A stretch of 64,000 bases of DNA from an uncultured Hyphomonadaceae bacterium (lineage in GTDB: Bacteria; Pseudomonadota; Alphaproteobacteria; Caulobacterales; Maricaulaceae): positions 1 to 64,000 of the forward strand of contig CAJXPX010000009.1 in assembly GCA_913058335.1 (NCBI GenBank), given 5' to 3'. The notes beneath the pieces are model-generated. The model was given only the letters and a program-made list of their open reading frames with translations, ran no database searches and was not told the origin of the DNA. The translations under genes were made by a program, and so were the position numbers. The first letter of the stretch is position 1. Each line of letters begins with the position of its first letter. Below are positions 1 to 64,000 of this stretch, one piece after another.

Positions 1-61
1 AGGTTTAATGGGGGAAAGATGTCCACCCCTGACTTCGCTTGACCTGTTGTGAATTTCCAAA

Positions 62-148
62 TGGTGCGGCTGAGAAGACTCGAACTTCCACCCATGTTAC
101 TGGACAGCGACCTCAACGCTGCGCGTCTACCAATTCCGCCACAGCCGC
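62..148 (-). tRNA. tRNA-Leu (anticodon GAG), CCA encoded
   Basis: Read on the minus strand, the segment opens with acceptor strand GCGGCUG and closes with CAGCCGC-A-CCA, so the seven pairs match and the CCA end is in the DNA. The anticodon stem CAGCG/CGCUG encloses loop UUGAGGU, giving anticodon GAG. The long variable arm before the T arm (GUUCGAG) fits a class II leucine tRNA of 87 nt. Its 5' end points away from lipB, which is divergent. Confidence 0.95.
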
Positions 149-277
149 ACTTCGAGGAAGGCGCCGTATAGCGTTGCATCTCAGAAAAGAAAAGCCCTAT
201 CGACAGGCAAATTCAATTTTTCATTGATACGTTGTAGGCTGATTTTTAACCGCGCAAAACCATGCATTTTGTGCCAT

Positions 278-955
278 ATGCCGTTAATGAACTCAAAAAT
301 TTACAGCCCCGACCCTGTCATTTGGCGCGTCAGCAATGGCCTTACGGCTTACCCTGATGCCCATGAGTATATGAAAAACACAGCGCTAGGCATCGCTACA
401 AAAAACACGCAAGAAGAAGTTTGGCTATTGCAACATCCTCCGCTTTATACGGCCGGAACAAGCGCCAATCCTAATGACTTAGTGGACGCCAGTCGATTTG
501 AAGTTTTTGAGACTGGCCGCGGAGGGCAATATACCTATCACGGACCGGGGCAGCGGGTGGCATATGTCATGTTAGATTTGCGCAAACGTGGCCGCGATGT
601 CTCTCTCTTTGTCCGCACCCTAGAGCAGTGGATTATAGAAACGCTCGGGGAGTTTGGCATCAAGGCCGAACGGCGGTGTGGGAGGGTGGGCGTCTGGGTC
701 GTTCAGGAAGACGGCCGGGAAGAAAAAATCGCGGCCATTGGGATTCGACTTAAAAAATGGGTGAGCTTTCACGGCATCTCTATTAACTTGAACCCAGATT
801 TGTCCCATTTCGGCGGAATTGTGCCTTGCGGGATTAGCGAACATGGCGTCACGAGCGTCGAGAGGTTAACAAAATCTGTCACATTTGCCGATTTGGATGA
901 GGCGCTTGAGAGATGTTTCACGAGCCTATTTAGTCCCGTTGAGAAAAAGACATAA
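278..955 (+). CDS. lipB: Octanoyl-[acyl-carrier-protein]:protein N-octanoyltransferase LipB
   Basis: LipB transfers octanoate from acyl carrier protein to lipoyl domains of 2-oxoacid dehydrogenases and the glycine cleavage H protein, in the cytosol. The protein carries the family signature [12 protein letters not shown], the lysine-containing KIAAIGIR segment and the catalytic-cysteine motif [11 protein letters not shown]. The ORF opens at 224, but residues before the MPLMNSKIY segment look non-coding, so I place the start at 278; ATG 287 is equally possible and neither has a clear ribosome binding site. About 225 residues is a normal length. It stands alone, followed by a bidirectional terminator; lipA is not in this window. 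Confidence 0.93.
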
Positions 956-985
956 AAAAACCGCCCAGATGAAAGGGCGGTTTAA
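956..985. terminator. Bidirectional rho-independent terminator between lipB and DUF805 gene
   Basis: AAACCGCCC and GGGCGGTTT form a perfect stem around an eight-base loop. There are A residues on the left and T residues on the right, so it can stop transcription of lipB (+) and of the convergent DUF805 gene (-). Confidence 0.85.
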
Positions 986-1004
986 AGTCTAATTTTCAAC
1001 TAAC

Positions 1005-1514
1005 TTACATTGCGGGCGTAGCCGGGCCGAATTGATTGTCGTGCGGATCACTTTTGATCATATTATTAAAGATGAACGCAACCAAATAAGCTACGACTGC
1101 ATTTACTACAGACAGAATAAGTATCCCCATTTTAGAAACGCCGCCGCCTGACATGGCCGCCTCCATAATCGCACCAAAGTCACCGGAGGCCGCAGCTTCT
1201 TCAGTTCTAGCCGTAAATTCCGGATCTATAAACATCGGCTGCAAAACCATACTGATCACAATTGAAGCGATGATAAAGACAATAATCGGAACCAAACACA
1301 TCCAACCGGATTTGCCGCCATCATGATAGCGTTTTATCCATAAGACGATCCAGCACCACCATAAAACAATGCTAATAATGCCAATAGCGGCCAGTGCAGG
1401 ACTGAGTGCCGGCAAAATCGAAAGAATAAATCCGATCACGATCAAAATGGTTGCGCCGCGCATGAACTCAGATGGCCCAACGCGTCCAGATGGTGAAAAC
1501 AATAAATTACCCAT
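1005..1514 (-). CDS. DUF805 family inner-membrane protein (copy 1)
   Basis: A 169-residue protein of the DUF805 family, whose function is unknown. Visible family marks are the N-terminal LFSPSGRVGPSEFMRG segment, the usual start of the family, and the WIKRYHDGGKSGWMC motif, matching the typical RLHDxGKSGW stretch. About four hydrophobic helices span the chain, with a polar Ala/Gly-rich loop (residues 105-130) before the last helix. It lies 73 nt downstream of a second DUF805 gene on the same strand, so the two are probably a duplicated, co-transcribed pair. The start is clear because the ATG opens directly onto the conserved N-terminus. Confidence 0.85.
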   Translation of the reverse strand: MGNLLFSPSGRVGPSEFMRGATILIVIGFILSILPALSPALAAIGIISIVLWWCWIVLWIKRYHDGGKSGWMCLVPIIVFIIASIVISMVLQPMFIDPEFTARTEEAAASGDFGAIMEAAMSGGGVSKMGILILSVVNAVVAYLVAFIFNNMIKSDPHDNQFGPATPAM

Positions 1515-1587
1515 TAAAACTCTCCCTTTTGTTGTTTAACAATAAGAGATTGCCAGACTAAGGAAAATAATCAAGTCATTTTGGAAT

Positions 1588-2097
1588 TTATTCGGAAATC
1601 ATAGCGCCATATTTGTTTGCACTGGGTTCTGGTTTTGCAAGACCAAGCCAGAGTGAGAACATTGCCCATATCCCATATAAGGCGGGCTGCATGACCTGTC
1701 CGGCATTTGCTAATTTATCTTGATAACCCGTTTTGATTCTCTCGATTTCAGCGGGATCGATATCTTCCTTTCGGTCATATTGAGCAAATTCAGTGAAGTA
1801 TTCTGCACCGCCAAAGGCCAGCATAACGGCTATCACAATTAAAATCGTAAGCGTAATCATGCCTGTCAGCGCCCAAAAGCTTCGCCCGACATCGTGGAGC
1901 CGTTTTCCATAAACGCTATAAAGAATCTGGAAGACGAGAACGATATAGATTAGAGAAAGAAAAAATTGAAAAAGCGTCGGCCCCATGAAACGCAAAATAG
2001 TTTTCATGACAACGACAAATACAATAAAGCCGATTACGCCAATCCAGAAATTGCGGCGCCCCATACGGCCAGCAGGAGAAAGAAATAATTTAATCAT
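1588..2097 (-). CDS. DUF805 family inner-membrane protein (copy 2)
   Basis: Also 169 residues, paralogous to the next gene downstream. It begins LFLSPAGRMGRRNFWIG and contains GKRLHDVGRSFWAL, the diagnostic DUF805 motif. Hydrophobic helices lie around residues 17-60, 75-100 and 140-155. A charged insert rich in Asp, Glu and Lys (about residues 103-130) replaces the polar loop of its neighbour. The minus-strand start is preceded by AGGAGACGCAC, a good ribosome binding site. No biochemical role is known for the family. Confidence 0.85.
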   Translation of the reverse strand: MIKLFLSPAGRMGRRNFWIGVIGFIVFVVVMKTILRFMGPTLFQFFLSLIYIVLVFQILYSVYGKRLHDVGRSFWALTGMITLTILIVIAVMLAFGGAEYFTEFAQYDRKEDIDPAEIERIKTGYQDKLANAGQVMQPALYGIWAMFSLWLGLAKPEPSANKYGAMISE

Positions 2098-2150
2098 GTG
2101 CGTCTCCTGATGGGCGTAGCGTCATATTTCAAGCGCAAAACTGTCGCGGC

Positions 2151-3989
2151 TTACATGTCTTTTTCGATCTCATCTGTTTTGGCAGTATAAAGAGCGTCAC
2201 CGGACAAGGTTTCTTTCAATAACTCCTGACCCCTTTTGGCCCTCGAAATTAAGGCATCAATATCTGCCCGGTGTTCGAAAGCTTCCATGGCCAATTTGAA
2301 GTCCATTTCCAAAAATTTATCCGACAGGGTCATGGCCTTCTCTTCGGAAAAGCCAAGATAGGTAAGAGCTTTACGTCCCATCGCCAAACTCGCGCGCGCT
2401 GTTTCACGTTCTGCGAAATCCACGTCTTCCGCGAGAAGATCAAACAGGTGCGTACGGTTTCTCGCCCGGGCAATAATTTTTGCATCGGGGAAATGCTCTT
2501 TGATCTCATAAACAGCTTTCGTTACTTTGTCGCGATCATCCATAGCCACCACAATGACCTTAGCCTCAGACGCGCCGGCGGTGCGGAGCAGATCAACATC
2601 AGAAGCGTCCCCGTAATAAACCCGATGACCAAACTGTTTTAAAAACTCAATATGATCGCCATCATTATCTATAATCGTCGTTCCGATATTTTGAGTCTGC
2701 AACAACCGTCCTGCGAGTTGACCGACTCGCCCAAATCCTAAAATCAGGACAGGGTTATGGTCGTTCTGAGGCGGTTCTCCGGTGAGGGATTGAGTTGCGA
2801 ATTTTGGAGAGAGGATTTTATCATAAAATAGAATTATGAGCGGCGTCAAAGCCATGGTAATCGCGATGACAGCTGTCAGTATCTCTCCCATTTCCGACGA
2901 AAGCGCGCCTTCTTGGGCGGCGAACTGGAATAATACAAAGCCAAACTCTCCGGCCTGACAAAGAAGGGCTGCGAACAAGATCCGACTTGACTGGACTAAC
3001 ATGAAAACGGCTCCAATCAGATAAATAACAACAAATTTCAGACAAAGAAGCCCCACAACGATTGCTGCGATGATTATCGGTTGCTCCCCAAGCGTGATAA
3101 AATTTAGTGACATGCCAACTGAGATAAAGAACAGGCCAAGCAGTAAAGCTTTAAATGGCTCAATATCTCGTTCCAGTTGATGACGATATTCGGAATCCGC
3201 CAACACCACACCCGCGATAAAAGCGCCGAGGGCAGCAGACAGACCGAGCCATTCCATTAACAACGCCGCTCCAATAACAAGCAGGAGGGCCATCGCCGTA
3301 AAGGTTTCCCGAACTTTGCTTTTGGCAATAATTCGAAATATTGGGCGAAGAAAAAGCCGGCCTACTGCAATCATTCCCGCAAAAACGCTTATAATTGAAG
3401 CCGCAAGCCAAATGCCTTCCGGTTTGTAGGACTCACCGCCATGAGTCCCGACGGTTTCAGAACTAAGACCGCTCGAAAGAGCTAGAAACGGTAAAGCAGC
3501 AATCATCACAATGACGATCACGTCTTGAAACAAAAGCACAGAAAATCCGGATTGACCGACCGTCTCCCCCATCATTCGGCGGTCTTGCATGATCTGAAGT
3601 GAAATAGCAGTAGAAGACAGTGACAATGCCATCCCGATAACGATCGCTTCTCCAAGGGGGCGGCCCAAATAATAAGCGGCTCCTGTGACTAAAAGAGTTG
3701 TTAAAGCAACTTGTAAACCGCCCAGACCCATTAGCCGCATACGCATATTCCAAAGCTGTCGGGGCTTTAGCTCTAGCCCGATCAGAAAGAGCATCATAAC
3801 AACGCCGAATTCGGAAAAATGAAGTATGGTTTCCGGATCATTTATTGCCCCTAAAACATGAGGACCAATAATCACTCCAGCGATAAGGTACCCGATAACG
3901 GAGCCTAATCCGGAAAGTTTTGAAATCGGCACCAAAATACAAGCTGCAGCGAGAAAAATGAATACGGAGAGGAGAAGATTGCCATCCAT
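2151..3989 (-). CDS. CPA2-type cation:proton antiporter with RCK/TrkA-N domain (KefB/KefC-like)
   Basis: This 612-residue inner-membrane protein has an N-terminal Na+/H+-exchanger domain (about residues 1-390, some 12 hydrophobic helices, with the FLIGLELKPRQLW and LSLSSTAISLQIM stretches of the KefB/KefC group). A cytosolic RCK domain follows, starting VLILGFGRVGQLAGRLL, a Rossmann nucleotide-binding motif, at about residue 416. Members exchange K+ or Na+ for protons and are gated by nucleotides or glutathione adducts. The tail after about residue 530 is charged and less typical. The start ATG lies 3 nt after the ATP12 stop, so it is the last gene of the degP-kefB run. The substrate cannot be read from the sequence. 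Confidence 0.88.
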   Translation of the reverse strand: MDGNLLLSVFIFLAAACILVPISKLSGLGSVIGYLIAGVIIGPHVLGAINDPETILHFSEFGVVMMLFLIGLELKPRQLWNMRMRLMGLGGLQVALTTLLVTGAAYYLGRPLGEAIVIGMALSLSSTAISLQIMQDRRMMGETVGQSGFSVLLFQDVIVIVMIAALPFLALSSGLSSETVGTHGGESYKPEGIWLAASIISVFAGMIAVGRLFLRPIFRIIAKSKVRETFTAMALLLVIGAALLMEWLGLSAALGAFIAGVVLADSEYRHQLERDIEPFKALLLGLFFISVGMSLNFITLGEQPIIIAAIVVGLLCLKFVVIYLIGAVFMLVQSSRILFAALLCQAGEFGFVLFQFAAQEGALSSEMGEILTAVIAITMALTPLIILFYDKILSPKFATQSLTGEPPQNDHNPVLILGFGRVGQLAGRLLQTQNIGTTIIDNDGDHIEFLKQFGHRVYYGDASDVDLLRTAGASEAKVIVVAMDDRDKVTKAVYEIKEHFPDAKIIARARNRTHLFDLLAEDVDFAERETARASLAMGRKALTYLGFSEEKAMTLSDKFLEMDFKLAMEAFEHRADIDALISRAKRGQELLKETLSGDALYTAKTDEIEKDM

Positions 3990-3991
3990 AT

Positions 3992-4681
3992 TTACAATAA
4001 TTCCAAAATTGATCCAAGACGACGGGTTTCATCTCTGAGGTCTTTGGCAATATGTGCTGCCTCTTCGTCTTCGCCCCAAAGTTCATTTTGATAATGAACA
4101 TCAAGTCGAGACAGGTCAAAAGCGTCTTCGGCGCTAAGGGCTTTTTCTATTACCGCCATAGCTAAGATAACTGACCCAAAAATAGCCGTGAAATGCATGA
4201 AAAGTGTCAGGCGAATATCCTCTAAACTTTCTACATAGTCTGAAATAGTTTCATATGCGCTCTCCGGCTGGACGATTGCGATCAGGGACTGGGTTGAGAC
4301 GAGGTCGACACCTCTAGATTTTGCCCAAGCAAGCCATTTATCCCACTCTTCTGATTGTCTTTCCCTCAATATGCGGGGCTCAGGTGCCCGGTAGCATAGC
4401 AAATCCGTGCTGGTATAGCGCCTTGCTTCGTCCAGCAAATCCGGACGCCGCGAGGGAGTTTGTTCCAATGCCACATTAAGCAAGCGCGTGAGAGGCATTT
4501 TTGAGGGCTCGATTTTCTCTCTTTGCGCATCCCATTCTTCTGCAACGGTTTTGGCAAGCGCCTCTGTCGGAAGGCTAAAGGCCATTTTTCCGGGCGTCTT
4601 TAATACTCGTTCATCAAGAAGCACATTATAGCGCCCCTCGCTGTGCCGCGTCGAAACGGATTTATAAAACCGCTTGGCCAT
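3992..4681 (-). CDS. ATP12 family F1-ATPase assembly chaperone
   Basis: A 229-residue cytosolic protein of the ATP12 family, which in mitochondria and alphaproteobacteria helps assemble the F1 alpha subunit. Family features include KRFYKSV at the N-terminus, the segment from LKTPGKMAFSLPTEALA to AEEWDAQ, PSKMPLTRLLNVA, and the later LRRP/CYRAPEP-like region (LCYRAPEPRILRERQ). I chose the ATG at 4681 (MAKRFYKS) over the ORF start at 4699. It overlaps the stop of the upstream pseudouridine synthase as TAATG, the usual coupled arrangement. Confidence 0.9.
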   Translation of the reverse strand: MAKRFYKSVSTRHSEGRYNVLLDERVLKTPGKMAFSLPTEALAKTVAEEWDAQREKIEPSKMPLTRLLNVALEQTPSRRPDLLDEARRYTSTDLLCYRAPEPRILRERQSEEWDKWLAWAKSRGVDLVSTQSLIAIVQPESAYETISDYVESLEDIRLTLFMHFTAIFGSVILAMAVIEKALSAEDAFDLSRLDVHYQNELWGEDEEAAHIAKDLRDETRRLGSILELL

Positions 4682-5670
4682 TAGCTTAAAGCATCCCAAT
4701 CGACATCATCATTATCCGTATTAAATCCGAGCATTTTAAACGCATCTTCCATGTGTTGAGGCAGGGGCGCTTGAAAGGTCAGATCGGATTTACCCTCACG
4801 CGGAAGTGTCAATGACCTTGCATGTAAGTGAAGGGTCATTTCTATTCCCCCGGGCAATGGTCTGTCCGTCATATATTTGGGATCGCCTGCTATAGGTGCA
4901 CCGAGTAATTGCATATGGAGACGGAGTTGGTGTGTCCGCCCTGTGAGGGGCATCATGATCACCCAACCCGCTTTTTGCCCGGCCTGAGCTTTGACATCGT
5001 AAAGCGTTTTGGCGTGTTTGCCGCCCTCTGCCCCATGACGTACCGGGACCATCAATTCTTTGCCTTCGTGAATATTGCCAAACCGGTTGTCCAAACGGCC
5101 TTTGGCCATGTAGCCTTTAATTTCTCCGGATTTGGGTTGCGGAACACCATTGGTAATACCCCAATATATTTTTTGCGCCCTTCGGCTCTGAAAGGCACGC
5201 CCAGCCCATTTCGCGCTTTTAACAGATTTTGCAATTAGCAAGACGCCGGATGTATCGCGGTCTAGACGATGCACCAATCGGCACCCTTCGCCCAAAGCCG
5301 GCAACATGCCGTCAATATGACGGGTTGTTTTCGATCCGCCCTGTACGGCAAGACCTGTCGGTTTATTTAAGGCGATTAAATCGTCATCTTCGTAGATAAC
5401 AAGACTGCGAATGAGCTTCGTATCGGAGTCATTGACGGGGGGCGTCTCGCTCATGTCGGAGGGATCAGGCAAAGGGGGAACGCGGATTGTCTGACCGGAT
5501 TCGAGCCGCAAATTACCTTTAGCGCGTTTGGCGTCCACCCGGATCTGGCCTGTTCGCAGTAATTTCTCTACACGCCCGTGTGGAACATGTGGAAACTGCT
5601 TTTTAAACCAACGATCCAGGCGCGAGCCCTCATCGGTTTCGGGAACAGTTAAATTATGAACACCACTCAT
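4681..5670 (-). CDS. RluA-family 23S rRNA pseudouridine synthase (RluC/RluD type)
   Basis: A 329-residue enzyme that isomerises uridines in 23S rRNA. It has an N-terminal S4 RNA-binding domain (RLDRWFKKQFPHV..GRVEKLLRTGQIRVD, about residues 17-60) and a catalytic domain with HRLDRDTSGVLLIA, which holds the catalytic aspartate. The S4 domain favours RluC or RluD over RluA, but the exact target site cannot be set from sequence. The ORF track begins at 5895, inside crcB. The real start is ATG 5670 (MSGVHNLTV), overlapping the crcB stop by ATGA. Coupled upstream to crcB and downstream to the ATP12 gene. Confidence 0.88.
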   Translation of the reverse strand: MSGVHNLTVPETDEGSRLDRWFKKQFPHVPHGRVEKLLRTGQIRVDAKRAKGNLRLESGQTIRVPPLPDPSDMSETPPVNDSDTKLIRSLVIYEDDDLIALNKPTGLAVQGGSKTTRHIDGMLPALGEGCRLVHRLDRDTSGVLLIAKSVKSAKWAGRAFQSRRAQKIYWGITNGVPQPKSGEIKGYMAKGRLDNRFGNIHEGKELMVPVRHGAEGGKHAKTLYDVKAQAGQKAGWVIMMPLTGRTHQLRLHMQLLGAPIAGDPKYMTDRPLPGGIEMTLHLHARSLTLPREGKSDLTFQAPLPQHMEDAFKMLGFNTDNDDVDWDALS

Positions 5671-6053
5671 GACGAAAACACCATACGAGAAACCCAAAGT
5701 CCTAAAGCCAAAGCGGCAAGGGAAACAAAAAAAGAGGCCCCGATATAACCGAAAAAAGCTCCAAAAGCTTTCTTCTCGAGCATTAAATAAGATTCGAGAG
5801 AAAAAGCGCTGAAGGTTGTAAATCCGCCAAGCAGACCAACTCCTAAAAATAATCGGAGGCTTTGAGCATTTTCCGCTCCGCGAAAGGCCAACCATCCAAC
5901 CAGAAGACCCATAGCGGCGCTACCGATGATATTGGCCGCCAAGGTACCCACTGGAAAGCCCGGTCCGAATTGGCGTAAGCTCAGCGCAGATAAACCGTAT
6001 CGACCACTTGCGCCCAGCGCCCCGCCGAGCGCGACTAAGATTACATTATACAT
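5667..6053 (-). CDS. crcB: Fluoride ion channel CrcB/Fluc
   Basis: A 128-residue membrane protein with four hydrophobic helices. It exports fluoride passively as a dual-topology dimer. Typical motifs are GGALGASGRYGLS at the N-terminus, NIIGSAAMGLLVGW, and GGFTTFSAFSLE, which lines the pore. I looked for a fluoride riboswitch in the 84 nt upstream and found no match to its conserved core. It sits between rarA and the pseudouridine synthase in the same transcript direction and overlaps the latter by four bases. Confidence 0.95.
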   Translation of the reverse strand: MYNVILVALGGALGASGRYGLSALSLRQFGPGFPVGTLAANIIGSAAMGLLVGWLAFRGAENAQSLRLFLGVGLLGGFTTFSAFSLESYLMLEKKAFGAFFGYIGASFFVSLAALALGLWVSRMVFSS

Positions 6054-6137
6054 GATAAACCCTCATGGCTTTGACATAGACGCCTGAGGTCTGAATGGCA
6101 AAGAAAAGGAATTTTTGTTCTCAGCGAATTAGCTTAA

Positions 6138-7442
6138 CTATTCTGATTTCATTTTTCGAATATCCTGCCATTTGGTCAGGCGGCTTTTAATCTCTTGCTC
6201 ATCTCCGTCGCCCTTAGGCTTGTAAAGATTGATACGTGATATTTCATCGGGAAAATAATCTTGGCCAGAAAAACCTTCCGGTGTGTCAGGATCATATTGA
6301 TATCCGTCGCCATATCCCAAATCTTTCATCAGCGACGTCGGCGCATTTAGTATATGAGCGGGCGGTGAAAGAGACCCCGTCTCATTGGCCAGTTTTTGCG
6401 CGGCCTTAAAAGCCGAATATACCGCATTGGATTTTGGCGCAGAGGCAAGGTGCACAACGGTTTGGGCTAAAGCCAACTCCCCTTCCGGCGTGCCGAGAAG
6501 TTGATAAGCGGACAGCGACGCCATCGCAGCGGGCAGCGCCGAGGCATCGGCCAGCCCAATATCCTCACTCGCCATTCTTACGAGGCGCCTGGCAATATAA
6601 ATTGGGTCTTCCCCGCCGGAAAGCATTCGCGCCAACCAATAAAGCGCGGCATCTGGGTCAGATCCCCGTACGGATTTGTGCAGGGCTGAGATCAGGTTGT
6701 AATGTTGCTCTCCGCCTTTGTCATAATGGGCGCGGCGTTTTTGCAAAATTTGGGCAACACCTCTTCCATCAAATTCGGTTTGACCGGAGTAATCAAACAG
6801 GATTTCAGCAAGACTCAAGGCGTAGCGTCCATCTCCATCCGCCATATCCTTCAAAGCCTGTCGTCCGTCACCCGTTACGGGCAAGGGTTTGCCTAAATGC
6901 AATTCCGCCCGTTTCAACAAACCGTCAATCGCAAGTTCGTCAAGACGTTTAAGAACATAAACCTGCGCCCTGGAAAGCAAGGCGCTATTAAGTTCAAAAC
7001 TCGGGTTTTCAGTCGTTGCGCCTATAAGTGTAATTGTACCGTTTTCCACGTAAGGCAGAAACCCATCCTGCTGGGCCTTATTAAAACGGTGAATTTCATC
7101 AACAAAGAGGAGCGTACCTCTCCCTGTGCTTCGGCGAGCTTTTGCCGCTTCAAATACTTTACGCAAATCCGCAACACCGGAAAAAACAGCAGAAAGCTGA
7201 ACAAATTCCATATCGGCATGATCGGCAATAATGCGCGCCAGTGTTGTTTTACCGACCCCAGGCGGCCCCCATAATATAAGAGAGCTAAGCCGGCCGCTGG
7301 CCAGCATACGGGCGAGCGGCGCGTCTTTAGCTAACAGGTGATCTTGCCCTATGACTTCAGACAAAGTTGTCGGACGTAATTGATCCGCGAGCGGGCGAGG
7401 CGCTGCTTTTTCTAATCCTGCCGATGAAAATAAGTCGGAAAT
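6138..7442 (-). CDS. rarA: Replication-associated recombination protein RarA (MgsA), apparent ATT start
   Basis: An AAA+ ATPase related to clamp loaders that acts at stalled replication forks. It carries Walker A GPPGVGKTT, Walker B LLFVDEIHRFNKAQQD, sensor region IGATTENPSFELN, and the C-terminal SDPDAALYWLARML..GEDP oligomerisation segment. The ORF tool starts at a TTG (7364) inside the conserved region. Upstream, the same frame is open back to the degP stop and reads ISDLFSSAGLEKAAPRPLADQLRPTT, the expected RarA N-terminus, but it contains no ATG, GTG or TTG. The only plausible initiator giving the full N-terminus is ATT at 7440-7442, three bases after the degP TAA. A GTGAG sequence lies upstream. 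The enzyme call is firm; the start is inference. Confidence 0.9.
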   Translation of the reverse strand: MSDLFSSAGLEKAAPRPLADQLRPTTLSEVIGQDHLLAKDAPLARMLASGRLSSLILWGPPGVGKTTLARIIADHADMEFVQLSAVFSGVADLRKVFEAAKARRSTGRGTLLFVDEIHRFNKAQQDGFLPYVENGTITLIGATTENPSFELNSALLSRAQVYVLKRLDELAIDGLLKRAELHLGKPLPVTGDGRQALKDMADGDGRYALSLAEILFDYSGQTEFDGRGVAQILQKRRAHYDKGGEQHYNLISALHKSVRGSDPDAALYWLARMLSGGEDPIYIARRLVRMASEDIGLADASALPAAMASLSAYQLLGTPEGELALAQTVVHLASAPKSNAVYSAFKAAQKLANETGSLSPPAHILNAPTSLMKDLGYGDGYQYDPDTPEGFSGQDYFPDEISRINLYKPKGDGDEQEIKSRLTKWQDIRKMKSE

Positions 7443-7445
7443 GAC

Positions 7446-8879
7446 TTATTGCTCACGCGGAAGGTATCGCGTCGGAAGAACACCAATCCGGCCATTGCGA
7501 TCAATGGAGAGTTTCCAGCCTTCGTCGGACTCTACCGTCTCCAGTAATGATTCGAGTTGGCGGGTGGAGGTAATATCCTCGTCATTCAATCCAATCAAAA
7601 AATCTCCGGGCCGCAATCGGTTATAATTAGCTGCACTGCCACGCTCGATCTTCAGAACCATAACGCCAGAGATAAAGGGATCAAAACCAAGTTCTTCCCC
7701 TAAGGCAGGGCTCATATTCACAAGGGTCGCTCCGTCAAATGGATTCATACCTTCAATTTTACGTTCGTCTCTTTCTGGCGTTTCCTGCGGAATATCAGTT
7801 TCGACATTCACCGTTCGCTCTTTACCTTCCCGGAAATACCGAATGGCGACCTCTTGGCCTTTACGCAATGTCGCAAGTTTAAAGCGAAGTCCGCTGTCAT
7901 CGTTAATCGGGGTGCCGTCCACAGAAAGAATAACGTCGCCTTTTTCAAGTCCAACCTTATCAGCGGGCCCCTTTGGTAATATTTCGTTTATGACCGCCCC
8001 TTTGGATCGGTCCAACCCCAAAGCAGAGGCCATAGTCGCGTCCACAGCATTTGTTCGTGCGCCAATCCAAGGCCGCACAATTCGGCCTTCAGAAATTGCG
8101 CTATCTACAGCGCGGCTCACCAGTTCTGAAGGAATAGCGAATCCGATCCCATTGGACCCCCCTGAACGTGAGAAAATTGCCGTATTCACACCTATAAGCT
8201 CACCGGAAAGGTCAACCAAAGCCCCGCCTGAATTTCCCGGGTTTACCGCAGCGTCGGTTTGAATAAAGGAAGATAAGTCAGTTACATTTGTACGCCCTAA
8301 AGCCGAGACAATGCCGCTCGTTACAGTTTGCCCGACACCAAAGGGATTTCCGATGGCTAAAACAATATCTCCAATTTCAAGGTCATCACTTTGACTTTGA
8401 ATAGCCAGGGCGGGAAGTCTCTCTCCATTCGTTTCAATTTTTAGAACAGCGACATCAATCTCTTCATCTTGCGCGACGATCTCGGCCGGAAACTCCCGAC
8501 GGTCATTCAAAACAACTTTCAATTCGTCAGCGCCTTTGACCACATGAGCATTTGTGACGATAATCCCATTAGACCGTACAATTACGCCTGATCCGAGAGA
8601 GCTCTCAACTCTTTCCTGGGGCGCGCGCTGCATCCCAAACATCCGTTCAAAAAAATCAGCCCCGCTACGGGCTCTGACAGTCCGCGAAGTGTAAACATTA
8701 ACAACAGCCGGTGCCGTTTGCTTGACCACAGGGGCGTAAGAAAGTTGCACCTGCATTTGTGAGTCCGGAACAATTCGTTCCGGCGGGCCGTCCAGGAACT
8801 GAGCCTGCGCCGCGCCGCTAAATAATCCGGGTGCTACGACGCAAGCACTTGCGAGAAGAGAGAGAAATGTTTTTTTCAT
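7446..8879 (-). CDS. Periplasmic serine protease, DegP/HtrA (Do) family
   Basis: A 477-residue trypsin-like protease/chaperone. A signal peptide (MKKTFLSLLASACVV..AQAQ) sends it to the periplasm. The catalytic triad is visible as His in VTNAHVVKGAD, Asp in DEEIDVAVLKI and Ser in NPGNSGGALVD. Two PDZ domains follow (about residues 280-375 and 385-477). I start at ATG 8879 because it opens the signal peptide; the ORF runs 12 codons further. It heads the run degP-rarA-crcB-rluC-ATP12-kefB. Whether it is DegP, DegQ or MucD by name cannot be decided here. Confidence 0.93.
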   Translation of the reverse strand: MKKTFLSLLASACVVAPGLFSGAAQAQFLDGPPERIVPDSQMQVQLSYAPVVKQTAPAVVNVYTSRTVRARSGADFFERMFGMQRAPQERVESSLGSGVIVRSNGIIVTNAHVVKGADELKVVLNDRREFPAEIVAQDEEIDVAVLKIETNGERLPALAIQSQSDDLEIGDIVLAIGNPFGVGQTVTSGIVSALGRTNVTDLSSFIQTDAAVNPGNSGGALVDLSGELIGVNTAIFSRSGGSNGIGFAIPSELVSRAVDSAISEGRIVRPWIGARTNAVDATMASALGLDRSKGAVINEILPKGPADKVGLEKGDVILSVDGTPINDDSGLRFKLATLRKGQEVAIRYFREGKERTVNVETDIPQETPERDERKIEGMNPFDGATLVNMSPALGEELGFDPFISGVMVLKIERGSAANYNRLRPGDFLIGLNDEDITSTRQLESLLETVESDEGWKLSIDRNGRIGVLPTRYLPREQ

Positions 8880-8993
8880 GATCGTATAAATAGGACGGAA
8901 CTCGGTAAGAACCAAGCCCCACCCTCAATAATGAGGAATTATTTAAGGTTCAGGTGCAGATTTCAGTTTATCTCTGACGCCCGAATTTCTACT

Positions 8994-10073
8994 TCACTCA
9001 CTCGCGCTCTCTTTATTTTTTATCCGCAATTCAGCGTCTTCCAACGCTTTTCGAGCATTCGTAAGCTCTCTACGAGCTTGTTTTAGCTCTTGCTCTGACT
9101 CTTGTGTACCGTCGACATCTTTGAGCATAGACTCTATAGTTTCCAGCATAGTTCTAGCTGCGGCCAGTTTCGCTTCTGCCTTATGGCTCTCATGAAACAT
9201 GACATAGCCATCCTTCTCTCCCATTTTAAAGCGAAGAGGGGTTTTGCCATAAAACTCTTTATCCTTGGAAACAACAAAATGTCGATCTGCCGAGACTTCG
9301 CCCTTTTCGTTCTTATATCCAGGCGGGAGGGGAGGCTCAGGTGGTTCTGTTATATCGCCTTTCCACACAAACACGTTTGAGAGCTCAGTCTCTAGGTTTT
9401 CGAGATCTTCTAGGCCCTCTACATTCTTAAGCGCATCTAGAACTTTGAGCCTTTCAATCTCTCCCAATCCTTCCAATTCAGAAAGTTTTTTTAGGTCTTC
9501 CAGATTTGAGAGCTCTTTCAATCTTTCCAATCGGTATCGCTTCTTCTCTCCGCTTTCGTCCACAAAGCGTAGCGTCCTGACCTTGCCCATTGTGTCCAAA
9601 GCAAGTTGTTCTCCAGAATCAAATTTCAGCTGATTATCTTCCCCGACGGAAAAAGCCCAAGACTTGGATTTTTTAGCTGTTTCAAGATTAAAGCCCTCGA
9701 TCTCGGAGGTTTCGACCTTTCGCTTATTCCCCTCTTCGTCAAATTCGTAAGCTTCGAATTCGTCCCCGTCGATTTCGATTTCATAGTGTTTTTTGATTTC
9801 ATTTCCATCATCATCAGTTTTATGAAGCTTAATCACGGATTTTTGGCTGCTGGTTGTGACCACTGTGTCTTTCAGTGCCCCCTCCGGATGACTTTCCGCA
9901 ACGGTCATAGGAGCGGATAAGGTCGCAACGCCAAGGACAAAACTAGCTGTTGCGCCCTTCGCCCAAGTTTTATTGACCTTTGGGCTCGCCAAGATTTCTA
10001 ATCGGTCCGCTAGCGGGTGGGCCATGCCCAACGCCAAGGGGTGGGACATGCCCAAATCAAACCATTTCGTCAT
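8994..10073 (-). CDS. Unknown single-pass protein with Leu-x-x triplet repeat, third gene of BlaI operon
   Basis: I do not recognise this 359-residue protein. Residues 7-22 are a tandem octapeptide (LGMSHPLA, LGMAHPLA). One membrane helix follows at about 40-58 (ASFVLGVATLSAPMTVA), then a charged region with DDDGNEIKKHYEIEIDGDEFEAYEFDEEGN. Residues 182-227 have a hydrophobic residue at every third position for sixteen triplets. The segment after it is proline-rich (PPEPPLPPGY). The C-terminus (about 295-355) is a likely coiled coil. The start is good: AGGAG lies six bases before ATG 10073, inside the end of the M56 gene, with a 17-base overlap. The juxtamembrane part looks like the portion of BlaR1-like proteins that follows the protease, so it may be the split-off C-terminal partner. 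Confidence 0.7.
   Translation of the reverse strand: MTKWFDLGMSHPLALGMAHPLADRLEILASPKVNKTWAKGATASFVLGVATLSAPMTVAESHPEGALKDTVVTTSSQKSVIKLHKTDDDGNEIKKHYEIEIDGDEFEAYEFDEEGNKRKVETSEIEGFNLETAKKSKSWAFSVGEDNQLKFDSGEQLALDTMGKVRTLRFVDESGEKKRYRLERLKELSNLEDLKKLSELEGLGEIERLKVLDALKNVEGLEDLENLETELSNVFVWKGDITEPPEPPLPPGYKNEKGEVSADRHFVVSKDKEFYGKTPLRFKMGEKDGYVMFHESHKAEAKLAAARTMLETIESMLKDVDGTQESEQELKQARRELTNARKALEDAELRIKNKESASE
9390..9533 (-). repeat. Protein-level triplet repeat (L-x-x)16
   Basis: In the encoded protein, residues 182, 185, 188 and so on through 227 are Leu (14 times), Ile or Val, with mostly charged residues between them. I counted each position by hand. The DNA itself is not a clean tandem repeat, so the pattern is held at protein level. 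Confidence 0.8.
10008..10055 (-). repeat. 24-bp imperfect tandem duplication encoding LGMSHPLA/LGMAHPLA
   Basis: Two adjacent 24-base units, each starting TTGGGCATG and encoding LGM(S/A)HPLA, differ at only a few bases. They lie at the junction of the M56 peptidase gene and the next gene. Confidence 0.8.
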
Positions 10074-11001
10074 TTTCGTCTCCTATTGAAAATTTCTCCG
10101 TCAGATTTGGCTCGCTCAAAGCTAAACCGAGGGGGGATTGATGACCGGACTGTAGTGAAGTTTTTGCCGCGTGGACGAGTGTCTGCGCGTAGGAATGCGC
10201 GATTTCGCCTCCGCCGGTTTTTGCGACAACAGCAGCGTCGCAGGCGGCCTCTTGATCGATGCGCATTTTATGGGCTGCGTAATGCACCAAAGGATTAGGC
10301 CAGAACAGCGCCCGAAAGCCGAGCATGGCGAGAGCTACCCAGAGATCCCCGCGTTTTATGTGAGACATTTCATGCACCAGAGCAAAAATTTGTTGTTCTC
10401 GATTAAACCGGACGTCAAAGTCCTGCGGGAGCAATATTAGAGGACAGGCCAAGCCTGTCACCATCGGGCTGGTAACGGCATGGCTTAACCGAATAGTCGG
10501 AACGGGGCGCAGGCCTGTAATCTTTCGAGCTCTATCAATGCTCGGTAAGAGAGGATCGGAAACAGGCGTCGAAGTGGCCTTCATTCGCGCCATAAAAGCA
10601 CCTTGCCGGACGAGCTGAAATCCAAACCAAAACATGGCGATACTTAGCCAGATAAGAGCAATACTCGCCCAGATCGCAGGCATAGAAATGTAAGACGATG
10701 TCTCGGCGAAAGCGTTCGGATCTACCGTGAAACTCTGCAAATTTTCAATCGGTAAATTAGATATTATCGGGTCTAATTTAGAGCTTTGCGACTCTAAACT
10801 TTCCGGCGCGGGGCGGCGCAAAAAAGGAACAGTAAGAGTCGGCATAAAGAGGCGCAGGGCGGGCAATAGCCAGAGAGCATAGGCTGCCCCCGCCCCAAAA
10901 TAGCGCGCAAACGGACGCCGGATAATCAGCACCAGTCCGATCAAGAAACTGACCATCAGCCCCGTCTGCAACCCCCAATCTGCCGCCTCTACCAAGGTCA
11001 T
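10057..11001 (-). CDS. M56 family (BlaR1/MecR1-like) membrane metallopeptidase
   Basis: A 314-residue inner-membrane zinc protease. Hydrophobic helices lie near residues 13-28, 33-52 and 105-130. The catalytic motif HEMSH follows (FALVHEMSHIKRGDL, about residues 208-222), and a downstream EAACDAAVV segment holds the third ligand. In BlaR1/MecR1 systems a periplasmic sensor domain triggers the protease, which cleaves BlaI. Here the chain ends soon after the protease domain (SEPNLTEKFSIGDENDEMV), with no fourth helix or penicillin-binding sensor. The start overlaps blaI by ATGA and the end overlaps the next gene by 17 bases, so all three are translated as one operon. Confidence 0.88.
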   Translation of the reverse strand: MTLVEAADWGLQTGLMVSFLIGLVLIIRRPFARYFGAGAAYALWLLPALRLFMPTLTVPFLRRPAPESLESQSSKLDPIISNLPIENLQSFTVDPNAFAETSSYISMPAIWASIALIWLSIAMFWFGFQLVRQGAFMARMKATSTPVSDPLLPSIDRARKITGLRPVPTIRLSHAVTSPMVTGLACPLILLPQDFDVRFNREQQIFALVHEMSHIKRGDLWVALAMLGFRALFWPNPLVHYAAHKMRIDQEAACDAAVVAKTGGGEIAHSYAQTLVHAAKTSLQSGHQSPLGLALSEPNLTEKFSIGDENDEMV

Positions 11002-11366
11002 TTCTTTAACCTCGCCAGAAGGGCTTCAAGCTCTTCAATATCCGTTTCACTTAGGCCCTCCCCTTTGGCCAAATGTGCCACGAGCGGCGCGGCGCGGCCT
11101 CCAAATAAACGTTCCGATAGGCTTTTGGCGGCGTGGGAGGCGTATGTGTCTTTGGCGATGAGCGGCGTATATAAATAACGGCGACCATCGGCTTCGGTGG
11201 ACAGAGCGCCTTTCTCTACCAATCGCGAAAGGAGCGTTTTGACCGTCCGGCTGCTCCAGTCTTTGTTATTATCGAGCCGCTCCACAACCTCACTGGCGGC
11301 CATTGGGCTTTTTTCCCAAAGGACGTTCATGATGTCGAGTTCAGATTGTGAAATGCGCTGAGCCAT
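10998..11366 (-). CDS. BlaI/MecI/CopY family transcriptional repressor
   Basis: A 122-residue winged-helix repressor. The N-terminus ISQSELDIMNVLWEKSPMAASEVVE and the WSSRTVKTLLSRLVEKGAL recognition segment are typical of BlaI. The C-terminal part dimerises and usually carries the site cut by the M56 partner, here the next gene. Two TACAnnTGTA half-sites lie just upstream, so it most likely represses its own operon. No beta-lactamase gene is nearby, so a role in antibiotic resistance should not be assumed. Confidence 0.93.
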   Translation of the reverse strand: MAQRISQSELDIMNVLWEKSPMAASEVVERLDNNKDWSSRTVKTLLSRLVEKGALSTEADGRRYLYTPLIAKDTYASHAAKSLSERLFGGRAAPLVAHLAKGEGLSETDIEELEALLARLKK

Positions 11367-11381
11367 GTCTTCCCTATCAAT

Positions 11382-11416
11382 TACATCTGTAATCTATAAG
11401 ATTGATTACAGATGTA
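11382..11416. promoter_or_regulatory. Twin BlaI-type operator (two TACAnnTGTA sites)
   Basis: TACATCTGTA at 11382-11391 and TACAGATGTA at 11407-11416 each match the known BlaI/MecI half-site pattern TACAnnTGTA. Together they form a larger perfect inverted repeat, ACATCTGTAATC and GATTACAGATGT, with nine bases between the arms. The element ends 15 bases before the blaI start codon, where it would cover the promoter or leader. Confidence 0.88.
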
Positions 11417-11442
11417 GTCAATAGAAAATTTGCCGCCTTAGA

Positions 11443-11916
11443 TTAATTTCCAGACAGGGTTTTGGATTCAGTTTTCAAAACGGCCGCGTAGGGAAGCCCA
11501 AGAAAAATCGGATCAAGATATTTATCCCGCCCGGCCGTTTCCCAGTTGGAGACGTTTTTAATACAAAACCTTGTGATCGCCGGGGGCTTAGCTTGCGCTT
11601 TTCGCTTGGCTTCAATTTCTTGGAACTCTTTGATTTCAGTCAAAGTCGCCGCCGCGCCGCTCTGGCAAGCCGAGATGACTTCTGGGGGCGTTTCATCCTT
11701 AATTTGCGCAAATTCTGATCTTGTATAAGCTTTATAAGCCACACTCACCTGCGGCCCCGAAAGATATTTTACCAAAATCATGCGGCGGTAATCGGGGTTA
11801 TCCGAGGGAAGAGACTCTATGAGCAAGACAGGGCTGCTATTAGGAGACTGCGCCGCCGCCTCGCCCGCACCAAACAGAGCAGCGCTGATAAAGGCAGATA
11901 AGAAAATAGCTTTCAT
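11443..11916 (-). CDS. Small exported protein of unknown function
   Basis: A 157-residue protein with a clear signal peptide (MKAIFLSAFISAALFGAGEAAAQ) and therefore probably periplasmic. I do not recognise the mature domain. It contains two cysteines (VISACQSG and ITRFCIKN) that could form a disulphide, and a WETAGRDKYLDP segment. I chose ATG 11916 rather than the ORF start at 11979 because AAGGAGG lies nine bases upstream and the signal peptide begins there. The BlaI operator lies between this gene's 3' end and blaI, so the two need not be co-regulated. Confidence 0.75.
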   Translation of the reverse strand: MKAIFLSAFISAALFGAGEAAAQSPNSSPVLLIESLPSDNPDYRRMILVKYLSGPQVSVAYKAYTRSEFAQIKDETPPEVISACQSGAAATLTEIKEFQEIEAKRKAQAKPPAITRFCIKNVSNWETAGRDKYLDPIFLGLPYAAVLKTESKTLSGN

Positions 11917-12565
11917 CTTGATCACGCCTCCTTGTTCCTTTCCGCGATAATAGCAAAAGCCCGGCCCATTCCTAGACACTCAATACAGTTGGGCACGTGA
12001 AGGGGTTTCACTCTATTCCTGCCATTTCGTACCTGCCAAGCGAAGAGGCGTGCGCTCTGCAGCCTGTCCGGCCTTGTGCGGACTGACAGGACAAATTCAA
12101 ATTGTGCATCACCCACACCTTTCGTCCAACTCGCCATCAAGTGCTGAGCCTTTCTCACGGATTCCAAAATAAAATGGACAGCCCGCGGGGTCGGCCTCCT
12201 CACCGGAAACCGAAAAATATTAAATTGTTTCGTAAGGCGGCAAACCCCACGGCAGCGATTTTATACTATGGCGGCCTCTTGTTTTTCCGACAGTCGCGCT
12301 CACCGGGTTTATTTCAGCCCGACACTGCACGGTACGGCAGGCAAACACACCATAACAGGCCCGGCACAGTCGGATGTGTCAACACCCGATGCTCAACCTC
12401 GCTGTCTCTTGAACCAGAACCTGACGCGTTCCTGTCCGTGCCCAAGAGAACGAGCTTAGAATATCATGGGTTTTGAAGGCGGGGACGGAGTTTTTAATTT
12501 GAGTTATGAAACAGAGGGATAGCAAGAAATAAACATGGAGGGTTTTCACCTCCGATTTCCACTCC

Positions 12566-12600
12566 CGTCATTACAAGACTTGACCGGCAAATCCATGCGA
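12566..12600. repeat. Degenerate REP-like palindromic element
   Basis: CGTCATTACAAGACTTGACC and the following GGCAAATCCATGCG resemble a degraded form of the CGTCATTCCCGG...AATCCATG palindromic repeats common between alphaproteobacterial genes. The centre no longer pairs well. Confidence 0.4.
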
Positions 12601-12694
12601 TGATGATTCCACACGTTTGAGTTCGCCGGTTTTATGTTTCAGCTTCGCATTGGAAAACGTTAATATGTTTTAGGTGGCTAAACCTACCAAATGT

Positions 12695-12717
12695 ATTCCC
12701 CGGCCCCGCCGGGGAAT
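12695..12717. repeat. Perfect 10-bp hairpin ATTCCCCGGC/GCCGGGGAAT, REP-like
   Basis: The two arms pair perfectly around a three-base loop and are followed by GACG, as in the ATTCCCCGG..GGGGAATGACG repeat family. It lies 15 bases beyond the ileS stop, with no T tract on the minus strand. It may act as a 3' end stabiliser rather than a classical terminator. Confidence 0.65.
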
Positions 12718-12731
12718 GACGAAAATGTAGT

Positions 12732-15638
12732 TTACCGCTTATCAAACAACGCAACAGCGGCGGCGTCTCTTGGCGTAATCTCGCCTTCGCCTTGGAAATA
12801 TTTCCAGCTGCGTTCGCATTTTTTATAGCCTTCAGCCTCTTTCAGGTCGGAAACAGACAGACTGCCTTCGTCTTGACTTGCGCTAAGCTCGCAATGGCTG
12901 ACAATTAAATAGTCCGCCAAGCAATCTCGTGGGTCGCTTGGATTTGCATATAAATTATCACCCGTAATTCCGAGCGCTTTCATTGGGCCTGAAAGGCTGG
13001 CTTCAGTTGCCTTTACGGAGGCGTCGAGTGAGGACTTGATAACGCCCTCTCGCCGCAATGGCTCAATCGCTTCTTGCGCCTTCACCCTGAAATTGCGAAC
13101 AGCTTGAATATTCGACGCCAAATCCTCATTCTTCCACTCATCCGGACAGCTTCGGAACAACTCCAAATGCACAGAGCCGTCTTCGGACGGATGCCTTGCC
13201 TGCCAAACCTCTTCCATGGTGAAGCTCATGATCGGCGCAAGCCAGGTGGTCAGGCGTTGGAAAATCTCGTTCATGACCGTGCGGCATGCGCGGCGGCGTG
13301 TGCTGTCCAGAGGATCGCAATAAAGCGCGTCCTTCCGGATATCGAAATAAAAGGCTGATAAATCCACTGTGCAGAAATTAAATAAAGTGCTGAAGATTTT
13401 TTTGTGATCGTGATTACGAACCCAGCCTTCATGCTCTTCTGTGATTTCAGACAGGCGGTGCAGCACCCATTTTTCCAGCGCCGGCATGTCCGCATATTCC
13501 ACTGTTTCAGAGCCGTCAAATCCGTCCAGCGCGCCAATCATGTAACGCAAAGTATTTCGAAGTTTGCGGTAAGCATCCGCGCTTGTCTGGATAATTTCCT
13601 TGCCAATTTTCAGATCATTTGCCCAATCGGAACTGGCCGTCCAGATGCGCATGATTTCCGCACCATATTGTTTGGAAATATCTTCCGGGCTCATCGTATT
13701 GCCGAGGGATTTCGACATTTTTAGGCCTTTTTCATCCACGACAAAGCCGTGGGTCAGAACGCCTTTATAAGGAGCTTCGCCGTAGATGGCGCAGCTTTCC
13801 ATCAGAGAGCTCTGGAACCAGCCGCGATGTTGGTCTGACCCTTCGAGATAAAGATCGGCGCGGTCAGGCAAGTCGTCGCGGCGTTTCAGACAAAACGCGT
13901 GAGTGGATCCGGAATCAAACCAGACATCCAGGATGTCCGTGACCTTTTCCCAGCCGTCATTGCCTTCCGGCATAAACTCTTCAACCGGCGTATCGAACCA
14001 GCCATCCACGCCCTGATCTTCGACCTTGGCCAGAATACGGGAATTGATTTCGTCGGCATCATCCCGTTCTGTATGAAGCTTTCCATCTTTATCGACAATG
14101 AGCGTAATCGGAACGCCCCAGTTTCTCTGTCGGGAAATCAGCCAGTCCGGACGGTCAGCAACCATGGTGCCAATACGGTTGCGTCCGCGATCCGGCCAAA
14201 AGGCCGTATCGTCAATCGCCTTCAATGCCTTGTCGCGCAGGCCATCTTTGGACATGGAGATAAACCATTGCGGCGTGGCGCGGCGGATTACGGGGGCTTT
14301 AGAGCGCCAGCTATGGGCGTCGCGGAGCATCATGATACCTCGCGCCATGATATTGCCCGTCTCCATCAGCGCCTTGATGACTTCTGCGTTCGCCTTGCCG
14401 TCTTGGCCGCGTTTCTTGCCGGAGGTGCGGATAACGTCGAGGCCTTGCAGACGGGCCGGCATAACATCGGTGTAGCAGCCGGCATCGTCCAAAGTCATTG
14501 GAACGATAGGATCGACACCTAATCCTTCGAGCATTTTTTGATTCGAGATCCAGATACCGTAATCGTCTTCACCATGGCTCGGGGCTGTATGGACAAAACC
14601 CGTACCAGCATCAGCGGTTACATGAGAGCCTTCGAGAAGTGGCACAGGATAATCAAACTTTCCTTCCGCGCCATCCATATTTTTTAAAGGGTGGTCAAGA
14701 ACCAAAGTGGAGGCATCCACATCTTCCAAGCGATTGGCCGATTTAATTAAACCCGCTTTCGCAACGGAAGGCCACAAATCATCGGCAACAGCAAGCCTGT
14801 CACCGGGTTTTGACCAAGGTTTAAATTCGCTCTCTTCCATCTCCGTAACTTCATAAAGGCCATATTTGATCGCGCCGGAATAACTTACCGCGCGGTTTGC
14901 CGGAATTGTCCAAGGTGTAGTTGTCCAGATAACGACTGAGGCGTTTTCCAAACCTTCTTGCACAGGAAACTTCACATAAATCTGTGTCGCCTTCTTATCC
15001 TGATATTCGACCTCGGCTTCGGCCAGCGCGGTTTGTTCCACGGGCGACCACATGATCGGTTTGGAACCGCGATAAAGCTGACCTGTTCCCGCGATTTTCA
15101 AAAGCTCTCCGCAGATGACGGACTCGCTGTCAAAATTCATCGTCTTATAGGGGTTGTCCCAATCGCCAATGACGCCGAGACGTTTAAATTCTTCGCGTTG
15201 GACGTCGAGCCATTCGGCCGCGTATTCGCGGCAGCGCGTGCGGAATTCTGATCCCGGGACGTCTTCCTTGGGGCGGCCTTTACCGCGAAATTCTTCTTCG
15301 ACTTTCCACTCAATCGGCAGGCCGTGGCAATCCCAGCCCGGAACATAATTCGCATCATGGCCGAGCATTTGGTGAGAGCGGTTGACGATATCTTTGAGGA
15401 TTTTGTTAAGCGCCGTGCCCATATGGATATGACCATTGGCATAGGGCGGGCCATCATGGAGCGTATAGGGCCCCTTGGCATTTTCCGCCTTGCGTTGCTT
15501 TTCATAGAGTCCAATTTCGTTCCAGCGCGCTATCCAATCGGGTTCGCGTTTGGGCAGGCTCGCCCGCATTGGAAAATCGGTTTTTGGCAGGAATAACGTC
15601 TCGCGGTAATCGCGGGTCGTCTCAGATGAATCAGTCAT
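12732..15638 (-). CDS. ileS: Isoleucyl-tRNA synthetase
   Basis: A 968-residue class I aminoacyl-tRNA synthetase that charges tRNA-Ile. It has the HIGH-type motif GPPYANGHIHMG (about residues 63-74) and the KMSKS loop in GLKMSKSLGN (about residue 640). The large inserted editing domain includes the WTTTPWTIPANRA segment, and the C-terminal part has an anticodon-binding domain. The last part lacks the four-cysteine zinc finger of E. coli IleS; only one Cys (KKCERSW) lies near the end. That is common in alphaproteobacteria. It stands alone; lspA, often its neighbour, is not adjacent. Confidence 0.97.
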   Translation of the reverse strand: MTDSSETTRDYRETLFLPKTDFPMRASLPKREPDWIARWNEIGLYEKQRKAENAKGPYTLHDGPPYANGHIHMGTALNKILKDIVNRSHQMLGHDANYVPGWDCHGLPIEWKVEEEFRGKGRPKEDVPGSEFRTRCREYAAEWLDVQREEFKRLGVIGDWDNPYKTMNFDSESVICGELLKIAGTGQLYRGSKPIMWSPVEQTALAEAEVEYQDKKATQIYVKFPVQEGLENASVVIWTTTPWTIPANRAVSYSGAIKYGLYEVTEMEESEFKPWSKPGDRLAVADDLWPSVAKAGLIKSANRLEDVDASTLVLDHPLKNMDGAEGKFDYPVPLLEGSHVTADAGTGFVHTAPSHGEDDYGIWISNQKMLEGLGVDPIVPMTLDDAGCYTDVMPARLQGLDVIRTSGKKRGQDGKANAEVIKALMETGNIMARGIMMLRDAHSWRSKAPVIRRATPQWFISMSKDGLRDKALKAIDDTAFWPDRGRNRIGTMVADRPDWLISRQRNWGVPITLIVDKDGKLHTERDDADEINSRILAKVEDQGVDGWFDTPVEEFMPEGNDGWEKVTDILDVWFDSGSTHAFCLKRRDDLPDRADLYLEGSDQHRGWFQSSLMESCAIYGEAPYKGVLTHGFVVDEKGLKMSKSLGNTMSPEDISKQYGAEIMRIWTASSDWANDLKIGKEIIQTSADAYRKLRNTLRYMIGALDGFDGSETVEYADMPALEKWVLHRLSEITEEHEGWVRNHDHKKIFSTLFNFCTVDLSAFYFDIRKDALYCDPLDSTRRRACRTVMNEIFQRLTTWLAPIMSFTMEEVWQARHPSEDGSVHLELFRSCPDEWKNEDLASNIQAVRNFRVKAQEAIEPLRREGVIKSSLDASVKATEASLSGPMKALGITGDNLYANPSDPRDCLADYLIVSHCELSASQDEGSLSVSDLKEAEGYKKCERSWKYFQGEGEITPRDAAAVALFDKR

Positions 15639-15916
15639 GGATGTCTCGGATAAAATAGGACGTTAAAAAGCGGGTAGAAATTCCCGGCACGCCTTTAGCG
15701 TACCGGGCTAATAATTCGTATTGTTATGGCCCGTCTAAACATGGTTTTCGCGTATCACACCGGAGTTCAACCGTCTAGGTGAGACTTAACTCCTCCATGT
15801 TTTCCAACCCAAAATAAATACCGCGTTTAGCAGCATGTAAATCAATGAGGCGGCGAATGTCCCGCGCCTAGCTAAAATGTGCCAGCGCAAATGAAGTCAA
15901 GCGCGGGGACATGCTT

Positions 15917-16297
15917 TCAACCGAGCCGTTTAGACTTTTTCTTTTGCTCTTCCAGCATGAGTTCGCGTTTGATACGGGCCAAAGTAAACCCGAGATTGCG
16001 GCGTTTGATTTGCCCGCGCGGGATATATCCGAGTTTTTCGGCGTAGCCTTCGGGGTATTTCTTGAGCAGTTCGGCATGCAGGCTACGGATCATTAAAAGA
16101 TGCCCGCCTCGGACAAAAACAAAATATAGAGAGAAAAAGCCGACGATGAGGGCGTTTTGATTCAGATCTGCCGGATTATCTGTCAGCCCCCGAAACAGGA
16201 GCAATATCCCAACCAGAATGGAAGCACTCGGTAGCACGCAGCGCGTCAACCAAAAGCGCAGCGACAGCCAATCTCGCAGGAGAAGCTCTGGGGTCAT
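15917..16297 (-). CDS. Small two-helix membrane protein, function unknown
   Basis: A 126-residue protein with hydrophobic helices at about residues 15-36 and 48-64. A cytosolic basic tail follows, ending LARIKRELMLEEQKKKSKRLG. I do not recognise a family. The codon use and the clean open frame, together with the gap on both sides, make it a likely real gene, but no ribosome binding site stands out. The 278 bases between it and ileS show nothing I can name. Confidence 0.6.
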   Translation of the reverse strand: MTPELLLRDWLSLRFWLTRCVLPSASILVGILLLFRGLTDNPADLNQNALIVGFFSLYFVFVRGGHLLMIRSLHAELLKKYPEGYAEKLGYIPRGQIKRRNLGFTLARIKRELMLEEQKKKSKRLG

Positions 16298-16363
16298 AGG
16301 CAGAGTATAGCTTAAATTAGGCGTTCGTGCGACGGGGCATTACAGCCCGGGCGTTTAGTCTAT

Positions 16364-16936
16364 TTAAATGCCGCCATCAATAATGCGGAGAAATTCCATA
16401 CGTTGTTCAGATTGATGGAATTTACCGGACAAAGCCGTGCTGATCATCCGATGCGGTGTCTTGATTCCGCGCATCGTCATGCAGAGATGTTCGCCCTTGG
16501 CCATGACGGCAACATTTTCAGTTTCCAAAATCTCTTTCAATTCATTGGCGACGTCCGAGACTAACTGCTCTTGAAGGGTGAGTTTGTGCGCATGTTTATG
16601 CGCAATACGAGCAAATTTTGATAGACCCAAAACTTTCTCCTCTGCAATATAGGCAATGGAGAGATCGCACCAAAATGGCAGCATATGGTGTTCGCACATG
16701 GACCAAACTTTGACACCGGTCACGGCCACCATTTGGTTGTGTTTGACGGCAGAAAATGTGGTGTCCAGTTTTCCAGCGTCATATTCGATAAATTCACGCC
16801 AGAAATTTGCTATACGTCGCGGCGTTTCTATCAGCCCTTCACGGGTCGGGTCTTCGCCGATGGCTTCCAACAACTCGGTCACCAACGCTTTCACTCGTGC
16901 GTGGTCAATTTTTTTTACTTGGTCAGAATCGGACAT
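16364..16936 (-). CDS. folE: GTP cyclohydrolase I
   Basis: A 190-residue enzyme that opens GTP to 7,8-dihydroneopterin triphosphate, the first step of folate synthesis. The zinc site is visible as Cys and His in VWSMCEHHMLPF and Cys in GEHLCMTMRG. The GLSKFARIAHKHAHKLTLQEQL segment and TPHRMISTALSG are typical, and the length is normal. The start ATG 16936 opens MSDSDQVKK. It is monocistronic, with neighbours in unrelated pathways. Confidence 0.96.
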   Translation of the reverse strand: MSDSDQVKKIDHARVKALVTELLEAIGEDPTREGLIETPRRIANFWREFIEYDAGKLDTTFSAVKHNQMVAVTGVKVWSMCEHHMLPFWCDLSIAYIAEEKVLGLSKFARIAHKHAHKLTLQEQLVSDVANELKEILETENVAVMAKGEHLCMTMRGIKTPHRMISTALSGKFHQSEQRMEFLRIIDGGI

Positions 16937-16989
16937 GAATATTCCTTTGTGCGCTTATGGCGCAATGTATATGGGCATCGCCCGTTTTT

Positions 16990-17418
16990 TTAAAGCGCGG
17001 CTCTAATGGCGGCAACCCGCTTTCTGTTTGCGCCGCGATCTGAGTATCCAACACGGGACGCTGACCGAATGTGACAGACCGCCCCATCGGTTCGTACTTC
17101 AACATCGTCGACAAATTTAAATACTGAACTCATATAAGTTGCCGAAAGATAATCATCTCTGTGTGATGTAATCACTCCGCCAGTCTTTTTTATGGCGGCC
17201 ATGACCTCTTCCAGTCCGGCCTGAAGCGGTTTCACCACCTTTTCGGGCTGTGTACCAGGTTCGGAGCTTACGGCATTGGGCGAGTCCGGACATTCGGCCA
17301 AACGGCCATTCACAAGACCCTTGGGTTTTCCTTTTTGCGACCACAGGCCTAAAAGAAAGAACAAAATCGACCCTCCAAACGTTAAAAGAAGAGCGAGCTT
17401 TATAATCATACCAAACAT
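16990..17418 (-). CDS. DUF1499 family membrane-anchored protein
   Basis: A 142-residue protein with an N-terminal membrane helix (MIIKLALLLTFGGSILFFLLGLW) and a DUF1499 domain. Marks are LAECPDSPNAVSSEP near residue 37 and VDDVEVRTDGAVCHIRSASRVGYSDRGANRKR near the C-terminus, the most conserved family stretch. The function of DUF1499 is unknown. Starts at 17418 or 17409 are both possible; the ORF start at 17454 adds residues without family similarity. It is divergent from the sugar dehydrogenase lipoprotein with a very short space between them. Confidence 0.82.
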   Translation of the reverse strand: MFGMIIKLALLLTFGGSILFFLLGLWSQKGKPKGLVNGRLAECPDSPNAVSSEPGTQPEKVVKPLQAGLEEVMAAIKKTGGVITSHRDDYLSATYMSSVFKFVDDVEVRTDGAVCHIRSASRVGYSDRGANRKRVAAIRAAL

Positions 17419-17475
17419 GAGAGCTGATTTAAGGGGTTCATCCCCAAAGCGCAATCAGAATAGGAGACGAAGAGA

Positions 17476-19032
17476 ATGCCGATGAATATAAAATTAAAAA
17501 CCTCCCTCCTGCTTTTCTCAAGCGTTCTGGTTTCCTGCGGGGACGGAGGCTCTTCGACATCTACTCCAACGCCCCCTCCTCCGCCGCAGAACGCCGCCCC
17601 GAATTTCACAAGTGACATCGACATTACGATTGAAGAAAATAATGACTTAACCTACTCGCCCGAAGCCACTGACCCCGATAATGATACGGTCACAATCACT
17701 TTGCTTGACCAAACAGATGCGGGGCTTTTCACCTTTGACGCCAATGCCAGCGGAAGTGATCAGCTAAACTTTAATACTCCCCCAAATTTTGAAACCCCTC
17801 AGGACGACAATCAGGATAATGTCTATGAGCTGACTTTCCGTCTCGATGATGGACAGGGCAACACGGTCGATCAGGATGTGACGATAACCGTCACTGACAT
17901 CGCGGAACCGTTTTCAGCAAAAGTTTTATCTTCCAACTTTACTCAGCCCGTTTATTTCACAAACTTACCGGGGGTTGAGGACCGATCCATAGTCCTTGAA
18001 AAAGGCGGACGAGCCAGATTGGTTCGTTCGGACGGTATCATTGACTCCACAGATTTTCTGGATGTTTCCGGCTCAATTTCTACAAATGGCGAGCGCGGAC
18101 TTTTGGGTATTGCTTTTGCACCCGATTTTGAAACCAGCGGCGAATTTTATATCAATGTGAGCAATCCTGCTGGCGATACGGAAATCCGCCGATATTCAAC
18201 TGTTTCAAATCAACTTAGCCAAGGGGATGCAATGACGGCAGATGTTATTTTAACTATTGAACAACCTGCCAGTAATCACAATGCGGGCTGGATTGGTTTT
18301 GATGAGAACGGGTTCCTGCTTATCCCCACAGGGGACGGCGGTGGCGCAGGAGATCCTAATGATCTGGCGCAAGACACATCTTCTCTCTTAGGGAAAGTAC
18401 TCCGCGTGGATGTCACTTCTGATGATTTTCCAGCAGATGATAAGCGCGATTACGCCATTCCGCCTGGCAACAGGTTTGCAGGCGATCCGTCGAGTGGCCG
18501 CGAAGAAATATTTGCTATTGGCCTTCGCAATCCTTACCGCGCGACCTTTGATCCTGACAATGGCGATTTAATTATTGCCGATGTAGGACAATCTTCCCGC
18601 GAGGAAGTTAACCGGCTCCCTGTCCACGACTCGATGCGAAATTTCGGCTGGAATCTCGTGGAAGGCACATTAGATTATGACGGCACCTCTAATGCCAGCC
18701 TTACCCCGCCTGTGACAGAGTATTCACACGGAAGCGGTCCCCAGCAAGGCGGCTCTATTACGGGGGGCGTTGTTTATACAGGCCCGATCGACAGTCTTTC
18801 AAAGCAGTATGTTTTCGGAGACTTTGTGTCCGGAAACCTCTGGTCTGTCCCAACCGATTTGCTCATCGACGGGGAAACGCTGAAATCTGACGCCTTTGAG
18901 CGTCTTAATGACGATTTTGGATTGGAAGGCAGCGGGTTTGGACAAATTACCAGTTTTGGCATCAGAGTGGACGACCAAGCCCTGATAATGACGACCATTA
19001 GCGGTAATCTTTATGAGGTCACTCCGGACTGA
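17476..19032 (+). CDS. PQQ-dependent sugar dehydrogenase-like lipoprotein with cadherin-like N-domain
   Basis: A 518-residue envelope lipoprotein. The signal peptide ends in lipobox LVSC, with Cys at residue 21. A Pro/Thr linker (STSTPTPPPPPQ) and a cadherin-like repeat (about residues 40-140, DPDNDTVTITLLD and VDQDVTITVTDIAEP) follow. The rest is a six-bladed glucose/sorbosone dehydrogenase beta-propeller: GERGLLGIAFAPDF, HNAGWIGFDENGFLLIPTGDGG, GLRNPYRATFDPDNGDLIIADVGQ and FGDFVSGNLW. Members oxidise sugars with pyrroloquinoline quinone, though many homologues have unproven substrates. AGGAGA lies ahead of the start. Confidence 0.88.
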   Translation: MPMNIKLKTSLLLFSSVLVSCGDGGSSTSTPTPPPPPQNAAPNFTSDIDITIEENNDLTYSPEATDPDNDTVTITLLDQTDAGLFTFDANASGSDQLNFNTPPNFETPQDDNQDNVYELTFRLDDGQGNTVDQDVTITVTDIAEPFSAKVLSSNFTQPVYFTNLPGVEDRSIVLEKGGRARLVRSDGIIDSTDFLDVSGSISTNGERGLLGIAFAPDFETSGEFYINVSNPAGDTEIRRYSTVSNQLSQGDAMTADVILTIEQPASNHNAGWIGFDENGFLLIPTGDGGGAGDPNDLAQDTSSLLGKVLRVDVTSDDFPADDKRDYAIPPGNRFAGDPSSGREEIFAIGLRNPYRATFDPDNGDLIIADVGQSSREEVNRLPVHDSMRNFGWNLVEGTLDYDGTSNASLTPPVTEYSHGSGPQQGGSITGGVVYTGPIDSLSKQYVFGDFVSGNLWSVPTDLLIDGETLKSDAFERLNDDFGLEGSGFGQITSFGIRVDDQALIMTTISGNLYEVTPD

Positions 19033-19040
19033 AACGGCGA

Positions 19041-20090
19041 TTAAGAGTCGCCGCCGAAAACCATTTCGCTGATATAATCATCATACCAGGTCGGCCCCAT
19101 TAGGCTCTGAAAAAATCCATTATGACCGCCGTGGTCGTGAATGATGCGGCGGGCATTTTTATTCAGAACGAGCTTTTCAATATCTTCTTCCGGGATCATG
19201 CCGTCATCGGCCGCTGTAATAATAGAAATTGGTAGCGGACAATATTCAAGATCATGCGGGTCAACGCGGTAAGCATTGAAATAGCTCTCCATATCCGGGT
19301 AATCAGAATAAGCCGGGAGCAATTTCTGAGTAATATCCAAAACCCGATTTTCTGATAAAATAGTGCTAAAGTCATAGATGTGCGGATATAGCTCTTGTTT
19401 TTTACGAAGTGACTTGGTCCATTTTTTCATAAAATACCGGCGATAAAGCCAGTTTTGATCCACCAGAGGGGACGCGCCCCAAGGATCAACAACCGGGCTG
19501 ATCGCGACGATATGTTTAAGATTGCGAATGGTCAAATCACGGAGGGAACGCGCAATACGTAGCGCGAAATTTCCGCCCAAAGAGAAACCGACGACATAGA
19601 CGGGCGCGCCGTCAGCAAGTAAAGCCGCTTGTTTTACAGCGTCAAATACCTCGTTAAACAAGGTCGAATAAAACACACCTTCATTTAAATGATGGCTATT
19701 TCCGTGATCGCGGTAATTGAGACGGAAAACGGACGCGCCCTGTTCATACATATGACGCCCGCTAGAGACGACGTATGTGGATTCCTGTGACCCTTCCCAT
19801 CCGTGAAGGAAAATGACGAGCGCTTTGTTTTCCGGATTAGGCGAAAAACTTCCTAAAAGGCGGACGCCGTCATCACATTCTAAGATACGTTCTTCTGCCG
19901 CATCCAGCATAGGGTTTGGTCCGCGTTTACGAAATTTCATACTGGCAATGGCCGTTTGCACAAAAGAGCTGCGCATCCACGCAGGCGGATCGAAAGACGT
20001 AATTTCAGGGAATAAGTCGGGTTTTGCCTGCGGGTTTTCCGCTTGTAAGATTTCGGACTGGGGCTGTTGAACAGTAGCTGACATAGTCAT
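19041..20090 (-). CDS. Alpha/beta hydrolase, YheT-like esterase family
   Basis: A 349-residue hydrolase of the YheT/EMB8 group. HGWEGSQEST forms the oxyanion region, RLNYRDHGNSHHLNEGVFYS is typical, and the nucleophile elbow is GFSLGGN (Ser, about residue 178). The catalytic Asp is likely in ITAADDGMIP and the His in DHGGHNGFF. Residues 1-30 are polar and without a signal peptide, so it is cytosolic. The substrate is unknown; acyl esters are typical for the family. Convergent with the dehydrogenase, with only nine bases between the stops. Confidence 0.85.
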   Translation of the reverse strand: MTMSATVQQPQSEILQAENPQAKPDLFPEITSFDPPAWMRSSFVQTAIASMKFRKRGPNPMLDAAEERILECDDGVRLLGSFSPNPENKALVIFLHGWEGSQESTYVVSSGRHMYEQGASVFRLNYRDHGNSHHLNEGVFYSTLFNEVFDAVKQAALLADGAPVYVVGFSLGGNFALRIARSLRDLTIRNLKHIVAISPVVDPWGASPLVDQNWLYRRYFMKKWTKSLRKKQELYPHIYDFSTILSENRVLDITQKLLPAYSDYPDMESYFNAYRVDPHDLEYCPLPISIITAADDGMIPEEDIEKLVLNKNARRIIHDHGGHNGFFQSLMGPTWYDDYISEMVFGGDS

Positions 20091-20200
20091 GACTCAATAA
20101 GTGCACACCGTGCGACCTGCAAGTTTCATACCATGCCTAAACACAGTTCGTATCGAAACACTTAAGACGGATGCATGTATATGGATAAGGACGAGCCAAT

Positions 20201-20226
20201 AAAAAAGCCCGCTGGAAAAGCGGGCT
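20201..20226 (-). terminator. Rho-independent terminator for the 20254-20889 gene
   Basis: On the minus strand AGCCCGCT and AGCGGGCT pair around five bases and are followed by a run of T residues (TTTTTTATTGG). It lies about 30 bases past the stop of the upstream minus gene. Confidence 0.85.
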
Positions 20227-20253
20227 CTCTATATATTGGAATTAGCCGCTAAA

Positions 20254-20889
20254 CTAAAGGCTTTGAGACCGGAATTGGGTCAAAAAAGCACCGTAATTCT
20301 GGTTTGCCCGGGGTTTAAAACCAAAGCGATTTAAAGCCGCTAAGACTTTGTCGGACGATTCAGAAGAAACCGCGATTGTTGTGAAGTCTTTGTCTTCCAA
20401 CGTCATAGTGGACACTTCGACGCGTAGTTCATCGCTTTCAAAAATGCGGCGATTTAACTCGGTCCGGTAAAACTTACTCTTTTTGGATAAAGCGTCTGTC
20501 AGGCTCTCGGCATCTGCCACTGAGGAACAACATCCCCGGAAACGGGGAATATAAGTGCCGATCATGGAAGACGTGGTGCGTTTTAGCGGAAAAGCCGTTT
20601 TAATAGACCGCTCCCACTGCTCTAACGGGCCGTCCGTGCTTATCATGGAGCGGATTTCGAGCATGTCTGAATCTGTCATACGCGTGATCATATTGCTTCG
20701 GCCCGGAACGATAAAATATTTATCGTGACGTGTGTCTTCGCTTTGAAGATCAAATTCTTCTTCGATGAGATCTAGAGCATCCGGGCGGTCTTCAAAGAAA
20801 TTCCGCCATTGGTAAAACCGGTCAGGACGGTTGGCATAGCGGTGGGCAGCCGTATTGGAAGAAATCGGGCGGGAGTTATGATAAAGCAT
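20254..20889 (-). CDS. Conserved-looking protein of unknown function, possibly CYTH-like
   Basis: A 211-residue soluble protein I do not recognise. It has no signal peptide or membrane helix. The second half (FYRTELNRRIFES, ELRVEVSTMTLEDKDFTTIAVSSE, then LAALNRFGF..NQNYGAFL) has an alternating strand pattern reminiscent of CYTH or triphosphate-tunnel proteins, which is inference only. Two adjacent cysteines occur in FRGCCSSVADAE. It has its own terminator and is flanked by intergenic DNA, so it is a single transcription unit. Confidence 0.7.
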   Translation of the reverse strand: MLYHNSRPISSNTAAHRYANRPDRFYQWRNFFEDRPDALDLIEEEFDLQSEDTRHDKYFIVPGRSNMITRMTDSDMLEIRSMISTDGPLEQWERSIKTAFPLKRTTSSMIGTYIPRFRGCCSSVADAESLTDALSKKSKFYRTELNRRIFESDELRVEVSTMTLEDKDFTTIAVSSESSDKVLAALNRFGFKPRANQNYGAFLTQFRSQSL

Positions 20890-21256
20890 GGGAACCTTTT
20901 ATATTTTTTTAGGGGCGGGTCACAATAGGCGCAAAACTCAACCGGGTCAGGGCGGGGTCAGATTTTGCAAATAAAGAGGTGTTAAAAAACGATGGCGCGA
21001 TATGGGGTGAGCGTCGAACGTGTTTTCAGATTTAACATAACCCCTTACATATCACAGCGTTAAGAAAATTGCAAGTTTTCTCCACCTTCAGGCGCGTCAA
21101 AGTTAAGGAATCGTCAAATCTGGGTGATTTCTAAAAAATATATTTAAATAGTTTAAACCGCTGACCCCCTTTTGGGGAGTAAATACTCAAATGAGGCCAG
21201 ACCGATATTGCGCCACACCGGGCAGGCTTTGCCTGCGCTGATGTGGCGATAAAAGC
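20890..21256. other. Intergenic stretch between pccA and unknown gene
   Basis: No credible ORF. It contains AT-rich sequence near 21120-21160 and a hairpin close to the pccA end, listed separately. It must hold the promoter of the minus gene ending at 20254, which I cannot place with confidence. Confidence 0.5.
21211..21248 (-). terminator. Long hairpin after pccA, terminator-like without T tract
   Basis: CGCCACA pairs with TGTGGCG, and inside it GCAGGC pairs with GCCTGC around AAA. It lies just past the pccA stop. The lack of a T run makes it either a weak terminator or a 3' stabilising structure. Confidence 0.45.
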
Positions 21257-23278
21257 TTACTCGACTTCAAATTCCATAATCACTTCGTCCACGGCAAGAT
21301 TATCGCCGGGGGCGGCATTGATTTTGAGGATTTTCGTCTTTTTCTCGGCGCGGAGTGTATTTTCCATTTTCATGGCTTCGACCACAGCGAGGGCCTGTCC
21401 GTCCTGAACTTCCTGTCCCTCTTCCACGAGGATAGAGACGATAACGCCCGGCATAGGACAGAGGAGCAAGTTGGATGTGTCCGTCTCTTCTTTAACCGGC
21501 ATGACGGCGGACAGTTCAGCGGCGCGTGGCGTACGAACAGCAACTTTAAACTCGACTCCGCGATGACGCACGCGATAGCCTTCGGGAATGGGGTCCGCCT
21601 TGAAATTAAACGGCTTATTATCAACGAGCGCAATCACAAGCGGCTGTCCCGGTGTCCATCCGGTCAGGACTTCCATTTCTATGGAGGCCTTTTCGCCGTC
21701 ACCAACCACGATCGTGCGAAGTCCTTTTTCGCCGTTAATATCGGCCGTATAATTCAGATCGCCGACCTGCACCGCCCATTCATCCGGAATATGGCGGCGA
21801 TGGTTTGGCAGACTACCGGAGATACTAGCGGCGCGGTGCTCGGTGATGTCATGCATCAAGGCGCAAATGGCGCCAATTTTGCGGGCATGACCCGGATTGA
21901 CATTTCCGCCTTCAAATCCATCCGGATATTCATCGGCGATAAACGCCGTTGAAATATCGCCGCGTTCGAACCGGTCATGGTCGTAAACAGCCTGAAGAAA
22001 GGGGATATTATGGCCAATGCCTTCGAGCTCGAATAGATCCAGCGCGTGTTGCATCGCATTTAGCGCGACACCGCGATCCTCGCCCCAGGTGCAGAGCTTG
22101 GCGATCATCGGATCGTAATACATAGAGATTTCGCCGCCTTCAAAGACGCCGGTGTCATTACGAAGGATAGCGCCGTCGTCCTTTTTGCCTTCAAATGGCG
22201 GACGATAGCGGGTTAAGCGGCCAATAGAGGGTAGGAAATTGCGGAACGGGTCTTCGGCATAAATCCGGGACTCAATCGCCCAGCCCTTCAGCTTCACATC
22301 ATCCTGCGTCATGTTGAGTTCTTCGCCCTGCGCCGAGCGGATCATTTGCTCCACCAGATCAACGCCGGTAATTAATTCCGTGACGGGATGTTCCACCTGC
22401 AAGCGCGTGTTCATTTCGAGGAAGTAGAAGTTCTTGTCCTTATCCACGATAAATTCGACTGTGCCGGCGGAATCGTAATCCACCGCTTTGGCCAGCGCGA
22501 CAGACTCGGCGCCCATGGCGGCGCGGGTTTTTTCGTCCAGAAAGGGCGACGGCGCTTCTTCGATAACTTTCTGGTTGCGGCGCTGAATAGAGCATTCGCG
22601 TTCACCGAGATAAATGACATTGCCGTGTTTATCGCCCAGCACCTGAATTTCGATATGGCGGGGCTGTTCAACAAATTTTTCGATAAAGATACGGTCATCG
22701 CCAAAGCTGCTTGCGGCTTCGTTCTTGGAGGACTGGAATCCTTCGCGCGCTTCTTCGTCATTATAGGCGATGCGCATACCTTTCCCGCCGCCGCCGGCCG
22801 ACGCCTTGATCATGACAGGATAGCCAACCTTTTGCGAGATTTTGACGGCTTCTTCGGCGTCCTCAATCAAACCCATATGGCCTGGTACGCAAGAGACGCC
22901 CGCCTCTTTCGCCAGTTTCTTGGAGGTAATTTTGTCGCCCATTGACACAATAGCGTGCGGGTTCGGCCCGATAAAGGTAATCTTTTTCTTGGCCAGTAAT
23001 TTGGCAAATTCAGGATTTTCCGACAAGAAGCCATAGCCCGGATGGACAGCATCCGCGCCGCTCTCCTCAATCGCGGCAATGATCTTATCCATGACCAGAT
23101 AGGACTGATTGGCCTGCGGCGGACCGATATGAATGGCTTCATCCGCCATCGACACATGCAGGCCGTTTTTATCAGCATCAGAATAAACCGCCACCGTTTT
23201 AATGCCGAGCTTCTTGGCTGTTTTGATAACCCGGCAAGCAATCTCGCCCCGGTTCGCTATAAGTATTTTTTTGATCAT
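21257..23278 (-). CDS. pccA: Propionyl-CoA carboxylase alpha subunit (biotin carboxylase + biotin carrier)
   Basis: A 673-residue subunit that carboxylates biotin with ATP and bicarbonate and carries the biotin. It has a biotin carboxylase N-domain ([14 protein letters not shown]), an ATP-grasp segment with [12 protein letters not shown], and a C-terminal domain with the [16 protein letters not shown] signature. A PCC-type linker (BT-like) region and a C-terminal biotinyl domain with [11 protein letters not shown] follow, Lys being the biotinylated residue. I start at ATG 23278 ([12 protein letters not shown]). It overlaps the pccB stop by ATGA, so the two subunits are made together. Expected role: propionyl-CoA to methylmalonyl-CoA. 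Acetyl-CoA activity cannot be excluded. Confidence 0.93.
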
Positions 23279-24807
23279 AATGGCAAATTCCCGTGCTTCT
23301 TCCACGGATTTTCGAGCTTTTTATCCTTGAGCAGTGCTAACCCTCTCGCGACGCGTTTTCTAGTGCTGCGTGGCTGGATGACTTCGTCAATATAGCCGCG
23401 TTCGGCGGCGCGGAACGGCGAGAGAAACATTTCTTCGTAATCGCCTGTATGTTTGGCGATTTTCATATCATCGCCGAGGTCTTTGCGGTGGAGGATTTCA
23501 ACAGCGCCTTTCGCGCCCATAACTGCGATTTGCGCCGTTGGCCACGCATAGTTCAGATCGCCGCGCAAATGTTTCGGGGCCATGACGCAGTAAGCGCCGC
23601 CATAGGCTTTACGCGTAATAACGGTGACTTTTGGTACAGTCGCTTCGCCATAAGCGTAAAGCAATTTGGCGCCGTGTTTGATAACGCCGCCAAATTCCTG
23701 GCTCGTGCCCGGGAGGAAGCCCGGCACATCAACAAGCGTCAGGATCGGGATTTCAAAACAATCGCAGAAACGGATAAAGCGCGCGGCTTTGCGCGACGCG
23801 TCCGAATCAAGACATCCCGCCAGAACCATAGGTTGGTTGGCCACCACGCCGACCGTTTGGCCTTCGATGCGGATGAACCCACAGAGAATGTTTTTCGCGA
23901 AGTCACGCTGAATTTCGTAGAAATCGCCTTCATCCGCCACTTTGCGCACCAGCTCATGCATATCATAAGGCAGGTTTGGATTAGCCGGAATGAGCGTATC
24001 CAGGCTCTCGTCAATGCGGTCATGCTTATCAAAGAAAGGCCGCACCGGAGAACGATCCTGATTATTGAGCGGAAGGAAGTCGAACAGGCGGCGAATTTCT
24101 GCCAGCGCCTCCATATCATTATCAAACGCGCCGTCCGCCACTGAGGATTTAGTCGTGTGGGTTTTCGCGCCGCCAAGTTCTTCGGAGGTGACAACTTCAT
24201 TGGTCACGGTTTTCAAAACGTCTGGCCCAGTCAGGAACATATAAGAGCTATCGCGCACCATGAAAATAAAATCTGTCAACGCTGGAGAGTAAACCGCCCC
24301 GCCCGCGCTAGGCCCCATAATAACAGAAATTTGCGGAACAACGCCGCTGGCAAGAATATTGTTTTGGAAAACATTCGTATAGCCCGTCAGCGCGGCAACA
24401 CCTTCTTGGATACGCGCGCCGCCGGAATCTTGTAGCCCGATAATCGGGGCGCCCTGCTTCATCGCCATTTCCTGCACTTTGCAGATTTTCTGAGCGTGGG
24501 TTTCGGACAGAGAGCCGCCGAAAACGGTAAAATCCTGAGCAAAGACGAAGACCTTTCGGCCATTGATTGTGCCCCATCCGGTGACGACACCGTCGCCCGG
24601 AATGTGCTTTTTCTCCATGCCGAAATCAATGGAGCGGTGTTTGACGAACATGTCAAACTCTTCAAAACTTTCAGGGTCTAATAAAAGCTCCAGCCGCTCT
24701 CTCGCGGTCAGCTTGCCTTTGGCGTGCTGCGCGTCAATGCGGGCCTGTCCCCCGCCCATTTTGGCTTCAGCGCGTCTCGCCGTCAGCTGTTGTAGAATAT
24801 CGCTCAA
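23275..24807 (-). CDS. pccB: Propionyl-CoA carboxylase beta subunit (carboxyltransferase)
   Basis: A 510-residue carboxyltransferase that moves CO2 from biotin to propionyl-CoA. N-terminal marks are [28 protein letters not shown] and [32 protein letters not shown]. The CoA oxyanion region is [13 protein letters not shown] and the C-terminal half has [13 protein letters not shown] and the [10 protein letters not shown] segment. The first gene of the pair, it overlaps pccA by four bases. The DNA between its start and the RND leader is short and has no obvious operator. Confidence 0.95.
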
Positions 24808-24951
24808 ACCTATAACCCCCGGTCAGTCAAAATTTCTAGAACAGTTACGTTACTAAGGAGGACAGCAAAGGCAAGCCTGTTTTGTCGTAAAAATGAAAAG
24901 ATATTGCGTCAAATTGAAACACATGCAAGTTCGTTCCCTACCCTTGCAAAT

Positions 24952-24971
24952 ATATCGTTAGAAAACGATAT
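24952..24971. promoter_or_regulatory. Perfect 8-bp inverted repeat ATATCGTT-agaa-AACGATAT ahead of RND operon
   Basis: The arms pair perfectly around four bases and are followed by TTTTT. It lies about 70 bases before the efflux adaptor start. This may be an operator for an efflux regulator, or a weak terminator-type hairpin; the AT-rich stem favours a protein site. Confidence 0.5.
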
Positions 24972-24978
24972 TTTTATG

Positions 24979-25000
24979 TCCTATGCAACGCCGCATAGGA
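24979..25000. promoter_or_regulatory. Perfect 8-bp inverted repeat TCCTATGC-N6-GCATAGGA ahead of RND operon
   Basis: A second perfect inverted repeat, seven bases after the first, ends about 40 bases before the adaptor start codon. Together with the first it makes a compact control region. The cognate regulator is not encoded next door. Confidence 0.5.
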
Positions 25001-25041
25001 ACAGGCCAAACTGCCACACCCTTAAAGGCGAAAACAGAGTC

Positions 25042-26136
25042 ATGAAGTTTAACAAATCATTTCTTATCGCCGGTGTCCTGTTGGGCTTAATCATCATTTG
25101 GTTTATCGTAAACAACCTCAATGAAGGACCGCCGGCCGTCGGCAAAACTCAAGCTGAAATCCAGAACGAAGCCCAGACAAAAATTCCGTCCGTACAAATA
25201 AAGTTTGTTCGGGCCGAAACACATGAAAACGTGCTAAAGCTTTATGGACAAACCGAGAGCGCGCGGGAAGTTACCGTCAAAGCACAGACGTCGGGCCTCG
25301 TTGTTTCTGTACCTGCCGCAGAAGGCCGCATCGTCAATAAAGGCGCGCTCGTCTGTCGTCAGGATGTTGATGCCCGCTCGGCCATGGTCGATCAGGCTCG
25401 GGCAAATATGAAATCAATTGAAAATGATTTGCGCGGAGCGCGTGTGCTTGCGGAAAAAGGATTTCAATCTGAAACGCGGGTCATTGGATTTGAGGCTCAA
25501 ATGGACGGGGCGCGAGCCACACTTAAACAAGCTGAAATTGAGCTGGATAATGTTAATATCCGTGCGCCGTTCCGAGGCGTTTGGGAAGAGCAATTGGCGC
25601 AAGTCGGAGACTATTTATCTCCCGGGCAAGCCTGCGGACTAATTGTTGATTTATCACCGCTCAAAGTGATCGCGCAACTCACGGAAAAACAGGTTGGTTT
25701 GGTTGCAGCCGGCGAGTCGGCCCTTATCGAGTTGGCCACAGGAGAATCGGTGGAAGGAAAAATTGATTTTATCGAAGCCAAATCTGATACGTCGACACGC
25801 ACATTTCGCGCTGAAATTCTGGTTCCGAATGAAGATTATAAACTCAAAGCGGGCGTTACGGCGACAGTACACATAACCGCCGGGAAAACATCCGCGCAAC
25901 ATATCCCGTCCAATATTCTGACGCTGAACGATTCGGGCGCTGTCGGGGTGCGCTATCTTGACCGCAATGACATTGTCCGTTTTGCTCAGGTAAATGTAAT
26001 TGATGAAACGCCTGACGGATCTTGGGTGACGGGCCTGCCCGATGAGACACGCGTTATTATCGAAGGACAAGATTATGTAGCGGTCGGTCAAACGGTTGAG
26101 CCCACCGCGAATTATAATCAGGCGGCCTCGCAATGA
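25042..26136 (+). CDS. RND efflux periplasmic adaptor (membrane fusion protein)
   Basis: A 364-residue protein of the HlyD/AcrA family, linking an inner-membrane RND pump to an outer-membrane channel. The N-terminal anchor is MKFNKSFLIAGVLLGLIIIWFIV. A lipoyl half-domain (EVTVKAQTSGLVVSVPAAEGRIVNKGALVCRQD), a helical hairpin and the second half (LDNVNIRAPFRGVWEE) follow, then beta-barrel regions. I use ATG 25042, where the anchor begins, not the ORF start at 24904. The end overlaps the pump gene by ATGA. No outer-membrane channel gene is present here. Confidence 0.92.
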   Translation: MKFNKSFLIAGVLLGLIIIWFIVNNLNEGPPAVGKTQAEIQNEAQTKIPSVQIKFVRAETHENVLKLYGQTESAREVTVKAQTSGLVVSVPAAEGRIVNKGALVCRQDVDARSAMVDQARANMKSIENDLRGARVLAEKGFQSETRVIGFEAQMDGARATLKQAEIELDNVNIRAPFRGVWEEQLAQVGDYLSPGQACGLIVDLSPLKVIAQLTEKQVGLVAAGESALIELATGESVEGKIDFIEAKSDTSTRTFRAEILVPNEDYKLKAGVTATVHITAGKTSAQHIPSNILTLNDSGAVGVRYLDRNDIVRFAQVNVIDETPDGSWVTGLPDETRVIIEGQDYVAVGQTVEPTANYNQAASQ

Positions 26137-29100
26137 GCGATCCTGACGATCTTGGCCCTGTCGAGCGGGCTGACGGCATGTCTCCCAACGCTAAAGGGTT
26201 TCCCGGCATTGTAGGATTTTCCATTCGCAACTGGCGCATGACGATTGGCATAATGCTATTTGCCATATTTGGCGGGTTTTTCGCCATGAATAATCTGCCG
26301 AAAGAAGCCGAGCCGGACATTCCGGTTCCTTTTATCAATGTGCAAGTCGTTCTGCCAGGTATTTCACCAGAGGACGCTGAGCGTCTCCTTATCCGGCCAA
26401 TGGAGACCGAACTAAAATCTATTGACGGGTTAAAAGAAATGAACGGTATCGCGGCGACCAATGTCGCCTATGTCGTCATGGAATTTGAAGCCAGTTTTGA
26501 TCAAGATCAGGCGATGTCTGATGTCTTGGAAAAAGTGGACCGAGCCCGCGCAGAGTTTCCGCAAGAAGCGCAAGAGCCCATTGTGGAAGAAGTGAGCACA
26601 TCTTCCTTACCGATTATTACGGTGAACCTTTGGGGGAACGCCCCGGAGCGCGAGCTTCAAAAACGTGCAAAAGATTTACAAAGGCGGCTTGAAAGCCTGC
26701 CTTCCGTTCTGGAAGCTAAAATTTCCGGTGAAAGAATAGATGTTTTGGAGGCCGTTCTGGATCCGCCCCGTATTGAAAGCCTTGGAATTACCTATGACGA
26801 AATTTCTGCCGCCGTCGGCCGCAATAATGCTCTTGTTCCGGCCGGGGCTTTGGAAACCGAAAGCGGTAAATTCAATGTCAAAGTTCCGGGACTGATCGAA
26901 AACCCGAAAGATATGAGCGAATTGGTGATACGGCGCAGCGAGGGCGGCGCCATTGTCAAACTGGGCGATATCGCCGAAGTTCGCCGCAGATATAAGGATG
27001 TCTCGACCTTCGCCCGCTTTAATGGCCGGACGTCCGTGTCTTTGGAAGTCTCAAAACGGCAAGGCGAAAATATTCTGGATACGTCTGATCGCGTTCAAGA
27101 CTTGGTCGATGACGTGATCAGCGCCCCCGAATGGCCCAAAACAATTAACGTATCCTACAGTCAGTCTCGCTCGACCTATATAAATGATATGATGAGCGAA
27201 CTTTCCGCCTCTATTATAAATGCGGTCATTTTAGTCTTTATCGTGTGCATAGCGGCCTTAGGTTGGCGCTCGGCCATCTTCGTCGGTTGGGCTATTCCCG
27301 CCAGTTTTTTGATTTCCTTTGCCCTGTTCTATATTCAAGGCGAGACGATCAATATGATGATCCTCTTTGGCCTCATTCTTTCTGTCGGTGTTTTGGTTGA
27401 TAGTGCTATTGTTATTGTCGAATTTGCAGATCGAAAAATGGATGAAGGAGTGGAGAGACTCGAAGCCTTTAAAATGGCGGGGGAGAGAATGTTCTGGCCG
27501 ATTATGTCCTCCACCGCGACGACCTTGGCGGCATTTCTCCCGCTAATGTTCTGGGATACGCTTACCGGTAAATTCATGGCCTATTTCCCGCGCACCATGA
27601 TTTACGTTCTATCCGCCTCTACGCTGATGGCGCTAATATTTCTGCCGACTCTAGGCGCTAAAATCGGCTTCAGGGGGAAAAAGAAAAAAAATGACAATGC
27701 CGCGCTTTTGGCGGCAGACCAAGGCGATCCGGGCAAACTGAGTGGGATCACAGGCATTTATGTTCGTCTCATCCAAAGACTTATTCGTGTGCCGCTTTTG
27801 GTTATAGCGGGCATGGGCGCGACAATGGCTATCATCGTTTTCGCCTTCGGGGCCAATTTAAAAGGTCCGCCGCCCAAGCCCGTCGAATTTTTCACTCAAA
27901 CACCTTCTGACCAGCTTTTTGTTTTGGCGCGGGCACGGGGAAATACCACACCTCAGCAAGTGCTGACCATTGGGAAGGATATTGAAAGCCGCATTAAAGA
28001 CATTCCCGGGATTGAATCTGTATACACTGTGGCCGGGGACGGCGCGATAGGACAAGGGGGCGGCAGCGCTATGACAGGGCCTGCCAATGTGCCATCGGAC
28101 ACGGTCGTGAAAGTCTATACCGAATTATTACCTTTCGCAGAACGCCGTAGCGTCTCAGACATTGTCACCGACTTGGAACTTGCAACCCGCGGAATTCCAG
28201 GCGTCATCACCGAAGTGACGGGCATTGATCAGGGCCCCCCCATCGGAAAGGATATCGGAATACAAATTTCAACTGAAGATAAAGAATCCTTGGTGAAAGT
28301 TACAAAACAAGTTCGCGAAAAATTAGAAACTTTAGATGGAGTTATTGATATTGAGGACACGCTTCCCCTACCTGGGGTGGACTGGGAGATAGTCGTAGAT
28401 CGAGCTGAGGCCGGGCGTCTCGGTCTGGATATAGGGCGGATTGGGGCTGCCGTGCAATTTGTCACAGAAGGGGCTCTAGTGGGTCAGTACCGCCCACTCG
28501 ACGCAGAGGAAGAAGTCGATATTCGCGTGCGCTACCCAGCTTCTGCCAGAGACTTGGCGGCACTCGACAGTCTGAGAATTCAAACCCCGTCTGGCGCCCT
28601 TCCCCTTTCCGCTGTTGTGACCCGTATCGCCAAGCCGAGGCAGGATCAAATTGAGCGTCGGGATCTTCTCCCCTTTTATGTTGTTCAGGGAAACACGCAA
28701 AAAGGCTATGCAACAAATATTCAAGTGGATGAACTGACACGTTGGTTCAATGAAGACGCCGACATACCTTCCAATGTGAAATGGAAATTCCTCGGCCAAC
28801 AGGAAGAAAATGCAGAGGCAGGGCAATTTGCGGTGACCGCCATGCTGGCTATTCTTTTTATGATGAGTGTGATTTTGCTTTTACAGTTTAACAGTTTTTA
28901 TCATGTTTTTTTGACTTTAATGGCCGTTATCTTGTCTGTCTTTGGAGTGATTTTAGGTCTGATATTCTACCCCTATATTTCGATGATCCTCACCCTGACA
29001 GGGGTAATTGCTCTGGCCGGAATTGTGGTGAATAATAATATCGTTTTGATCGATGCTTATCAGCGCTTTCGCGAACATGGCTACGAGCCGATGGATGCCG

Positions 29101-29423
29101 CTGTCCGTACGGCCGCCCAGCGTCTGCGCCCCGTTTTCCTCACGACGCTGACGACTGTAGTCGGATTAATGCCACTCATCTTGGGGTGGGGCGCAAATAT
29201 TTTTACCGGAGAACTCGACACGCGCGGGACGAGCACCTCTGAAATCTGGGCGCCGATCTCTTTCGTTGTCGCCAGCGGGCTTGGTTTTGCGACCATTTTG
29301 ACGCTAATTGTCACCCCTGTTCTATTGGCAGCTCCCACGGTTCTGGGCGAAAGGGCCAAGCGGTTCTATGAGCATTTCAACACCGGAAACATCAAGAAAC
29401 GCCGGGGTAAACCGGTAGAGTAG
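26133..29423 (+). CDS. RND family efflux pump inner-membrane permease (AcrB-like)
   Basis: A 1096-residue proton-driven pump. Residues about 30-60 form the first helix (WRMTIGIMLFAIFGGFFAMNNLPKEAEPD). Two large periplasmic loops follow, each followed by a bundle of helices. The first bundle contains FGLILSVGVLVDSAIVIVEFADRKMDEG, with the proton-relay Asp region, and the second MILTLTGVIALAGIVVNNNIVLIDAYQRFREHGYEPMDA. It is the hydrophobe/amphiphile type, but the drug range is not readable. Translation is coupled to the adaptor gene. Confidence 0.95.
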   Translation: MSDPDDLGPVERADGMSPNAKGFPGIVGFSIRNWRMTIGIMLFAIFGGFFAMNNLPKEAEPDIPVPFINVQVVLPGISPEDAERLLIRPMETELKSIDGLKEMNGIAATNVAYVVMEFEASFDQDQAMSDVLEKVDRARAEFPQEAQEPIVEEVSTSSLPIITVNLWGNAPERELQKRAKDLQRRLESLPSVLEAKISGERIDVLEAVLDPPRIESLGITYDEISAAVGRNNALVPAGALETESGKFNVKVPGLIENPKDMSELVIRRSEGGAIVKLGDIAEVRRRYKDVSTFARFNGRTSVSLEVSKRQGENILDTSDRVQDLVDDVISAPEWPKTINVSYSQSRSTYINDMMSELSASIINAVILVFIVCIAALGWRSAIFVGWAIPASFLISFALFYIQGETINMMILFGLILSVGVLVDSAIVIVEFADRKMDEGVERLEAFKMAGERMFWPIMSSTATTLAAFLPLMFWDTLTGKFMAYFPRTMIYVLSASTLMALIFLPTLGAKIGFRGKKKKNDNAALLAADQGDPGKLSGITGIYVRLIQRLIRVPLLVIAGMGATMAIIVFAFGANLKGPPPKPVEFFTQTPSDQLFVLARARGNTTPQQVLTIGKDIESRIKDIPGIESVYTVAGDGAIGQGGGSAMTGPANVPSDTVVKVYTELLPFAERRSVSDIVTDLELATRGIPGVITEVTGIDQGPPIGKDIGIQISTEDKESLVKVTKQVREKLETLDGVIDIEDTLPLPGVDWEIVVDRAEAGRLGLDIGRIGAAVQFVTEGALVGQYRPLDAEEEVDIRVRYPASARDLAALDSLRIQTPSGALPLSAVVTRIAKPRQDQIERRDLLPFYVVQGNTQKGYATNIQVDELTRWFNEDADIPSNVKWKFLGQQEENAEAGQFAVTAMLAILFMMSVILLLQFNSFYHVFLTLMAVILSVFGVILGLIFYPYISMILTLTGVIALAGIVVNNNIVLIDAYQRFREHGYEPMDAAVRTAAQRLRPVFLTTLTTVVGLMPLILGWGANIFTGELDTRGTSTSEIWAPISFVVASGLGFATILTLIVTPVLLAAPTVLGERAKRFYEHFNTGNIKKRRGKPVE

Positions 29424-29431
29424 ATAAATCC

Positions 29432-30433
29432 TCAGCCTTTTGGCGGAATAAGGGCATCGGCGTCCCGGGGCGCAAATATCACTGTATTCTGGGCGCCTCC
29501 GCCTAGCAAAGCCCGGCGGACTTGCCACCGATAAGGCTCAAACTGAACGGTTGGAATATTAGCTTCTAAAGATCCGACCGGGGGAAGTCGTTCAAACGGG
29601 ACTGTAACTTGTACACGTTCTGCATCCGACCTAATCAGCTCAGCCCTGACTTCATACTCCCCCATGGGCAGCATACGGCCTGCAATAAAATTCCACCTAC
29701 CACCCGCGCCGACCCGGGTTTCGCCAATGGCGGCTTCGCCGGCATAGAGACGCACCCGGCCTTCTGCGCTGGTAGTGCCAGAAAAAATCACGCCTCCCGC
29801 ATCATCATATTCAATCGGCCCCATAGTAAGCGGGCCTTCGGTAGGGCTGCCGCCAAAAGGGGATCTAACAATGCGGGTTGGCCCTCCGGGAACGCTGACC
29901 ATGATGAGGGTTGGTCTGTTGTCAGGCAGAGACACAGGCAAAAAATCGGTCTCCCCCGTTATATCTGGAGTAATATCTTGCGGCGCAATCTCTTGGGCCG
30001 TTCCCGGCAAAACTATCCGGTAGACAGTTTCATCGCCGCGAATAGTAACGCCGCTTTCGGTAAAAAGAACGGCTTCAATAACCATGGGCTGCTCATCGCT
30101 GGCGTCAATCGAGACGACCCAATTGCCGTTAGAGTCCGATTTAATTTGTCGTACTCTTTGTCCGCGATTTGAAATTATGACGACTGTGTCCGGTTGAGCC
30201 GTACCAGAAAGACGCAGTTTTTTGATATTATTTTCCTGATATTCAATGACGTCCTGAAACAGAGTAGGGGCCAGACCGATCGGATCGGCAGTCTCCGCGA
30301 TAACAGGAGGGGGACTTTGTGTTTCCGAGCTGTCCAACCGGGATAGAACATCCAGCATTTGCAGAACCACGATAAGAGCAACCGCCAAAAACAGCCCTCC
30401 GATAATGATCCATATGATGCGGGCCCTGAACAT
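29432..30433 (-). CDS. Single-pass envelope protein with bacterial Ig-like segments, LysM absent
   Basis: A 333-residue protein. An N-terminal membrane helix (ARIIWIIIGGLFLAVALIVVLQML) anchors a periplasmic part. That part has repeated Ig-like patterns: KLRLSGTAQPDTVVIISNRGQRVRQIKSDSNGNWVVS and GVIFSGTTSAEGRVRLYAGEAAIGETRVGAGGRWNF. Similar alphaproteobacterial proteins often end in a LysM peptidoglycan-binding domain. Here the chain stops at VQFEPYRWQVRRALLGGGAQNTVIFAPRDADALIPPKG, without one. Convergent with the RND pump by nine bases and divergent from the LOG gene by about 60. The function is unknown. Confidence 0.68.
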   Translation of the reverse strand: MFRARIIWIIIGGLFLAVALIVVLQMLDVLSRLDSSETQSPPPVIAETADPIGLAPTLFQDVIEYQENNIKKLRLSGTAQPDTVVIISNRGQRVRQIKSDSNGNWVVSIDASDEQPMVIEAVLFTESGVTIRGDETVYRIVLPGTAQEIAPQDITPDITGETDFLPVSLPDNRPTLIMVSVPGGPTRIVRSPFGGSPTEGPLTMGPIEYDDAGGVIFSGTTSAEGRVRLYAGEAAIGETRVGAGGRWNFIAGRMLPMGEYEVRAELIRSDAERVQVTVPFERLPPVGSLEANIPTVQFEPYRWQVRRALLGGGAQNTVIFAPRDADALIPPKG

Positions 30434-30492
30434 TTTGAGGCTTCCTTCTTCACAGACGCTTGATTGCCGTCGCCATCAAGGCATAAGGGTCG

Positions 30493-31146
30493 ATGATGAC
30501 AAATAAAACTGAAAAATCCGATAGCCCCCAGAAAACAAGCGGGATGACCCTTTGTGTGTTCTGCGGCGCTAGCCCCGGCAAAGATCCAAAACATATGGCT
30601 TTAGCCGAAAAATTAGGGATAGGAATTGCGCTGGGCGGACACAAACTTGTTTATGGCGGCGGTGGCCTCGGCTTGATGGGCGCGGTTGCCAGATCTGCCC
30701 ATAAAGGCGGAGCGCATGTCACAGGCGTCATGCCAAATTTCTTGAGGGAAGCCGAGAAAACGGTCGCGGGCATTGAGCACGAATTTGTCGAGACCATGCA
30801 CGAACGTAAAATTTCTATGTTCGATAGAGCGGATGCTTTTATTGTCCTGCCCGGCGGAATTGGCACTTTGGAAGAAGCTGTGGAAATTCTCTCATGGTTA
30901 CGCCTTAACCTACATGTGAAGCCCGTCATTTTCTTAAGCGATACAGGATACTGGGAAACGCTTTTGGCGACGTTTCATCATGTGGTCGATTCCGGCTTTG
31001 CCGCTAAATCAACGCGGGATGACCTCCTCTCAGCTTCCAGCGTAGAGGAAGCTTTTGCTATCGCGCAAAGTGAGATTGCGCAGCCACGCAAACGCGAACC
31101 CCTCAAGCTGAAGGACGATAAAGAGGAGTTGAAAAAGCGCGTCTAA
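30493..31146 (+). CDS. LOG-family Rossmann protein (cytokinin riboside 5'-monophosphate phosphoribohydrolase-like)
   Basis: A 217-residue cytosolic protein of the LOG family (TIGR00730 type), whose members split N6-modified AMP or AMP-like nucleotides. Motifs are CVFCGASPGKDP, LVYGGGGLGLMGAVA and the signature PGGIGTLEEAVEILSW. Residues 1-15 are a charged, perhaps untranslated leader. ATG 30544 (MTLCVFCG) is an alternative start. The C-terminus is lysine-rich. The physiological substrate in bacteria is unproven. Confidence 0.9.
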   Translation: MMTNKTEKSDSPQKTSGMTLCVFCGASPGKDPKHMALAEKLGIGIALGGHKLVYGGGGLGLMGAVARSAHKGGAHVTGVMPNFLREAEKTVAGIEHEFVETMHERKISMFDRADAFIVLPGGIGTLEEAVEILSWLRLNLHVKPVIFLSDTGYWETLLATFHHVVDSGFAAKSTRDDLLSASSVEEAFAIAQSEIAQPRKREPLKLKDDKEELKKRV

Positions 31147-31153
31147 ATAGGCT

Positions 31154-31615
31154 TTACGCGTGCAAAATAGCCGCAATCGCTTCGAGACCTTTCTGATCTT
31201 CGGTGTCGAAGGAGTTTAGAGAGATGCTGTCTACATCTAATACGGCCATAAGCTCTCCTTGCGCATTTACCACGGGCACGACGATTTCAGAATTTGTCTG
31301 ACTGTCACAGGCGATATGTCCGGGAAAGGCATGAACATCGTCTACGATGAGGGTCTTTTTCTGCGTTGCACAGGCTCCGCAAACGCCGCGTGAAAATGGA
31401 ATACGAAGACAGCCAAGCGTACCCTGATAGGGCCCGACAACAAGCTCGTTCTCCTTGAGCGGATCCACCTCATAAAACCCGGTCCAAAAGAAATAATCGA
31501 ACTTCTGCGCCAAAAGACACGATGCCGTGGCGTAACGGGCCGTTATCGAAGTTTCCCCCTTAATCACAGCTTGAATTTCTTCGAGTGTCTCTTGGTATTT
31601 TTTGGTTTTGGTCAT
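31154..31615 (-). CDS. GAF-domain free methionine-(R)-sulfoxide reductase (fRMsr/MsrC type)
   Basis: A 153-residue GAF-domain enzyme that reduces free Met-R-sulfoxide. All three cysteines of the E. coli MsrC pattern are present: GTLGCLRIPFSRGVCGAC and FPGHIACDSQTNSEIVVP. The start MTKTKKYQ at 31615 is chosen because the earlier ORF codons overlap the next gene's end and lack family similarity. It is convergent with the LOG gene, with eight bases between stops. Confidence 0.93.
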   Translation of the reverse strand: MTKTKKYQETLEEIQAVIKGETSITARYATASCLLAQKFDYFFWTGFYEVDPLKENELVVGPYQGTLGCLRIPFSRGVCGACATQKKTLIVDDVHAFPGHIACDSQTNSEIVVPVVNAQGELMAVLDVDSISLNSFDTEDQKGLEAIAAILHA

Positions 31616-31658
31616 GGGAGGCAAGTAAGGCGGAGGTGTCTTTCTGGCAAGGTAGGAC

Positions 31659-32651
31659 TTACGCGTTTTGAAGGATATAGTCAGCGACGGCAAAGCCTGA
31701 CATCGCGGCCCCTTCAACCCGACCGCCTTGGCACCAGTCACCGATTGCAAATAGATTTTGCTCCGGATCGCAAAGAAAAGGTGTCTCAGGAGAGTTTTCA
31801 ACACTCGCGTAAAGCCAACGGTGCAAGGTGACATGTTCTGGCTGGGTTAAGTCAAGTCGTGTCAAAGCCGCCGTAACCTCCATCATGATGGATTGCACTT
31901 CATTGCTATCTTTTTCTAAATTGGCATTAGACCACTCCGGCGCGGCGTGAACTACCAATGTTCCCAAATTATTGACCCGGCCCGGCTTGGCACTATTGAC
32001 CGCCAGCCAGGAGACGGGCAAATCATTTATCCGCAAGCTCTCCCATCCGGGGTCAATTAGGCTCTTCAATCCTACCATCAAAGCGAAACAGGCATTCATT
32101 TTGGCCGATTTCAAATAATCTCTCTGTTTAAAGTCGTCGGGCAGGATATTTATGGCTTGTTCAGGTGGAGCGGTACAGATCACGATGTCGAAACCACTCC
32201 GATCCTGATCTGCTCCGCCCTCTGAACATTCGAAACCAATTGTCCATAGCCCGTCTTGACCTCGGCGGAGGGAAGACACTTTATGCTCTTTAATGATGTC
32301 GAGTCCGTCAGCCACATATTTTGCAAAGCTATTCATTCTCGGCGTTCCGACCCATCGATCCCGTCCCTTATCTGTCGTCAATAATCCTTTTTTTAAGAAT
32401 AAGAATCGCCCTTCCCACCGGGCAGCAGCACCCTTACTTTCTGCCTTTAAGACCAAGCTGCGAAATCTGTTTTCTGTCACCGTGAAATATTGCGCGCCGT
32501 GATCATACTCGTATGGCCCAGCATACCGGCTCGACAAACGACCCCCAACCCCGCGAGATTTTTCGAATACTGTAACACTATGCCCGGCCTCTCTAAGCTC
32601 TTTGGCAGCACACAGGCCTGAAACACCGGCTCCAATTATTGCAATTCTCAT
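31659..32651 (-). CDS. Renalase-like NAD(P)/FAD-dependent oxidoreductase
   Basis: A 330-residue flavoprotein. The N-terminal Rossmann motif is IAIIGAGVSGLCAAKELREAGHSVTVFEKSRGVGGRLSSR, followed by YEYDHGAQYFT, typical of the renalase/NADPH-dependent amine-oxidase-like group. The C-terminal FAD-binding part is NLFAIGDWCQGGRVEGAAMSGFAVADYIL. Members oxidise reduced nicotinamide isomers or act on unknown substrates. It lies upstream of the fRMsr gene on the same strand, 43 bases away, so the two may be one oxidative-repair unit; that link is inference. Confidence 0.88.
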   Translation of the reverse strand: MRIAIIGAGVSGLCAAKELREAGHSVTVFEKSRGVGGRLSSRYAGPYEYDHGAQYFTVTENRFRSLVLKAESKGAAARWEGRFLFLKKGLLTTDKGRDRWVGTPRMNSFAKYVADGLDIIKEHKVSSLRRGQDGLWTIGFECSEGGADQDRSGFDIVICTAPPEQAINILPDDFKQRDYLKSAKMNACFALMVGLKSLIDPGWESLRINDLPVSWLAVNSAKPGRVNNLGTLVVHAAPEWSNANLEKDSNEVQSIMMEVTAALTRLDLTQPEHVTLHRWLYASVENSPETPFLCDPEQNLFAIGDWCQGGRVEGAAMSGFAVADYILQNA

Positions 32652-32961
32652 CCTTATCCCTCTTCTGCCTATTATTTCAGGTCAGATTTTGTTGTTTTCT
32701 GGCTCTTCTGACGAAAGCAGCGCCCTGTTCAGGGCAATATCAAGAAATATCCATCCAAGTCTCTATTATGCGCTTCCCTGAACTTTTCCAAAGCCTCTGT
32801 AATGAGTCTATCCTTGACTTAAATGGCTTCATATAGTGGAAGTTAATGAGGTCACGATCATGAATTAATGCATGTAATGACAGCGATGTCATGACGTTTT
32901 ATTGCATGTAATGTTAAACTAGAAAAGTTTATACGACTTAGGACCTATAAAGGATAATTGT
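32652..32961. other. Divergent promoter region of the renalase-like gene and gap
   Basis: No ORF is convincing here. The frame from 32639 has no ribosome site and low-quality codons. The half near gap holds a direct repeat listed separately and an AGGATAA ribosome site just before ATG 32962. Confidence 0.6.
32869..32913. promoter_or_regulatory. Direct repeat TGCATGTAATG x2 upstream of gap
   Basis: TGCATGTAATG occurs at 32869-32879 and again at 32903-32913, 34 bases apart, close to three helical turns. The spacing suggests two sites on the same face of the DNA. They lie 49-93 bases ahead of the gap start codon. Confidence 0.5.
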
Positions 32962-33972
32962 ATGACCACTCGCCTCGCCATTAACGGATTTGGACGCATT
33001 GGCCGCAATGTGCTGCGCGCCCTGTATGAGCAAGGCCGGGACGATCTTCAAGTCGTCGCGATTAACGATTTATGGTCGACAGATAATTTGGCGCATCTGC
33101 TGAAATATGATTCCGTTCATGGACGGTTCCCCGGTACGATTAAAGCCACGGAAAACAGTCTGGATATCGGCCAAGGCCTAATACAAGTCACCTCCGTACG
33201 GAATCTGGAAGACCAGAATTGGGCGGACAATCAAGTTGATATTGTCTTGGAATGTACAGGCATCTTTACGGCTCGTGAGGCGGCAGCAAAGCATCTCGAC
33301 GCCGGCGCGAAACGTGTTCTAATTTCTGCGCCCGGAGACAATGCAGATAAAACTATTGTTTATGGCGTAAATCATGACAAATTGACCAAAGATGACCACG
33401 TTGTATCAAACGGTTCCTGCACAACAAATGCCCTCGCCCCTCTGGCAAAAGTTTTAAATGATGCGTTTGGAATTGACTCAGGATTTATGACGACCGTTCA
33501 TTCCTATACAGGCGACCAGCCCACGCTAGATACAATCCACCGCAAGGATTTCAACCGAGGAAGGGCCGCCGCGCTTTCTATGATTCCGACATCTACTGGT
33601 GCTGCCAAAGCCATCGGTCTGGTGATGCCGGAACTAGAAGGAAAGCTCGACGGGAAAGCTATCCGCGTTCCGACTCCTAATGTTTCGGTTGTTGATTTAG
33701 TCGTAAATACAAAAAACGCCGCCACACTCGAAAATGTCAACGCCGCCTTTGCCAAGGCCGCAAACGGGGAGCTGAAAGGTGTTTTGCAAATTATCGAAGA
33801 TAAAACCGTCTCTATCGACTTAAATCACGACCCACACTCCTCAAGCTTTATGACAGGAGAAACCGTTATCATAAATAACAAGATGATTCGTGTCCTCAGC
33901 TGGTATGATAATGAATGGGGCTTCTCGAACCGTATGCTGGACACAGCTGCTGAAATAGCAAAATTTTTATAA
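32962..33972 (+). CDS. gap: Glyceraldehyde-3-phosphate dehydrogenase, type I
   Basis: A 336-residue glycolytic/gluconeogenic enzyme. The NAD site is INGFGRIGRN and the active-site region is SNGSCTTNALAP. The catalytic Cys is present, but the usual SNASCTTNCLAP is altered at two positions (Ala to Gly, and the second Cys to Ala). HSYTGDQPTLDT, SMIPTSTGAAKAIGLV and VPTPNVSVVDL are all normal. Asp in VVAINDLW is compatible with NAD preference. RBS AAAGGATAA precedes the start. A PEPC-like gene follows in the same frame after 84 bases. Confidence 0.95.
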   Translation: MTTRLAINGFGRIGRNVLRALYEQGRDDLQVVAINDLWSTDNLAHLLKYDSVHGRFPGTIKATENSLDIGQGLIQVTSVRNLEDQNWADNQVDIVLECTGIFTAREAAAKHLDAGAKRVLISAPGDNADKTIVYGVNHDKLTKDDHVVSNGSCTTNALAPLAKVLNDAFGIDSGFMTTVHSYTGDQPTLDTIHRKDFNRGRAAALSMIPTSTGAAKAIGLVMPELEGKLDGKAIRVPTPNVSVVDLVVNTKNAATLENVNAAFAKAANGELKGVLQIIEDKTVSIDLNHDPHSSSFMTGETVIINNKMIRVLSWYDNEWGFSNRMLDTAAEIAKFL

Positions 33973-34056
33973 GGTATTAAGAACATTACACGCCCAATTA
34001 AATCTGACGAACTTCTGACGCGGCTGCAAGCCCGGCTTGCTGAGCACAAAAAAGAC

Positions 34057-36822
34057 ATGAATGAGGATCCGCAAGCTAACGCTGTAAAAGTCCTCGCTTA
34101 CGACATTTCCAAAGATGTGGAAGAGCGTAAAATCGCTTTTCGGCATATCGAAGAACTTGTCAAACAGCTCTCAGACAGAGGCGCAATAGAACGTATCCGG
34201 CGCCTGCGCCGCCGTTCAGGCCTGGATCAAATAGAAACCTTGGAAGCGCGCATCACGGATATTGCCAAAGCGCAAGCGGCCAAAGGATGGGACAGTTACA
34301 AGGTTTGGGCAGAAAAGCCGGGCTTGGGAATCGTTCTGACAGCTCATCCTACCTTCTCGCTTTCCCGCGATATACGCAATTGTCTTGGGGCTCTCGCCTC
34401 GAAGAAAGATGGTGAGTTTGAAGATGAGATCGAAGCCTTAAAATCTTACCCTTATCTTCCAAAGCGGGCTCCAACGCTGATTGAAGAACATGAAGACACC
34501 CAAACCACTCTGGAGCGCATTCAAAGATCATTGAACCGGATCAATCGAAAAGTCCTTGATATCGCCCGAGAAAACTTCCCCGAAAGCTGGTCATATCTGA
34601 CCCCTCATTTGGCGGACGCTTATAGCTGGGTCGGATATGATATTGATGGCCGCACAGATATTTCGTGGGGGGATGCCCTTCGTTTAAGGCTGTCAGAAAA
34701 GCATACACAGCTAGGTCGTTATTTGAAAACAGCGCAAGACCTTCAATCCAAAGGCAAACTCGAAGCCAAAAGTGAAGCCGCGCTGGATACCCTCATCGAC
34801 AAATTATCAGATGCCCAGACGAGCGCAAAACGTGATCTGGCACTTTTTGAGAAAGATATTACTCAACCCGAAAATCTGGTTGCAGCGGCGAATAACCTTA
34901 CTCGCAGCTCGACCCGGCGGTTTACCAATCTTGATCTGGCGATTGAACTAATCGACAAAGCCATTTCCGGTGCAAATGAAGAATTGGCCTCCAGCCTAAT
35001 CATTTTACGTTCCCAAATGGTTGCTTTTGGTTTGGGAACGGCCCGGATTCATTTCCGACTGAATGCGCGTCACGTTATTTCGGCGATCCGCCCCATTTTC
35101 GGAATGGATCAGCAATCCTCCGACAATCGGACTTTGCTGAATAAAGCCACAAAACTAACAAAATCTGTTAAAGCGCAACCCGTTAATTTCGCCTCTCTTG
35201 CCCTTGAGAAAAGTACTGCACATGAGAAAATGATCCTCTCTGCGCAAATGCATAAATATATCGATGACAAGACGCCTATCCGGTTATTGATTGCGGAAAC
35301 CGAAGACAGCCTTGTGCCATTGGGCGTTTTATATCTGGCGCGTCTTTACGGCTTGGAAAACCATTTAGACATTTCTCCACTGTTTGAGACAGCGGACGCC
35401 CTCAATAATGGCGGACGTATCATTGGCAAAATGCTGAATAATCCGGTGTACAAGGATTACGTTAAATCCCGCGGGGTCTTTGCCATTCAAACCGGTTTTT
35501 CGGATGCCGGGCGGTTCATGGGGCAAATTCCGGCCACCCTCGCGATTGAGCGGCTTCACTCTCATTTTGCGCATCAAATGGCCAAGAATGAAATGAAGGA
35601 CGTTACCGCACTTGTCTTTAACACCCACGGCGAAGGTCTGGGACGGGGCGGACATCCCGGCAAAATTCACGAGCGCGTCGACTACGCCATGAGCCCTTGG
35701 GCAATACGTCAGTTTGAAAAACGTGACGTCCATCTTTGCCATGAAGTGAGTTTTCAAGGCGGGGACGGATTTCTCTGGTTTCAAACCCCAACACTTTCTG
35801 ACGCCACAGCGCAGTCTCTTCTGGCCGCGCGATACGCTGATCGAAGCGCCGCCGAAGAGGATAGCTTCTATACGGAAAATGATTTTTCTTGGGACGTATT
35901 CCGAACTATCGGGTCAGAACAGGATAGTCTGTATCGGGATCCGAATTACATAACGATTCTCGGTGGGTTTGGGCAGAACCTCCTTATCCCAACAGGCTCA
36001 CGGGCGGTGAAAAGGGCAGCCCCGGGCAGCGGGGCAGATATGTTTAATCCGCGCCAGTTGCGAGCTATTCCGCATAACGCCATTTTGCAGCAATTCGGAG
36101 CCCCCGCAAATATCATCTTTGGGATTGGCCGAGCCGCCGCAATTGATAGCGAAAAATTTGAAAGCCTGTTGGAAACCTCTGCGAGAGCGAGGTCTATTTT
36201 CGGGCTTGCAGCGATTTCTATGAGCCGGACGCAGCTCTCCGCTCTAACAGCTTATGGCCGTTTGTTTGATCCGGGATTTTGGATTAGCCGCGCGCTCTCT
36301 GGAAATGAACCCATCTTGGCCGAACGCTCATTGATCGTAGCCGAAACGCTGAGCCAGTCTGCCTGGCGCTCACAGATTATGGATTTGGCCAACCGCCTTC
36401 GTATGGATCAATTTAATGCCCTCGCCGCATTCAATAAAAGCGATTTGGCCTGTACCGATTGTGACCCTGAAACGCTTAAAATCCTCCACGCACTCCGGCT
36501 TGCCGTGGTAATGAAGATGATGATTATCGCGACAGATCTGCCGGCCATCGGGGATGAAAATACATCACAGATGAACGTCTTGCAAAGGCTCCAGACCTTT
36601 CAAATCAACTCGATTCTGGAAGACCTTCGTCAACGCTATCCTGAAAAACGTGATGCCTTGAGCTGGACCGAAGATTTGGTCGAAAAATCAGGTGTTAAAT
36701 TGGGCGGCTCTGGTGGATACCCACATATCTCGGAAACAATTATTCGCCCACTTGAAAGGGCGTCAGAACTGGTGCGGCAAATCACCATTGCCATTACGCA
36801 CCATTATGACGCTTATGGATAG
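34057..36822 (+). CDS. Divergent phosphoenolpyruvate carboxylase-like protein
   Basis: A 921-residue protein of PEP carboxylase shape. The first motif is VLTAHPTFSLSRDIR, where canonical enzymes have TAHPTE. GFSDAGRFMG stands where GYSDSxKDxG is expected. FNTHGEGLGRGGHP replaces FHGRGGxVGRGGGP, so a catalytic His and Arg appear replaced. LRAIPHNAILQQ is close to LRAIPW. The C-terminus is HHYDAYG, not the usual NTG ending. It may be an altered or inactive PEPC. Upstream the frame reads ITRPIKSDELLTRLQARLAEHKKD without ATG, GTG or TTG, so the true start may lie earlier. It follows gap and could share its transcript. Confidence 0.8.
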   Translation: MNEDPQANAVKVLAYDISKDVEERKIAFRHIEELVKQLSDRGAIERIRRLRRRSGLDQIETLEARITDIAKAQAAKGWDSYKVWAEKPGLGIVLTAHPTFSLSRDIRNCLGALASKKDGEFEDEIEALKSYPYLPKRAPTLIEEHEDTQTTLERIQRSLNRINRKVLDIARENFPESWSYLTPHLADAYSWVGYDIDGRTDISWGDALRLRLSEKHTQLGRYLKTAQDLQSKGKLEAKSEAALDTLIDKLSDAQTSAKRDLALFEKDITQPENLVAAANNLTRSSTRRFTNLDLAIELIDKAISGANEELASSLIILRSQMVAFGLGTARIHFRLNARHVISAIRPIFGMDQQSSDNRTLLNKATKLTKSVKAQPVNFASLALEKSTAHEKMILSAQMHKYIDDKTPIRLLIAETEDSLVPLGVLYLARLYGLENHLDISPLFETADALNNGGRIIGKMLNNPVYKDYVKSRGVFAIQTGFSDAGRFMGQIPATLAIERLHSHFAHQMAKNEMKDVTALVFNTHGEGLGRGGHPGKIHERVDYAMSPWAIRQFEKRDVHLCHEVSFQGGDGFLWFQTPTLSDATAQSLLAARYADRSAAEEDSFYTENDFSWDVFRTIGSEQDSLYRDPNYITILGGFGQNLLIPTGSRAVKRAAPGSGADMFNPRQLRAIPHNAILQQFGAPANIIFGIGRAAAIDSEKFESLLETSARARSIFGLAAISMSRTQLSALTAYGRLFDPGFWISRALSGNEPILAERSLIVAETLSQSAWRSQIMDLANRLRMDQFNALAAFNKSDLACTDCDPETLKILHALRLAVVMKMMIIATDLPAIGDENTSQMNVLQRLQTFQINSILEDLRQRYPEKRDALSWTEDLVEKSGVKLGGSGGYPHISETIIRPLERASELVRQITIAITHHYDAYG

Positions 36823-36928
36823 TCCCTTTAAAAGGTAGGTTATTCTAAAATTGGTCTTTCCGAGCGTTTGATTTGCTTGCAAAGGCGTGGCAGATATTTA
36901 CGTGTCCTAAATTAAGTAAAGGCCTTAT

Positions 36929-38770
36929 ATGTCTGTTTCCCGCCGAACCGTCCTCCAAACGTCTGCGGCGGCAGCCGCAACCTCCGCTCTCGCCTTTAAC
37001 GGGTGCGCTACGCAATCCGTTGGAACAGGGCCGCAGTCCAATATGGATTTGATGAGTCAGGCAACAGACCTCCTCCTCAATGCCTATCCTGAAAGCGCCT
37101 CGAGCGCCGGAATTGACACAGGCAAATACCGTCACCTTAAATCTCAATTGACCGATAGATCACCTACCGGACAAATGGCGATCGAAAACGATGTGCGGGC
37201 AATGCTCGCTAAATTAAATCAGGTCGATACCTCAGCCCTCCAGGAGGAGGAAGCACTGACATTTGATGTCGTTCAGTCTGTTTTTGAAACAACTGTCGAG
37301 GGGTTTGACCTGCCCTATGGCGATGTAGCCTTGCTCAATTCTAATTGGTCTTACCGAAACAGCCCCTATGTTGTGGCGCAAAACACCGGAGCCTTTGTTG
37401 AGATTCCGAGCTTTCTCGACTCGTCTCACACTATAGAAGAGCACTCTGATGCCGACAGCTATCTTTTGCGGATGGAAGCATATGCCCAGCAACTTGACGG
37501 CGAAACAGAGCGCGTGCGGAAGAACGGCGATAGAGGCGTTATCCTACCTGACTTCCTGATGGAGAAAACACTTGGTCAGTTGAGAGGCGCCGACTCTAAA
37601 CCGGCCGAAGAGTGGGGTATTGTGAAAACCCTCGCGGCGAAGACCGCAGAATTTGGCACTCCTTTTGGGGAAAGAGCGGCCCTCTTGGCAGAAGAAAAAA
37701 TCCGGCCTGCTATTAAACGCCAAATCACAGCGCTGGAAACTTTTGCGCCCCGCGCTACGCCGAATGCCGGCGTTTGGGCTCTTCCGGAGGGGGGCGCCTA
37801 TTATGATTGGGCTTTAAAAGCTGGAACGACGACAAATATGTCTCCGGATGAAGTGCATCAAATGGGACTGGACGAACTTGCAAGCCTTCACGCACAAATG
37901 GATCCAATTCTTCGTTCTGCCGGATATACGACAGGGACGGTTGGCGACCGGATGACGGCTCTGTCAAAAGACCCGCGCTATCAATTTTCCAAAGGCGATA
38001 AAGGGCGCGCCGAAATTATGGCTTTTATTGAGGAGACCTTGGTCGATATTCGTGGCCGCCTTCCCCAAGCATTTGAAACTATGGTTCCGGGTTTCATGGA
38101 AGTCACTCGGATTGCGCCGGAAGTCGAGGCCGGCGCCCCGGGCGCATATGGCGGAGCTGGATCGATTGATGGCAAAAGCCCTGGCCATTTCTGGATAAAC
38201 CTGCGCACGACCGATCTGCACAGCAAATTCAGCCTGCCTGATTTGACGTATCACGAAGCCATTCCCGGTCATGTCTGGCAAGGCGAATATACGTTCAAAC
38301 AACCCCTCATCCGCTCTCTTTTGGCGTTTAATGCCTATTCCGAAGGCTGGGCTCTCTATGCTGAACAAATCGCGGATGAACTCGGCGTCTATGAAGACTT
38401 TCCAATAGGGCGACTAGGGTATCTCCAGTCATTGGCCTTCCGTGCTTGCCGTCTGGTCGTTGATACGGGGCTACATGCCAAACGCTGGACGCGAGAAGAG
38501 GCGATTGATTGGTTTGTTACGAATAACGGATCAAATCCGGAGGAAGTCCGTAGCGAAGTTGACCGTTACTGCGCCTGGCCGGGCCAAGCCTGCGGTTATA
38601 AAGTCGGCCATAGCGCGATTGTCGGGCTCCGGGAAAAAGCTAAAGCCGAATTAGGCAATAAATTTGATTATAGAGGATTCAATGATGCCGTCGTGCTGGG
38701 GGGCAGTGTCCCAATGACCGTCCTTGGTGAAGTCATTGATAAATATATTGAGCGGGAAATGCGCGCTTAA
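36929..38770 (+). CDS. DUF885 family Tat-exported metalloprotein/lipoprotein
   Basis: A 613-residue exported protein. The signal contains a twin-arginine motif (SRRTVLQ) followed by a hydrophobic stretch and FNGC, a plausible lipobox. The mature part is DUF885. Its metal-binding-like motif is LTYHEAIPGHVWQGEY, followed by FNAYSEGWALYAEQIA, a pattern seen across the family and resembling gluzincin peptidases. Peptidase activity is inference. The DNA before the start shows no strong ribosome site beyond AAGTAAAGG. It has no evident operon partners. Confidence 0.88.
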   Translation: MSVSRRTVLQTSAAAAATSALAFNGCATQSVGTGPQSNMDLMSQATDLLLNAYPESASSAGIDTGKYRHLKSQLTDRSPTGQMAIENDVRAMLAKLNQVDTSALQEEEALTFDVVQSVFETTVEGFDLPYGDVALLNSNWSYRNSPYVVAQNTGAFVEIPSFLDSSHTIEEHSDADSYLLRMEAYAQQLDGETERVRKNGDRGVILPDFLMEKTLGQLRGADSKPAEEWGIVKTLAAKTAEFGTPFGERAALLAEEKIRPAIKRQITALETFAPRATPNAGVWALPEGGAYYDWALKAGTTTNMSPDEVHQMGLDELASLHAQMDPILRSAGYTTGTVGDRMTALSKDPRYQFSKGDKGRAEIMAFIEETLVDIRGRLPQAFETMVPGFMEVTRIAPEVEAGAPGAYGGAGSIDGKSPGHFWINLRTTDLHSKFSLPDLTYHEAIPGHVWQGEYTFKQPLIRSLLAFNAYSEGWALYAEQIADELGVYEDFPIGRLGYLQSLAFRACRLVVDTGLHAKRWTREEAIDWFVTNNGSNPEEVRSEVDRYCAWPGQACGYKVGHSAIVGLREKAKAELGNKFDYRGFNDAVVLGGSVPMTVLGEVIDKYIEREMRA

Positions 38771-38779
38771 TTATAGGAG

Positions 38780-39445
38780 TTAAATTCCGACGATCCTTTG
38801 CACGATCTTGGGTATCCAACTTTTCATCAATAAAGGGCCTTGCGTCATCACCAGACAGATACAGTCCTCGCCTTTATCAATATGAGGGGCATGAGTGACT
38901 GTATCATCTTCAATGTGGAGATCACCGCGGCGGTAAGTTGTCTCGCCGACCCTGTAACTACCGGTCAGGATCAAAGACCATTCTTCACCTTTATGGGAAT
39001 GATCCGGCATTTTCATGCCACCCTTTGCTTTTAAAAGATAAAGCCTTTCGCCCTCTTCATATCGGCGATTGCCCAAAACGTCATGCACAGCCACACCTGG
39101 AACCATAGACCGCCATTTCAAATCTTTAAGTCCATGCCCCAAGACAGAGCGAAGTGTTTTAGGCGCCAAGCCCCGGCCAAAGGCCTGTGTCTCTTCATCG
39201 CTGTCACCTTCTGGCAGTTTCGCTAGCACCTCCTCTAGAAAATCAGGGGATAATGAAACAGATTGTGTTTCGCCCAAAAAGCTTGTCGCGATCTCTTCTT
39301 GAAAAGAAATCTCTTCGGCCACCGTGTCGGAAATCTCACTTTGGCAGGCCATTATGAAATGTTTAGCCGGGCTAAGATTGCCCAAGGCGTAATCCATTAT
39401 GGACGTCTCTGAGGTCACGACATTATTTTTTGAGAGCAAGCTCAT
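38780..39445 (-). CDS. ChrR-like cupin anti-sigma factor lacking the usual zinc ligands
   Basis: A 221-residue partner of the adjacent ECF sigma factor. The N-terminal anti-sigma helix region (IMDYALGNLSPAKHFIMACQSEIS, residues 16-38) aligns with ChrR, but by my alignment the His and both Cys of the HxxxCxxC motif are replaced. The C-terminal part is a cupin: MPDHSHKGEEWSLILTGSY and HIEDDTVTHAPHIDKGEDC, with metal-binding His and Glu residues. In R. sphaeroides, ChrR releases RpoE on singlet oxygen. The start overlaps the sigma gene by ATGA. Confidence 0.85.
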   Translation of the reverse strand: MSLLSKNNVVTSETSIMDYALGNLSPAKHFIMACQSEISDTVAEEISFQEEIATSFLGETQSVSLSPDFLEEVLAKLPEGDSDEETQAFGRGLAPKTLRSVLGHGLKDLKWRSMVPGVAVHDVLGNRRYEEGERLYLLKAKGGMKMPDHSHKGEEWSLILTGSYRVGETTYRRGDLHIEDDTVTHAPHIDKGEDCICLVMTQGPLLMKSWIPKIVQRIVGI

Positions 39446-40125
39446 CGTATATTCTCTATTTCTCGAGCCATGTTCGATTTTAAAACCTGAATAGCGCTTC
39501 GAATACGCGTTTTAACAGTGCCAAGCGGAACACCAACTTCAGAGGCAATTTCCTTATGTGTCTTAAATTCCATATAGGCCAAACGAATGGCCGTTTGTTG
39601 CGGCGCGGATAATCGTGCAATTTGTTTTTTTAAAATGTCTGAATTTTCCTGCGACATGAAGTTATGTTCCGCCGAGGGGACTTCGTCATCTGCGATGACC
39701 TTCATCAGTTCAGGGTCACGAACATCCATGCGACCATGTTTGCGTTTATAATCTATCCACCGGTTCCGGGTCATACGGTAAACCCAAGTGGCAAAGCTGG
39801 CTTTGGACGGATCGAATTTATGGGCCTTCGTCCATACCTTTATCATTATGTCCTGAACTATGTCTTCTGCTGTGTCCGCGCCCACACCTCTTGCCATAAG
39901 CCAGCCTTTTAGCTTGGGGCCATAAATTTCGAACAAATCTGAAAGAGCTTTCGCGTCTTTTCTCTCAGCAATATTATGCAGCCACTGTGCATCCCGGCGC
40001 GCCGCACCCACACTCTTTTTAGACGCTGTCCGGCCAAAATTCTGGCCGGGTTTAGGGCTGGGCATGCTTTTCCCTTCTGCCTGCGGTGACTTTGAAATCT
40101 TATCTTCCACAATCGACAAAGTCAT
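39442..40125 (-). CDS. ECF RNA polymerase sigma factor, RpoE/ECF11-like
   Basis: A 227-residue sigma-70 family regulator. Region 2 is LFEIYGPKLKGWLMARGVGADTAEDIVQDIMIKVWTKAHKFDPSKASFATWVYRMTRNRWID. Region 4 is RLSAPQQTAIRLAYMEFKTHKEIASEVGVPLGTVKTRIRSA, with the helix-turn-helix. The pairing with a ChrR-like cupin gene is characteristic of the singlet-oxygen/ECF11 group. The first 45 residues are a basic, probably disordered extension; the ATG within it (MPSPKPGQ) is another start option. The shared promoter candidate lies upstream at 40165-40190. Confidence 0.92.
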   Translation of the reverse strand: MTLSIVEDKISKSPQAEGKSMPSPKPGQNFGRTASKKSVGAARRDAQWLHNIAERKDAKALSDLFEIYGPKLKGWLMARGVGADTAEDIVQDIMIKVWTKAHKFDPSKASFATWVYRMTRNRWIDYKRKHGRMDVRDPELMKVIADDEVPSAEHNFMSQENSDILKKQIARLSAPQQTAIRLAYMEFKTHKEIASEVGVPLGTVKTRIRSAIQVLKSNMAREIENIR

Positions 40126-40164
40126 GACAAATCCAAGCTGAAAAAATAAAACACTCGATTTGAC

Positions 40165-40190
40165 TACGTTTCTCTTTGACTGTTGGATTT
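40165..40190 (-). promoter_or_regulatory. Candidate autoregulatory ECF promoter
   Basis: On the minus strand AAATCC is followed by 16 bases and then CGTA, about 40 bases ahead of the sigma start. ECF11 promoters are of the TGATCC-N(17-18)-CGTA kind, so the -35 half matches only in part and the spacing is short. Confidence 0.3.
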
Positions 40191-40272
40191 ACTTCCCCCT
40201 TTTTTAAATCTTATGATTTTAAGCTACATATAGCGACCTTGCCAAACTCCTCATGATAGCCATATTGGAGCC

Positions 40273-42411
40273 ATGGCGAATGTCACCCAGCTTCATCCGG
40301 AACAGAACCTGTCCATGTGGCAGCCTCACCGTCCTGACAGACCGCATAAATCCGAAGGTGGGAAACGGTTTCGGCTTGTTTCGGAATATGAGCCTAAGGG
40401 CGATCAGCCGAAAGCGATTGAAGAGCTTTGCGACGGCTTAAATTCAATTGAGCGGGATCAGGTTCTGCTAGGTGTCACAGGGTCGGGCAAAACCTTCACT
40501 ATGGCGAAAATTATCGAAGCGACCCAACGCCCTGCCCTGATAATGGCCCCGAATAAAACCCTCGCCGCGCAGCTTTATTCAGAATTTAAAAGCTTTTTCC
40601 CGGATAATGCGGTCGAGTATTTTGTTTCATATTATGATTACTACCAGCCCGAAGCATACGTCCCGCGAACAGACACATTTATTGAGAAAGACAGTTCCGT
40701 AAACGAACAGATTGACCGGATGCGCCATGCGGCAACACGGGCCATTCTAGAGCGGGATGACTGTATAATTGTCGCCTCGGTTTCCTGTATCTACGGTATT
40801 GGGTCGGTCGAAACCTATACGGCGATGACGGTGGATTTGAAAAAGGGGGATGAAATGGATCCCCGCTCCCTCATGGCGCAATTTGTCGAACTTCAATATC
40901 AGCGCAATGATCTGGCGTTTCAGCGCGGTTCGTTCCGCGTTCGGGGCGATACGATTGAACTCTTCCCGGCTCATTATGATGATACAGCCTGGCGGTTTGA
41001 TTTCTTTGGAGACGAGATAGATTCGATCACCGAATTTGACCCTTTGACGGGGAAAACCAAGCGCGACATTAATAATGTTCGCGTTTATGCCAACTCGCAT
41101 TATGTGACGCCCCGCCCGACCGTGCAAAGCGCGATGAAGGGTATCAAAAAAGAACTCGGCGAGACGCTTACGAGGTTTGAAGCCGAGGGAAAATTACTCG
41201 AAGCTCAACGCATTGCCCAGCGCACCGAATTTGATCTGGAGATGATGGCGGCCAGCGGGTTTTGCAACGGCATCGAAAACTACTCCCGTTATCTCACGGG
41301 CCGCGCGCCAGGGGAGCCGCCGCCTACCTTGTTTGAATATCTCCCGGAAGACGCCCTCCTGTTTATGGATGAGAGCCATGTTTCAGTGCCGCAGATCGGC
41401 GCGATGAGTAAGGGCGACTTTAGCCGGAAATCCACCTTGGCCGAGCACGGTTTCCGTCTGCCGAGCTGTATTGATAACCGTCCGCTGAAATTCGAAGAAT
41501 GGGACGCAATGCGCCCTCAGACCGTGCATGTATCTGCGACTCCAAGCGATTGGGAAATGGAACGGACTGGCGGGGTGTTTGTCGAGCAGGTTATTCGCCC
41601 GACCGGATTGATTGACCCGCCCGTCGAAATTCGCCCCGTCGCCAAAGATGGCGCCAATCAGGTCGATGACGTTATTGACGAAGTCCAGAAGGTTGCCGCC
41701 CGCGGCTATCGCTCTTTGGTCACGACCCTGACGAAGAAAATGGCAGAGGACCTGACCGAATATATGAACGATCAGGGCATCCGCGTCCGCTATATGCATA
41801 GCGATGTCGATACGCTAGAGCGGATTGAGATTATCCGCGATCTACGTCTCGGCAAGTTTGATGTACTCATCGGGATTAACCTCCTCCGCGAAGGGCTCGA
41901 CATTCCCGAATGCGCCTTTGTCGGGATTTTGGATGCGGATAAAGAAGGCTTCCTTCGGTCTGAGACGGCTCTCATCCAGACAATCGGACGGGCCGCGCGT
42001 AATAGTGAAGCCAAAGTCGTTCTCTACGCGGATAGGATAACGGGCTCCATGGAGCGCGCGATGAATGAAACGGATCGCCGCCGAGAGATTCAAATTGCTC
42101 ATAATGAAAAACACGGCATTGTTCCGCAAACCGTTCTGCGCGGGGTTGCCGATATGGTGGGCGATAGTCAGGCGGCTGGAAAAATCAAAGACGATGCTAA
42201 TAAATACACGCCAAGCGGTCAGATTAAAAAGAAATACCTTGAAGCGGCCGAAGGCGAGCAAGAGGCCTATATGGGCGGCAACATGACGGCCGTCATGGCC
42301 GATCTTGAAAAGCGCATGTTCGAAGCTGCCGAGAATTTGGAATTTGAAGAAGCCGCTAGACTGCGAGATGAAATGGCACAATTAAAAAAAGCTGTGGACG
42401 CCGCGGAATAA
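40273..42411 (+). CDS. uvrB: Excinuclease ABC subunit B
   Basis: A 712-residue nucleotide-excision repair helicase. Walker [11 protein letters not shown], the beta-hairpin motif [20 protein letters not shown], the DESH box ([13 protein letters not shown]), and motifs [42 protein letters not shown] are all present. The UVR interaction domain at the C-terminus is [24 protein letters not shown]. An extra 25-residue leader precedes the usual start ([14 protein letters not shown]). No alphaproteobacterial LexA box (GTTC-N7-GTTC) was seen upstream. It overlaps the rhodanese gene by TAATG. Confidence 0.97.
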
Positions 42412-42965
42412 TGTTCAGATTCATAACGTCAATACTCTTTGGGTTCTTCCTGTCTTCTTTTTCTGACTTCGCGGTCACAGAAGAGAAAGAAAATAAAGCG
42501 CTTCACAAAGCTCATATATCAGTCGTGAAAGATCACCGTACCGTCCGTCATATTGGCGTAGAGTCGGCTAGAAAATTAGCTTCAAATGACACTTTGTTTT
42601 TTGATGTCCGGGATAAAAAAGAATTTGATATCAGCCATATCGGCAATAGCGAACACGTTGATCCTGACTTAACGGCATCGGATTTCATGGCGCAATTTGA
42701 TCGGGATTGGACAGGTAAAACACTAATTTTCTATTGCTCTGTAGGTCGCCGCTCCTCCATCTTGGCGGAAAAGGTTCAGGCTGAACTGAAAGCGGCTGGC
42801 GCGAAAGAAGTTTATAATCTGAAAGAAGGAATCTTCGCTTGGCATAATAAAGGTTTACCCTTGGAAAATTCCGTCGGGCCAACGGAATATGTGCACCCTT
42901 ATAATGCTTTTTGGAGACGTATGGTGAACCGTAAGCATTTGATAGCTTACAAAGCAATAGGCTAA
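42411..42965 (+). CDS. Exported rhodanese-domain protein
   Basis: A 184-residue single-domain rhodanese. An N-terminal hydrophobic segment (FITSILFGFFLSSFSDFAV) suggests export to the periplasm. The domain contains LFFDVRDKKEFDISHIGNSEHVDP and the active loop FYCSVGRRSS, whose Cys takes up sulfur. The loop GVGRRS is typical of the Cdc25/rhodanese class. The ATG overlaps the uvrB stop (TAATG), yet no functional link with DNA repair is evident. The last 30 residues (PTEYVHPYNAFWRRMVNRK) are an unusual tail. Confidence 0.87.
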   Translation: MFRFITSILFGFFLSSFSDFAVTEEKENKALHKAHISVVKDHRTVRHIGVESARKLASNDTLFFDVRDKKEFDISHIGNSEHVDPDLTASDFMAQFDRDWTGKTLIFYCSVGRRSSILAEKVQAELKAAGAKEVYNLKEGIFAWHNKGLPLENSVGPTEYVHPYNAFWRRMVNRKHLIAYKAIG

Positions 42966-43738
42966 ACCAACCCCTTATCCGTCCCGCAAACCTTATCCCA
43001 AAAGCGGAAATAGAGGCCGTAATTCCCTTTGAATTTCGTATGGTGCAGATTGTGATGGCTGGCCGTAATTATGTGACGGCCCCACCAGCCCTTGACCCAT
43101 TTATCAGGATAGACTTCCCATCCCGCGTGATTAAACACGGCGTTGATAGTCATCACCATGAGCAGCGCAAGCGCAACACCTATATGGAGCGGGATGAACA
43201 GCGCCATGACCGGGAGGAGCCAAGCCGCGCTGACCGCCTCTATCGGGTCGAAAGAAAAGCTCGCCCAAGGCGTTGGCTGAACCGAGCGGTGGTGCCCTTC
43301 ATGAGTATATTTAAATAATTTCCGATGATGCATGAGGCGGTGCGTGAAATAAAACCATGTGTCTTGCGCGAAGAGGTAAATCGCGGCGGAGAGAAAGAAA
43401 TAGCTCCATCCCCAAACACTATCGGGCATAGCGCTATAGAGCGCGGTGCCGCCGGCTTTCCACATCTCAAGAACGATTGCGGCTGGGAGCGCATAGATGA
43501 AGGCGCTGATTATAGAGAGCCGAATTTCATTGCGGATCGTCGCGCGGGTTGGCTCTTGTTTTGATAGGCGGCGTGCCTTTCTCGGCGCGCGTTTCCAGAG
43601 CGCCCAGTGGATTGGTCCGACAATGATGAAATACCGCGCAATAATAATCGCCGTGAACGCCAAATAGGTCACGAGCGTTTGCCCCAAAGGTATCGACCAG
43701 CCATCCATAAACAAGATATAGACTATGAACGGTCTCAA
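42962..43738 (-). CDS. Sterol desaturase / fatty acid hydroxylase superfamily membrane protein
   Basis: A 258-residue di-iron membrane oxygenase. The histidine boxes are HRLMHH, HEGHHRS and ASHHNLHH. Four or five hydrophobic helices surround them. Members hydroxylate or desaturate lipids, carotenoids or sterol-like compounds; the substrate is not readable here. Start 43738 or ATG 43708 (MDGWSIPLG) are both possible. Convergent with the rhodanese gene, the stops overlapping by four bases, and divergent from glpK. Confidence 0.9.
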   Translation of the reverse strand: MRPFIVYILFMDGWSIPLGQTLVTYLAFTAIIIARYFIIVGPIHWALWKRAPRKARRLSKQEPTRATIRNEIRLSIISAFIYALPAAIVLEMWKAGGTALYSAMPDSVWGWSYFFLSAAIYLFAQDTWFYFTHRLMHHRKLFKYTHEGHHRSVQPTPWASFSFDPIEAVSAAWLLPVMALFIPLHIGVALALLMVMTINAVFNHAGWEVYPDKWVKGWWGRHIITASHHNLHHTKFKGNYGLYFRFWDKVCGTDKGLV

Positions 43739-43793
43739 GCCAGCGGGAAAGTTAGGTGATTGACGGCGCTGTGCTTGGCCTTAGATTGATAAT

Positions 43794-45269
43794 ATGAGCA
43801 CAGTTATTCTTTCTATTGACCAAGGCACCACATCTTCCCGGACACTGGTCTTTTCTCCCCGCGGGCGCATCCTGTTCACTGCGCAAGAGGAATTTCCGCA
43901 AATCTACCCGCAAGACGGATGGGTGGAACATGACCCTGAGACGATTTGGAAAACGGTTTTAAAAACGCTTAAACAAGCTTGGAACTTTGCGGAAGAAAAC
44001 GATCATGACGTGGCGGGCATCGGGATTACAAATCAGCGTGAAACGACGCTGGTCTGGAATAGAGAAACCGGAAAATGTCTTTACAAAGCGATCGTCTGGC
44101 AGGACCGACGGACGGCGCAGGCCTGCCGGGAAATGGCGAAGAAAATGCCGGTTGAGGAACTCAACGCCAAATCCGGCCTCATTCATGACCCTTATTTCAG
44201 TGGCAGTAAAATCGCTTGGATTTTAGATAATATTGACGGGGCGCGCGACCTTGCAGAACAAGATAAACTCGCCTTCGGGACAGTGGATTGCTTCCTTATC
44301 TGGCGTCTGACCGAAGGGAGGATCCACGCCACGGACGCCACCAATGCGAGCCGCACCAATCTTTTTAATATCCATACACAAGAGTGGGATGAAGAGCTTT
44401 TGAATCTGTTTGACGTTCCCCTTTCTGGTCTGCCGAAGGTTAAAGATTGTGTTGATGACTTCGGGACATGTTGCCTCTTGGGCAAAGACATCCCCATTTT
44501 AGGAGTCGCGGGCGACCAACAGGCCGCCGCAATTGGGCAAGCTTGTTTCCAAGAAGGCGATATAAAATCCACTTACGGAACCGGGTGTTTTGTGATCCTA
44601 AATACGGGAGAAAAATGTATCGCCTCAGAAAATCGATTATTGTCTACTATTTGCTACCGTTTGGACGGGAAAACGACTTATGCGTTGGAAGGATCCATTT
44701 TCATTGCCGGAGCCGCGGTGCAATGGCTTCGTGATGAAGTGAAAATTATTGATCACGCCAAAGACACAGAAAGCCTCTGCAAGAGTTTGGACAGCAATAA
44801 AGGGGTTTACCTTGTGCCAGCCTTTACCGGGTTGGGCGCGCCGTATTGGGACCCCGAGGCGCGCGGAGGTCTGTTTGGCCTGACGCGAGATACGGGCCGC
44901 GCAGAAATCGTGCGCGCCACTATCGAGAGCGTTTGCTACCAGACTTACGATTTATTCTCTGCAATGGCGCAGGACGGCGTAGAGCCAAAAATGCTCCGTG
45001 TCGATGGCGGTATGGTCGCCAATGACTGGATGGTGCAATATCTCGCGGGCGTTTTAGACATTCCGGTAGAACGGCCAAAAGTCCTTGAAACCACGGCTTT
45101 CGGCGCTGCCGCCTTGGCCGCTGTGGGGGCGGGGTTATTCCCCTCTTTGGAAGCTATTAAAGATGTTTGGACACTGGATAAAAACTTTGACCCGCAAATG
45201 GACGCGGATACACGTCAATCTGTCTTGGCCGGATGGAAATCTTCCGTGCAAAAAGTCCTGACAGATTGA
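43794..45269 (+). CDS. glpK: Glycerol kinase
   Basis: A 491-residue FGGY-family kinase that makes glycerol 3-phosphate. The phosphate-binding N-terminus is ILSIDQGTTSSRTLVF, the substrate region WQDRRTAQACREM, and the signature stretches are FAIAGA-like VAGDQQAAAIGQACFQEGDIKSTYGTGCF and LRVDGGMVANDWMVQYLAGVLDIPVERP. The E. coli regulatory region for enzyme IIA-Glc is not identifiable. No glpF or glpD is adjacent, so it is a single gene here. Confidence 0.96.
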   Translation: MSTVILSIDQGTTSSRTLVFSPRGRILFTAQEEFPQIYPQDGWVEHDPETIWKTVLKTLKQAWNFAEENDHDVAGIGITNQRETTLVWNRETGKCLYKAIVWQDRRTAQACREMAKKMPVEELNAKSGLIHDPYFSGSKIAWILDNIDGARDLAEQDKLAFGTVDCFLIWRLTEGRIHATDATNASRTNLFNIHTQEWDEELLNLFDVPLSGLPKVKDCVDDFGTCCLLGKDIPILGVAGDQQAAAIGQACFQEGDIKSTYGTGCFVILNTGEKCIASENRLLSTICYRLDGKTTYALEGSIFIAGAAVQWLRDEVKIIDHAKDTESLCKSLDSNKGVYLVPAFTGLGAPYWDPEARGGLFGLTRDTGRAEIVRATIESVCYQTYDLFSAMAQDGVEPKMLRVDGGMVANDWMVQYLAGVLDIPVERPKVLETTAFGAAALAAVGAGLFPSLEAIKDVWTLDKNFDPQMDADTRQSVLAGWKSSVQKVLTD

Positions 45270-45325
45270 GCAAAGAGGGTTTGCAGGACGGCTCTTGAGC
45301 GTTATAGAACCGTGCACCCAGAGAT

Positions 45326-45402
45326 GGGGGGATAGCTCAGTTGGTTAGAGCCACCCGCTCATAACGGGTTGGTCGGGGGTTCAAGTCCCTCTCCCCCTAC
45401 CA
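45326..45402 (+). tRNA. tRNA with CAU anticodon (elongator Met or Ile2), CCA encoded
   Basis: GGGGGGA pairs with UCCCCCU (one G-U), then UAGCUCAG, anticodon stem ACCCG/CGGGU with loop CUCAUAA, T arm GUUCAAG and CCA at the end, 77 nt. The CAU anticodon fits elongator methionine or isoleucine-2, where C34 is lysidine-modified. Initiator tRNA is excluded because the three G-C pairs of its anticodon stem are not present. I cannot choose between the two from sequence alone. Confidence 0.9.
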
Positions 45403-45406
45403 TTTC

Positions 45407-46198
45407 TTACTCAATTCGTTTCGTGATGTTCAATTCCCAGTTATAGTCGTAATCTTCGATCTGCTTGGCATTTTGCAGCGCGGTCTTTTTTTCATTTTCT
45501 GCAAATTTGACGAGATAGGATATAACGTCTGCTTCGCTGGCCCCAAAGTCTTCCTTATACCATTTAAAAATACTCGAAGCGGTGATATTACCGTTCTTGT
45601 CAATCCGAACACCTCGGGGACTAGAGATGAAAGCCTTCGCGGCTTCGGTCAGATCAGCATCCAACGTGGCCGCTTCCCAAGCTGTTTTTTTGAGGTTTGG
45701 ACACCCAATAGACGCACAATTAAAAGCGAAATGGACCCGTGGTTCGTCATATAGTTCCCGTACGGTATCATGCTCGATATTATTGAGGCTTATCTTCTGC
45801 CCACGGACGGTCAATATTTTGTTATCCCAAGGACCCGTTAAAAAGCCGATTTTTTTTATAGATTTCACCGGATATTTATCCAGTATCAGCTCGACCGTTT
45901 TGGCGTTATAAAGATTAAACCAATACGCCATTGCCTGTTCGTCTGAATATGACGAAATATCGATGCCTGAGAGGCTCTCTATGTAGCGTTCCAGTCCCCT
46001 CTCATCAGCGTCTGTCACCTTATCATAGGCGACAAGGTTTAACCCGTTTTCCGATGTAACATATTTAGCGAGAAACGCATTATAGGGTTGATTGATATCT
46101 GAACCTGTCTCGGTTTGTGTCACGTCCTGTGCTGTGGTCGTTAAAGGCCCCAAAAGCCCGCCCATGAGAAGAAGCGTGAGTTTGGTAAACTTCGTCAC
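45407..46198 (-). CDS. DUF547 family exported protein (copy 1)
   Basis: A 263-residue protein with a signal peptide (KLTLLLMGGLLGPLTTTAQ) and a DUF547 domain. Marks are NLVAYDKVTDADERGLERYIESLSGIDISSYSDEQAMAYWFNLYNAKTVELIL and the signature VHFAFNCASIGCPNL. DUF547 has no settled function. It is paralogous with the next gene upstream on the same strand; the two share long identical stretches across the whole domain. The tRNA lies just past its 3' end. Confidence 0.88.
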   Translation of the reverse strand: MTKFTKLTLLLMGGLLGPLTTTAQDVTQTETGSDINQPYNAFLAKYVTSENGLNLVAYDKVTDADERGLERYIESLSGIDISSYSDEQAMAYWFNLYNAKTVELILDKYPVKSIKKIGFLTGPWDNKILTVRGQKISLNNIEHDTVRELYDEPRVHFAFNCASIGCPNLKKTAWEAATLDADLTEAAKAFISSPRGVRIDKNGNITASSIFKWYKEDFGASEADVISYLVKFAENEKKTALQNAKQIEDYDYNWELNITKRIE

Positions 46199-46299
46199 AG
46201 TTGGCCCCTAATTTGAAATTCAATCTAAACACAGCTTACAGAAAACAGTCGAAGACAGGCTCAAATTTTAGACACGAAAGAGTGAACGTCAATATGCAG

Positions 46300-46327
46300 A
46301 AAATCCCTCTGCCAAAAGCGGGATTTT
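46300..46327 (-). terminator. Hairpin after the DUF547 lipoprotein gene
   Basis: On the minus strand AAAATCCC pairs with GGGATTTT around twelve bases, immediately past the stop. The T residues are in the stem, so termination strength is uncertain. Confidence 0.45.
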
Positions 46328-46334
46328 CCTTACC

Positions 46335-47207
46335 TTATTTCGCGATATTAAGGGACCAATCATATTCATAATCCTTAATTTCGTTTGCATTTTGCATGGC
46401 GGTCTTTTTCGCGCCCTCCGCAAACTGAGACAGATAAGTCAGGACGTCTTCTTCAGTCTCCCCAAAGTCTTCTTTGTACCAATCGAAAATTTTTGAAGCT
46501 CTTATATCTTCATTATTGACCATTATCCCGCGGGGGCTGGAAACATAGTCCTTTGCTGCTTGTTGTAAGTCTGCCTCCAGCGTTTCGGCCTCCCAAGCGG
46601 TTGTTTTTAAGTTTGGGCATCCTATCGACGCGCAATTCACCGCAAAATGTATTCGGGGCTCGTCATAATTTTCGCGTAATGTGTCATGCTCGATTTCATC
46701 TAAAGTCATAGTCGCGCCCCTGACATTGACGAGCTTTTGACTCCATGGGTCACTAATATCTTTAATGGAATCGACCGGATAATTATCAAGAATTAAATCC
46801 AAAGTGACAGCGTTATAGAGATTGAACCAATAAGCCATCATTTCAGTGTCGGAAAAATCTGAAACCTCCATATTCGCAAGATTTTCGATATAGCTTTCCA
46901 AGGCGGCGGCATCCGTGTCCGTAACATCCTGATACGCCAAAAGGTTTATACCCTCAGTAGGTTTTACATAGGTTTTGAGGAAGGCATTATAGGGCGCGTT
47001 CACTTCGGAAAGTTTGACTGTCTGAGAGGTGTTGTCACGCGTTTCAGTCCTTCGTGTGTCGGCGACGACCTTCACCGTCTCGCTCATCTCTACGCTCTTC
47101 TCATTAGAAGCCTCAGGGGTAGGCTGAAGCTTGTCCTGTCCGCCGCAGGCGGAGAGAGATAAAGTTACCGTTGCGGTCAATAAAACCATTTTCAACGCTT
47201 TTGTCAT
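46335..47207 (-). CDS. DUF547 family lipoprotein (copy 2)
   Basis: A 290-residue paralogue of the downstream gene. The signal peptide ends in lipobox LSAC, so this copy is a lipoprotein while its partner appears soluble or processed by signal peptidase I. An unstructured linker (QDKLQPTPEASNEKS..) separates it from the DUF547 domain, which carries VHFAVNCASIGCPNL-type signature (IHFAVNCASIGCPNL). I use ATG 47207 (MTKALKM), where the signal starts. The pair probably arose by tandem duplication and then diverged in anchoring. Confidence 0.88.
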   Translation of the reverse strand: MTKALKMVLLTATVTLSLSACGGQDKLQPTPEASNEKSVEMSETVKVVADTRRTETRDNTSQTVKLSEVNAPYNAFLKTYVKPTEGINLLAYQDVTDTDAAALESYIENLANMEVSDFSDTEMMAYWFNLYNAVTLDLILDNYPVDSIKDISDPWSQKLVNVRGATMTLDEIEHDTLRENYDEPRIHFAVNCASIGCPNLKTTAWEAETLEADLQQAAKDYVSSPRGIMVNNEDIRASKIFDWYKEDFGETEEDVLTYLSQFAEGAKKTAMQNANEIKDYEYDWSLNIAK

Positions 47208-47330
47208 GGAGGGTCCTTCGGGCATATCGTTTATTATATATAATTCATAAACGGAAACGTCGCCTCATTCGTTCCCTTTCTGGAAAGCGCACTCTCTTTT
47301 TCTGAGTTGAATTAAATATTGTTCCGCCAA

Positions 47331-47356
47331 CAAAAAACCCGCCTCAAAGGCGGGTT
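47331..47356 (-). terminator. Rho-independent terminator of the ribosomal operon (after rplQ)
   Basis: On the minus strand AACCCGCCT and AGGCGGGTT pair perfectly around three bases and are followed by TTTTTTG. It lies about 30 bases past the rplQ stop and marks the end of the S10-spc-alpha block. Confidence 0.93.
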
Positions 47357-47383
47357 CTTCGTATAAATTTTTTCTGAGATTCT

Positions 47384-47797
47384 TTATGCGTTCTCAACCT
47401 CGGCCATACGCTCTCGGTCGCCTTTACCTTTCGCATCAACATCGCGATCTACAAATTCAATAACAGCCATAGGCGCATTATCACCATAGCGGAAACCGGC
47501 TTTCATCACGCGAATATAACCGCCTTGGCGATCTGCATAACGAGGACCGATAACGTCAAAGAGCTTTTTAGACTGCTCTTTGTTCCGTGTGCGGGCAATC
47601 GCGATGCGACGGCTGTTCAGATCACCTTTTTTAGCAAGCGTTACAAGCTTCTCAACGAAAGGACGAAGTTCTTTCGCTTTCGGAAGCGTTGTCACGATTT
47701 GCTCATGCTCAATGAGACTGGATGACATATTAGCGAACATAGCTTTGCGATGGCTCGCAGTGCGGTTCAGTTTACGATGGGCCATTTTATGACGCAT
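47384..47797 (-). CDS. rplQ: 50S ribosomal protein L17
   Basis: A 137-residue protein. [52 protein letters not shown] is the typical L17 start, and [27 protein letters not shown] the core. The last 12 residues ([17 protein letters not shown]) form a charged tail. It is the last gene of the alpha part of the operon, 29 bases after rpoA. Confidence 0.98.
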
Positions 47798-47826
47798 GGC
47801 TTAATCCTCTTAATGTTCAGGGCGAC

Positions 47827-48843
47827 CTAAATGTGGTCGTCGTATTTCTTTGCGAGATCTTCAATATTTTCCGGTGGCCAATTAGGGGCGTCCATACCGA
47901 GGTGTAGACCCATTGCGGCCAGAACTTCTTTAATCTCGTTCAGCGACTTGCGACCAAAGTTAGGAGTGCGAAGCATTTCAGCCTCGGACTTCTGAATTAG
48001 ATCACCGATATATACAATATTATCGTTCTTCAGGCAGTTTGCAGACCGGACTGATAATTCTAACTCGTCCACTTTACGAAGCAGAGCCGGGTTGAAATCG
48101 AGTTCGGGTTTCTCTTCACCGCGCGACATATCTTCCGGATCGTCAAAGTTCACGAAGACTTGGAATTGGTCCTGAAGGATACGCGCCGCAACAGCAACAG
48201 CATCTTCGGGCGTAACAGCCGCGTTGGTTTCGATATCTATAATCAACTTATCATAATCAAGAACTTGGCCTTCGCGCGTATCTTCGACGCGGTAGGCAAC
48301 GCGTTTTACCGGAGAGTAAAGGGCGTCAATTGAAATCAAACCAATTGGGGCATCTTCAGGACGACTGTCAGCAGCAGGGACATACCCCTTACCAGTCGTG
48401 ACTGTTAGCTCCATACGGATATCTGCGCCTTCGTCGGCTGTACAAATAATGTGATCTTTGTTCAGAACTTCAACGTCGGCGGTTTCTTCAATGTCAGCAC
48501 CAGTCACAGGTCCTGCGCCCGTTTTACGAAGCAAAAGCTTTTTGGGGCCTTCGACATGCATACGAACGGCCAAACCTTTAAGGTTCAGGACAACATTTGT
48601 CACATCTTCGCGGACACCGGGAATAGAGGTGAATTCATGAACGATACCATCGATTTGAACTGCCGAAACAGCAGCGCCTTGCAGTGAAGACAGCAAAACA
48701 CGACGTAGCGCGTTTCCGAGTGTCATACCAAAACCGCGCTCTAGCGGTTCAGCGGTGACGATTGCTTTACGCTCAGGATCACGACCGGGTTCAATCTCTG
48801 GATTGATCGGGCGGATGAGTTCTTGCCAGTTTTTCTCAATCAC
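47827..48843 (-). CDS. rpoA: DNA-directed RNA polymerase subunit alpha
   Basis: A 338-residue subunit that dimerises to start polymerase assembly. The N-terminal domain has [37 protein letters not shown]. The C-terminal domain (about residues 255-325) has [47 protein letters not shown], which binds UP elements and activators. The length is normal. Confidence 0.99.
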
Positions 48844-48916
48844 AATCTTTGCCTTTTCTTATCAGTGTCGGCGCGTCGGTGTCTGCTCTGAATGAGCGGA
48901 CGTCGTGCCGGAAATA

Positions 48917-48939
48917 GCCTGCCTTTTGTAAAGGCAGGC
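48917..48939 (-). other. Perfect 10-bp hairpin between rpsK and rpoA
   Basis: GCCTGCCTTT and AAAGGCAGGC pair fully around three bases in the 112-base gap between rpsK and rpoA, without a following T tract. It could slow transcription, protect or guide processing of the mRNA, or balance rpoA against the ribosomal genes. Confidence 0.7.
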
Positions 48940-48955
48940 CGGCTTGGTCTACTAA

Positions 48956-49345
48956 CTAAACGCGGCGACGTTTAGGTGGACGGCAGCCATTATGCGGAAT
49001 AGGGGTCACGTCACGAATAGTCGTGATCGTAAAACCAGCGGCTTGCAAAGCGCGGACAGCACTTTCACGACCAGAGCCGGGCCCGTTTACATTAACTTCC
49101 AATGTTGTCATGCCGTGATCGGCGGCTTTACGGCCAGCTTCTTCCGCAGCGACCTGAGCCGCGTAAGGAGTGGATTTACGTGAGCCTTTAAAGCCCATGC
49201 CACCCGCAGAACACCATGCCACGGTATTGCCTTGGGCATCCGTGATGGTAATCATTGTATTGTTAAAAGTCGAATTCACATGCGCAACGCCGGAAGTAAT
49301 ATTTTTCCGGGCGGCACGGCGAATACGTGTGGGTTCTTTAGCCAT
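48956..49345 (-). CDS. rpsK: 30S ribosomal protein S11
   Basis: A 129-residue protein with [54 protein letters not shown] and the C-terminal [19 protein letters not shown]. It contacts the Shine-Dalgarno helix region of the platform. Eleven bases after rpsM. Confidence 0.99.
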
Positions 49346-49355
49346 CTGAGCTTAC

Positions 49356-49724
49356 CTACTTCTTCTTGCCGGCAATGGCCTTTGCAGGGCCTTTGCGTGT
49401 ACGAGCATTAGTGTGTGTGCGCTGACCGCGAACCGGCAGACCACGACGGTGACGGAGGCCGCGATAATTACCCATATCCATCAAGCGCTTAATATTCTGA
49501 GAGCGCTCACGACGCAAATCACCTTCAACCTGATAGGTTGAGTCAATTGTTTCACGAATTTGCAGGATCTCTTGATCCGTCAAATCGTGCACGCGACGGT
49601 CGTGCGCAATGCCGACTTTTTCGCAGATCTCAGCCGCCGTAGAGGGACCGATACCATGAATATAACGCAGAGCAATTTCTACGCGCTTATTAGTCGGGAT
49701 GTTTACCCCAGCAATACGAGCCAC
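49356..49724 (-). CDS. rpsM: 30S ribosomal protein S13 (GTG start)
   Basis: A 122-residue protein: [26 protein letters not shown] at the start and [26 protein letters not shown] at the end. The ORF tool extended upstream to 49787. I use GTG at 49724, because AGGAGG lies six bases before it and [10 protein letters not shown] is the family start. Confidence 0.97.
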
Positions 49725-49842
49725 TTTTGGCCTCCTAATCAATCCTGCTTGCGGTCGGTCCTGAACGCTTAGCTCACCCCATAGCAAAAGGGGCGAGCGA
49801 TAATCGAACCGTCCGCGAAAGCGGGTTACTTAGTCTTAACCC

Positions 49843-49862
49843 CTCCTGCCGTCAAGCAGGAG
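49843..49862 (-). other. Hairpin between adk and rpsM
   Basis: CTCCTGC pairs with GCAGGAG around six bases in the gap between adk and rpsM. Further imperfect stems (CCCC..GGGG near 49775 and CCGC..GCGG near 49812) lie beside it, so the 175-base gap is structured rather than empty. Confidence 0.55.
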
Positions 49863-49899
49863 CAGCCATAGATTCATGAGATTCTTCAGCCTTTTCTCT

Positions 49900-50520
49900 T
49901 TAAGAGAAGAGACGCGCGAAAAATCCTTTCTTTTTTGGGGCTTTTGCCCCGTCATCCGCGACTAAAACGCGGTTAACATTTGACGACACAGTTTCAATGT
50001 CTGCCATTCCGTCCACTTCGCTCAATTTTCCTTGAGCCGCATAATAAGGGAGCAGCGGAGCCGTCTGTTTATTATAATTTTCTAAGCGAATCGCAAATGT
50101 CTCCGGATTATCATCCTTACGACCTTCCTCTTCGAATCGCTTTGTGATTCTTTTCATCAAGGCGTCATCATCAACACGAAGACGAACAACCCGATCAACA
50201 GTCTGTCCACGCTTTTCAAGGGCGGCGTCCAAGGCTTTGGCCTGAGCAACTGTTCTTGGAAAGCCGTCAAAAATAAATCCGTTAGAATTGGGGTGTGTGT
50301 CCAACTGTTCTTCGATTAAGGCGATGACAATCTCATCAGAGACCAAATCACCGCGATCCATAATACCCGCGACAGTCTTACCTAGCTCTGTTCCCGACGC
50401 CCGTGCAGCACGAAGCATATCACCAGTCGAAAGCTGTATCAAACCACGCTCTTGAACAAGCCGTTTCGCCTGTGTGCCTTTGCCAGCAGCGGGGGGACCA
50501 AAGAGAATAAGATTCATCAT
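49900..50520 (-). CDS. adk: Adenylate kinase with basic amphipathic tail
   Basis: A 206-residue enzyme (AMP + ATP to 2 ADP). P-loop LFGPPAAGKGTQAKRL, GDMLRAARASGTELGK, and DGFPRTVAQAKALD are all normal, and the lid is the short, zinc-free type. The end VNRVLVADDGAKAPKKKGFFARLFS extends some 20 residues past the usual body. The tail KKKGFFARLFS is basic and amphipathic, as in membrane-touching peptides. It sits between secY and rpsM, the common place. ATG 50517 is an alternative start. Confidence 0.96.
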   Translation of the reverse strand: MMNLILFGPPAAGKGTQAKRLVQERGLIQLSTGDMLRAARASGTELGKTVAGIMDRGDLVSDEIVIALIEEQLDTHPNSNGFIFDGFPRTVAQAKALDAALEKRGQTVDRVVRLRVDDDALMKRITKRFEEEGRKDDNPETFAIRLENYNKQTAPLLPYYAAQGKLSEVDGMADIETVSSNVNRVLVADDGAKAPKKKGFFARLFS

Positions 50521-50530
50521 AGTTAACTGC

Positions 50531-51895
50531 CTATCGGTTCCTTCGGCGCATCCGGGATTTCTTGATCAATCCCTCATATTGGTGAGCCACCAGATGTGAT
50601 TGGATTTGCGCCACTGTATCAAGTGTTACAGACACGATAATCAAAAGGCTCATCCCGCCGATTAACATCGCAACAGACGGAGGGATAGCTCCACCTTGGC
50701 GCGCAATGATCAATTCGGGAAGAACGCAGACAAAAGCCACATATACTGCGCCTATAAAAGTCAGACGAGAAAGAACATAGGACAAGTAGTCCGCTGTCCG
50801 TTTTCCGGGCCGGATACCGGGAAGGAAGCCACCATTCTTGCGAAGGTTGTCGGCTACATCGTCGGGTTTGAAAACATATGGGACATAGAAATAACAGAAG
50901 AAAATAATCAGTATGGCATAAAGCGTTAAATAAAGCGGCGAACCATAAGAAATAAAGGCCAAAATTGTTCCAACAATACCGGTACCTTCTTCGGCACTGT
51001 TATTCATTAGAATTGGGCCAAGTGTTGCCGGCAAGAGCAATAGAGAACTTGCGAAAATTGGGGGAATAACACCAGCCGTATTCAGTTTTAACGGCATGAA
51101 AGAGCTTTCGCCGCCAAAGGTTTTTCCCCCTGCCATCTGCCGTTTAGGATATTGCACCAGTAATCGTCGCTGGGCCCTTTCCACATAGACAATCAACATT
51201 GAGAGTCCGACAAACAGGACAATCAGAAAGAGGAGTAACAATTCAGAGACGGTGCCTTGCTGATTCAATTCAAAGGCTTGAAAAATCGCTTTTGGTAATT
51301 CCGCAACAATCCCGGCGAAAATGATCAAAGAAACCCCGTTGCCCACACCTCGCGCCGTTACTTGTTCCCCCATCCACATGAGGAACATAGTGCCTCCAAC
51401 CAGAGTAATAACTGTGGAAGCTTGGAAGAATAAACCCGGGTTGATAACTGCACCAGGTGTACCTTGTAGAGCTCGGGCAATCCCGAAGGCTTGGAAGGCC
51501 GCCAAAAAAACAGTCAGGTAACGTGTATATTGATTGATTTGCTTTCGGCCCTGTTCGCCGTCCTTGTCCAATTCCTTGAGAGACGGAATCGAGCCTTTCA
51601 TCAAGGTCATAATGATCGAGGCTGAAATATAAGGCATGACGTTTAATGCGAAAATCGCCATACGCTCAACAGCGCCGCCGGCAAACATATTCAAACGTGT
51701 CAGAAGGCCGCCTCCCCCAGAGGAAAATGCGGTCTGGAATGCCGCCATGTCCATGCCTGGAATCGGAACAAATGTCCCGAGACGGTAAATAATTAGAATT
51801 CCGAGGGTGAAGAGAAGTCTGTGCTGCAACTCTTTCGCCTTGGCAAAAACGCCAAGGTTCATATTTGCTGCTAATTGTTCTGACGCTGATGCCAT
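50531..51895 (-). CDS. secY: Preprotein translocase subunit SecY
   Basis: A 454-residue channel of the Sec system with ten hydrophobic helices. Marks are RLLFTLGILIIYRLGTFVPIPGMD at the start, ISASIIMTLM, the cytosolic loop ERAQRRLLVQYPKRQMAGGKTFGGESSFMPLKLNTAGVIPPIFASSLL, and FKPDDVADNLRKNGGFLPGIRPG, close to the SecA site. The length is normal. Confidence 0.99.
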   Translation of the reverse strand: MASASEQLAANMNLGVFAKAKELQHRLLFTLGILIIYRLGTFVPIPGMDMAAFQTAFSSGGGGLLTRLNMFAGGAVERMAIFALNVMPYISASIIMTLMKGSIPSLKELDKDGEQGRKQINQYTRYLTVFLAAFQAFGIARALQGTPGAVINPGLFFQASTVITLVGGTMFLMWMGEQVTARGVGNGVSLIIFAGIVAELPKAIFQAFELNQQGTVSELLLLFLIVLFVGLSMLIVYVERAQRRLLVQYPKRQMAGGKTFGGESSFMPLKLNTAGVIPPIFASSLLLLPATLGPILMNNSAEEGTGIVGTILAFISYGSPLYLTLYAILIIFFCYFYVPYVFKPDDVADNLRKNGGFLPGIRPGKRTADYLSYVLSRLTFIGAVYVAFVCVLPELIIARQGGAIPPSVAMLIGGMSLLIIVSVTLDTVAQIQSHLVAHQYEGLIKKSRMRRRNR

Positions 51896-51926
51896 TAAAC
51901 GTCTCCCGCCTTCTTAAGAAAGTTAA

Positions 51927-51949
51927 ACCCTATCCGATAAAGATAGGGT
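51927..51949 (-). other. Hairpin between rplO and secY
   Basis: ACCCTATC and GATAGGGT pair around seven bases in the 68-base gap between rplO and secY. A short T-rich segment (TTTAACTTTC) follows on the minus strand. It may attenuate or shape transcription into secY. Confidence 0.6.
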
Positions 51950-51963
51950 CTTGATGAAGGCGT

Positions 51964-52905
51964 TTAAAGGTCGCCGAGCTTGCCTTCGTTTTTGGCCAGC
52001 AAGTAATAGAAAGTTACACGGTTTTTCATGCGTGTCGGCTTCATTGTTTCGCAAACGGCTTTGACTTTTTCCATTGCCGCGTCTTTGTCGTCAACGCCGA
52101 GCTTCTTCTTCATGAAGCCTTTGACAATTGTATCAAGCTCAGTTTCGTCGGAACAAGATACATATTTGCTGTCACGGTTTGATAAAGAAGCCCCAAGATA
52201 TTTTTCAATCTTGGTCACAATAGCGTTGTCTGCCTTGGCGTCATATTCTTGCGTTGGCTCTAAATAATCAGAAACGTCTTCGGATTTTTCAGCTTTCTTC
52301 GCAGGCGCTTTTTTAGCCGCGGCTTTTTTAGCCGGTTTTTTCTCTTCTTTCGCCGGAGCAGCAGAAGCTTTAGCAGCTTTTTTATCCGCTTTAGAGACTT
52401 TATTAGTCCTGTCAGCTTTTACGCCTTTTTCGCGGCGCTCCATCTTGTCTTCTACGACGGTGACAGTGCCTTTGGCGTCTTCGACTGCTTTCGTCGCGGC
52501 GGGTGTAGCCCCGGAAACGGTCAATTTGACAGCTTTTGACAGCTTGCCGTTACCGATCAGACGCACGCCGTCGAATGAGCGGCGAAGAACGCCGGCTTCC
52601 ACGAGTGCGGCAGCATCCACATCGGATTTACCGTCAATTTTACCGGACTCAATGGCGCGGTTAAGATTGGCAATAGACAATTCAGCGAAACGCTTACGAT
52701 TTGGCTTGTTAAAGCCACGTTTTGGCAGGCGCATGTGAATTGGCATCTGGCCACCTTCAAAGCCCTTAATCGCCACACCGGAGCGTGACTTTTGACCTTT
52801 GACACCACGGCCGCCTGTTTTGCCGGTACCAGAACCGATACCACGGCCAACCCGCTTACGCTCTTTAGTGGCGCCGGGATTATCTGAGAGTTCGTTCAAA
52901 CGCAT
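51964..52905 (-). CDS. rplO: 50S ribosomal protein L15 fused to a DUF2853-like domain
   Basis: A 313-residue protein; normal L15 is about 150-160. Residues 1-152 are L15: [54 protein letters not shown]. Residues about 153-207 are a Lys/Ala-rich linker, [21 protein letters not shown], resembling histone H1 tails. Residues about 208-313 match the DUF2853 pattern: [69 protein letters not shown]. One frame holds all three parts, with no in-frame stop, and the gene sits in its normal place between rpmD and secY. DUF2853 function is unknown. Confidence 0.93.
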
Positions 52906-52948
52906 TTGTTTTCTCCAAGAGGTTTCATCTACCCATTTAGGCAGAAGA

Positions 52949-53137
52949 CTACTCTTCTACAATTTTCACCATGTGAGCGACTTTGGCAATCATGCCGCGA
53001 ACGCTAGGTGTATCTTCCAATGTACGGCTTTTGCCGATACGGCCGAGGCCGAGACCGACAAGGGTCGCACGCTGATCCGGCTTACGGCGTGTGGCCGAAC
53101 CGGTCTGACGGACAGTCAATGTTGTTTTCTTCGCCAT
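52949..53137 (-). CDS. rpmD: 50S ribosomal protein L30
   Basis: A 62-residue protein: [59 protein letters not shown]. It lacks the long C-terminal extension of some alphaproteobacterial L30 and so is of ordinary length. Eleven bases after rpsE. Confidence 0.97.
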
Positions 53138-53148
53138 GATCTTTGTCC

Positions 53149-53721
53149 TTAAGCTTCAAGCGCTTCAGGTGCAGAGGCACCGTCTTTGCGACGCTCGACA
53201 ATTTCGGCGACTTTTTTGCCGCGCTTATTGGCGATTGTCCGCGGGCTTTCCATCCGTTTCAGCGCATCAAAAGTCGCACGCACCATATTATATGGATTAG
53301 ACGTGCCAACAGATTTACCAACAACGTCCTGAACGCCAAGACATTCCAAGACAGCCCGCATGGGACCACCAGCAATCACACCGGTTCCGGGAGGGGCCGA
53401 GCGCATAACGATCTTGCCGGCGCCATGGCGACCACGAACGTCATGATGCAAAGTACGGCCTTCACGAAGAGGAACGCGGATCATAGTTTTTTTAGCCTCT
53501 TCGGACGCTTTGCGGATTGCTTCAGGAACCTCACGGGCTTTACCTTTACCAAATCCAACACGGCCTTTTTCATCGCCAACAATGACGAGAGCGGCGAATG
53601 ACATGTTACGGCCACCTTTTACGGTTTTAGCAACACGGTTAATGTGAACCAAGCGGTCGACGAATTCATTGTCCTGATCGTCATCGCGGCCACGGCGATT
53701 ATCGTTATTACGTGCCATCAT
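53149..53721 (-). CDS. rpsE: 30S ribosomal protein S5
   Basis: A 190-residue protein with a basic N-terminal leader ([18 protein letters not shown]) and the dsRBD-like fold start [94 protein letters not shown] is the core second domain. Confidence 0.99.
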
Positions 53722-53728
53722 CGACCCC

Positions 53729-54079
53729 TTAGAATTTCAGTCCGGCTTCGCGAGCCGCATCTGCCAGAGCTTTCACCCGGCCATGGTAAAGATATGCACC
53801 CCGGTCGAAAACAACTTCACCAACTTTGGCTTTTTCAGCCCGTTCAGCGATTAGCTTTCCGATGCGGCCTGCGGCCTCAACATTAGAGCCTTTTTTCGAC
53901 TTGTCTTCGAGTGTGGAAGCAGAGGCGAGAGTTGTGCCTGTCACATCGTCAATAATCTGAACAGAGATGTTCTTGTCAGACCGGAAAACAGACAGACGCG
54001 GACGCCCTTGAGCGTGTTTTTTGAGGCGGCGACGAACACGTTCGGCGCGGCGTATCATGGATTTGCGAGCAGATTTCAT
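53729..54079 (-). CDS. rplR: 50S ribosomal protein L18
   Basis: A 116-residue 5S-rRNA-binding protein: [47 protein letters not shown] and [28 protein letters not shown] at the end. Confidence 0.99.
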
Positions 54080-54081
54080 GG

Positions 54082-54615
54082 CTACTTCTTCTTACCTTCC
54101 TTGCTGCGTACAAATTCGCCCAGATAACGAACACCCTTGCCTTTGTAAGGCTCCGGGGTCCGGAATGAGCGGATCTTTGCGGCAACTTGACCGACTTGCT
54201 GCTTATCGATGCCAGACACAATAACCTGTGTCGGCTTCGGCGCTTCGATTTTGATACCTTCAGGCGGTGTAAAATCAACGTCATGAGAGAAACCGAGCTG
54301 CATAGACAAATCATTGCCTTTCATCGACGCTCTGTAACCCACGCCGCGAAGCTCAAGCTCTTTCGTGAAACCGTTCGTAACACCTTGAATCATATTTTCA
54401 ACCATAGTGCGGCTCATGCCCCACATGGCACTGGCGTTTTTCGCGCCTTCAATAGGTGTAAGTGTGAACTCACCGTCCTTCAAAGAGCCTTTAACAGCCT
54501 CTGGAAGTGTGAAACTCAACTCACCTTTTGGTCCTTTGACGGAAACGAGCTGACCGGTAGAGGTCAGCGTAACACCGTCAGTAACAGGAACTGGTCTTTT
54601 ACCAATACGTGACAT
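54082..54615 (-). CDS. rplF: 50S ribosomal protein L6
   Basis: A 177-residue protein starting [17 protein letters not shown]. The family segment is [38 protein letters not shown], and [27 protein letters not shown] ends it. I prefer ATG 54615 over 54618 because MSRIGK is the standard start. Confidence 0.98.
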
Positions 54616-54624
54616 CAAACTCTC

Positions 54625-55023
54625 CTATGACACCTGGCAAAGAACTTCGCCGCCGACATTGTTTTCACGTGCCGCCGCGTCGCTCATGACGCCTTTAGGG
54701 GTGGACAGGATGGCAATCCCAAGACCGTTACGGACTTGAGGAAGTGTTTTCACGGAAGAATAAACGCGACGTCCGGGCTTGGAGATACGTTTGATTTCCC
54801 GAATAACAGCTTCGCCTTCGAAATATTTTAATTCAACATTAAACGCCCGAAAACCGGCTTCATCTTTTGTTTCTTCGTAACCACGGATAAAACCTTCATC
54901 CGCAAGAACATCGAGAACACGACCCCGGAGGTTTGACGCAGGCGTCATGACCGAGGAACGATTCCGGAGAATAGCGTTACGGATACGTGTGAGCATATCC
55001 CCAAGAGGATCTGAAAATGACAT
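54625..55023 (-). CDS. rpsH: 30S ribosomal protein S8
   Basis: A 132-residue protein: [47 protein letters not shown] at the start and [36 protein letters not shown] at the end. It binds 16S rRNA and in many bacteria represses this operon. Confidence 0.99.
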
Positions 55024-55035
55024 GATGTCTCCTCC

Positions 55036-55341
55036 CTACCAGCTTGATTTCACGAGGCCAGGAATAAGGCCCATGGATCCCAATTCGCGCAAAGCGATAC
55101 GGGACATTTTCATTTTGCGATAATAACCACGCGGGCGACCGGTGACTTGGCAACGGTTACGAATACGGGTTTCAGCAGAATTACGGGGAAGAGCCGCAAG
55201 TTTCAGTTGCGCTTGAAAGCGCTCCTCAACTGGCAGATCCTTATCGCGAGCAATATCTTTCAGCAGAGCGCGCTTAGCGGCATATTTTGCCACTAGACGC
55301 TGACGCTTTAGATTACGCTCGACTGAGCTTACTTTAGCCAT
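55036..55341 (-). CDS. rpsN: 30S ribosomal protein S14 (zinc-free form)
   Basis: A 101-residue protein: [99 protein letters not shown]. Only one Cys, so it is the long, zinc-independent type. Confidence 0.99.
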
Positions 55342-55426
55342 TTACTTGTCTCCTGTTTGCAAGACCGTCAGCTTGATTGCCATCCGATCCGCTTAGCTTG
55401 TTGCGTTCGCTCTAATACCTGTCAGA

Positions 55427-55981
55427 TTAATTTCTGAACGGGAATGAGAACGCGGCCAACAATGCCTTGGCTTCTTCATCTGTTGGGGCACTGGTTTGCA
55501 CCACAATGTCCATACCGCGAACGGAATCGACTTTATCATAATCAATTTCAGGGAAAACGATGTGTTCTTTAAGGCCCATAGCGTAATTACCATGGCCGTC
55601 AAAGCTTTTACCGCTTAAACCCCGGAAGTCACGAACGCGAGGCAACGCAATGTTGACCAGACGATCAAGAAATTCATACATTTTATCACGGCGTAAAGTC
55701 ACCTTGGTGCCGATAACCATACCGTCTCGAAGCTTAAAGCTGGCGATAGATTTTTTTGCAATACAAGGCACAGGCTTTTGACCCGCAATTAACTCAAGCT
55801 CTTCCATAGCGGCCTGAACTTTTTTCTTGTCGCCGACACCTTCACCGATGCCCATGTTCAACACGATCTTTTCGATACGCGGAACCTGCATCTCGGACGT
55901 ATAGCCGAATTGTTCTTTCATCTTCGCACGGACTTCATCACGATAGACCGCCGCGAGGCGTGGTTCATACGGTTTAGCCAT
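55427..55981 (-). CDS. rplE: 50S ribosomal protein L5
   Basis: A 184-residue 5S-rRNA-binding protein: [65 protein letters not shown], and [42 protein letters not shown] at the end. Its start overlaps the rplX end by eight bases. Confidence 0.99.
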
Positions 55982-56294
55982 CTATGACTTCCCCTGATTT
56001 TTTGGCGACGCGAACTTTTTTGCCGTCTTTCAACGTTTTAAAGCCCACGCGCGTGGGTGTATTTTCTTTTGGATCAAGATGCGCCACGTTGGAAACGTGA
56101 ATAGGCGCTTCAAATTCCTTAATGCCGCCATCCGGATCCATTTGGCTTGGGCGCACATGACGCTTGACCATACGGACGCCTTTGACAACGACGCGCTCTT
56201 CTTTTGGTGACACTTTCAGGACTTCGCCCTTACGGCCTTTATCCTTACCGGAGATAATAACGACATAGTCGCCTTTTTTAATCTTCGCAGCCAT
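55974..56294 (-). CDS. rplX: 50S ribosomal protein L24
   Basis: A 106-residue protein with the KOW motif [54 protein letters not shown]. The end overlaps rplE. Confidence 0.99.
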
Positions 56295-56296
56295 GG

Positions 56297-56665
56297 TTAG
56301 AGTACCTCTGGAGCCAGAGAGACGATCTTCATGTGGTTTTTAGCACGGAGCTCACGAGGAACTGGGCCAAAAATCCGTGTGCCGATCGGCTCACCATTAT
56401 TATTGATGATAACGGCCGCATTGCCGTCAAAGCGGATAACTGATCCGTCGCGGCGCTGTATATCTTTCCGCACACGAACAACAATAGCTTTCCGCACATC
56501 GCCTTTTTTTACTTTGCCGCGCGGGATGGCTTCTTTGACTGAAACCACGATTGTATCCCCGACATGGGCATAACGACGCTTGGACCCGCCAAGCACTTTG
56601 ATGCACTGCACGCGGCGGGCGCCGGAATTATCGGCCACTTCTAGGTTTGTCTGCATTTGAATCAT
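56297..56665 (-). CDS. rplN: 50S ribosomal protein L14
   Basis: A 122-residue protein: [67 protein letters not shown] and [28 protein letters not shown] at the end. Confidence 0.99.
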
Positions 56666-56714
56666 GAGACGTCTCCTTGTTTATATGAGAAGGTTCAACG
56701 AAAGGCGAAATGCC

Positions 56715-56945
56715 TTACGCTGAGACTACTTCCCACCGCTTTAATTTTGACTTTGGCGCACATTCGCTAATACGAACAATATCGCCAACCTTATGGGCAC
56801 TCTTTTCGTCATGCGCATGATAGCGCTTTGAACGACGAATCGTCTTTTTTAACAAAGGATGCAGATAGGCGCGCTCAACTCTGACCACAACCGTCTTTTC
56901 ACCTTTATCTGACACGACTGTGCCCTGAAGTATGCGTTTTGGCAT
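56715..56945 (-). CDS. rpsQ: 30S ribosomal protein S17
   Basis: A 76-residue protein: [71 protein letters not shown], the family core throughout. Confidence 0.98.
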
Positions 56946-56956
56946 CTCGACCTACC

Positions 56957-57157
56957 TTAAGCCTTCTTAGCGGGTTTATTTTCCGCCATGATTGTTTTGA
57001 CACGCGCAATATCGCGACGCACCTGGCGTACGCGGGCGGTCTTTTCTAACTGGCCGGTCGCATCCTGAAAACGCAGATTGAACTGCTCTTTCTTCAGCTT
57101 CAGCAACTCGTCATTGAGTTGATCGGCACTCATGGCTCTGACGTCAGTAGCTTTCAT
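56957..57157 (-). CDS. rpmC: 50S ribosomal protein L29
   Basis: A 66-residue protein: [58 protein letters not shown] use ATG 57157; the codon before it is also ATG. Confidence 0.97.
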
Positions 57158-57166
57158 CATCGCCTC

Positions 57167-57583
57167 CTATTGCTCGCCTGGGCGTGTGACGATTTTCGTC
57201 TTCACAGGCAATTTGGCAGCTCCAAGACGAAGCGCTTCACGCGCAACATCATCCGGCACACCATCAATTTCAAACATGATCCGACCTGGACGCACTTTCG
57301 CAGCCCAGAATTCCACGGAACCTTTACCCTTACCCATCCGAACTTCGGTTGGTTTTTTCGTAACAGGTACATCCGGGAAGATGCGGATCCATACACGACC
57401 GGCCCGTTTCATGTGACGGGTAATCGCCCGGCGAGTCGCCTCGATCTGACGCGCGGTTACGCGCTCTGGTTCCATGGCTTTCAGTCCGTAAGACCCGAAA
57501 TTCAAAGCCGAACCACCTTTGGCAAGACCTTTAATCCGGCCCTTATGGGCTTTCCGGAATTTTGTACGTTTTGGCTGTAACAT
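57167..57583 (-). CDS. rplP: 50S ribosomal protein L16
   Basis: A 138-residue protein starting [78 protein letters not shown], with [28 protein letters not shown]. Confidence 0.99.
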
Positions 57584-57600
57584 TGTGTTTCGCCTCTATC

Positions 57601-58338
57601 TTAATTGGCGCGTGCCGGACGACGTCCGCCACGATCACCACGATCATTACCGCCGCGTGAGCGTGTATCGCCCTGCTGCGTCATGCGCTTTTCATGTGCA
57701 TATGGGTCATGCTCCATGATCTCGCCTTTGTTGATCCAAACTTTAATACCGATAATACCCATAGCCGTCATCGCACGCGCAACACCGTAATCGATGTCAG
57801 CCCGCATTGTATGAAGCGGAACGGAACCTTCTTGGTACTGTTCAACCCGGGCAATCTCGGCTCCGCCAAGACGACCGCCTACTTTAATCTTACAGCCTTC
57901 AGCGCCCATGCGCATTGCAGACTGCATAGACCGTTTCATGGCGCGGCGGAATGAAACGCGGCGCTCAAGCTGTTGGGCGATCCCGTCAGCTACGAGGTTT
58001 GCGTCGACCTCCGGCTTGCGGACTTCAACCAAGTTGATGAAGACTTCGCCGTCGACCATTGAGGCAACTTTCTTACGAAGCACTTCAATGTCGGCGCCTT
58101 TTTTACCAATCACAACACCCGGACGCGCCGTGTAAATTGTGATGCGGCAAGTTTTGTGCGGACGCTCAATAACAACGCGGGAGACAGAAGCGTTTTTCAG
58201 CTCTGATGCCAAGAAAGCACGAATAGAGAGATCTTGATGTAAAAGATCACCATATTCAGCGGTGTTCGCGTACCAACGTGATGACCAAGTCCGGTTAATA
58301 CCAAGACGAAGGCCAATTGGATTAATCTTCTGACCCAT
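57601..58338 (-). CDS. rpsC: 30S ribosomal protein S3
   Basis: A 245-residue protein: [40 protein letters not shown], the KH domain [25 protein letters not shown], and [26 protein letters not shown]. The C-terminal tail is Arg/Gly-rich ([21 protein letters not shown]). It overlaps rplV by one base. Confidence 0.99.
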
Positions 58339-58802
58339 TACGCAGCCTTCTCTTTTTTCTTCTCGGCCTTTTTCGGCGCGTCTTTCTTCTCAGCTTTCTT
58401 TGCAGACTTCTCTGGAGCTGGAGCGACGTCTTCGTCTTGCTCGCGCACAACGATTGTCAACTCGGAAAACGGCTTCAAGATACGAGCGCCGCGACCGCGA
58501 GCCCGAGCCCGGAAACGCTTCATAACAAAGTTTTTCCCGACATAAGCTTCAGACACGATCAAGGAGTCGATATCAAGACCGTGATTGTTTTCAGCATTGG
58601 CAATGGCGCTTTCGAGAACCTTTTTCACTTCACCGGAAATCCGCTTATGCGAAAATTCCAGATCGGCGAGCGCTTTCTCGACCTTTTTACCGCGAATAAG
58701 CTGAGCCACTAGATTCAGCTTAATTGGGCTGATCCGGATCATGCGCAGCTTGGCGCGTGCCTCTTTGTCGCCAACGCGACGTGGATTTTTTTCTTTTGCC
58801 AT
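58338..58802 (-). CDS. rplV: 50S ribosomal protein L22 with Lys/Ala-rich tail
   Basis: A 154-residue protein; the usual body is about 110-125. [41 protein letters not shown] and [35 protein letters not shown] are L22. Residues after about 122 ([32 protein letters not shown]) are a lysine/alanine-rich tail, similar in composition to the rplO linker. Confidence 0.98.
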
Positions 58803-58808
58803 GGCTAT

Positions 58809-59087
58809 CTACTTCCGTTTGGCTTTTTTGTCGGCCGCATGACCGTAATAAGTGCGTGTCGGCGCAAATTCGCCGAGTTTGTGGCCCACCATGTCCTCGT
58901 CAACAAGAACAGGAATAAACTTTTGGCCGTTGTGAACCTGAAAGGTCAAACCCACAAAGTTCGGCATAATCGTAGACCGACGCGACCAAGTTTTGATCGG
59001 CTTGTGACGACCCTCAGCACGAGTGGCTTCGGCTTTTTTGAGCAGATACCCGTCAACAAACGGGCCTTTCCAGACTGAACGTGGCAT
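58809..59087 (-). CDS. rpsS: 30S ribosomal protein S19
   Basis: A 92-residue protein: [92 protein letters not shown], the typical family sequence. Confidence 0.99.
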
Positions 59088-59099
59088 ACTCCGCGCTCC

Positions 59100-59936
59100 C
59101 TAACGTTTTTTCTTCGCGTGGCGCGAACGAATGATGAATTTGTCAGTCGCTTTATTAGAGCGTGTGCGGGCACCTTTAGTTGGCTTACCCCAAGGTGTCA
59201 CTGGGTGACGACCACCAGAGGTCCGGCCTTCACCACCACCATGCGGGTGATCTACAGGGTTCATGGCAACGCCGCGAACCGAAGGGCGCTTACCAAGCCA
59301 ACGCTTACGGCCGGCTTTACCAAGATTTATGTTCATGTGATCCGGATTAGAAACCGCGCCAACAGTTGCCATGCAAGACTGATGAACCATACGCATTTCA
59401 CCGGATTTCAAACGAACCTGAGCATAACCTTCGGAGCGACCTACGAGCTGAGCATAAGCTCCGGCTGAACGAGCCATTTGACCGCCTTTGCCAGGCTTCA
59501 ATTCCACATTGTGAATAATTGTGCCGATAGGCATAGCGCGCAGAGGCATTGCATTGCCAGGTTTTACGTCACCTTTAGCGGAGGATAAAACTTTATCGCC
59601 CTCTGACAAACGCTGCGGCGCCAGGATGTAAGCTTTTTCACCGTCTTTATATTCGATCAAAGCAATAAAAGCTGTCCGGTTTGGATCATACTCCATACGA
59701 AGGACAGTCGCCTCCATATCCATCTTGTTCCGTTTAAAATCGATAACACGATAGAGACGTTTATGACCACCGCCTTGACGACGGGATGTGATACGACCGG
59801 TATTGTTACGACCACCTGTTTTTGTCAGACCTTCGGTCAGTGACTTTTCAGGGCGACCTTTATGCAATTCGTCGCGATCAACCTGTACAAGGTGACGGCG
59901 CGAAGGGCTGGTCGGATTAAATGTCTTTAAAGCCAT
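59100..59936 (-). CDS. rplB: 50S ribosomal protein L2
   Basis: A 278-residue protein, one of the earliest assembling large-subunit proteins. Marks are [59 protein letters not shown] and [57 protein letters not shown], which holds the peptidyl-transferase-near His. Confidence 0.99.
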
Positions 59937-59945
59937 TTTCTTTTC

Positions 59946-60242
59946 CTACAGTCCGGTTGCGATGTCGATGCTGTCGCCGTCTTTCAACGTCACAACAGCT
60001 TTCTTGACATCATTGCGTCGACCAGGACGACCCCGGAAGCGCTTGGTTTTACCTTTGACGCGAAGCGTGTTTACAGCCGTAACAGAAACCTTGAACAATT
60101 GCTCAATAGCCTCTTTGATTTCCGGCTTGGATGCGCTCAACGGCACTTCGAAAACAACTTGGTTGTTCTCGGAAATGATTGTCGTCTTTTCCGTGATGAT
60201 CGGAGAGACCACCGTATCATAATGGCGGGCAGCTACACTCAT
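59946..60242 (-). CDS. rplW: 50S ribosomal protein L23
   Basis: A 98-residue protein: [90 protein letters not shown]. It lies at the exit tunnel where trigger factor and SRP dock. It overlaps the rplD end by ATGA. Confidence 0.99.
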
Positions 60243-60859
60243 TTTAGACGAGCCTCCAAATCTGCGACAGCCTGTTTTGTCAAGATAAGTTTGTGACGTT
60301 TCAGAATGTCATATACGTTTGCACCTTGGCTTGGCAGAACATCCAAATTCGGGATGTTTTTCGCCGCCTTGGCAAAATTTTCTTCAACAGCGTTCCCGCT
60401 AACGATTAAGCCGTTTGTTATACCCAACCCAGCCAATTGCTTGCGGAGCTCAGCCGTCTTAGCGGATTTCAAAACAGCATCATCAATGATGATAAGCTCT
60501 TTCGCACCGGCTTTTGCAGACAAAGCATGACGTAAAGCTAAAGCCCGTAATTTCTTAGGCAAGCCGTGGGCATGAGAGCGAACACGTGGTCCGTGCGCTT
60601 TAGCACCACCGCGAAACTGAGAAACAGATCCGTTACCGTGACGCGCTGTACCGCCGCCTTTTTGCTTCCCAATACGCTTTTTTCGTTTGGAAACGTCGCC
60701 GCGCTCTTGAACTTCGTGAGTTCCAGCCTGACGGCGCGCTAATTGATAACGCACCATACGGTGTAAAATGTCTTTTCGGGGCTCATTGGCAAAAATGGCG
60801 TCGTCGAGATCGACGGAACCGGAAGCCTTACCCGCAAGTGTTTGGACGTCGAGTTTCAT
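60239..60859 (-). CDS. rplD: 50S ribosomal protein L4
   Basis: A 206-residue protein. The core is [81 protein letters not shown]. The ORF track runs upstream to 60973 inside rplC. I use ATG 60859 ([10 protein letters not shown]), two bases after the rplC stop, where GGAGAAGG serves as ribosome site. In E. coli L4 represses the S10 operon; no leader for that is recognisable here. Confidence 0.97.
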
Positions 60860-60860
60860 T

Positions 60861-61676
60861 TTAGCCTTCTCCGCCATCTTCATCTGTTGTGGCTGCCATA
60901 GCTGCCGCTTGCTCTTCTGCAACGCGCTTGGCTTCGGCTTCCGCTTCGGCGAGCGCCGCAGCTTCAGCCTCATCCGCTGCTTTCAGAGCCTCTTTACGAT
61001 CTGTCATTGTCGCGGCTGGGAAGATAAGACCTTCTGGCTGCGGCTTTTTCACAGCATCGCGAACCTCAAGCCAAGTCCCTTTTGCACCCGGCGTTGCGCC
61101 CTTAATAAGGAGCAAACCATCCTCGATTTCGATACGCGCTATTTCCAAGTTCTGGTTTGTCCGGCGAACGGCGCCCATGTGACCCGCCATTTTCTTGCCT
61201 TTGAAAACCTTACCCGGATCTTGACATTGACCGGTAGAGCCGTGCGACCGGTGAGAGATAGATACACCATGTGTTGCGCGGAGACCGCCAAAGTTATGGC
61301 GCTTCATCGCACCCGCGAACCCTTTACCGACCGTAATGCCGGAGACGTCAACAAGCTGACCAGGCAAGAAATGCCCAGCAATCAATTCTTCGCCAACTGC
61401 CACAAGGTTTTCTTCGTCTACACGAAACTCAACGAGCTTTTTCTTCGGCGTAACTGACGCTTTGGCAAAACGCTCGCGCTCAGCCTTAGAGACGCGCTTT
61501 GGTTTGGCTTCACCAGACCCCAGTTGAACTGCTGTATAGCCGTCCCGCTCTTGTGTTTTTTGAGCCACGACCTGACAGCCCTCTAATGCGAGAACCGTGA
61601 CAGGCACATGATTTCCCAATTCGTCATAGACGCGGGTCATGCCCAGTTTTTTTGCTAATAGACCTGTACGTAACAT
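60861..61676 (-). CDS. rplC: 50S ribosomal protein L3 with Ala/Glu-rich tail
   Basis: A 271-residue protein; the usual length is 205-240. The core has [48 protein letters not shown], where Gln in GQ is the known methylation site in other bacteria. The last 50 residues ([45 protein letters not shown]) are acidic, helical and low in complexity, unlike the basic tails of rplO and rplV. Confidence 0.98.
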
Positions 61677-61678
61677 GT

Positions 61679-61993
61679 CTATGCTCCCAATTTGATTTCG
61701 ACGTCAACGCCGGCAGCGAGGTCGAGCTTCATAAGCGCGTCCACGGTTTGCGGTGTTGGGTCCACGATATCGAGCATACGCTTATGCGTACGGATCTCGA
61801 ATTGCTCGCGAGATTTCTTATTAACATGTGGTGAGCGGTTTACAGTAAAACGCTCAATCCGAGTTGGCAGCGGAATGGGCCCGCGCACGGTTGCACCAGT
61901 GCGCTTAGCCGTAGAGACGATCTCCTTGGTAGAAGTATCGAGAATACGGTGGTCGAAGGCTTTCAACCGGATGCGAATATTTTGACGATCCAT
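61679..61993 (-). CDS. rpsJ: 30S ribosomal protein S10
   Basis: A 104-residue protein: [99 protein letters not shown]. First gene of the S10 part, 81 bases after tuf. Confidence 0.99.
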
Positions 61994-62074
61994 AACAGGG
62001 CCTAATCTTTACGCTTCAAACAACGACCCGACGCCGCCTATGTGGCGCCGGACAAATGAGTTACTTAAACTGAC

Positions 62075-63250
62075 TTAGTCAGTAATTTTTGACACAACAC
62101 CGGCGCCGACCGTACGTCCACCTTCACGGATAGCGAAGCGAAGCTTCTCTTCCATGGCGATTGGCACGATAAGCTCGACATCAATGTTCACATTGTCGCC
62201 CGGCATAACCATTTCTGTACCAGACTTCAAAGTCACAACACCCGTCACATCCGTTGTCCGGAAGTAAAATTGCGGGCGGTAATTATCAAAGAACGGCGTA
62301 TGACGGCCACCCTCTTCCTTGGTCAGGATATAAGCTTCCGCTTCGAACTTCTTATGCGGCGTAACAGAACCCGGCTTACAAAGAACCTGGCCACGCTCAA
62401 CACCCTCGCGGTCAACACCCCGAAGAAGCGCGCCGATATTGTCGCCGGCCTCGCCTCGGTCAAGAAGCTTACGGAACATTTCAACACCGGTACAAGTCGT
62501 TTTCTTTGTATCTTTAATACCAACGATTTCAATCTCGTCGCCAACATTGACCGCACCGCGCTCAACACGGCCCGTGACAACAGTCCCCCGGCCAGAGATA
62601 GAGAACACGTCCTCAATAGGCATCAAGAAAGGCTGATCAATCGCGCGCTCAGGCTGCGGAATGTAGGAATCAACCGCTTCCATCAACTTCTTGATAGACT
62701 CTTCACCGATCTCAGGAGATTCGCCGTTCATCGCGGCCAGAGCAGAGCCTGCAATCACAGGAATGTCATCGCCCGGGAAGTCATAAGAGCTGAGAAGCTC
62801 ACGGATTTCCATTTCAACAAGCTCAAGAAGCTCTTCGTCGTCAACCTGGTCAACTTTGTTCATGTAAACAACCAGAGCCGGAACACCGACCTGACGCGCA
62901 AGCAGGATGTGCTCACGTGTTTGCGGCATCGGGCCGTCTGCTGCGTTCACAACCAAAATGCCGCCATCCATTTGAGCCGCACCCGTGATCATGTTCTTAA
63001 CATAGTCAGCATGGCCCGGGCAGTCGACGTGGGCATAGTGACGGTTTTCTGTCTCATACTCAACGTGAGCTGTAGAAATGGTGATACCACGCGCTTTTTC
63101 TTCAGGCGCGCCGTCAATCTGATCATACGCACGGAAGTCACCGAAATACTTCGTGATCGCCGCCGTTAGCGTCGTCTTGCCGTGGTCAACGTGACCAATC
63201 GTGCCAATATTGGCATGCGGCTTATTACGCTCGAATTTCTCTTTTGCCAT
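62075..63250 (-). CDS. tuf: Elongation factor Tu
   Basis: A 391-residue GTPase that brings aminoacyl-tRNA to the ribosome. G1 [12 protein letters not shown]3 DCPGHADY, G4 NKVD and G5 region are visible; [16 protein letters not shown] is the switch I region. Start ATG 63250 ([19 protein letters not shown]), not the longer ORF at 63340. It is followed by rpsJ, while fusA, rpsG and rpsL are not in the window. Confidence 0.99.
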
Positions 63251-63363
63251 GTTTACTCTCACATGTTGTGGGACCAGATGATTACCTGAACCCGGTTTGA
63301 ATGCCTGCCCCCTAAGTGGGGCCACGTTACCCCGTTTCAAGGGCCCCTGCTCTAGGGATTATT

Positions 63364-63437
63364 TGGAGCGGGCGGCGGGAATCGAACCCGCGTCATCAGC
63401 TTGGAAGGCTGAGGTCTTACCACTACACAACGCCCGC
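63364..63437 (-). tRNA. tRNA-Gly (anticodon UCC), CCA encoded
   Basis: GCGGGCG pairs with CGCCCGC, followed by U-CCA. The anticodon loop CUUCCAA gives UCC. The T arm GGGUUCGAUUCCC is normal, 74 nt. It lies between tRNA-Tyr and tuf on the same strand, so the three are probably transcribed together. Confidence 0.97.
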
Positions 63438-63466
63438 GGTAAAATATTTTACCTTCTTGCTGAAGG

Positions 63467-63551
63467 TGGTGGAGAGGGTTGGATTCGAACCAACGTACAC
63501 ATAGTGATCAGATTTACAGTCTGACGCCTTTAACCACTCGGCCACCTCTCC
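63467..63551 (-). tRNA. tRNA-Tyr (anticodon GUA), CCA encoded
   Basis: GGAGAGG pairs with CCUCUCC and A-CCA follows. The anticodon loop CUGUAAA gives GUA, and a long variable arm places it in class II, as expected for bacterial tyrosine, 85 nt. It is 29 bases from tRNA-Gly. Confidence 0.97.
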
Positions 63552-63693
63552 TACCGAAGATTTTGTTCTGGCCGTAGAACAAAATCGAAGTTTCGTTGCC
63601 TCCAACAAAAAAATACTCTGTCAGTTGGGCGGTAAGCATGTTAGCCGCTTCGTGCACAGAGACCTGTTTAATATCAGCGGACGTATAAAGACC

Positions 63694-64000
63694 ATGACAT
63701 CATCACGCAATAGCGGATTTCAAAGAAAAACAGGCAAGAAAACACGTCAGGGTCCGGATTCATCTGACTCAGACGGCGGGCCCCGCAAAAAAGCTTACGG
63801 GATGCGCTCTCATGGAGCCACTTCCAAGCCGCGATCCCCGAAATCCAGAAGGAAAGATGACTCATCGCGGTCGGATCATAAGCCGCGTCGGTCCGGATCG
63901 GGACGTGAAGGCGGCGCCGGATGGATTTGGGGCACTCATGCGGCCCTAGCGGCCCTGTCCAACCCCAGCCGAACAATTCACGAAGTTCTGATTACAGAAG
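63694..64000 (+). CDS. rlmB: TrmH/SpoU family rRNA 2'-O-methyltransferase (RlmB-like), 5' part only
   Basis: The frame from ATG 63694 stays open to the window edge and encodes about 102 residues: a basic, Ser/Arg/Lys-rich leader (TSSRNSGFQRKTGKKTRQ...), then GGAGWIWGTHAALAALSNPSRTIHEVLITE. The last part matches the start of the RlmB substrate-binding domain (WGxHAVxAAL.NP.R). RlmB methylates G2251 of 23S rRNA in E. coli. The SpoU catalytic domain lies beyond the edge. The ORF track omits it because no stop is reached. It is divergent from tRNA-Tyr. Confidence 0.85.
   Translation, partial: MTSSRNSGFQRKTGKKTRQGPDSSDSDGGPRKKAYGMRSHGATSKPRSPKSRRKDDSSRSDHKPRRSGSGREGGAGWIWGTHAALAALSNPSRTIHEVLITE

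Follow-up and report, generated by a model that had tools for sequence, protein, structure and literature searches.

We find that the rarA gene of genome G000 in all likelihood starts at an AUU codon, the ATT at positions 7442-7440 on the minus strand of the window, and that initiation there would give a full-length RarA of 434 amino acids; we put the probability of this reading at about 0.86. The window is the whole stretch of DNA analysed here, 64,000 nucleotides long (G000:C9:1-64000). The most likely situation is that rarA starts at AUU or AUC both in G000 and in its closest relative among the genomes compared, G017. In what follows, AUH denotes the codons AUU, AUC and AUA, and ATG, GTG and TTG are called canonical. 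The position of the start, its conservation, the codon constraint around it and its ancestral state are all well supported by sequence comparison, and we infer that AUU is the codon used for rarA in the G000 cell.

The rarA coding sequence, read from ATT, occupies 6138-7442 on the minus strand (434 amino acids and a stop). Its product is the RarA/MgsA AAA+ ATPase; it matches the Pfam models MgsA_C (2e-64) and AAA, both above the Pfam cut-offs, and it aligns over its full length with the E. coli RarA structure 3pvs (3e-123). Upstream on the same strand, at 7446-8879, lies degP/htrA, which codes for a Do-family serine endopeptidase and whose product scores above the model cut-off of TIGR02037. 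The two genes have a common frame: on the minus strand degP ends in CGT GAG CAA TAA (stop at 7448-7446), followed by GTC (7445-7443), the ATT and then TCC GAC TTA TTT, and from the GTC onward, in the degP frame, this reads V-ISDLFSSAGLEKAAPRPLADQLRPTT-L. The TAA, 3 nt before ATT, closes the rarA frame one codon upstream of the proposed start, and no ATG, GTG or TTG occurs before codon 27 counted from ATT; the initial annotation, which had described the frame as open to the degP TAA and free of such codons up to a TTG at 7364, was exact on this point.

The genome itself is that of a marine alphaproteobacterium (3.06 Mb, 99.5% complete, 24 contigs). Its genus belongs to the family Robiginitomaculaceae, and the same GTDB genus also holds a genome whose rarA region matches that of Algimonas arctica (L010 = L063). 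G017 is an independent genome in 3 contigs whose RarA is 85% identical in amino acids to that of G000, with all other relatives at or below 72%. At the aligned site it reads TGA TCG GAG GAT TAC ACA ATC TCA GAC CTA TTT, where the ATC aligns with the ATT of G000, the degP stop TGA lies six codons upstream with no canonical codon in between, and the first canonical codon downstream is codon 18. Both members of the sister pair carry an AUH codon where the homologues have their start. Besides G017, we compared about 113 non-redundant relatives from the Maricaulales, Rhodobacterales, Hyphomicrobiales and Sphingomonadales and some Gammaproteobacteria. In the ATT column, or no more than a few codons from it, the best start candidate among these is ATG in 91, GTG in 11 and TTG in 11 (a few rows being contig ends or starts slightly off the column); at one relative locus, L095, the automatic rule found no canonical codon in its vicinity. 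The initial annotation had proposed the ATT start, stating that many alphaproteobacterial RarA proteins begin with MSDLF, and had named a canonical start further inside the gene in relatives as the finding that would speak against it. The statement on MSDLF was right, nearly all relatives begin at the column itself or within a few codons of it, and the proposal is borne out by this column, by the ATC of G017 and by the codon constraint described below. Because the start at this column is canonical in nearly all other relatives, the ancestral rarA start is reconstructed as canonical, and among the genomes seen the change to AUH appears confined to G000 and G017.

A gene caller restricted to ATG, GTG and TTG would place the start of rarA at the TTG at 7364-7362 (minus strand, codon 27), the first canonical codon of the frame, and would report a protein of 408 amino acids without the LADxLRP segment. 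G017 likewise has a TTG in this column, and still we regard a start here as improbable. Codons 2-26, which it would leave untranslated, evolve as coding sequence: between G000 and G017, 15 of the changed codons are synonymous and 5 non-synonymous (pS 0.90, pN 0.19), and third positions account for 19 of 29 nucleotide differences (P = 4e-4 for an expectation of one third), compared with pS 0.74 and pN 0.10 over the remainder of the gene. Ahead of any canonical codon, conservation covers 27 codons, with 21 identical amino acids and 16 synonymous changes, and protein similarity between the two genomes begins at ATT/ATC, with no protein-level alignment upstream of it. As the initial annotation had warned, the conserved PLADxLRP segment comes before the TTG; in the part that would be lost, the alignment to E. 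coli RarA begins at residue 14 of the latter, and the relatives begin upstream of this part. In the relatives the TTG column is mostly occupied by ATT, CTG, ATC, CTC and other leucine or isoleucine codons (TTG in 7 of 51, ATG in 2), and no good Shine-Dalgarno sequence precedes the codon in G000. This constraint, together with the conserved N-terminus, is most simply read as full-length translation from ATT/ATC.

Other explanations were weighed as well. A single T-to-G change would give MSDLF back and almost all other relatives do carry ATG, GTG or TTG, so one may ask, as the initial annotation did, whether a sequencing or assembly error has turned a real ATG into ATT. The independent genome G017, however, has ATC rather than ATG at the same codon, and the need for two independent errors at one codon makes this account very unlikely. 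Equally hard to credit is the idea that rarA has no start of its own and is made as a DegP-RarA fusion by readthrough of the degP stop: the two genes are in one frame in both G000 and G017, but neither the stop (TAA versus TGA) nor the linker (1 versus 5 codons) is conserved between them, the relation of the two frames varies among other relatives (frames 0, 1 and 2), and the fusion product would presumably carry an exported protease and a DNA-repair ATPase in one chain. In E. coli RarA is dispensable, and the Shine-Dalgarno sequence of the G000 gene is weak, as one would expect if rarA were decaying in this pair of species, its start lost and translation from AUU negligible; we hold this to be highly improbable in view of an open frame of 434 codons under strong constraint throughout (pN 0.10 against pS 0.74) and of the strong Shine-Dalgarno sequence ahead of the ATC in G017. 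The GTC at 7445-7443 was also considered as a start of the kind used by Streptomyces sigR, which its codon type would permit, and was rejected on finding ACA at that place in G017.

With the start at ATT/ATC preferred over these accounts, we can ask how common such starts are in the two species. As IF3 autoregulation would lead one to expect, infC, taken as a control, starts at ATC preceded by AGGAG in both G000 (L140, C1, about 51.5 kb) and G017 (L144), and therefore IF3-type starts work in these species; in genomes G109 and G110 the infC start is ATA. A scan for coding-like ortholog pairs of at least 60% identity covered 545 kb of G000 and 1.70 Mb of G017. Of 196 pairs, 156 have a canonical start in common close to where conservation sets in, and most of the 40 flagged pairs proved unremarkable on inspection: their N-termini have diverged, or a canonical codon falls just outside the range of the rule. 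Only three good AUH cases emerged, namely infC (ATC/ATC), rarA (ATT/ATC) and a PEP-carboxylase gene, and conservation ahead of the first canonical codon is by far clearest in rarA; as rarA was the starting point, these counts do not form an unbiased rate. The scan also turned up a phosphoribosyltransferase-like gene (G000 C1, about 280.4 kb; G017 C1) with ATG in G000 and ATC at the aligned codon of G017, whose start in G017 is ambiguous because that genome has an ATG eight codons upstream.

The third case, a PEP-carboxylase-like gene (PF00311), lies in the same window at 33985-36822 on the plus strand, where its ATT (33985-33987) follows the stop (33970-33972) of a GAPDH gene (32962-33972) by 12 nt. 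From the preceding stop as far as codon 25, with ATT as codon 1, G000 has no canonical codon, and the gene apparently starts at that ATT; in G017 the corresponding position has ATA, then GTG. Several genomes of the genus and family have GGAGG and then ATC at a distance of about 6-8 nt (Shine-Dalgarno energies of -8 to -10.7 kcal/mol), among them L280 with TAGGAGGCTACT-ATC and L277 with TAGGAGGCGATC-ATC, and the first canonical codon comes no earlier than codon 191 in L276, codon 58 in L274 and codon 37 in L277. Elsewhere ATG, GTG or TTG stands at or beside the column (L268, L269, L270, L278, L279 and L281), codon 2 is TTG in L271 and L272, and where the sequence reads ATC AAA CGN ATG that ATG could serve instead, though about 16 nt from the Shine-Dalgarno sequence. 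The AUC start of this gene is apparently conserved more deeply than the AUH start of rarA, and it makes the use of AUH codons in the family more credible.

As to how the rarA start arose, we propose that in the common ancestor of G000 and G017 an ATG, GTG or TTG was replaced by an AUH codon, which would have become the AUU and AUC of the present lineages. Synonymous sites in rarA are near saturation between the two, and the AUH state appears to have outlasted a long divergence while swapping within its own class. Since the state has persisted at such a distance, it may reflect selection for a weak start, a hint that is suggestive only and comes from one gene in two lineages. The AUU would be decoded by the ordinary initiator fMet-tRNA to give fMet-SDLF. 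An altered initiator tRNA was considered as an explanation and set aside, the initiator-type tRNA seen in a piece of G000 having a normal CAU anticodon (a pattern search for initiator tRNAs gave one irrelevant match only), and so was an unusual IF3, as the IF3 proteins of G000 and G017 share no obvious oddity.

The two species differ in what surrounds the codon. In G017 a strong GGAGG stands ahead of the start (TCGGAGG, 8 nt, ATC; -9.5 kcal/mol), the 3' end of its 16S rRNA carries CACCTCCTTTC, and the GGAGG, at about 8 nt, would offset the weak AUC. In G000 the Shine-Dalgarno sequence reaches only -2.0 to -2.4 kcal/mol. The start of G000 rarA also sits in a perfect 8-bp hairpin, AATAAGTC-ATTTCC-GACTTATT (7429-7450, minus strand; -7.1 kcal/mol), with the degP stop in its 5' arm and ATT as the first three bases of the loop; a stem at least this long occurs in 13 of 3000 shuffles and at 26 of 3000 random window positions, and its role is speculative. 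A ribosome finishing degP would open the hairpin and would then stand beside the AUU, so most initiation on rarA in G000 would probably come from ribosomes that have just terminated on degP. Such coupling requires that the gap be very short (PMC10666635), and reinitiation that lacks a Shine-Dalgarno sequence is IF3-sensitive (PMC2268962). The neighbourhood of degP and rarA is widespread in Alphaproteobacteria (loci L032-L138), and in several more distant relatives the two genes overlap by 4 nt (gap -4), which suggests an old coupling between them. Coupling of rarA translation to degP termination is plausible in G000, where the gap is 3 nt. A device made of the hairpin and the short gap would be specific to that genome, because G017 has no hairpin at its rarA start, a gap of 15 nt and a strong GGAGG.

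What would such a start do? In an E. coli reporter, ATT is about 0.3% as efficient as ATG (Hecht 2017, as cited in PMC10666635), and given this figure and the weak Shine-Dalgarno sequence the yield of rarA in G000 may be very low. The start is likely to be sensitive to IF3, judging by the identity of its codon, and IF3 would destabilise initiation at AUU and AUC, as in infC and pcnB, and so hold RarA synthesis low. Both of those genes use AUU starts, which IF3 disfavours and which keep yield low (PMC9410913).

Genes with AUH or comparable starts are a kind already known from infC, pcnB, sigR, cvfC1 and ccpN, and rarA adds to them. It resembles infC (AUU, AUC or AUA, autoregulated) in having a start that IF3 disfavours, but infC encodes IF3 itself, which creates feedback, and it retains a strong Shine-Dalgarno sequence. 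We know of no role of RarA in translation initiation. Closer in kind is E. coli pcnB, a single chromosomal gene outside the translation machinery that is limited by its AUU; it has another function, and its start was established by experiment (Binns and Masters 2002, as cited in PMC9410913), whereas that of rarA comes from comparison. Streptomyces sigR, whose GTC start is repressed by IF3 (PMC5472188), is likewise an ordinary gene with a non-canonical start invisible to automatic annotation, although GTC is not an AUH codon, the effect of IF3 was shown by experiment and the start is conserved across Streptomyces. In S. aureus, conserved AUU and AUA starts reduce yield, those of cvfC1 (AUU) and ccpN (AUA), and they are accompanied by a strong Shine-Dalgarno sequence like that of rarA in G017 and unlike the weak one of G000, whose start adjoins an upstream stop (PMC13009471). 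In the open-access literature we found nothing relevant on non-AUG starts of rarA or on an AUC start of PEP carboxylase.

Outside infC, AUU, AUC and AUA starts are to our knowledge known for few bacterial genes, and the interest of rarA is that such starts are rarely documented and that a second apparent case lies within the same window. Gene callers restricted to ATG, GTG and TTG overlook them and report truncated proteins. One broader idea, which we offer as doubtful, is that in the Robiginitomaculaceae IF3 sensitivity through an AUH start extends from infC to a few further genes, PEP carboxylase (AUC preceded by GGAGG in several genera, AUU in G000) and, within a single sub-lineage, rarA; the supply of IF3 would then tune replication repair jointly with the entry of carbon into the TCA cycle. 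With rarA and PEP carboxylase together, one can test in an alphaproteobacterial lineage how far IF3-controlled initiation extends.
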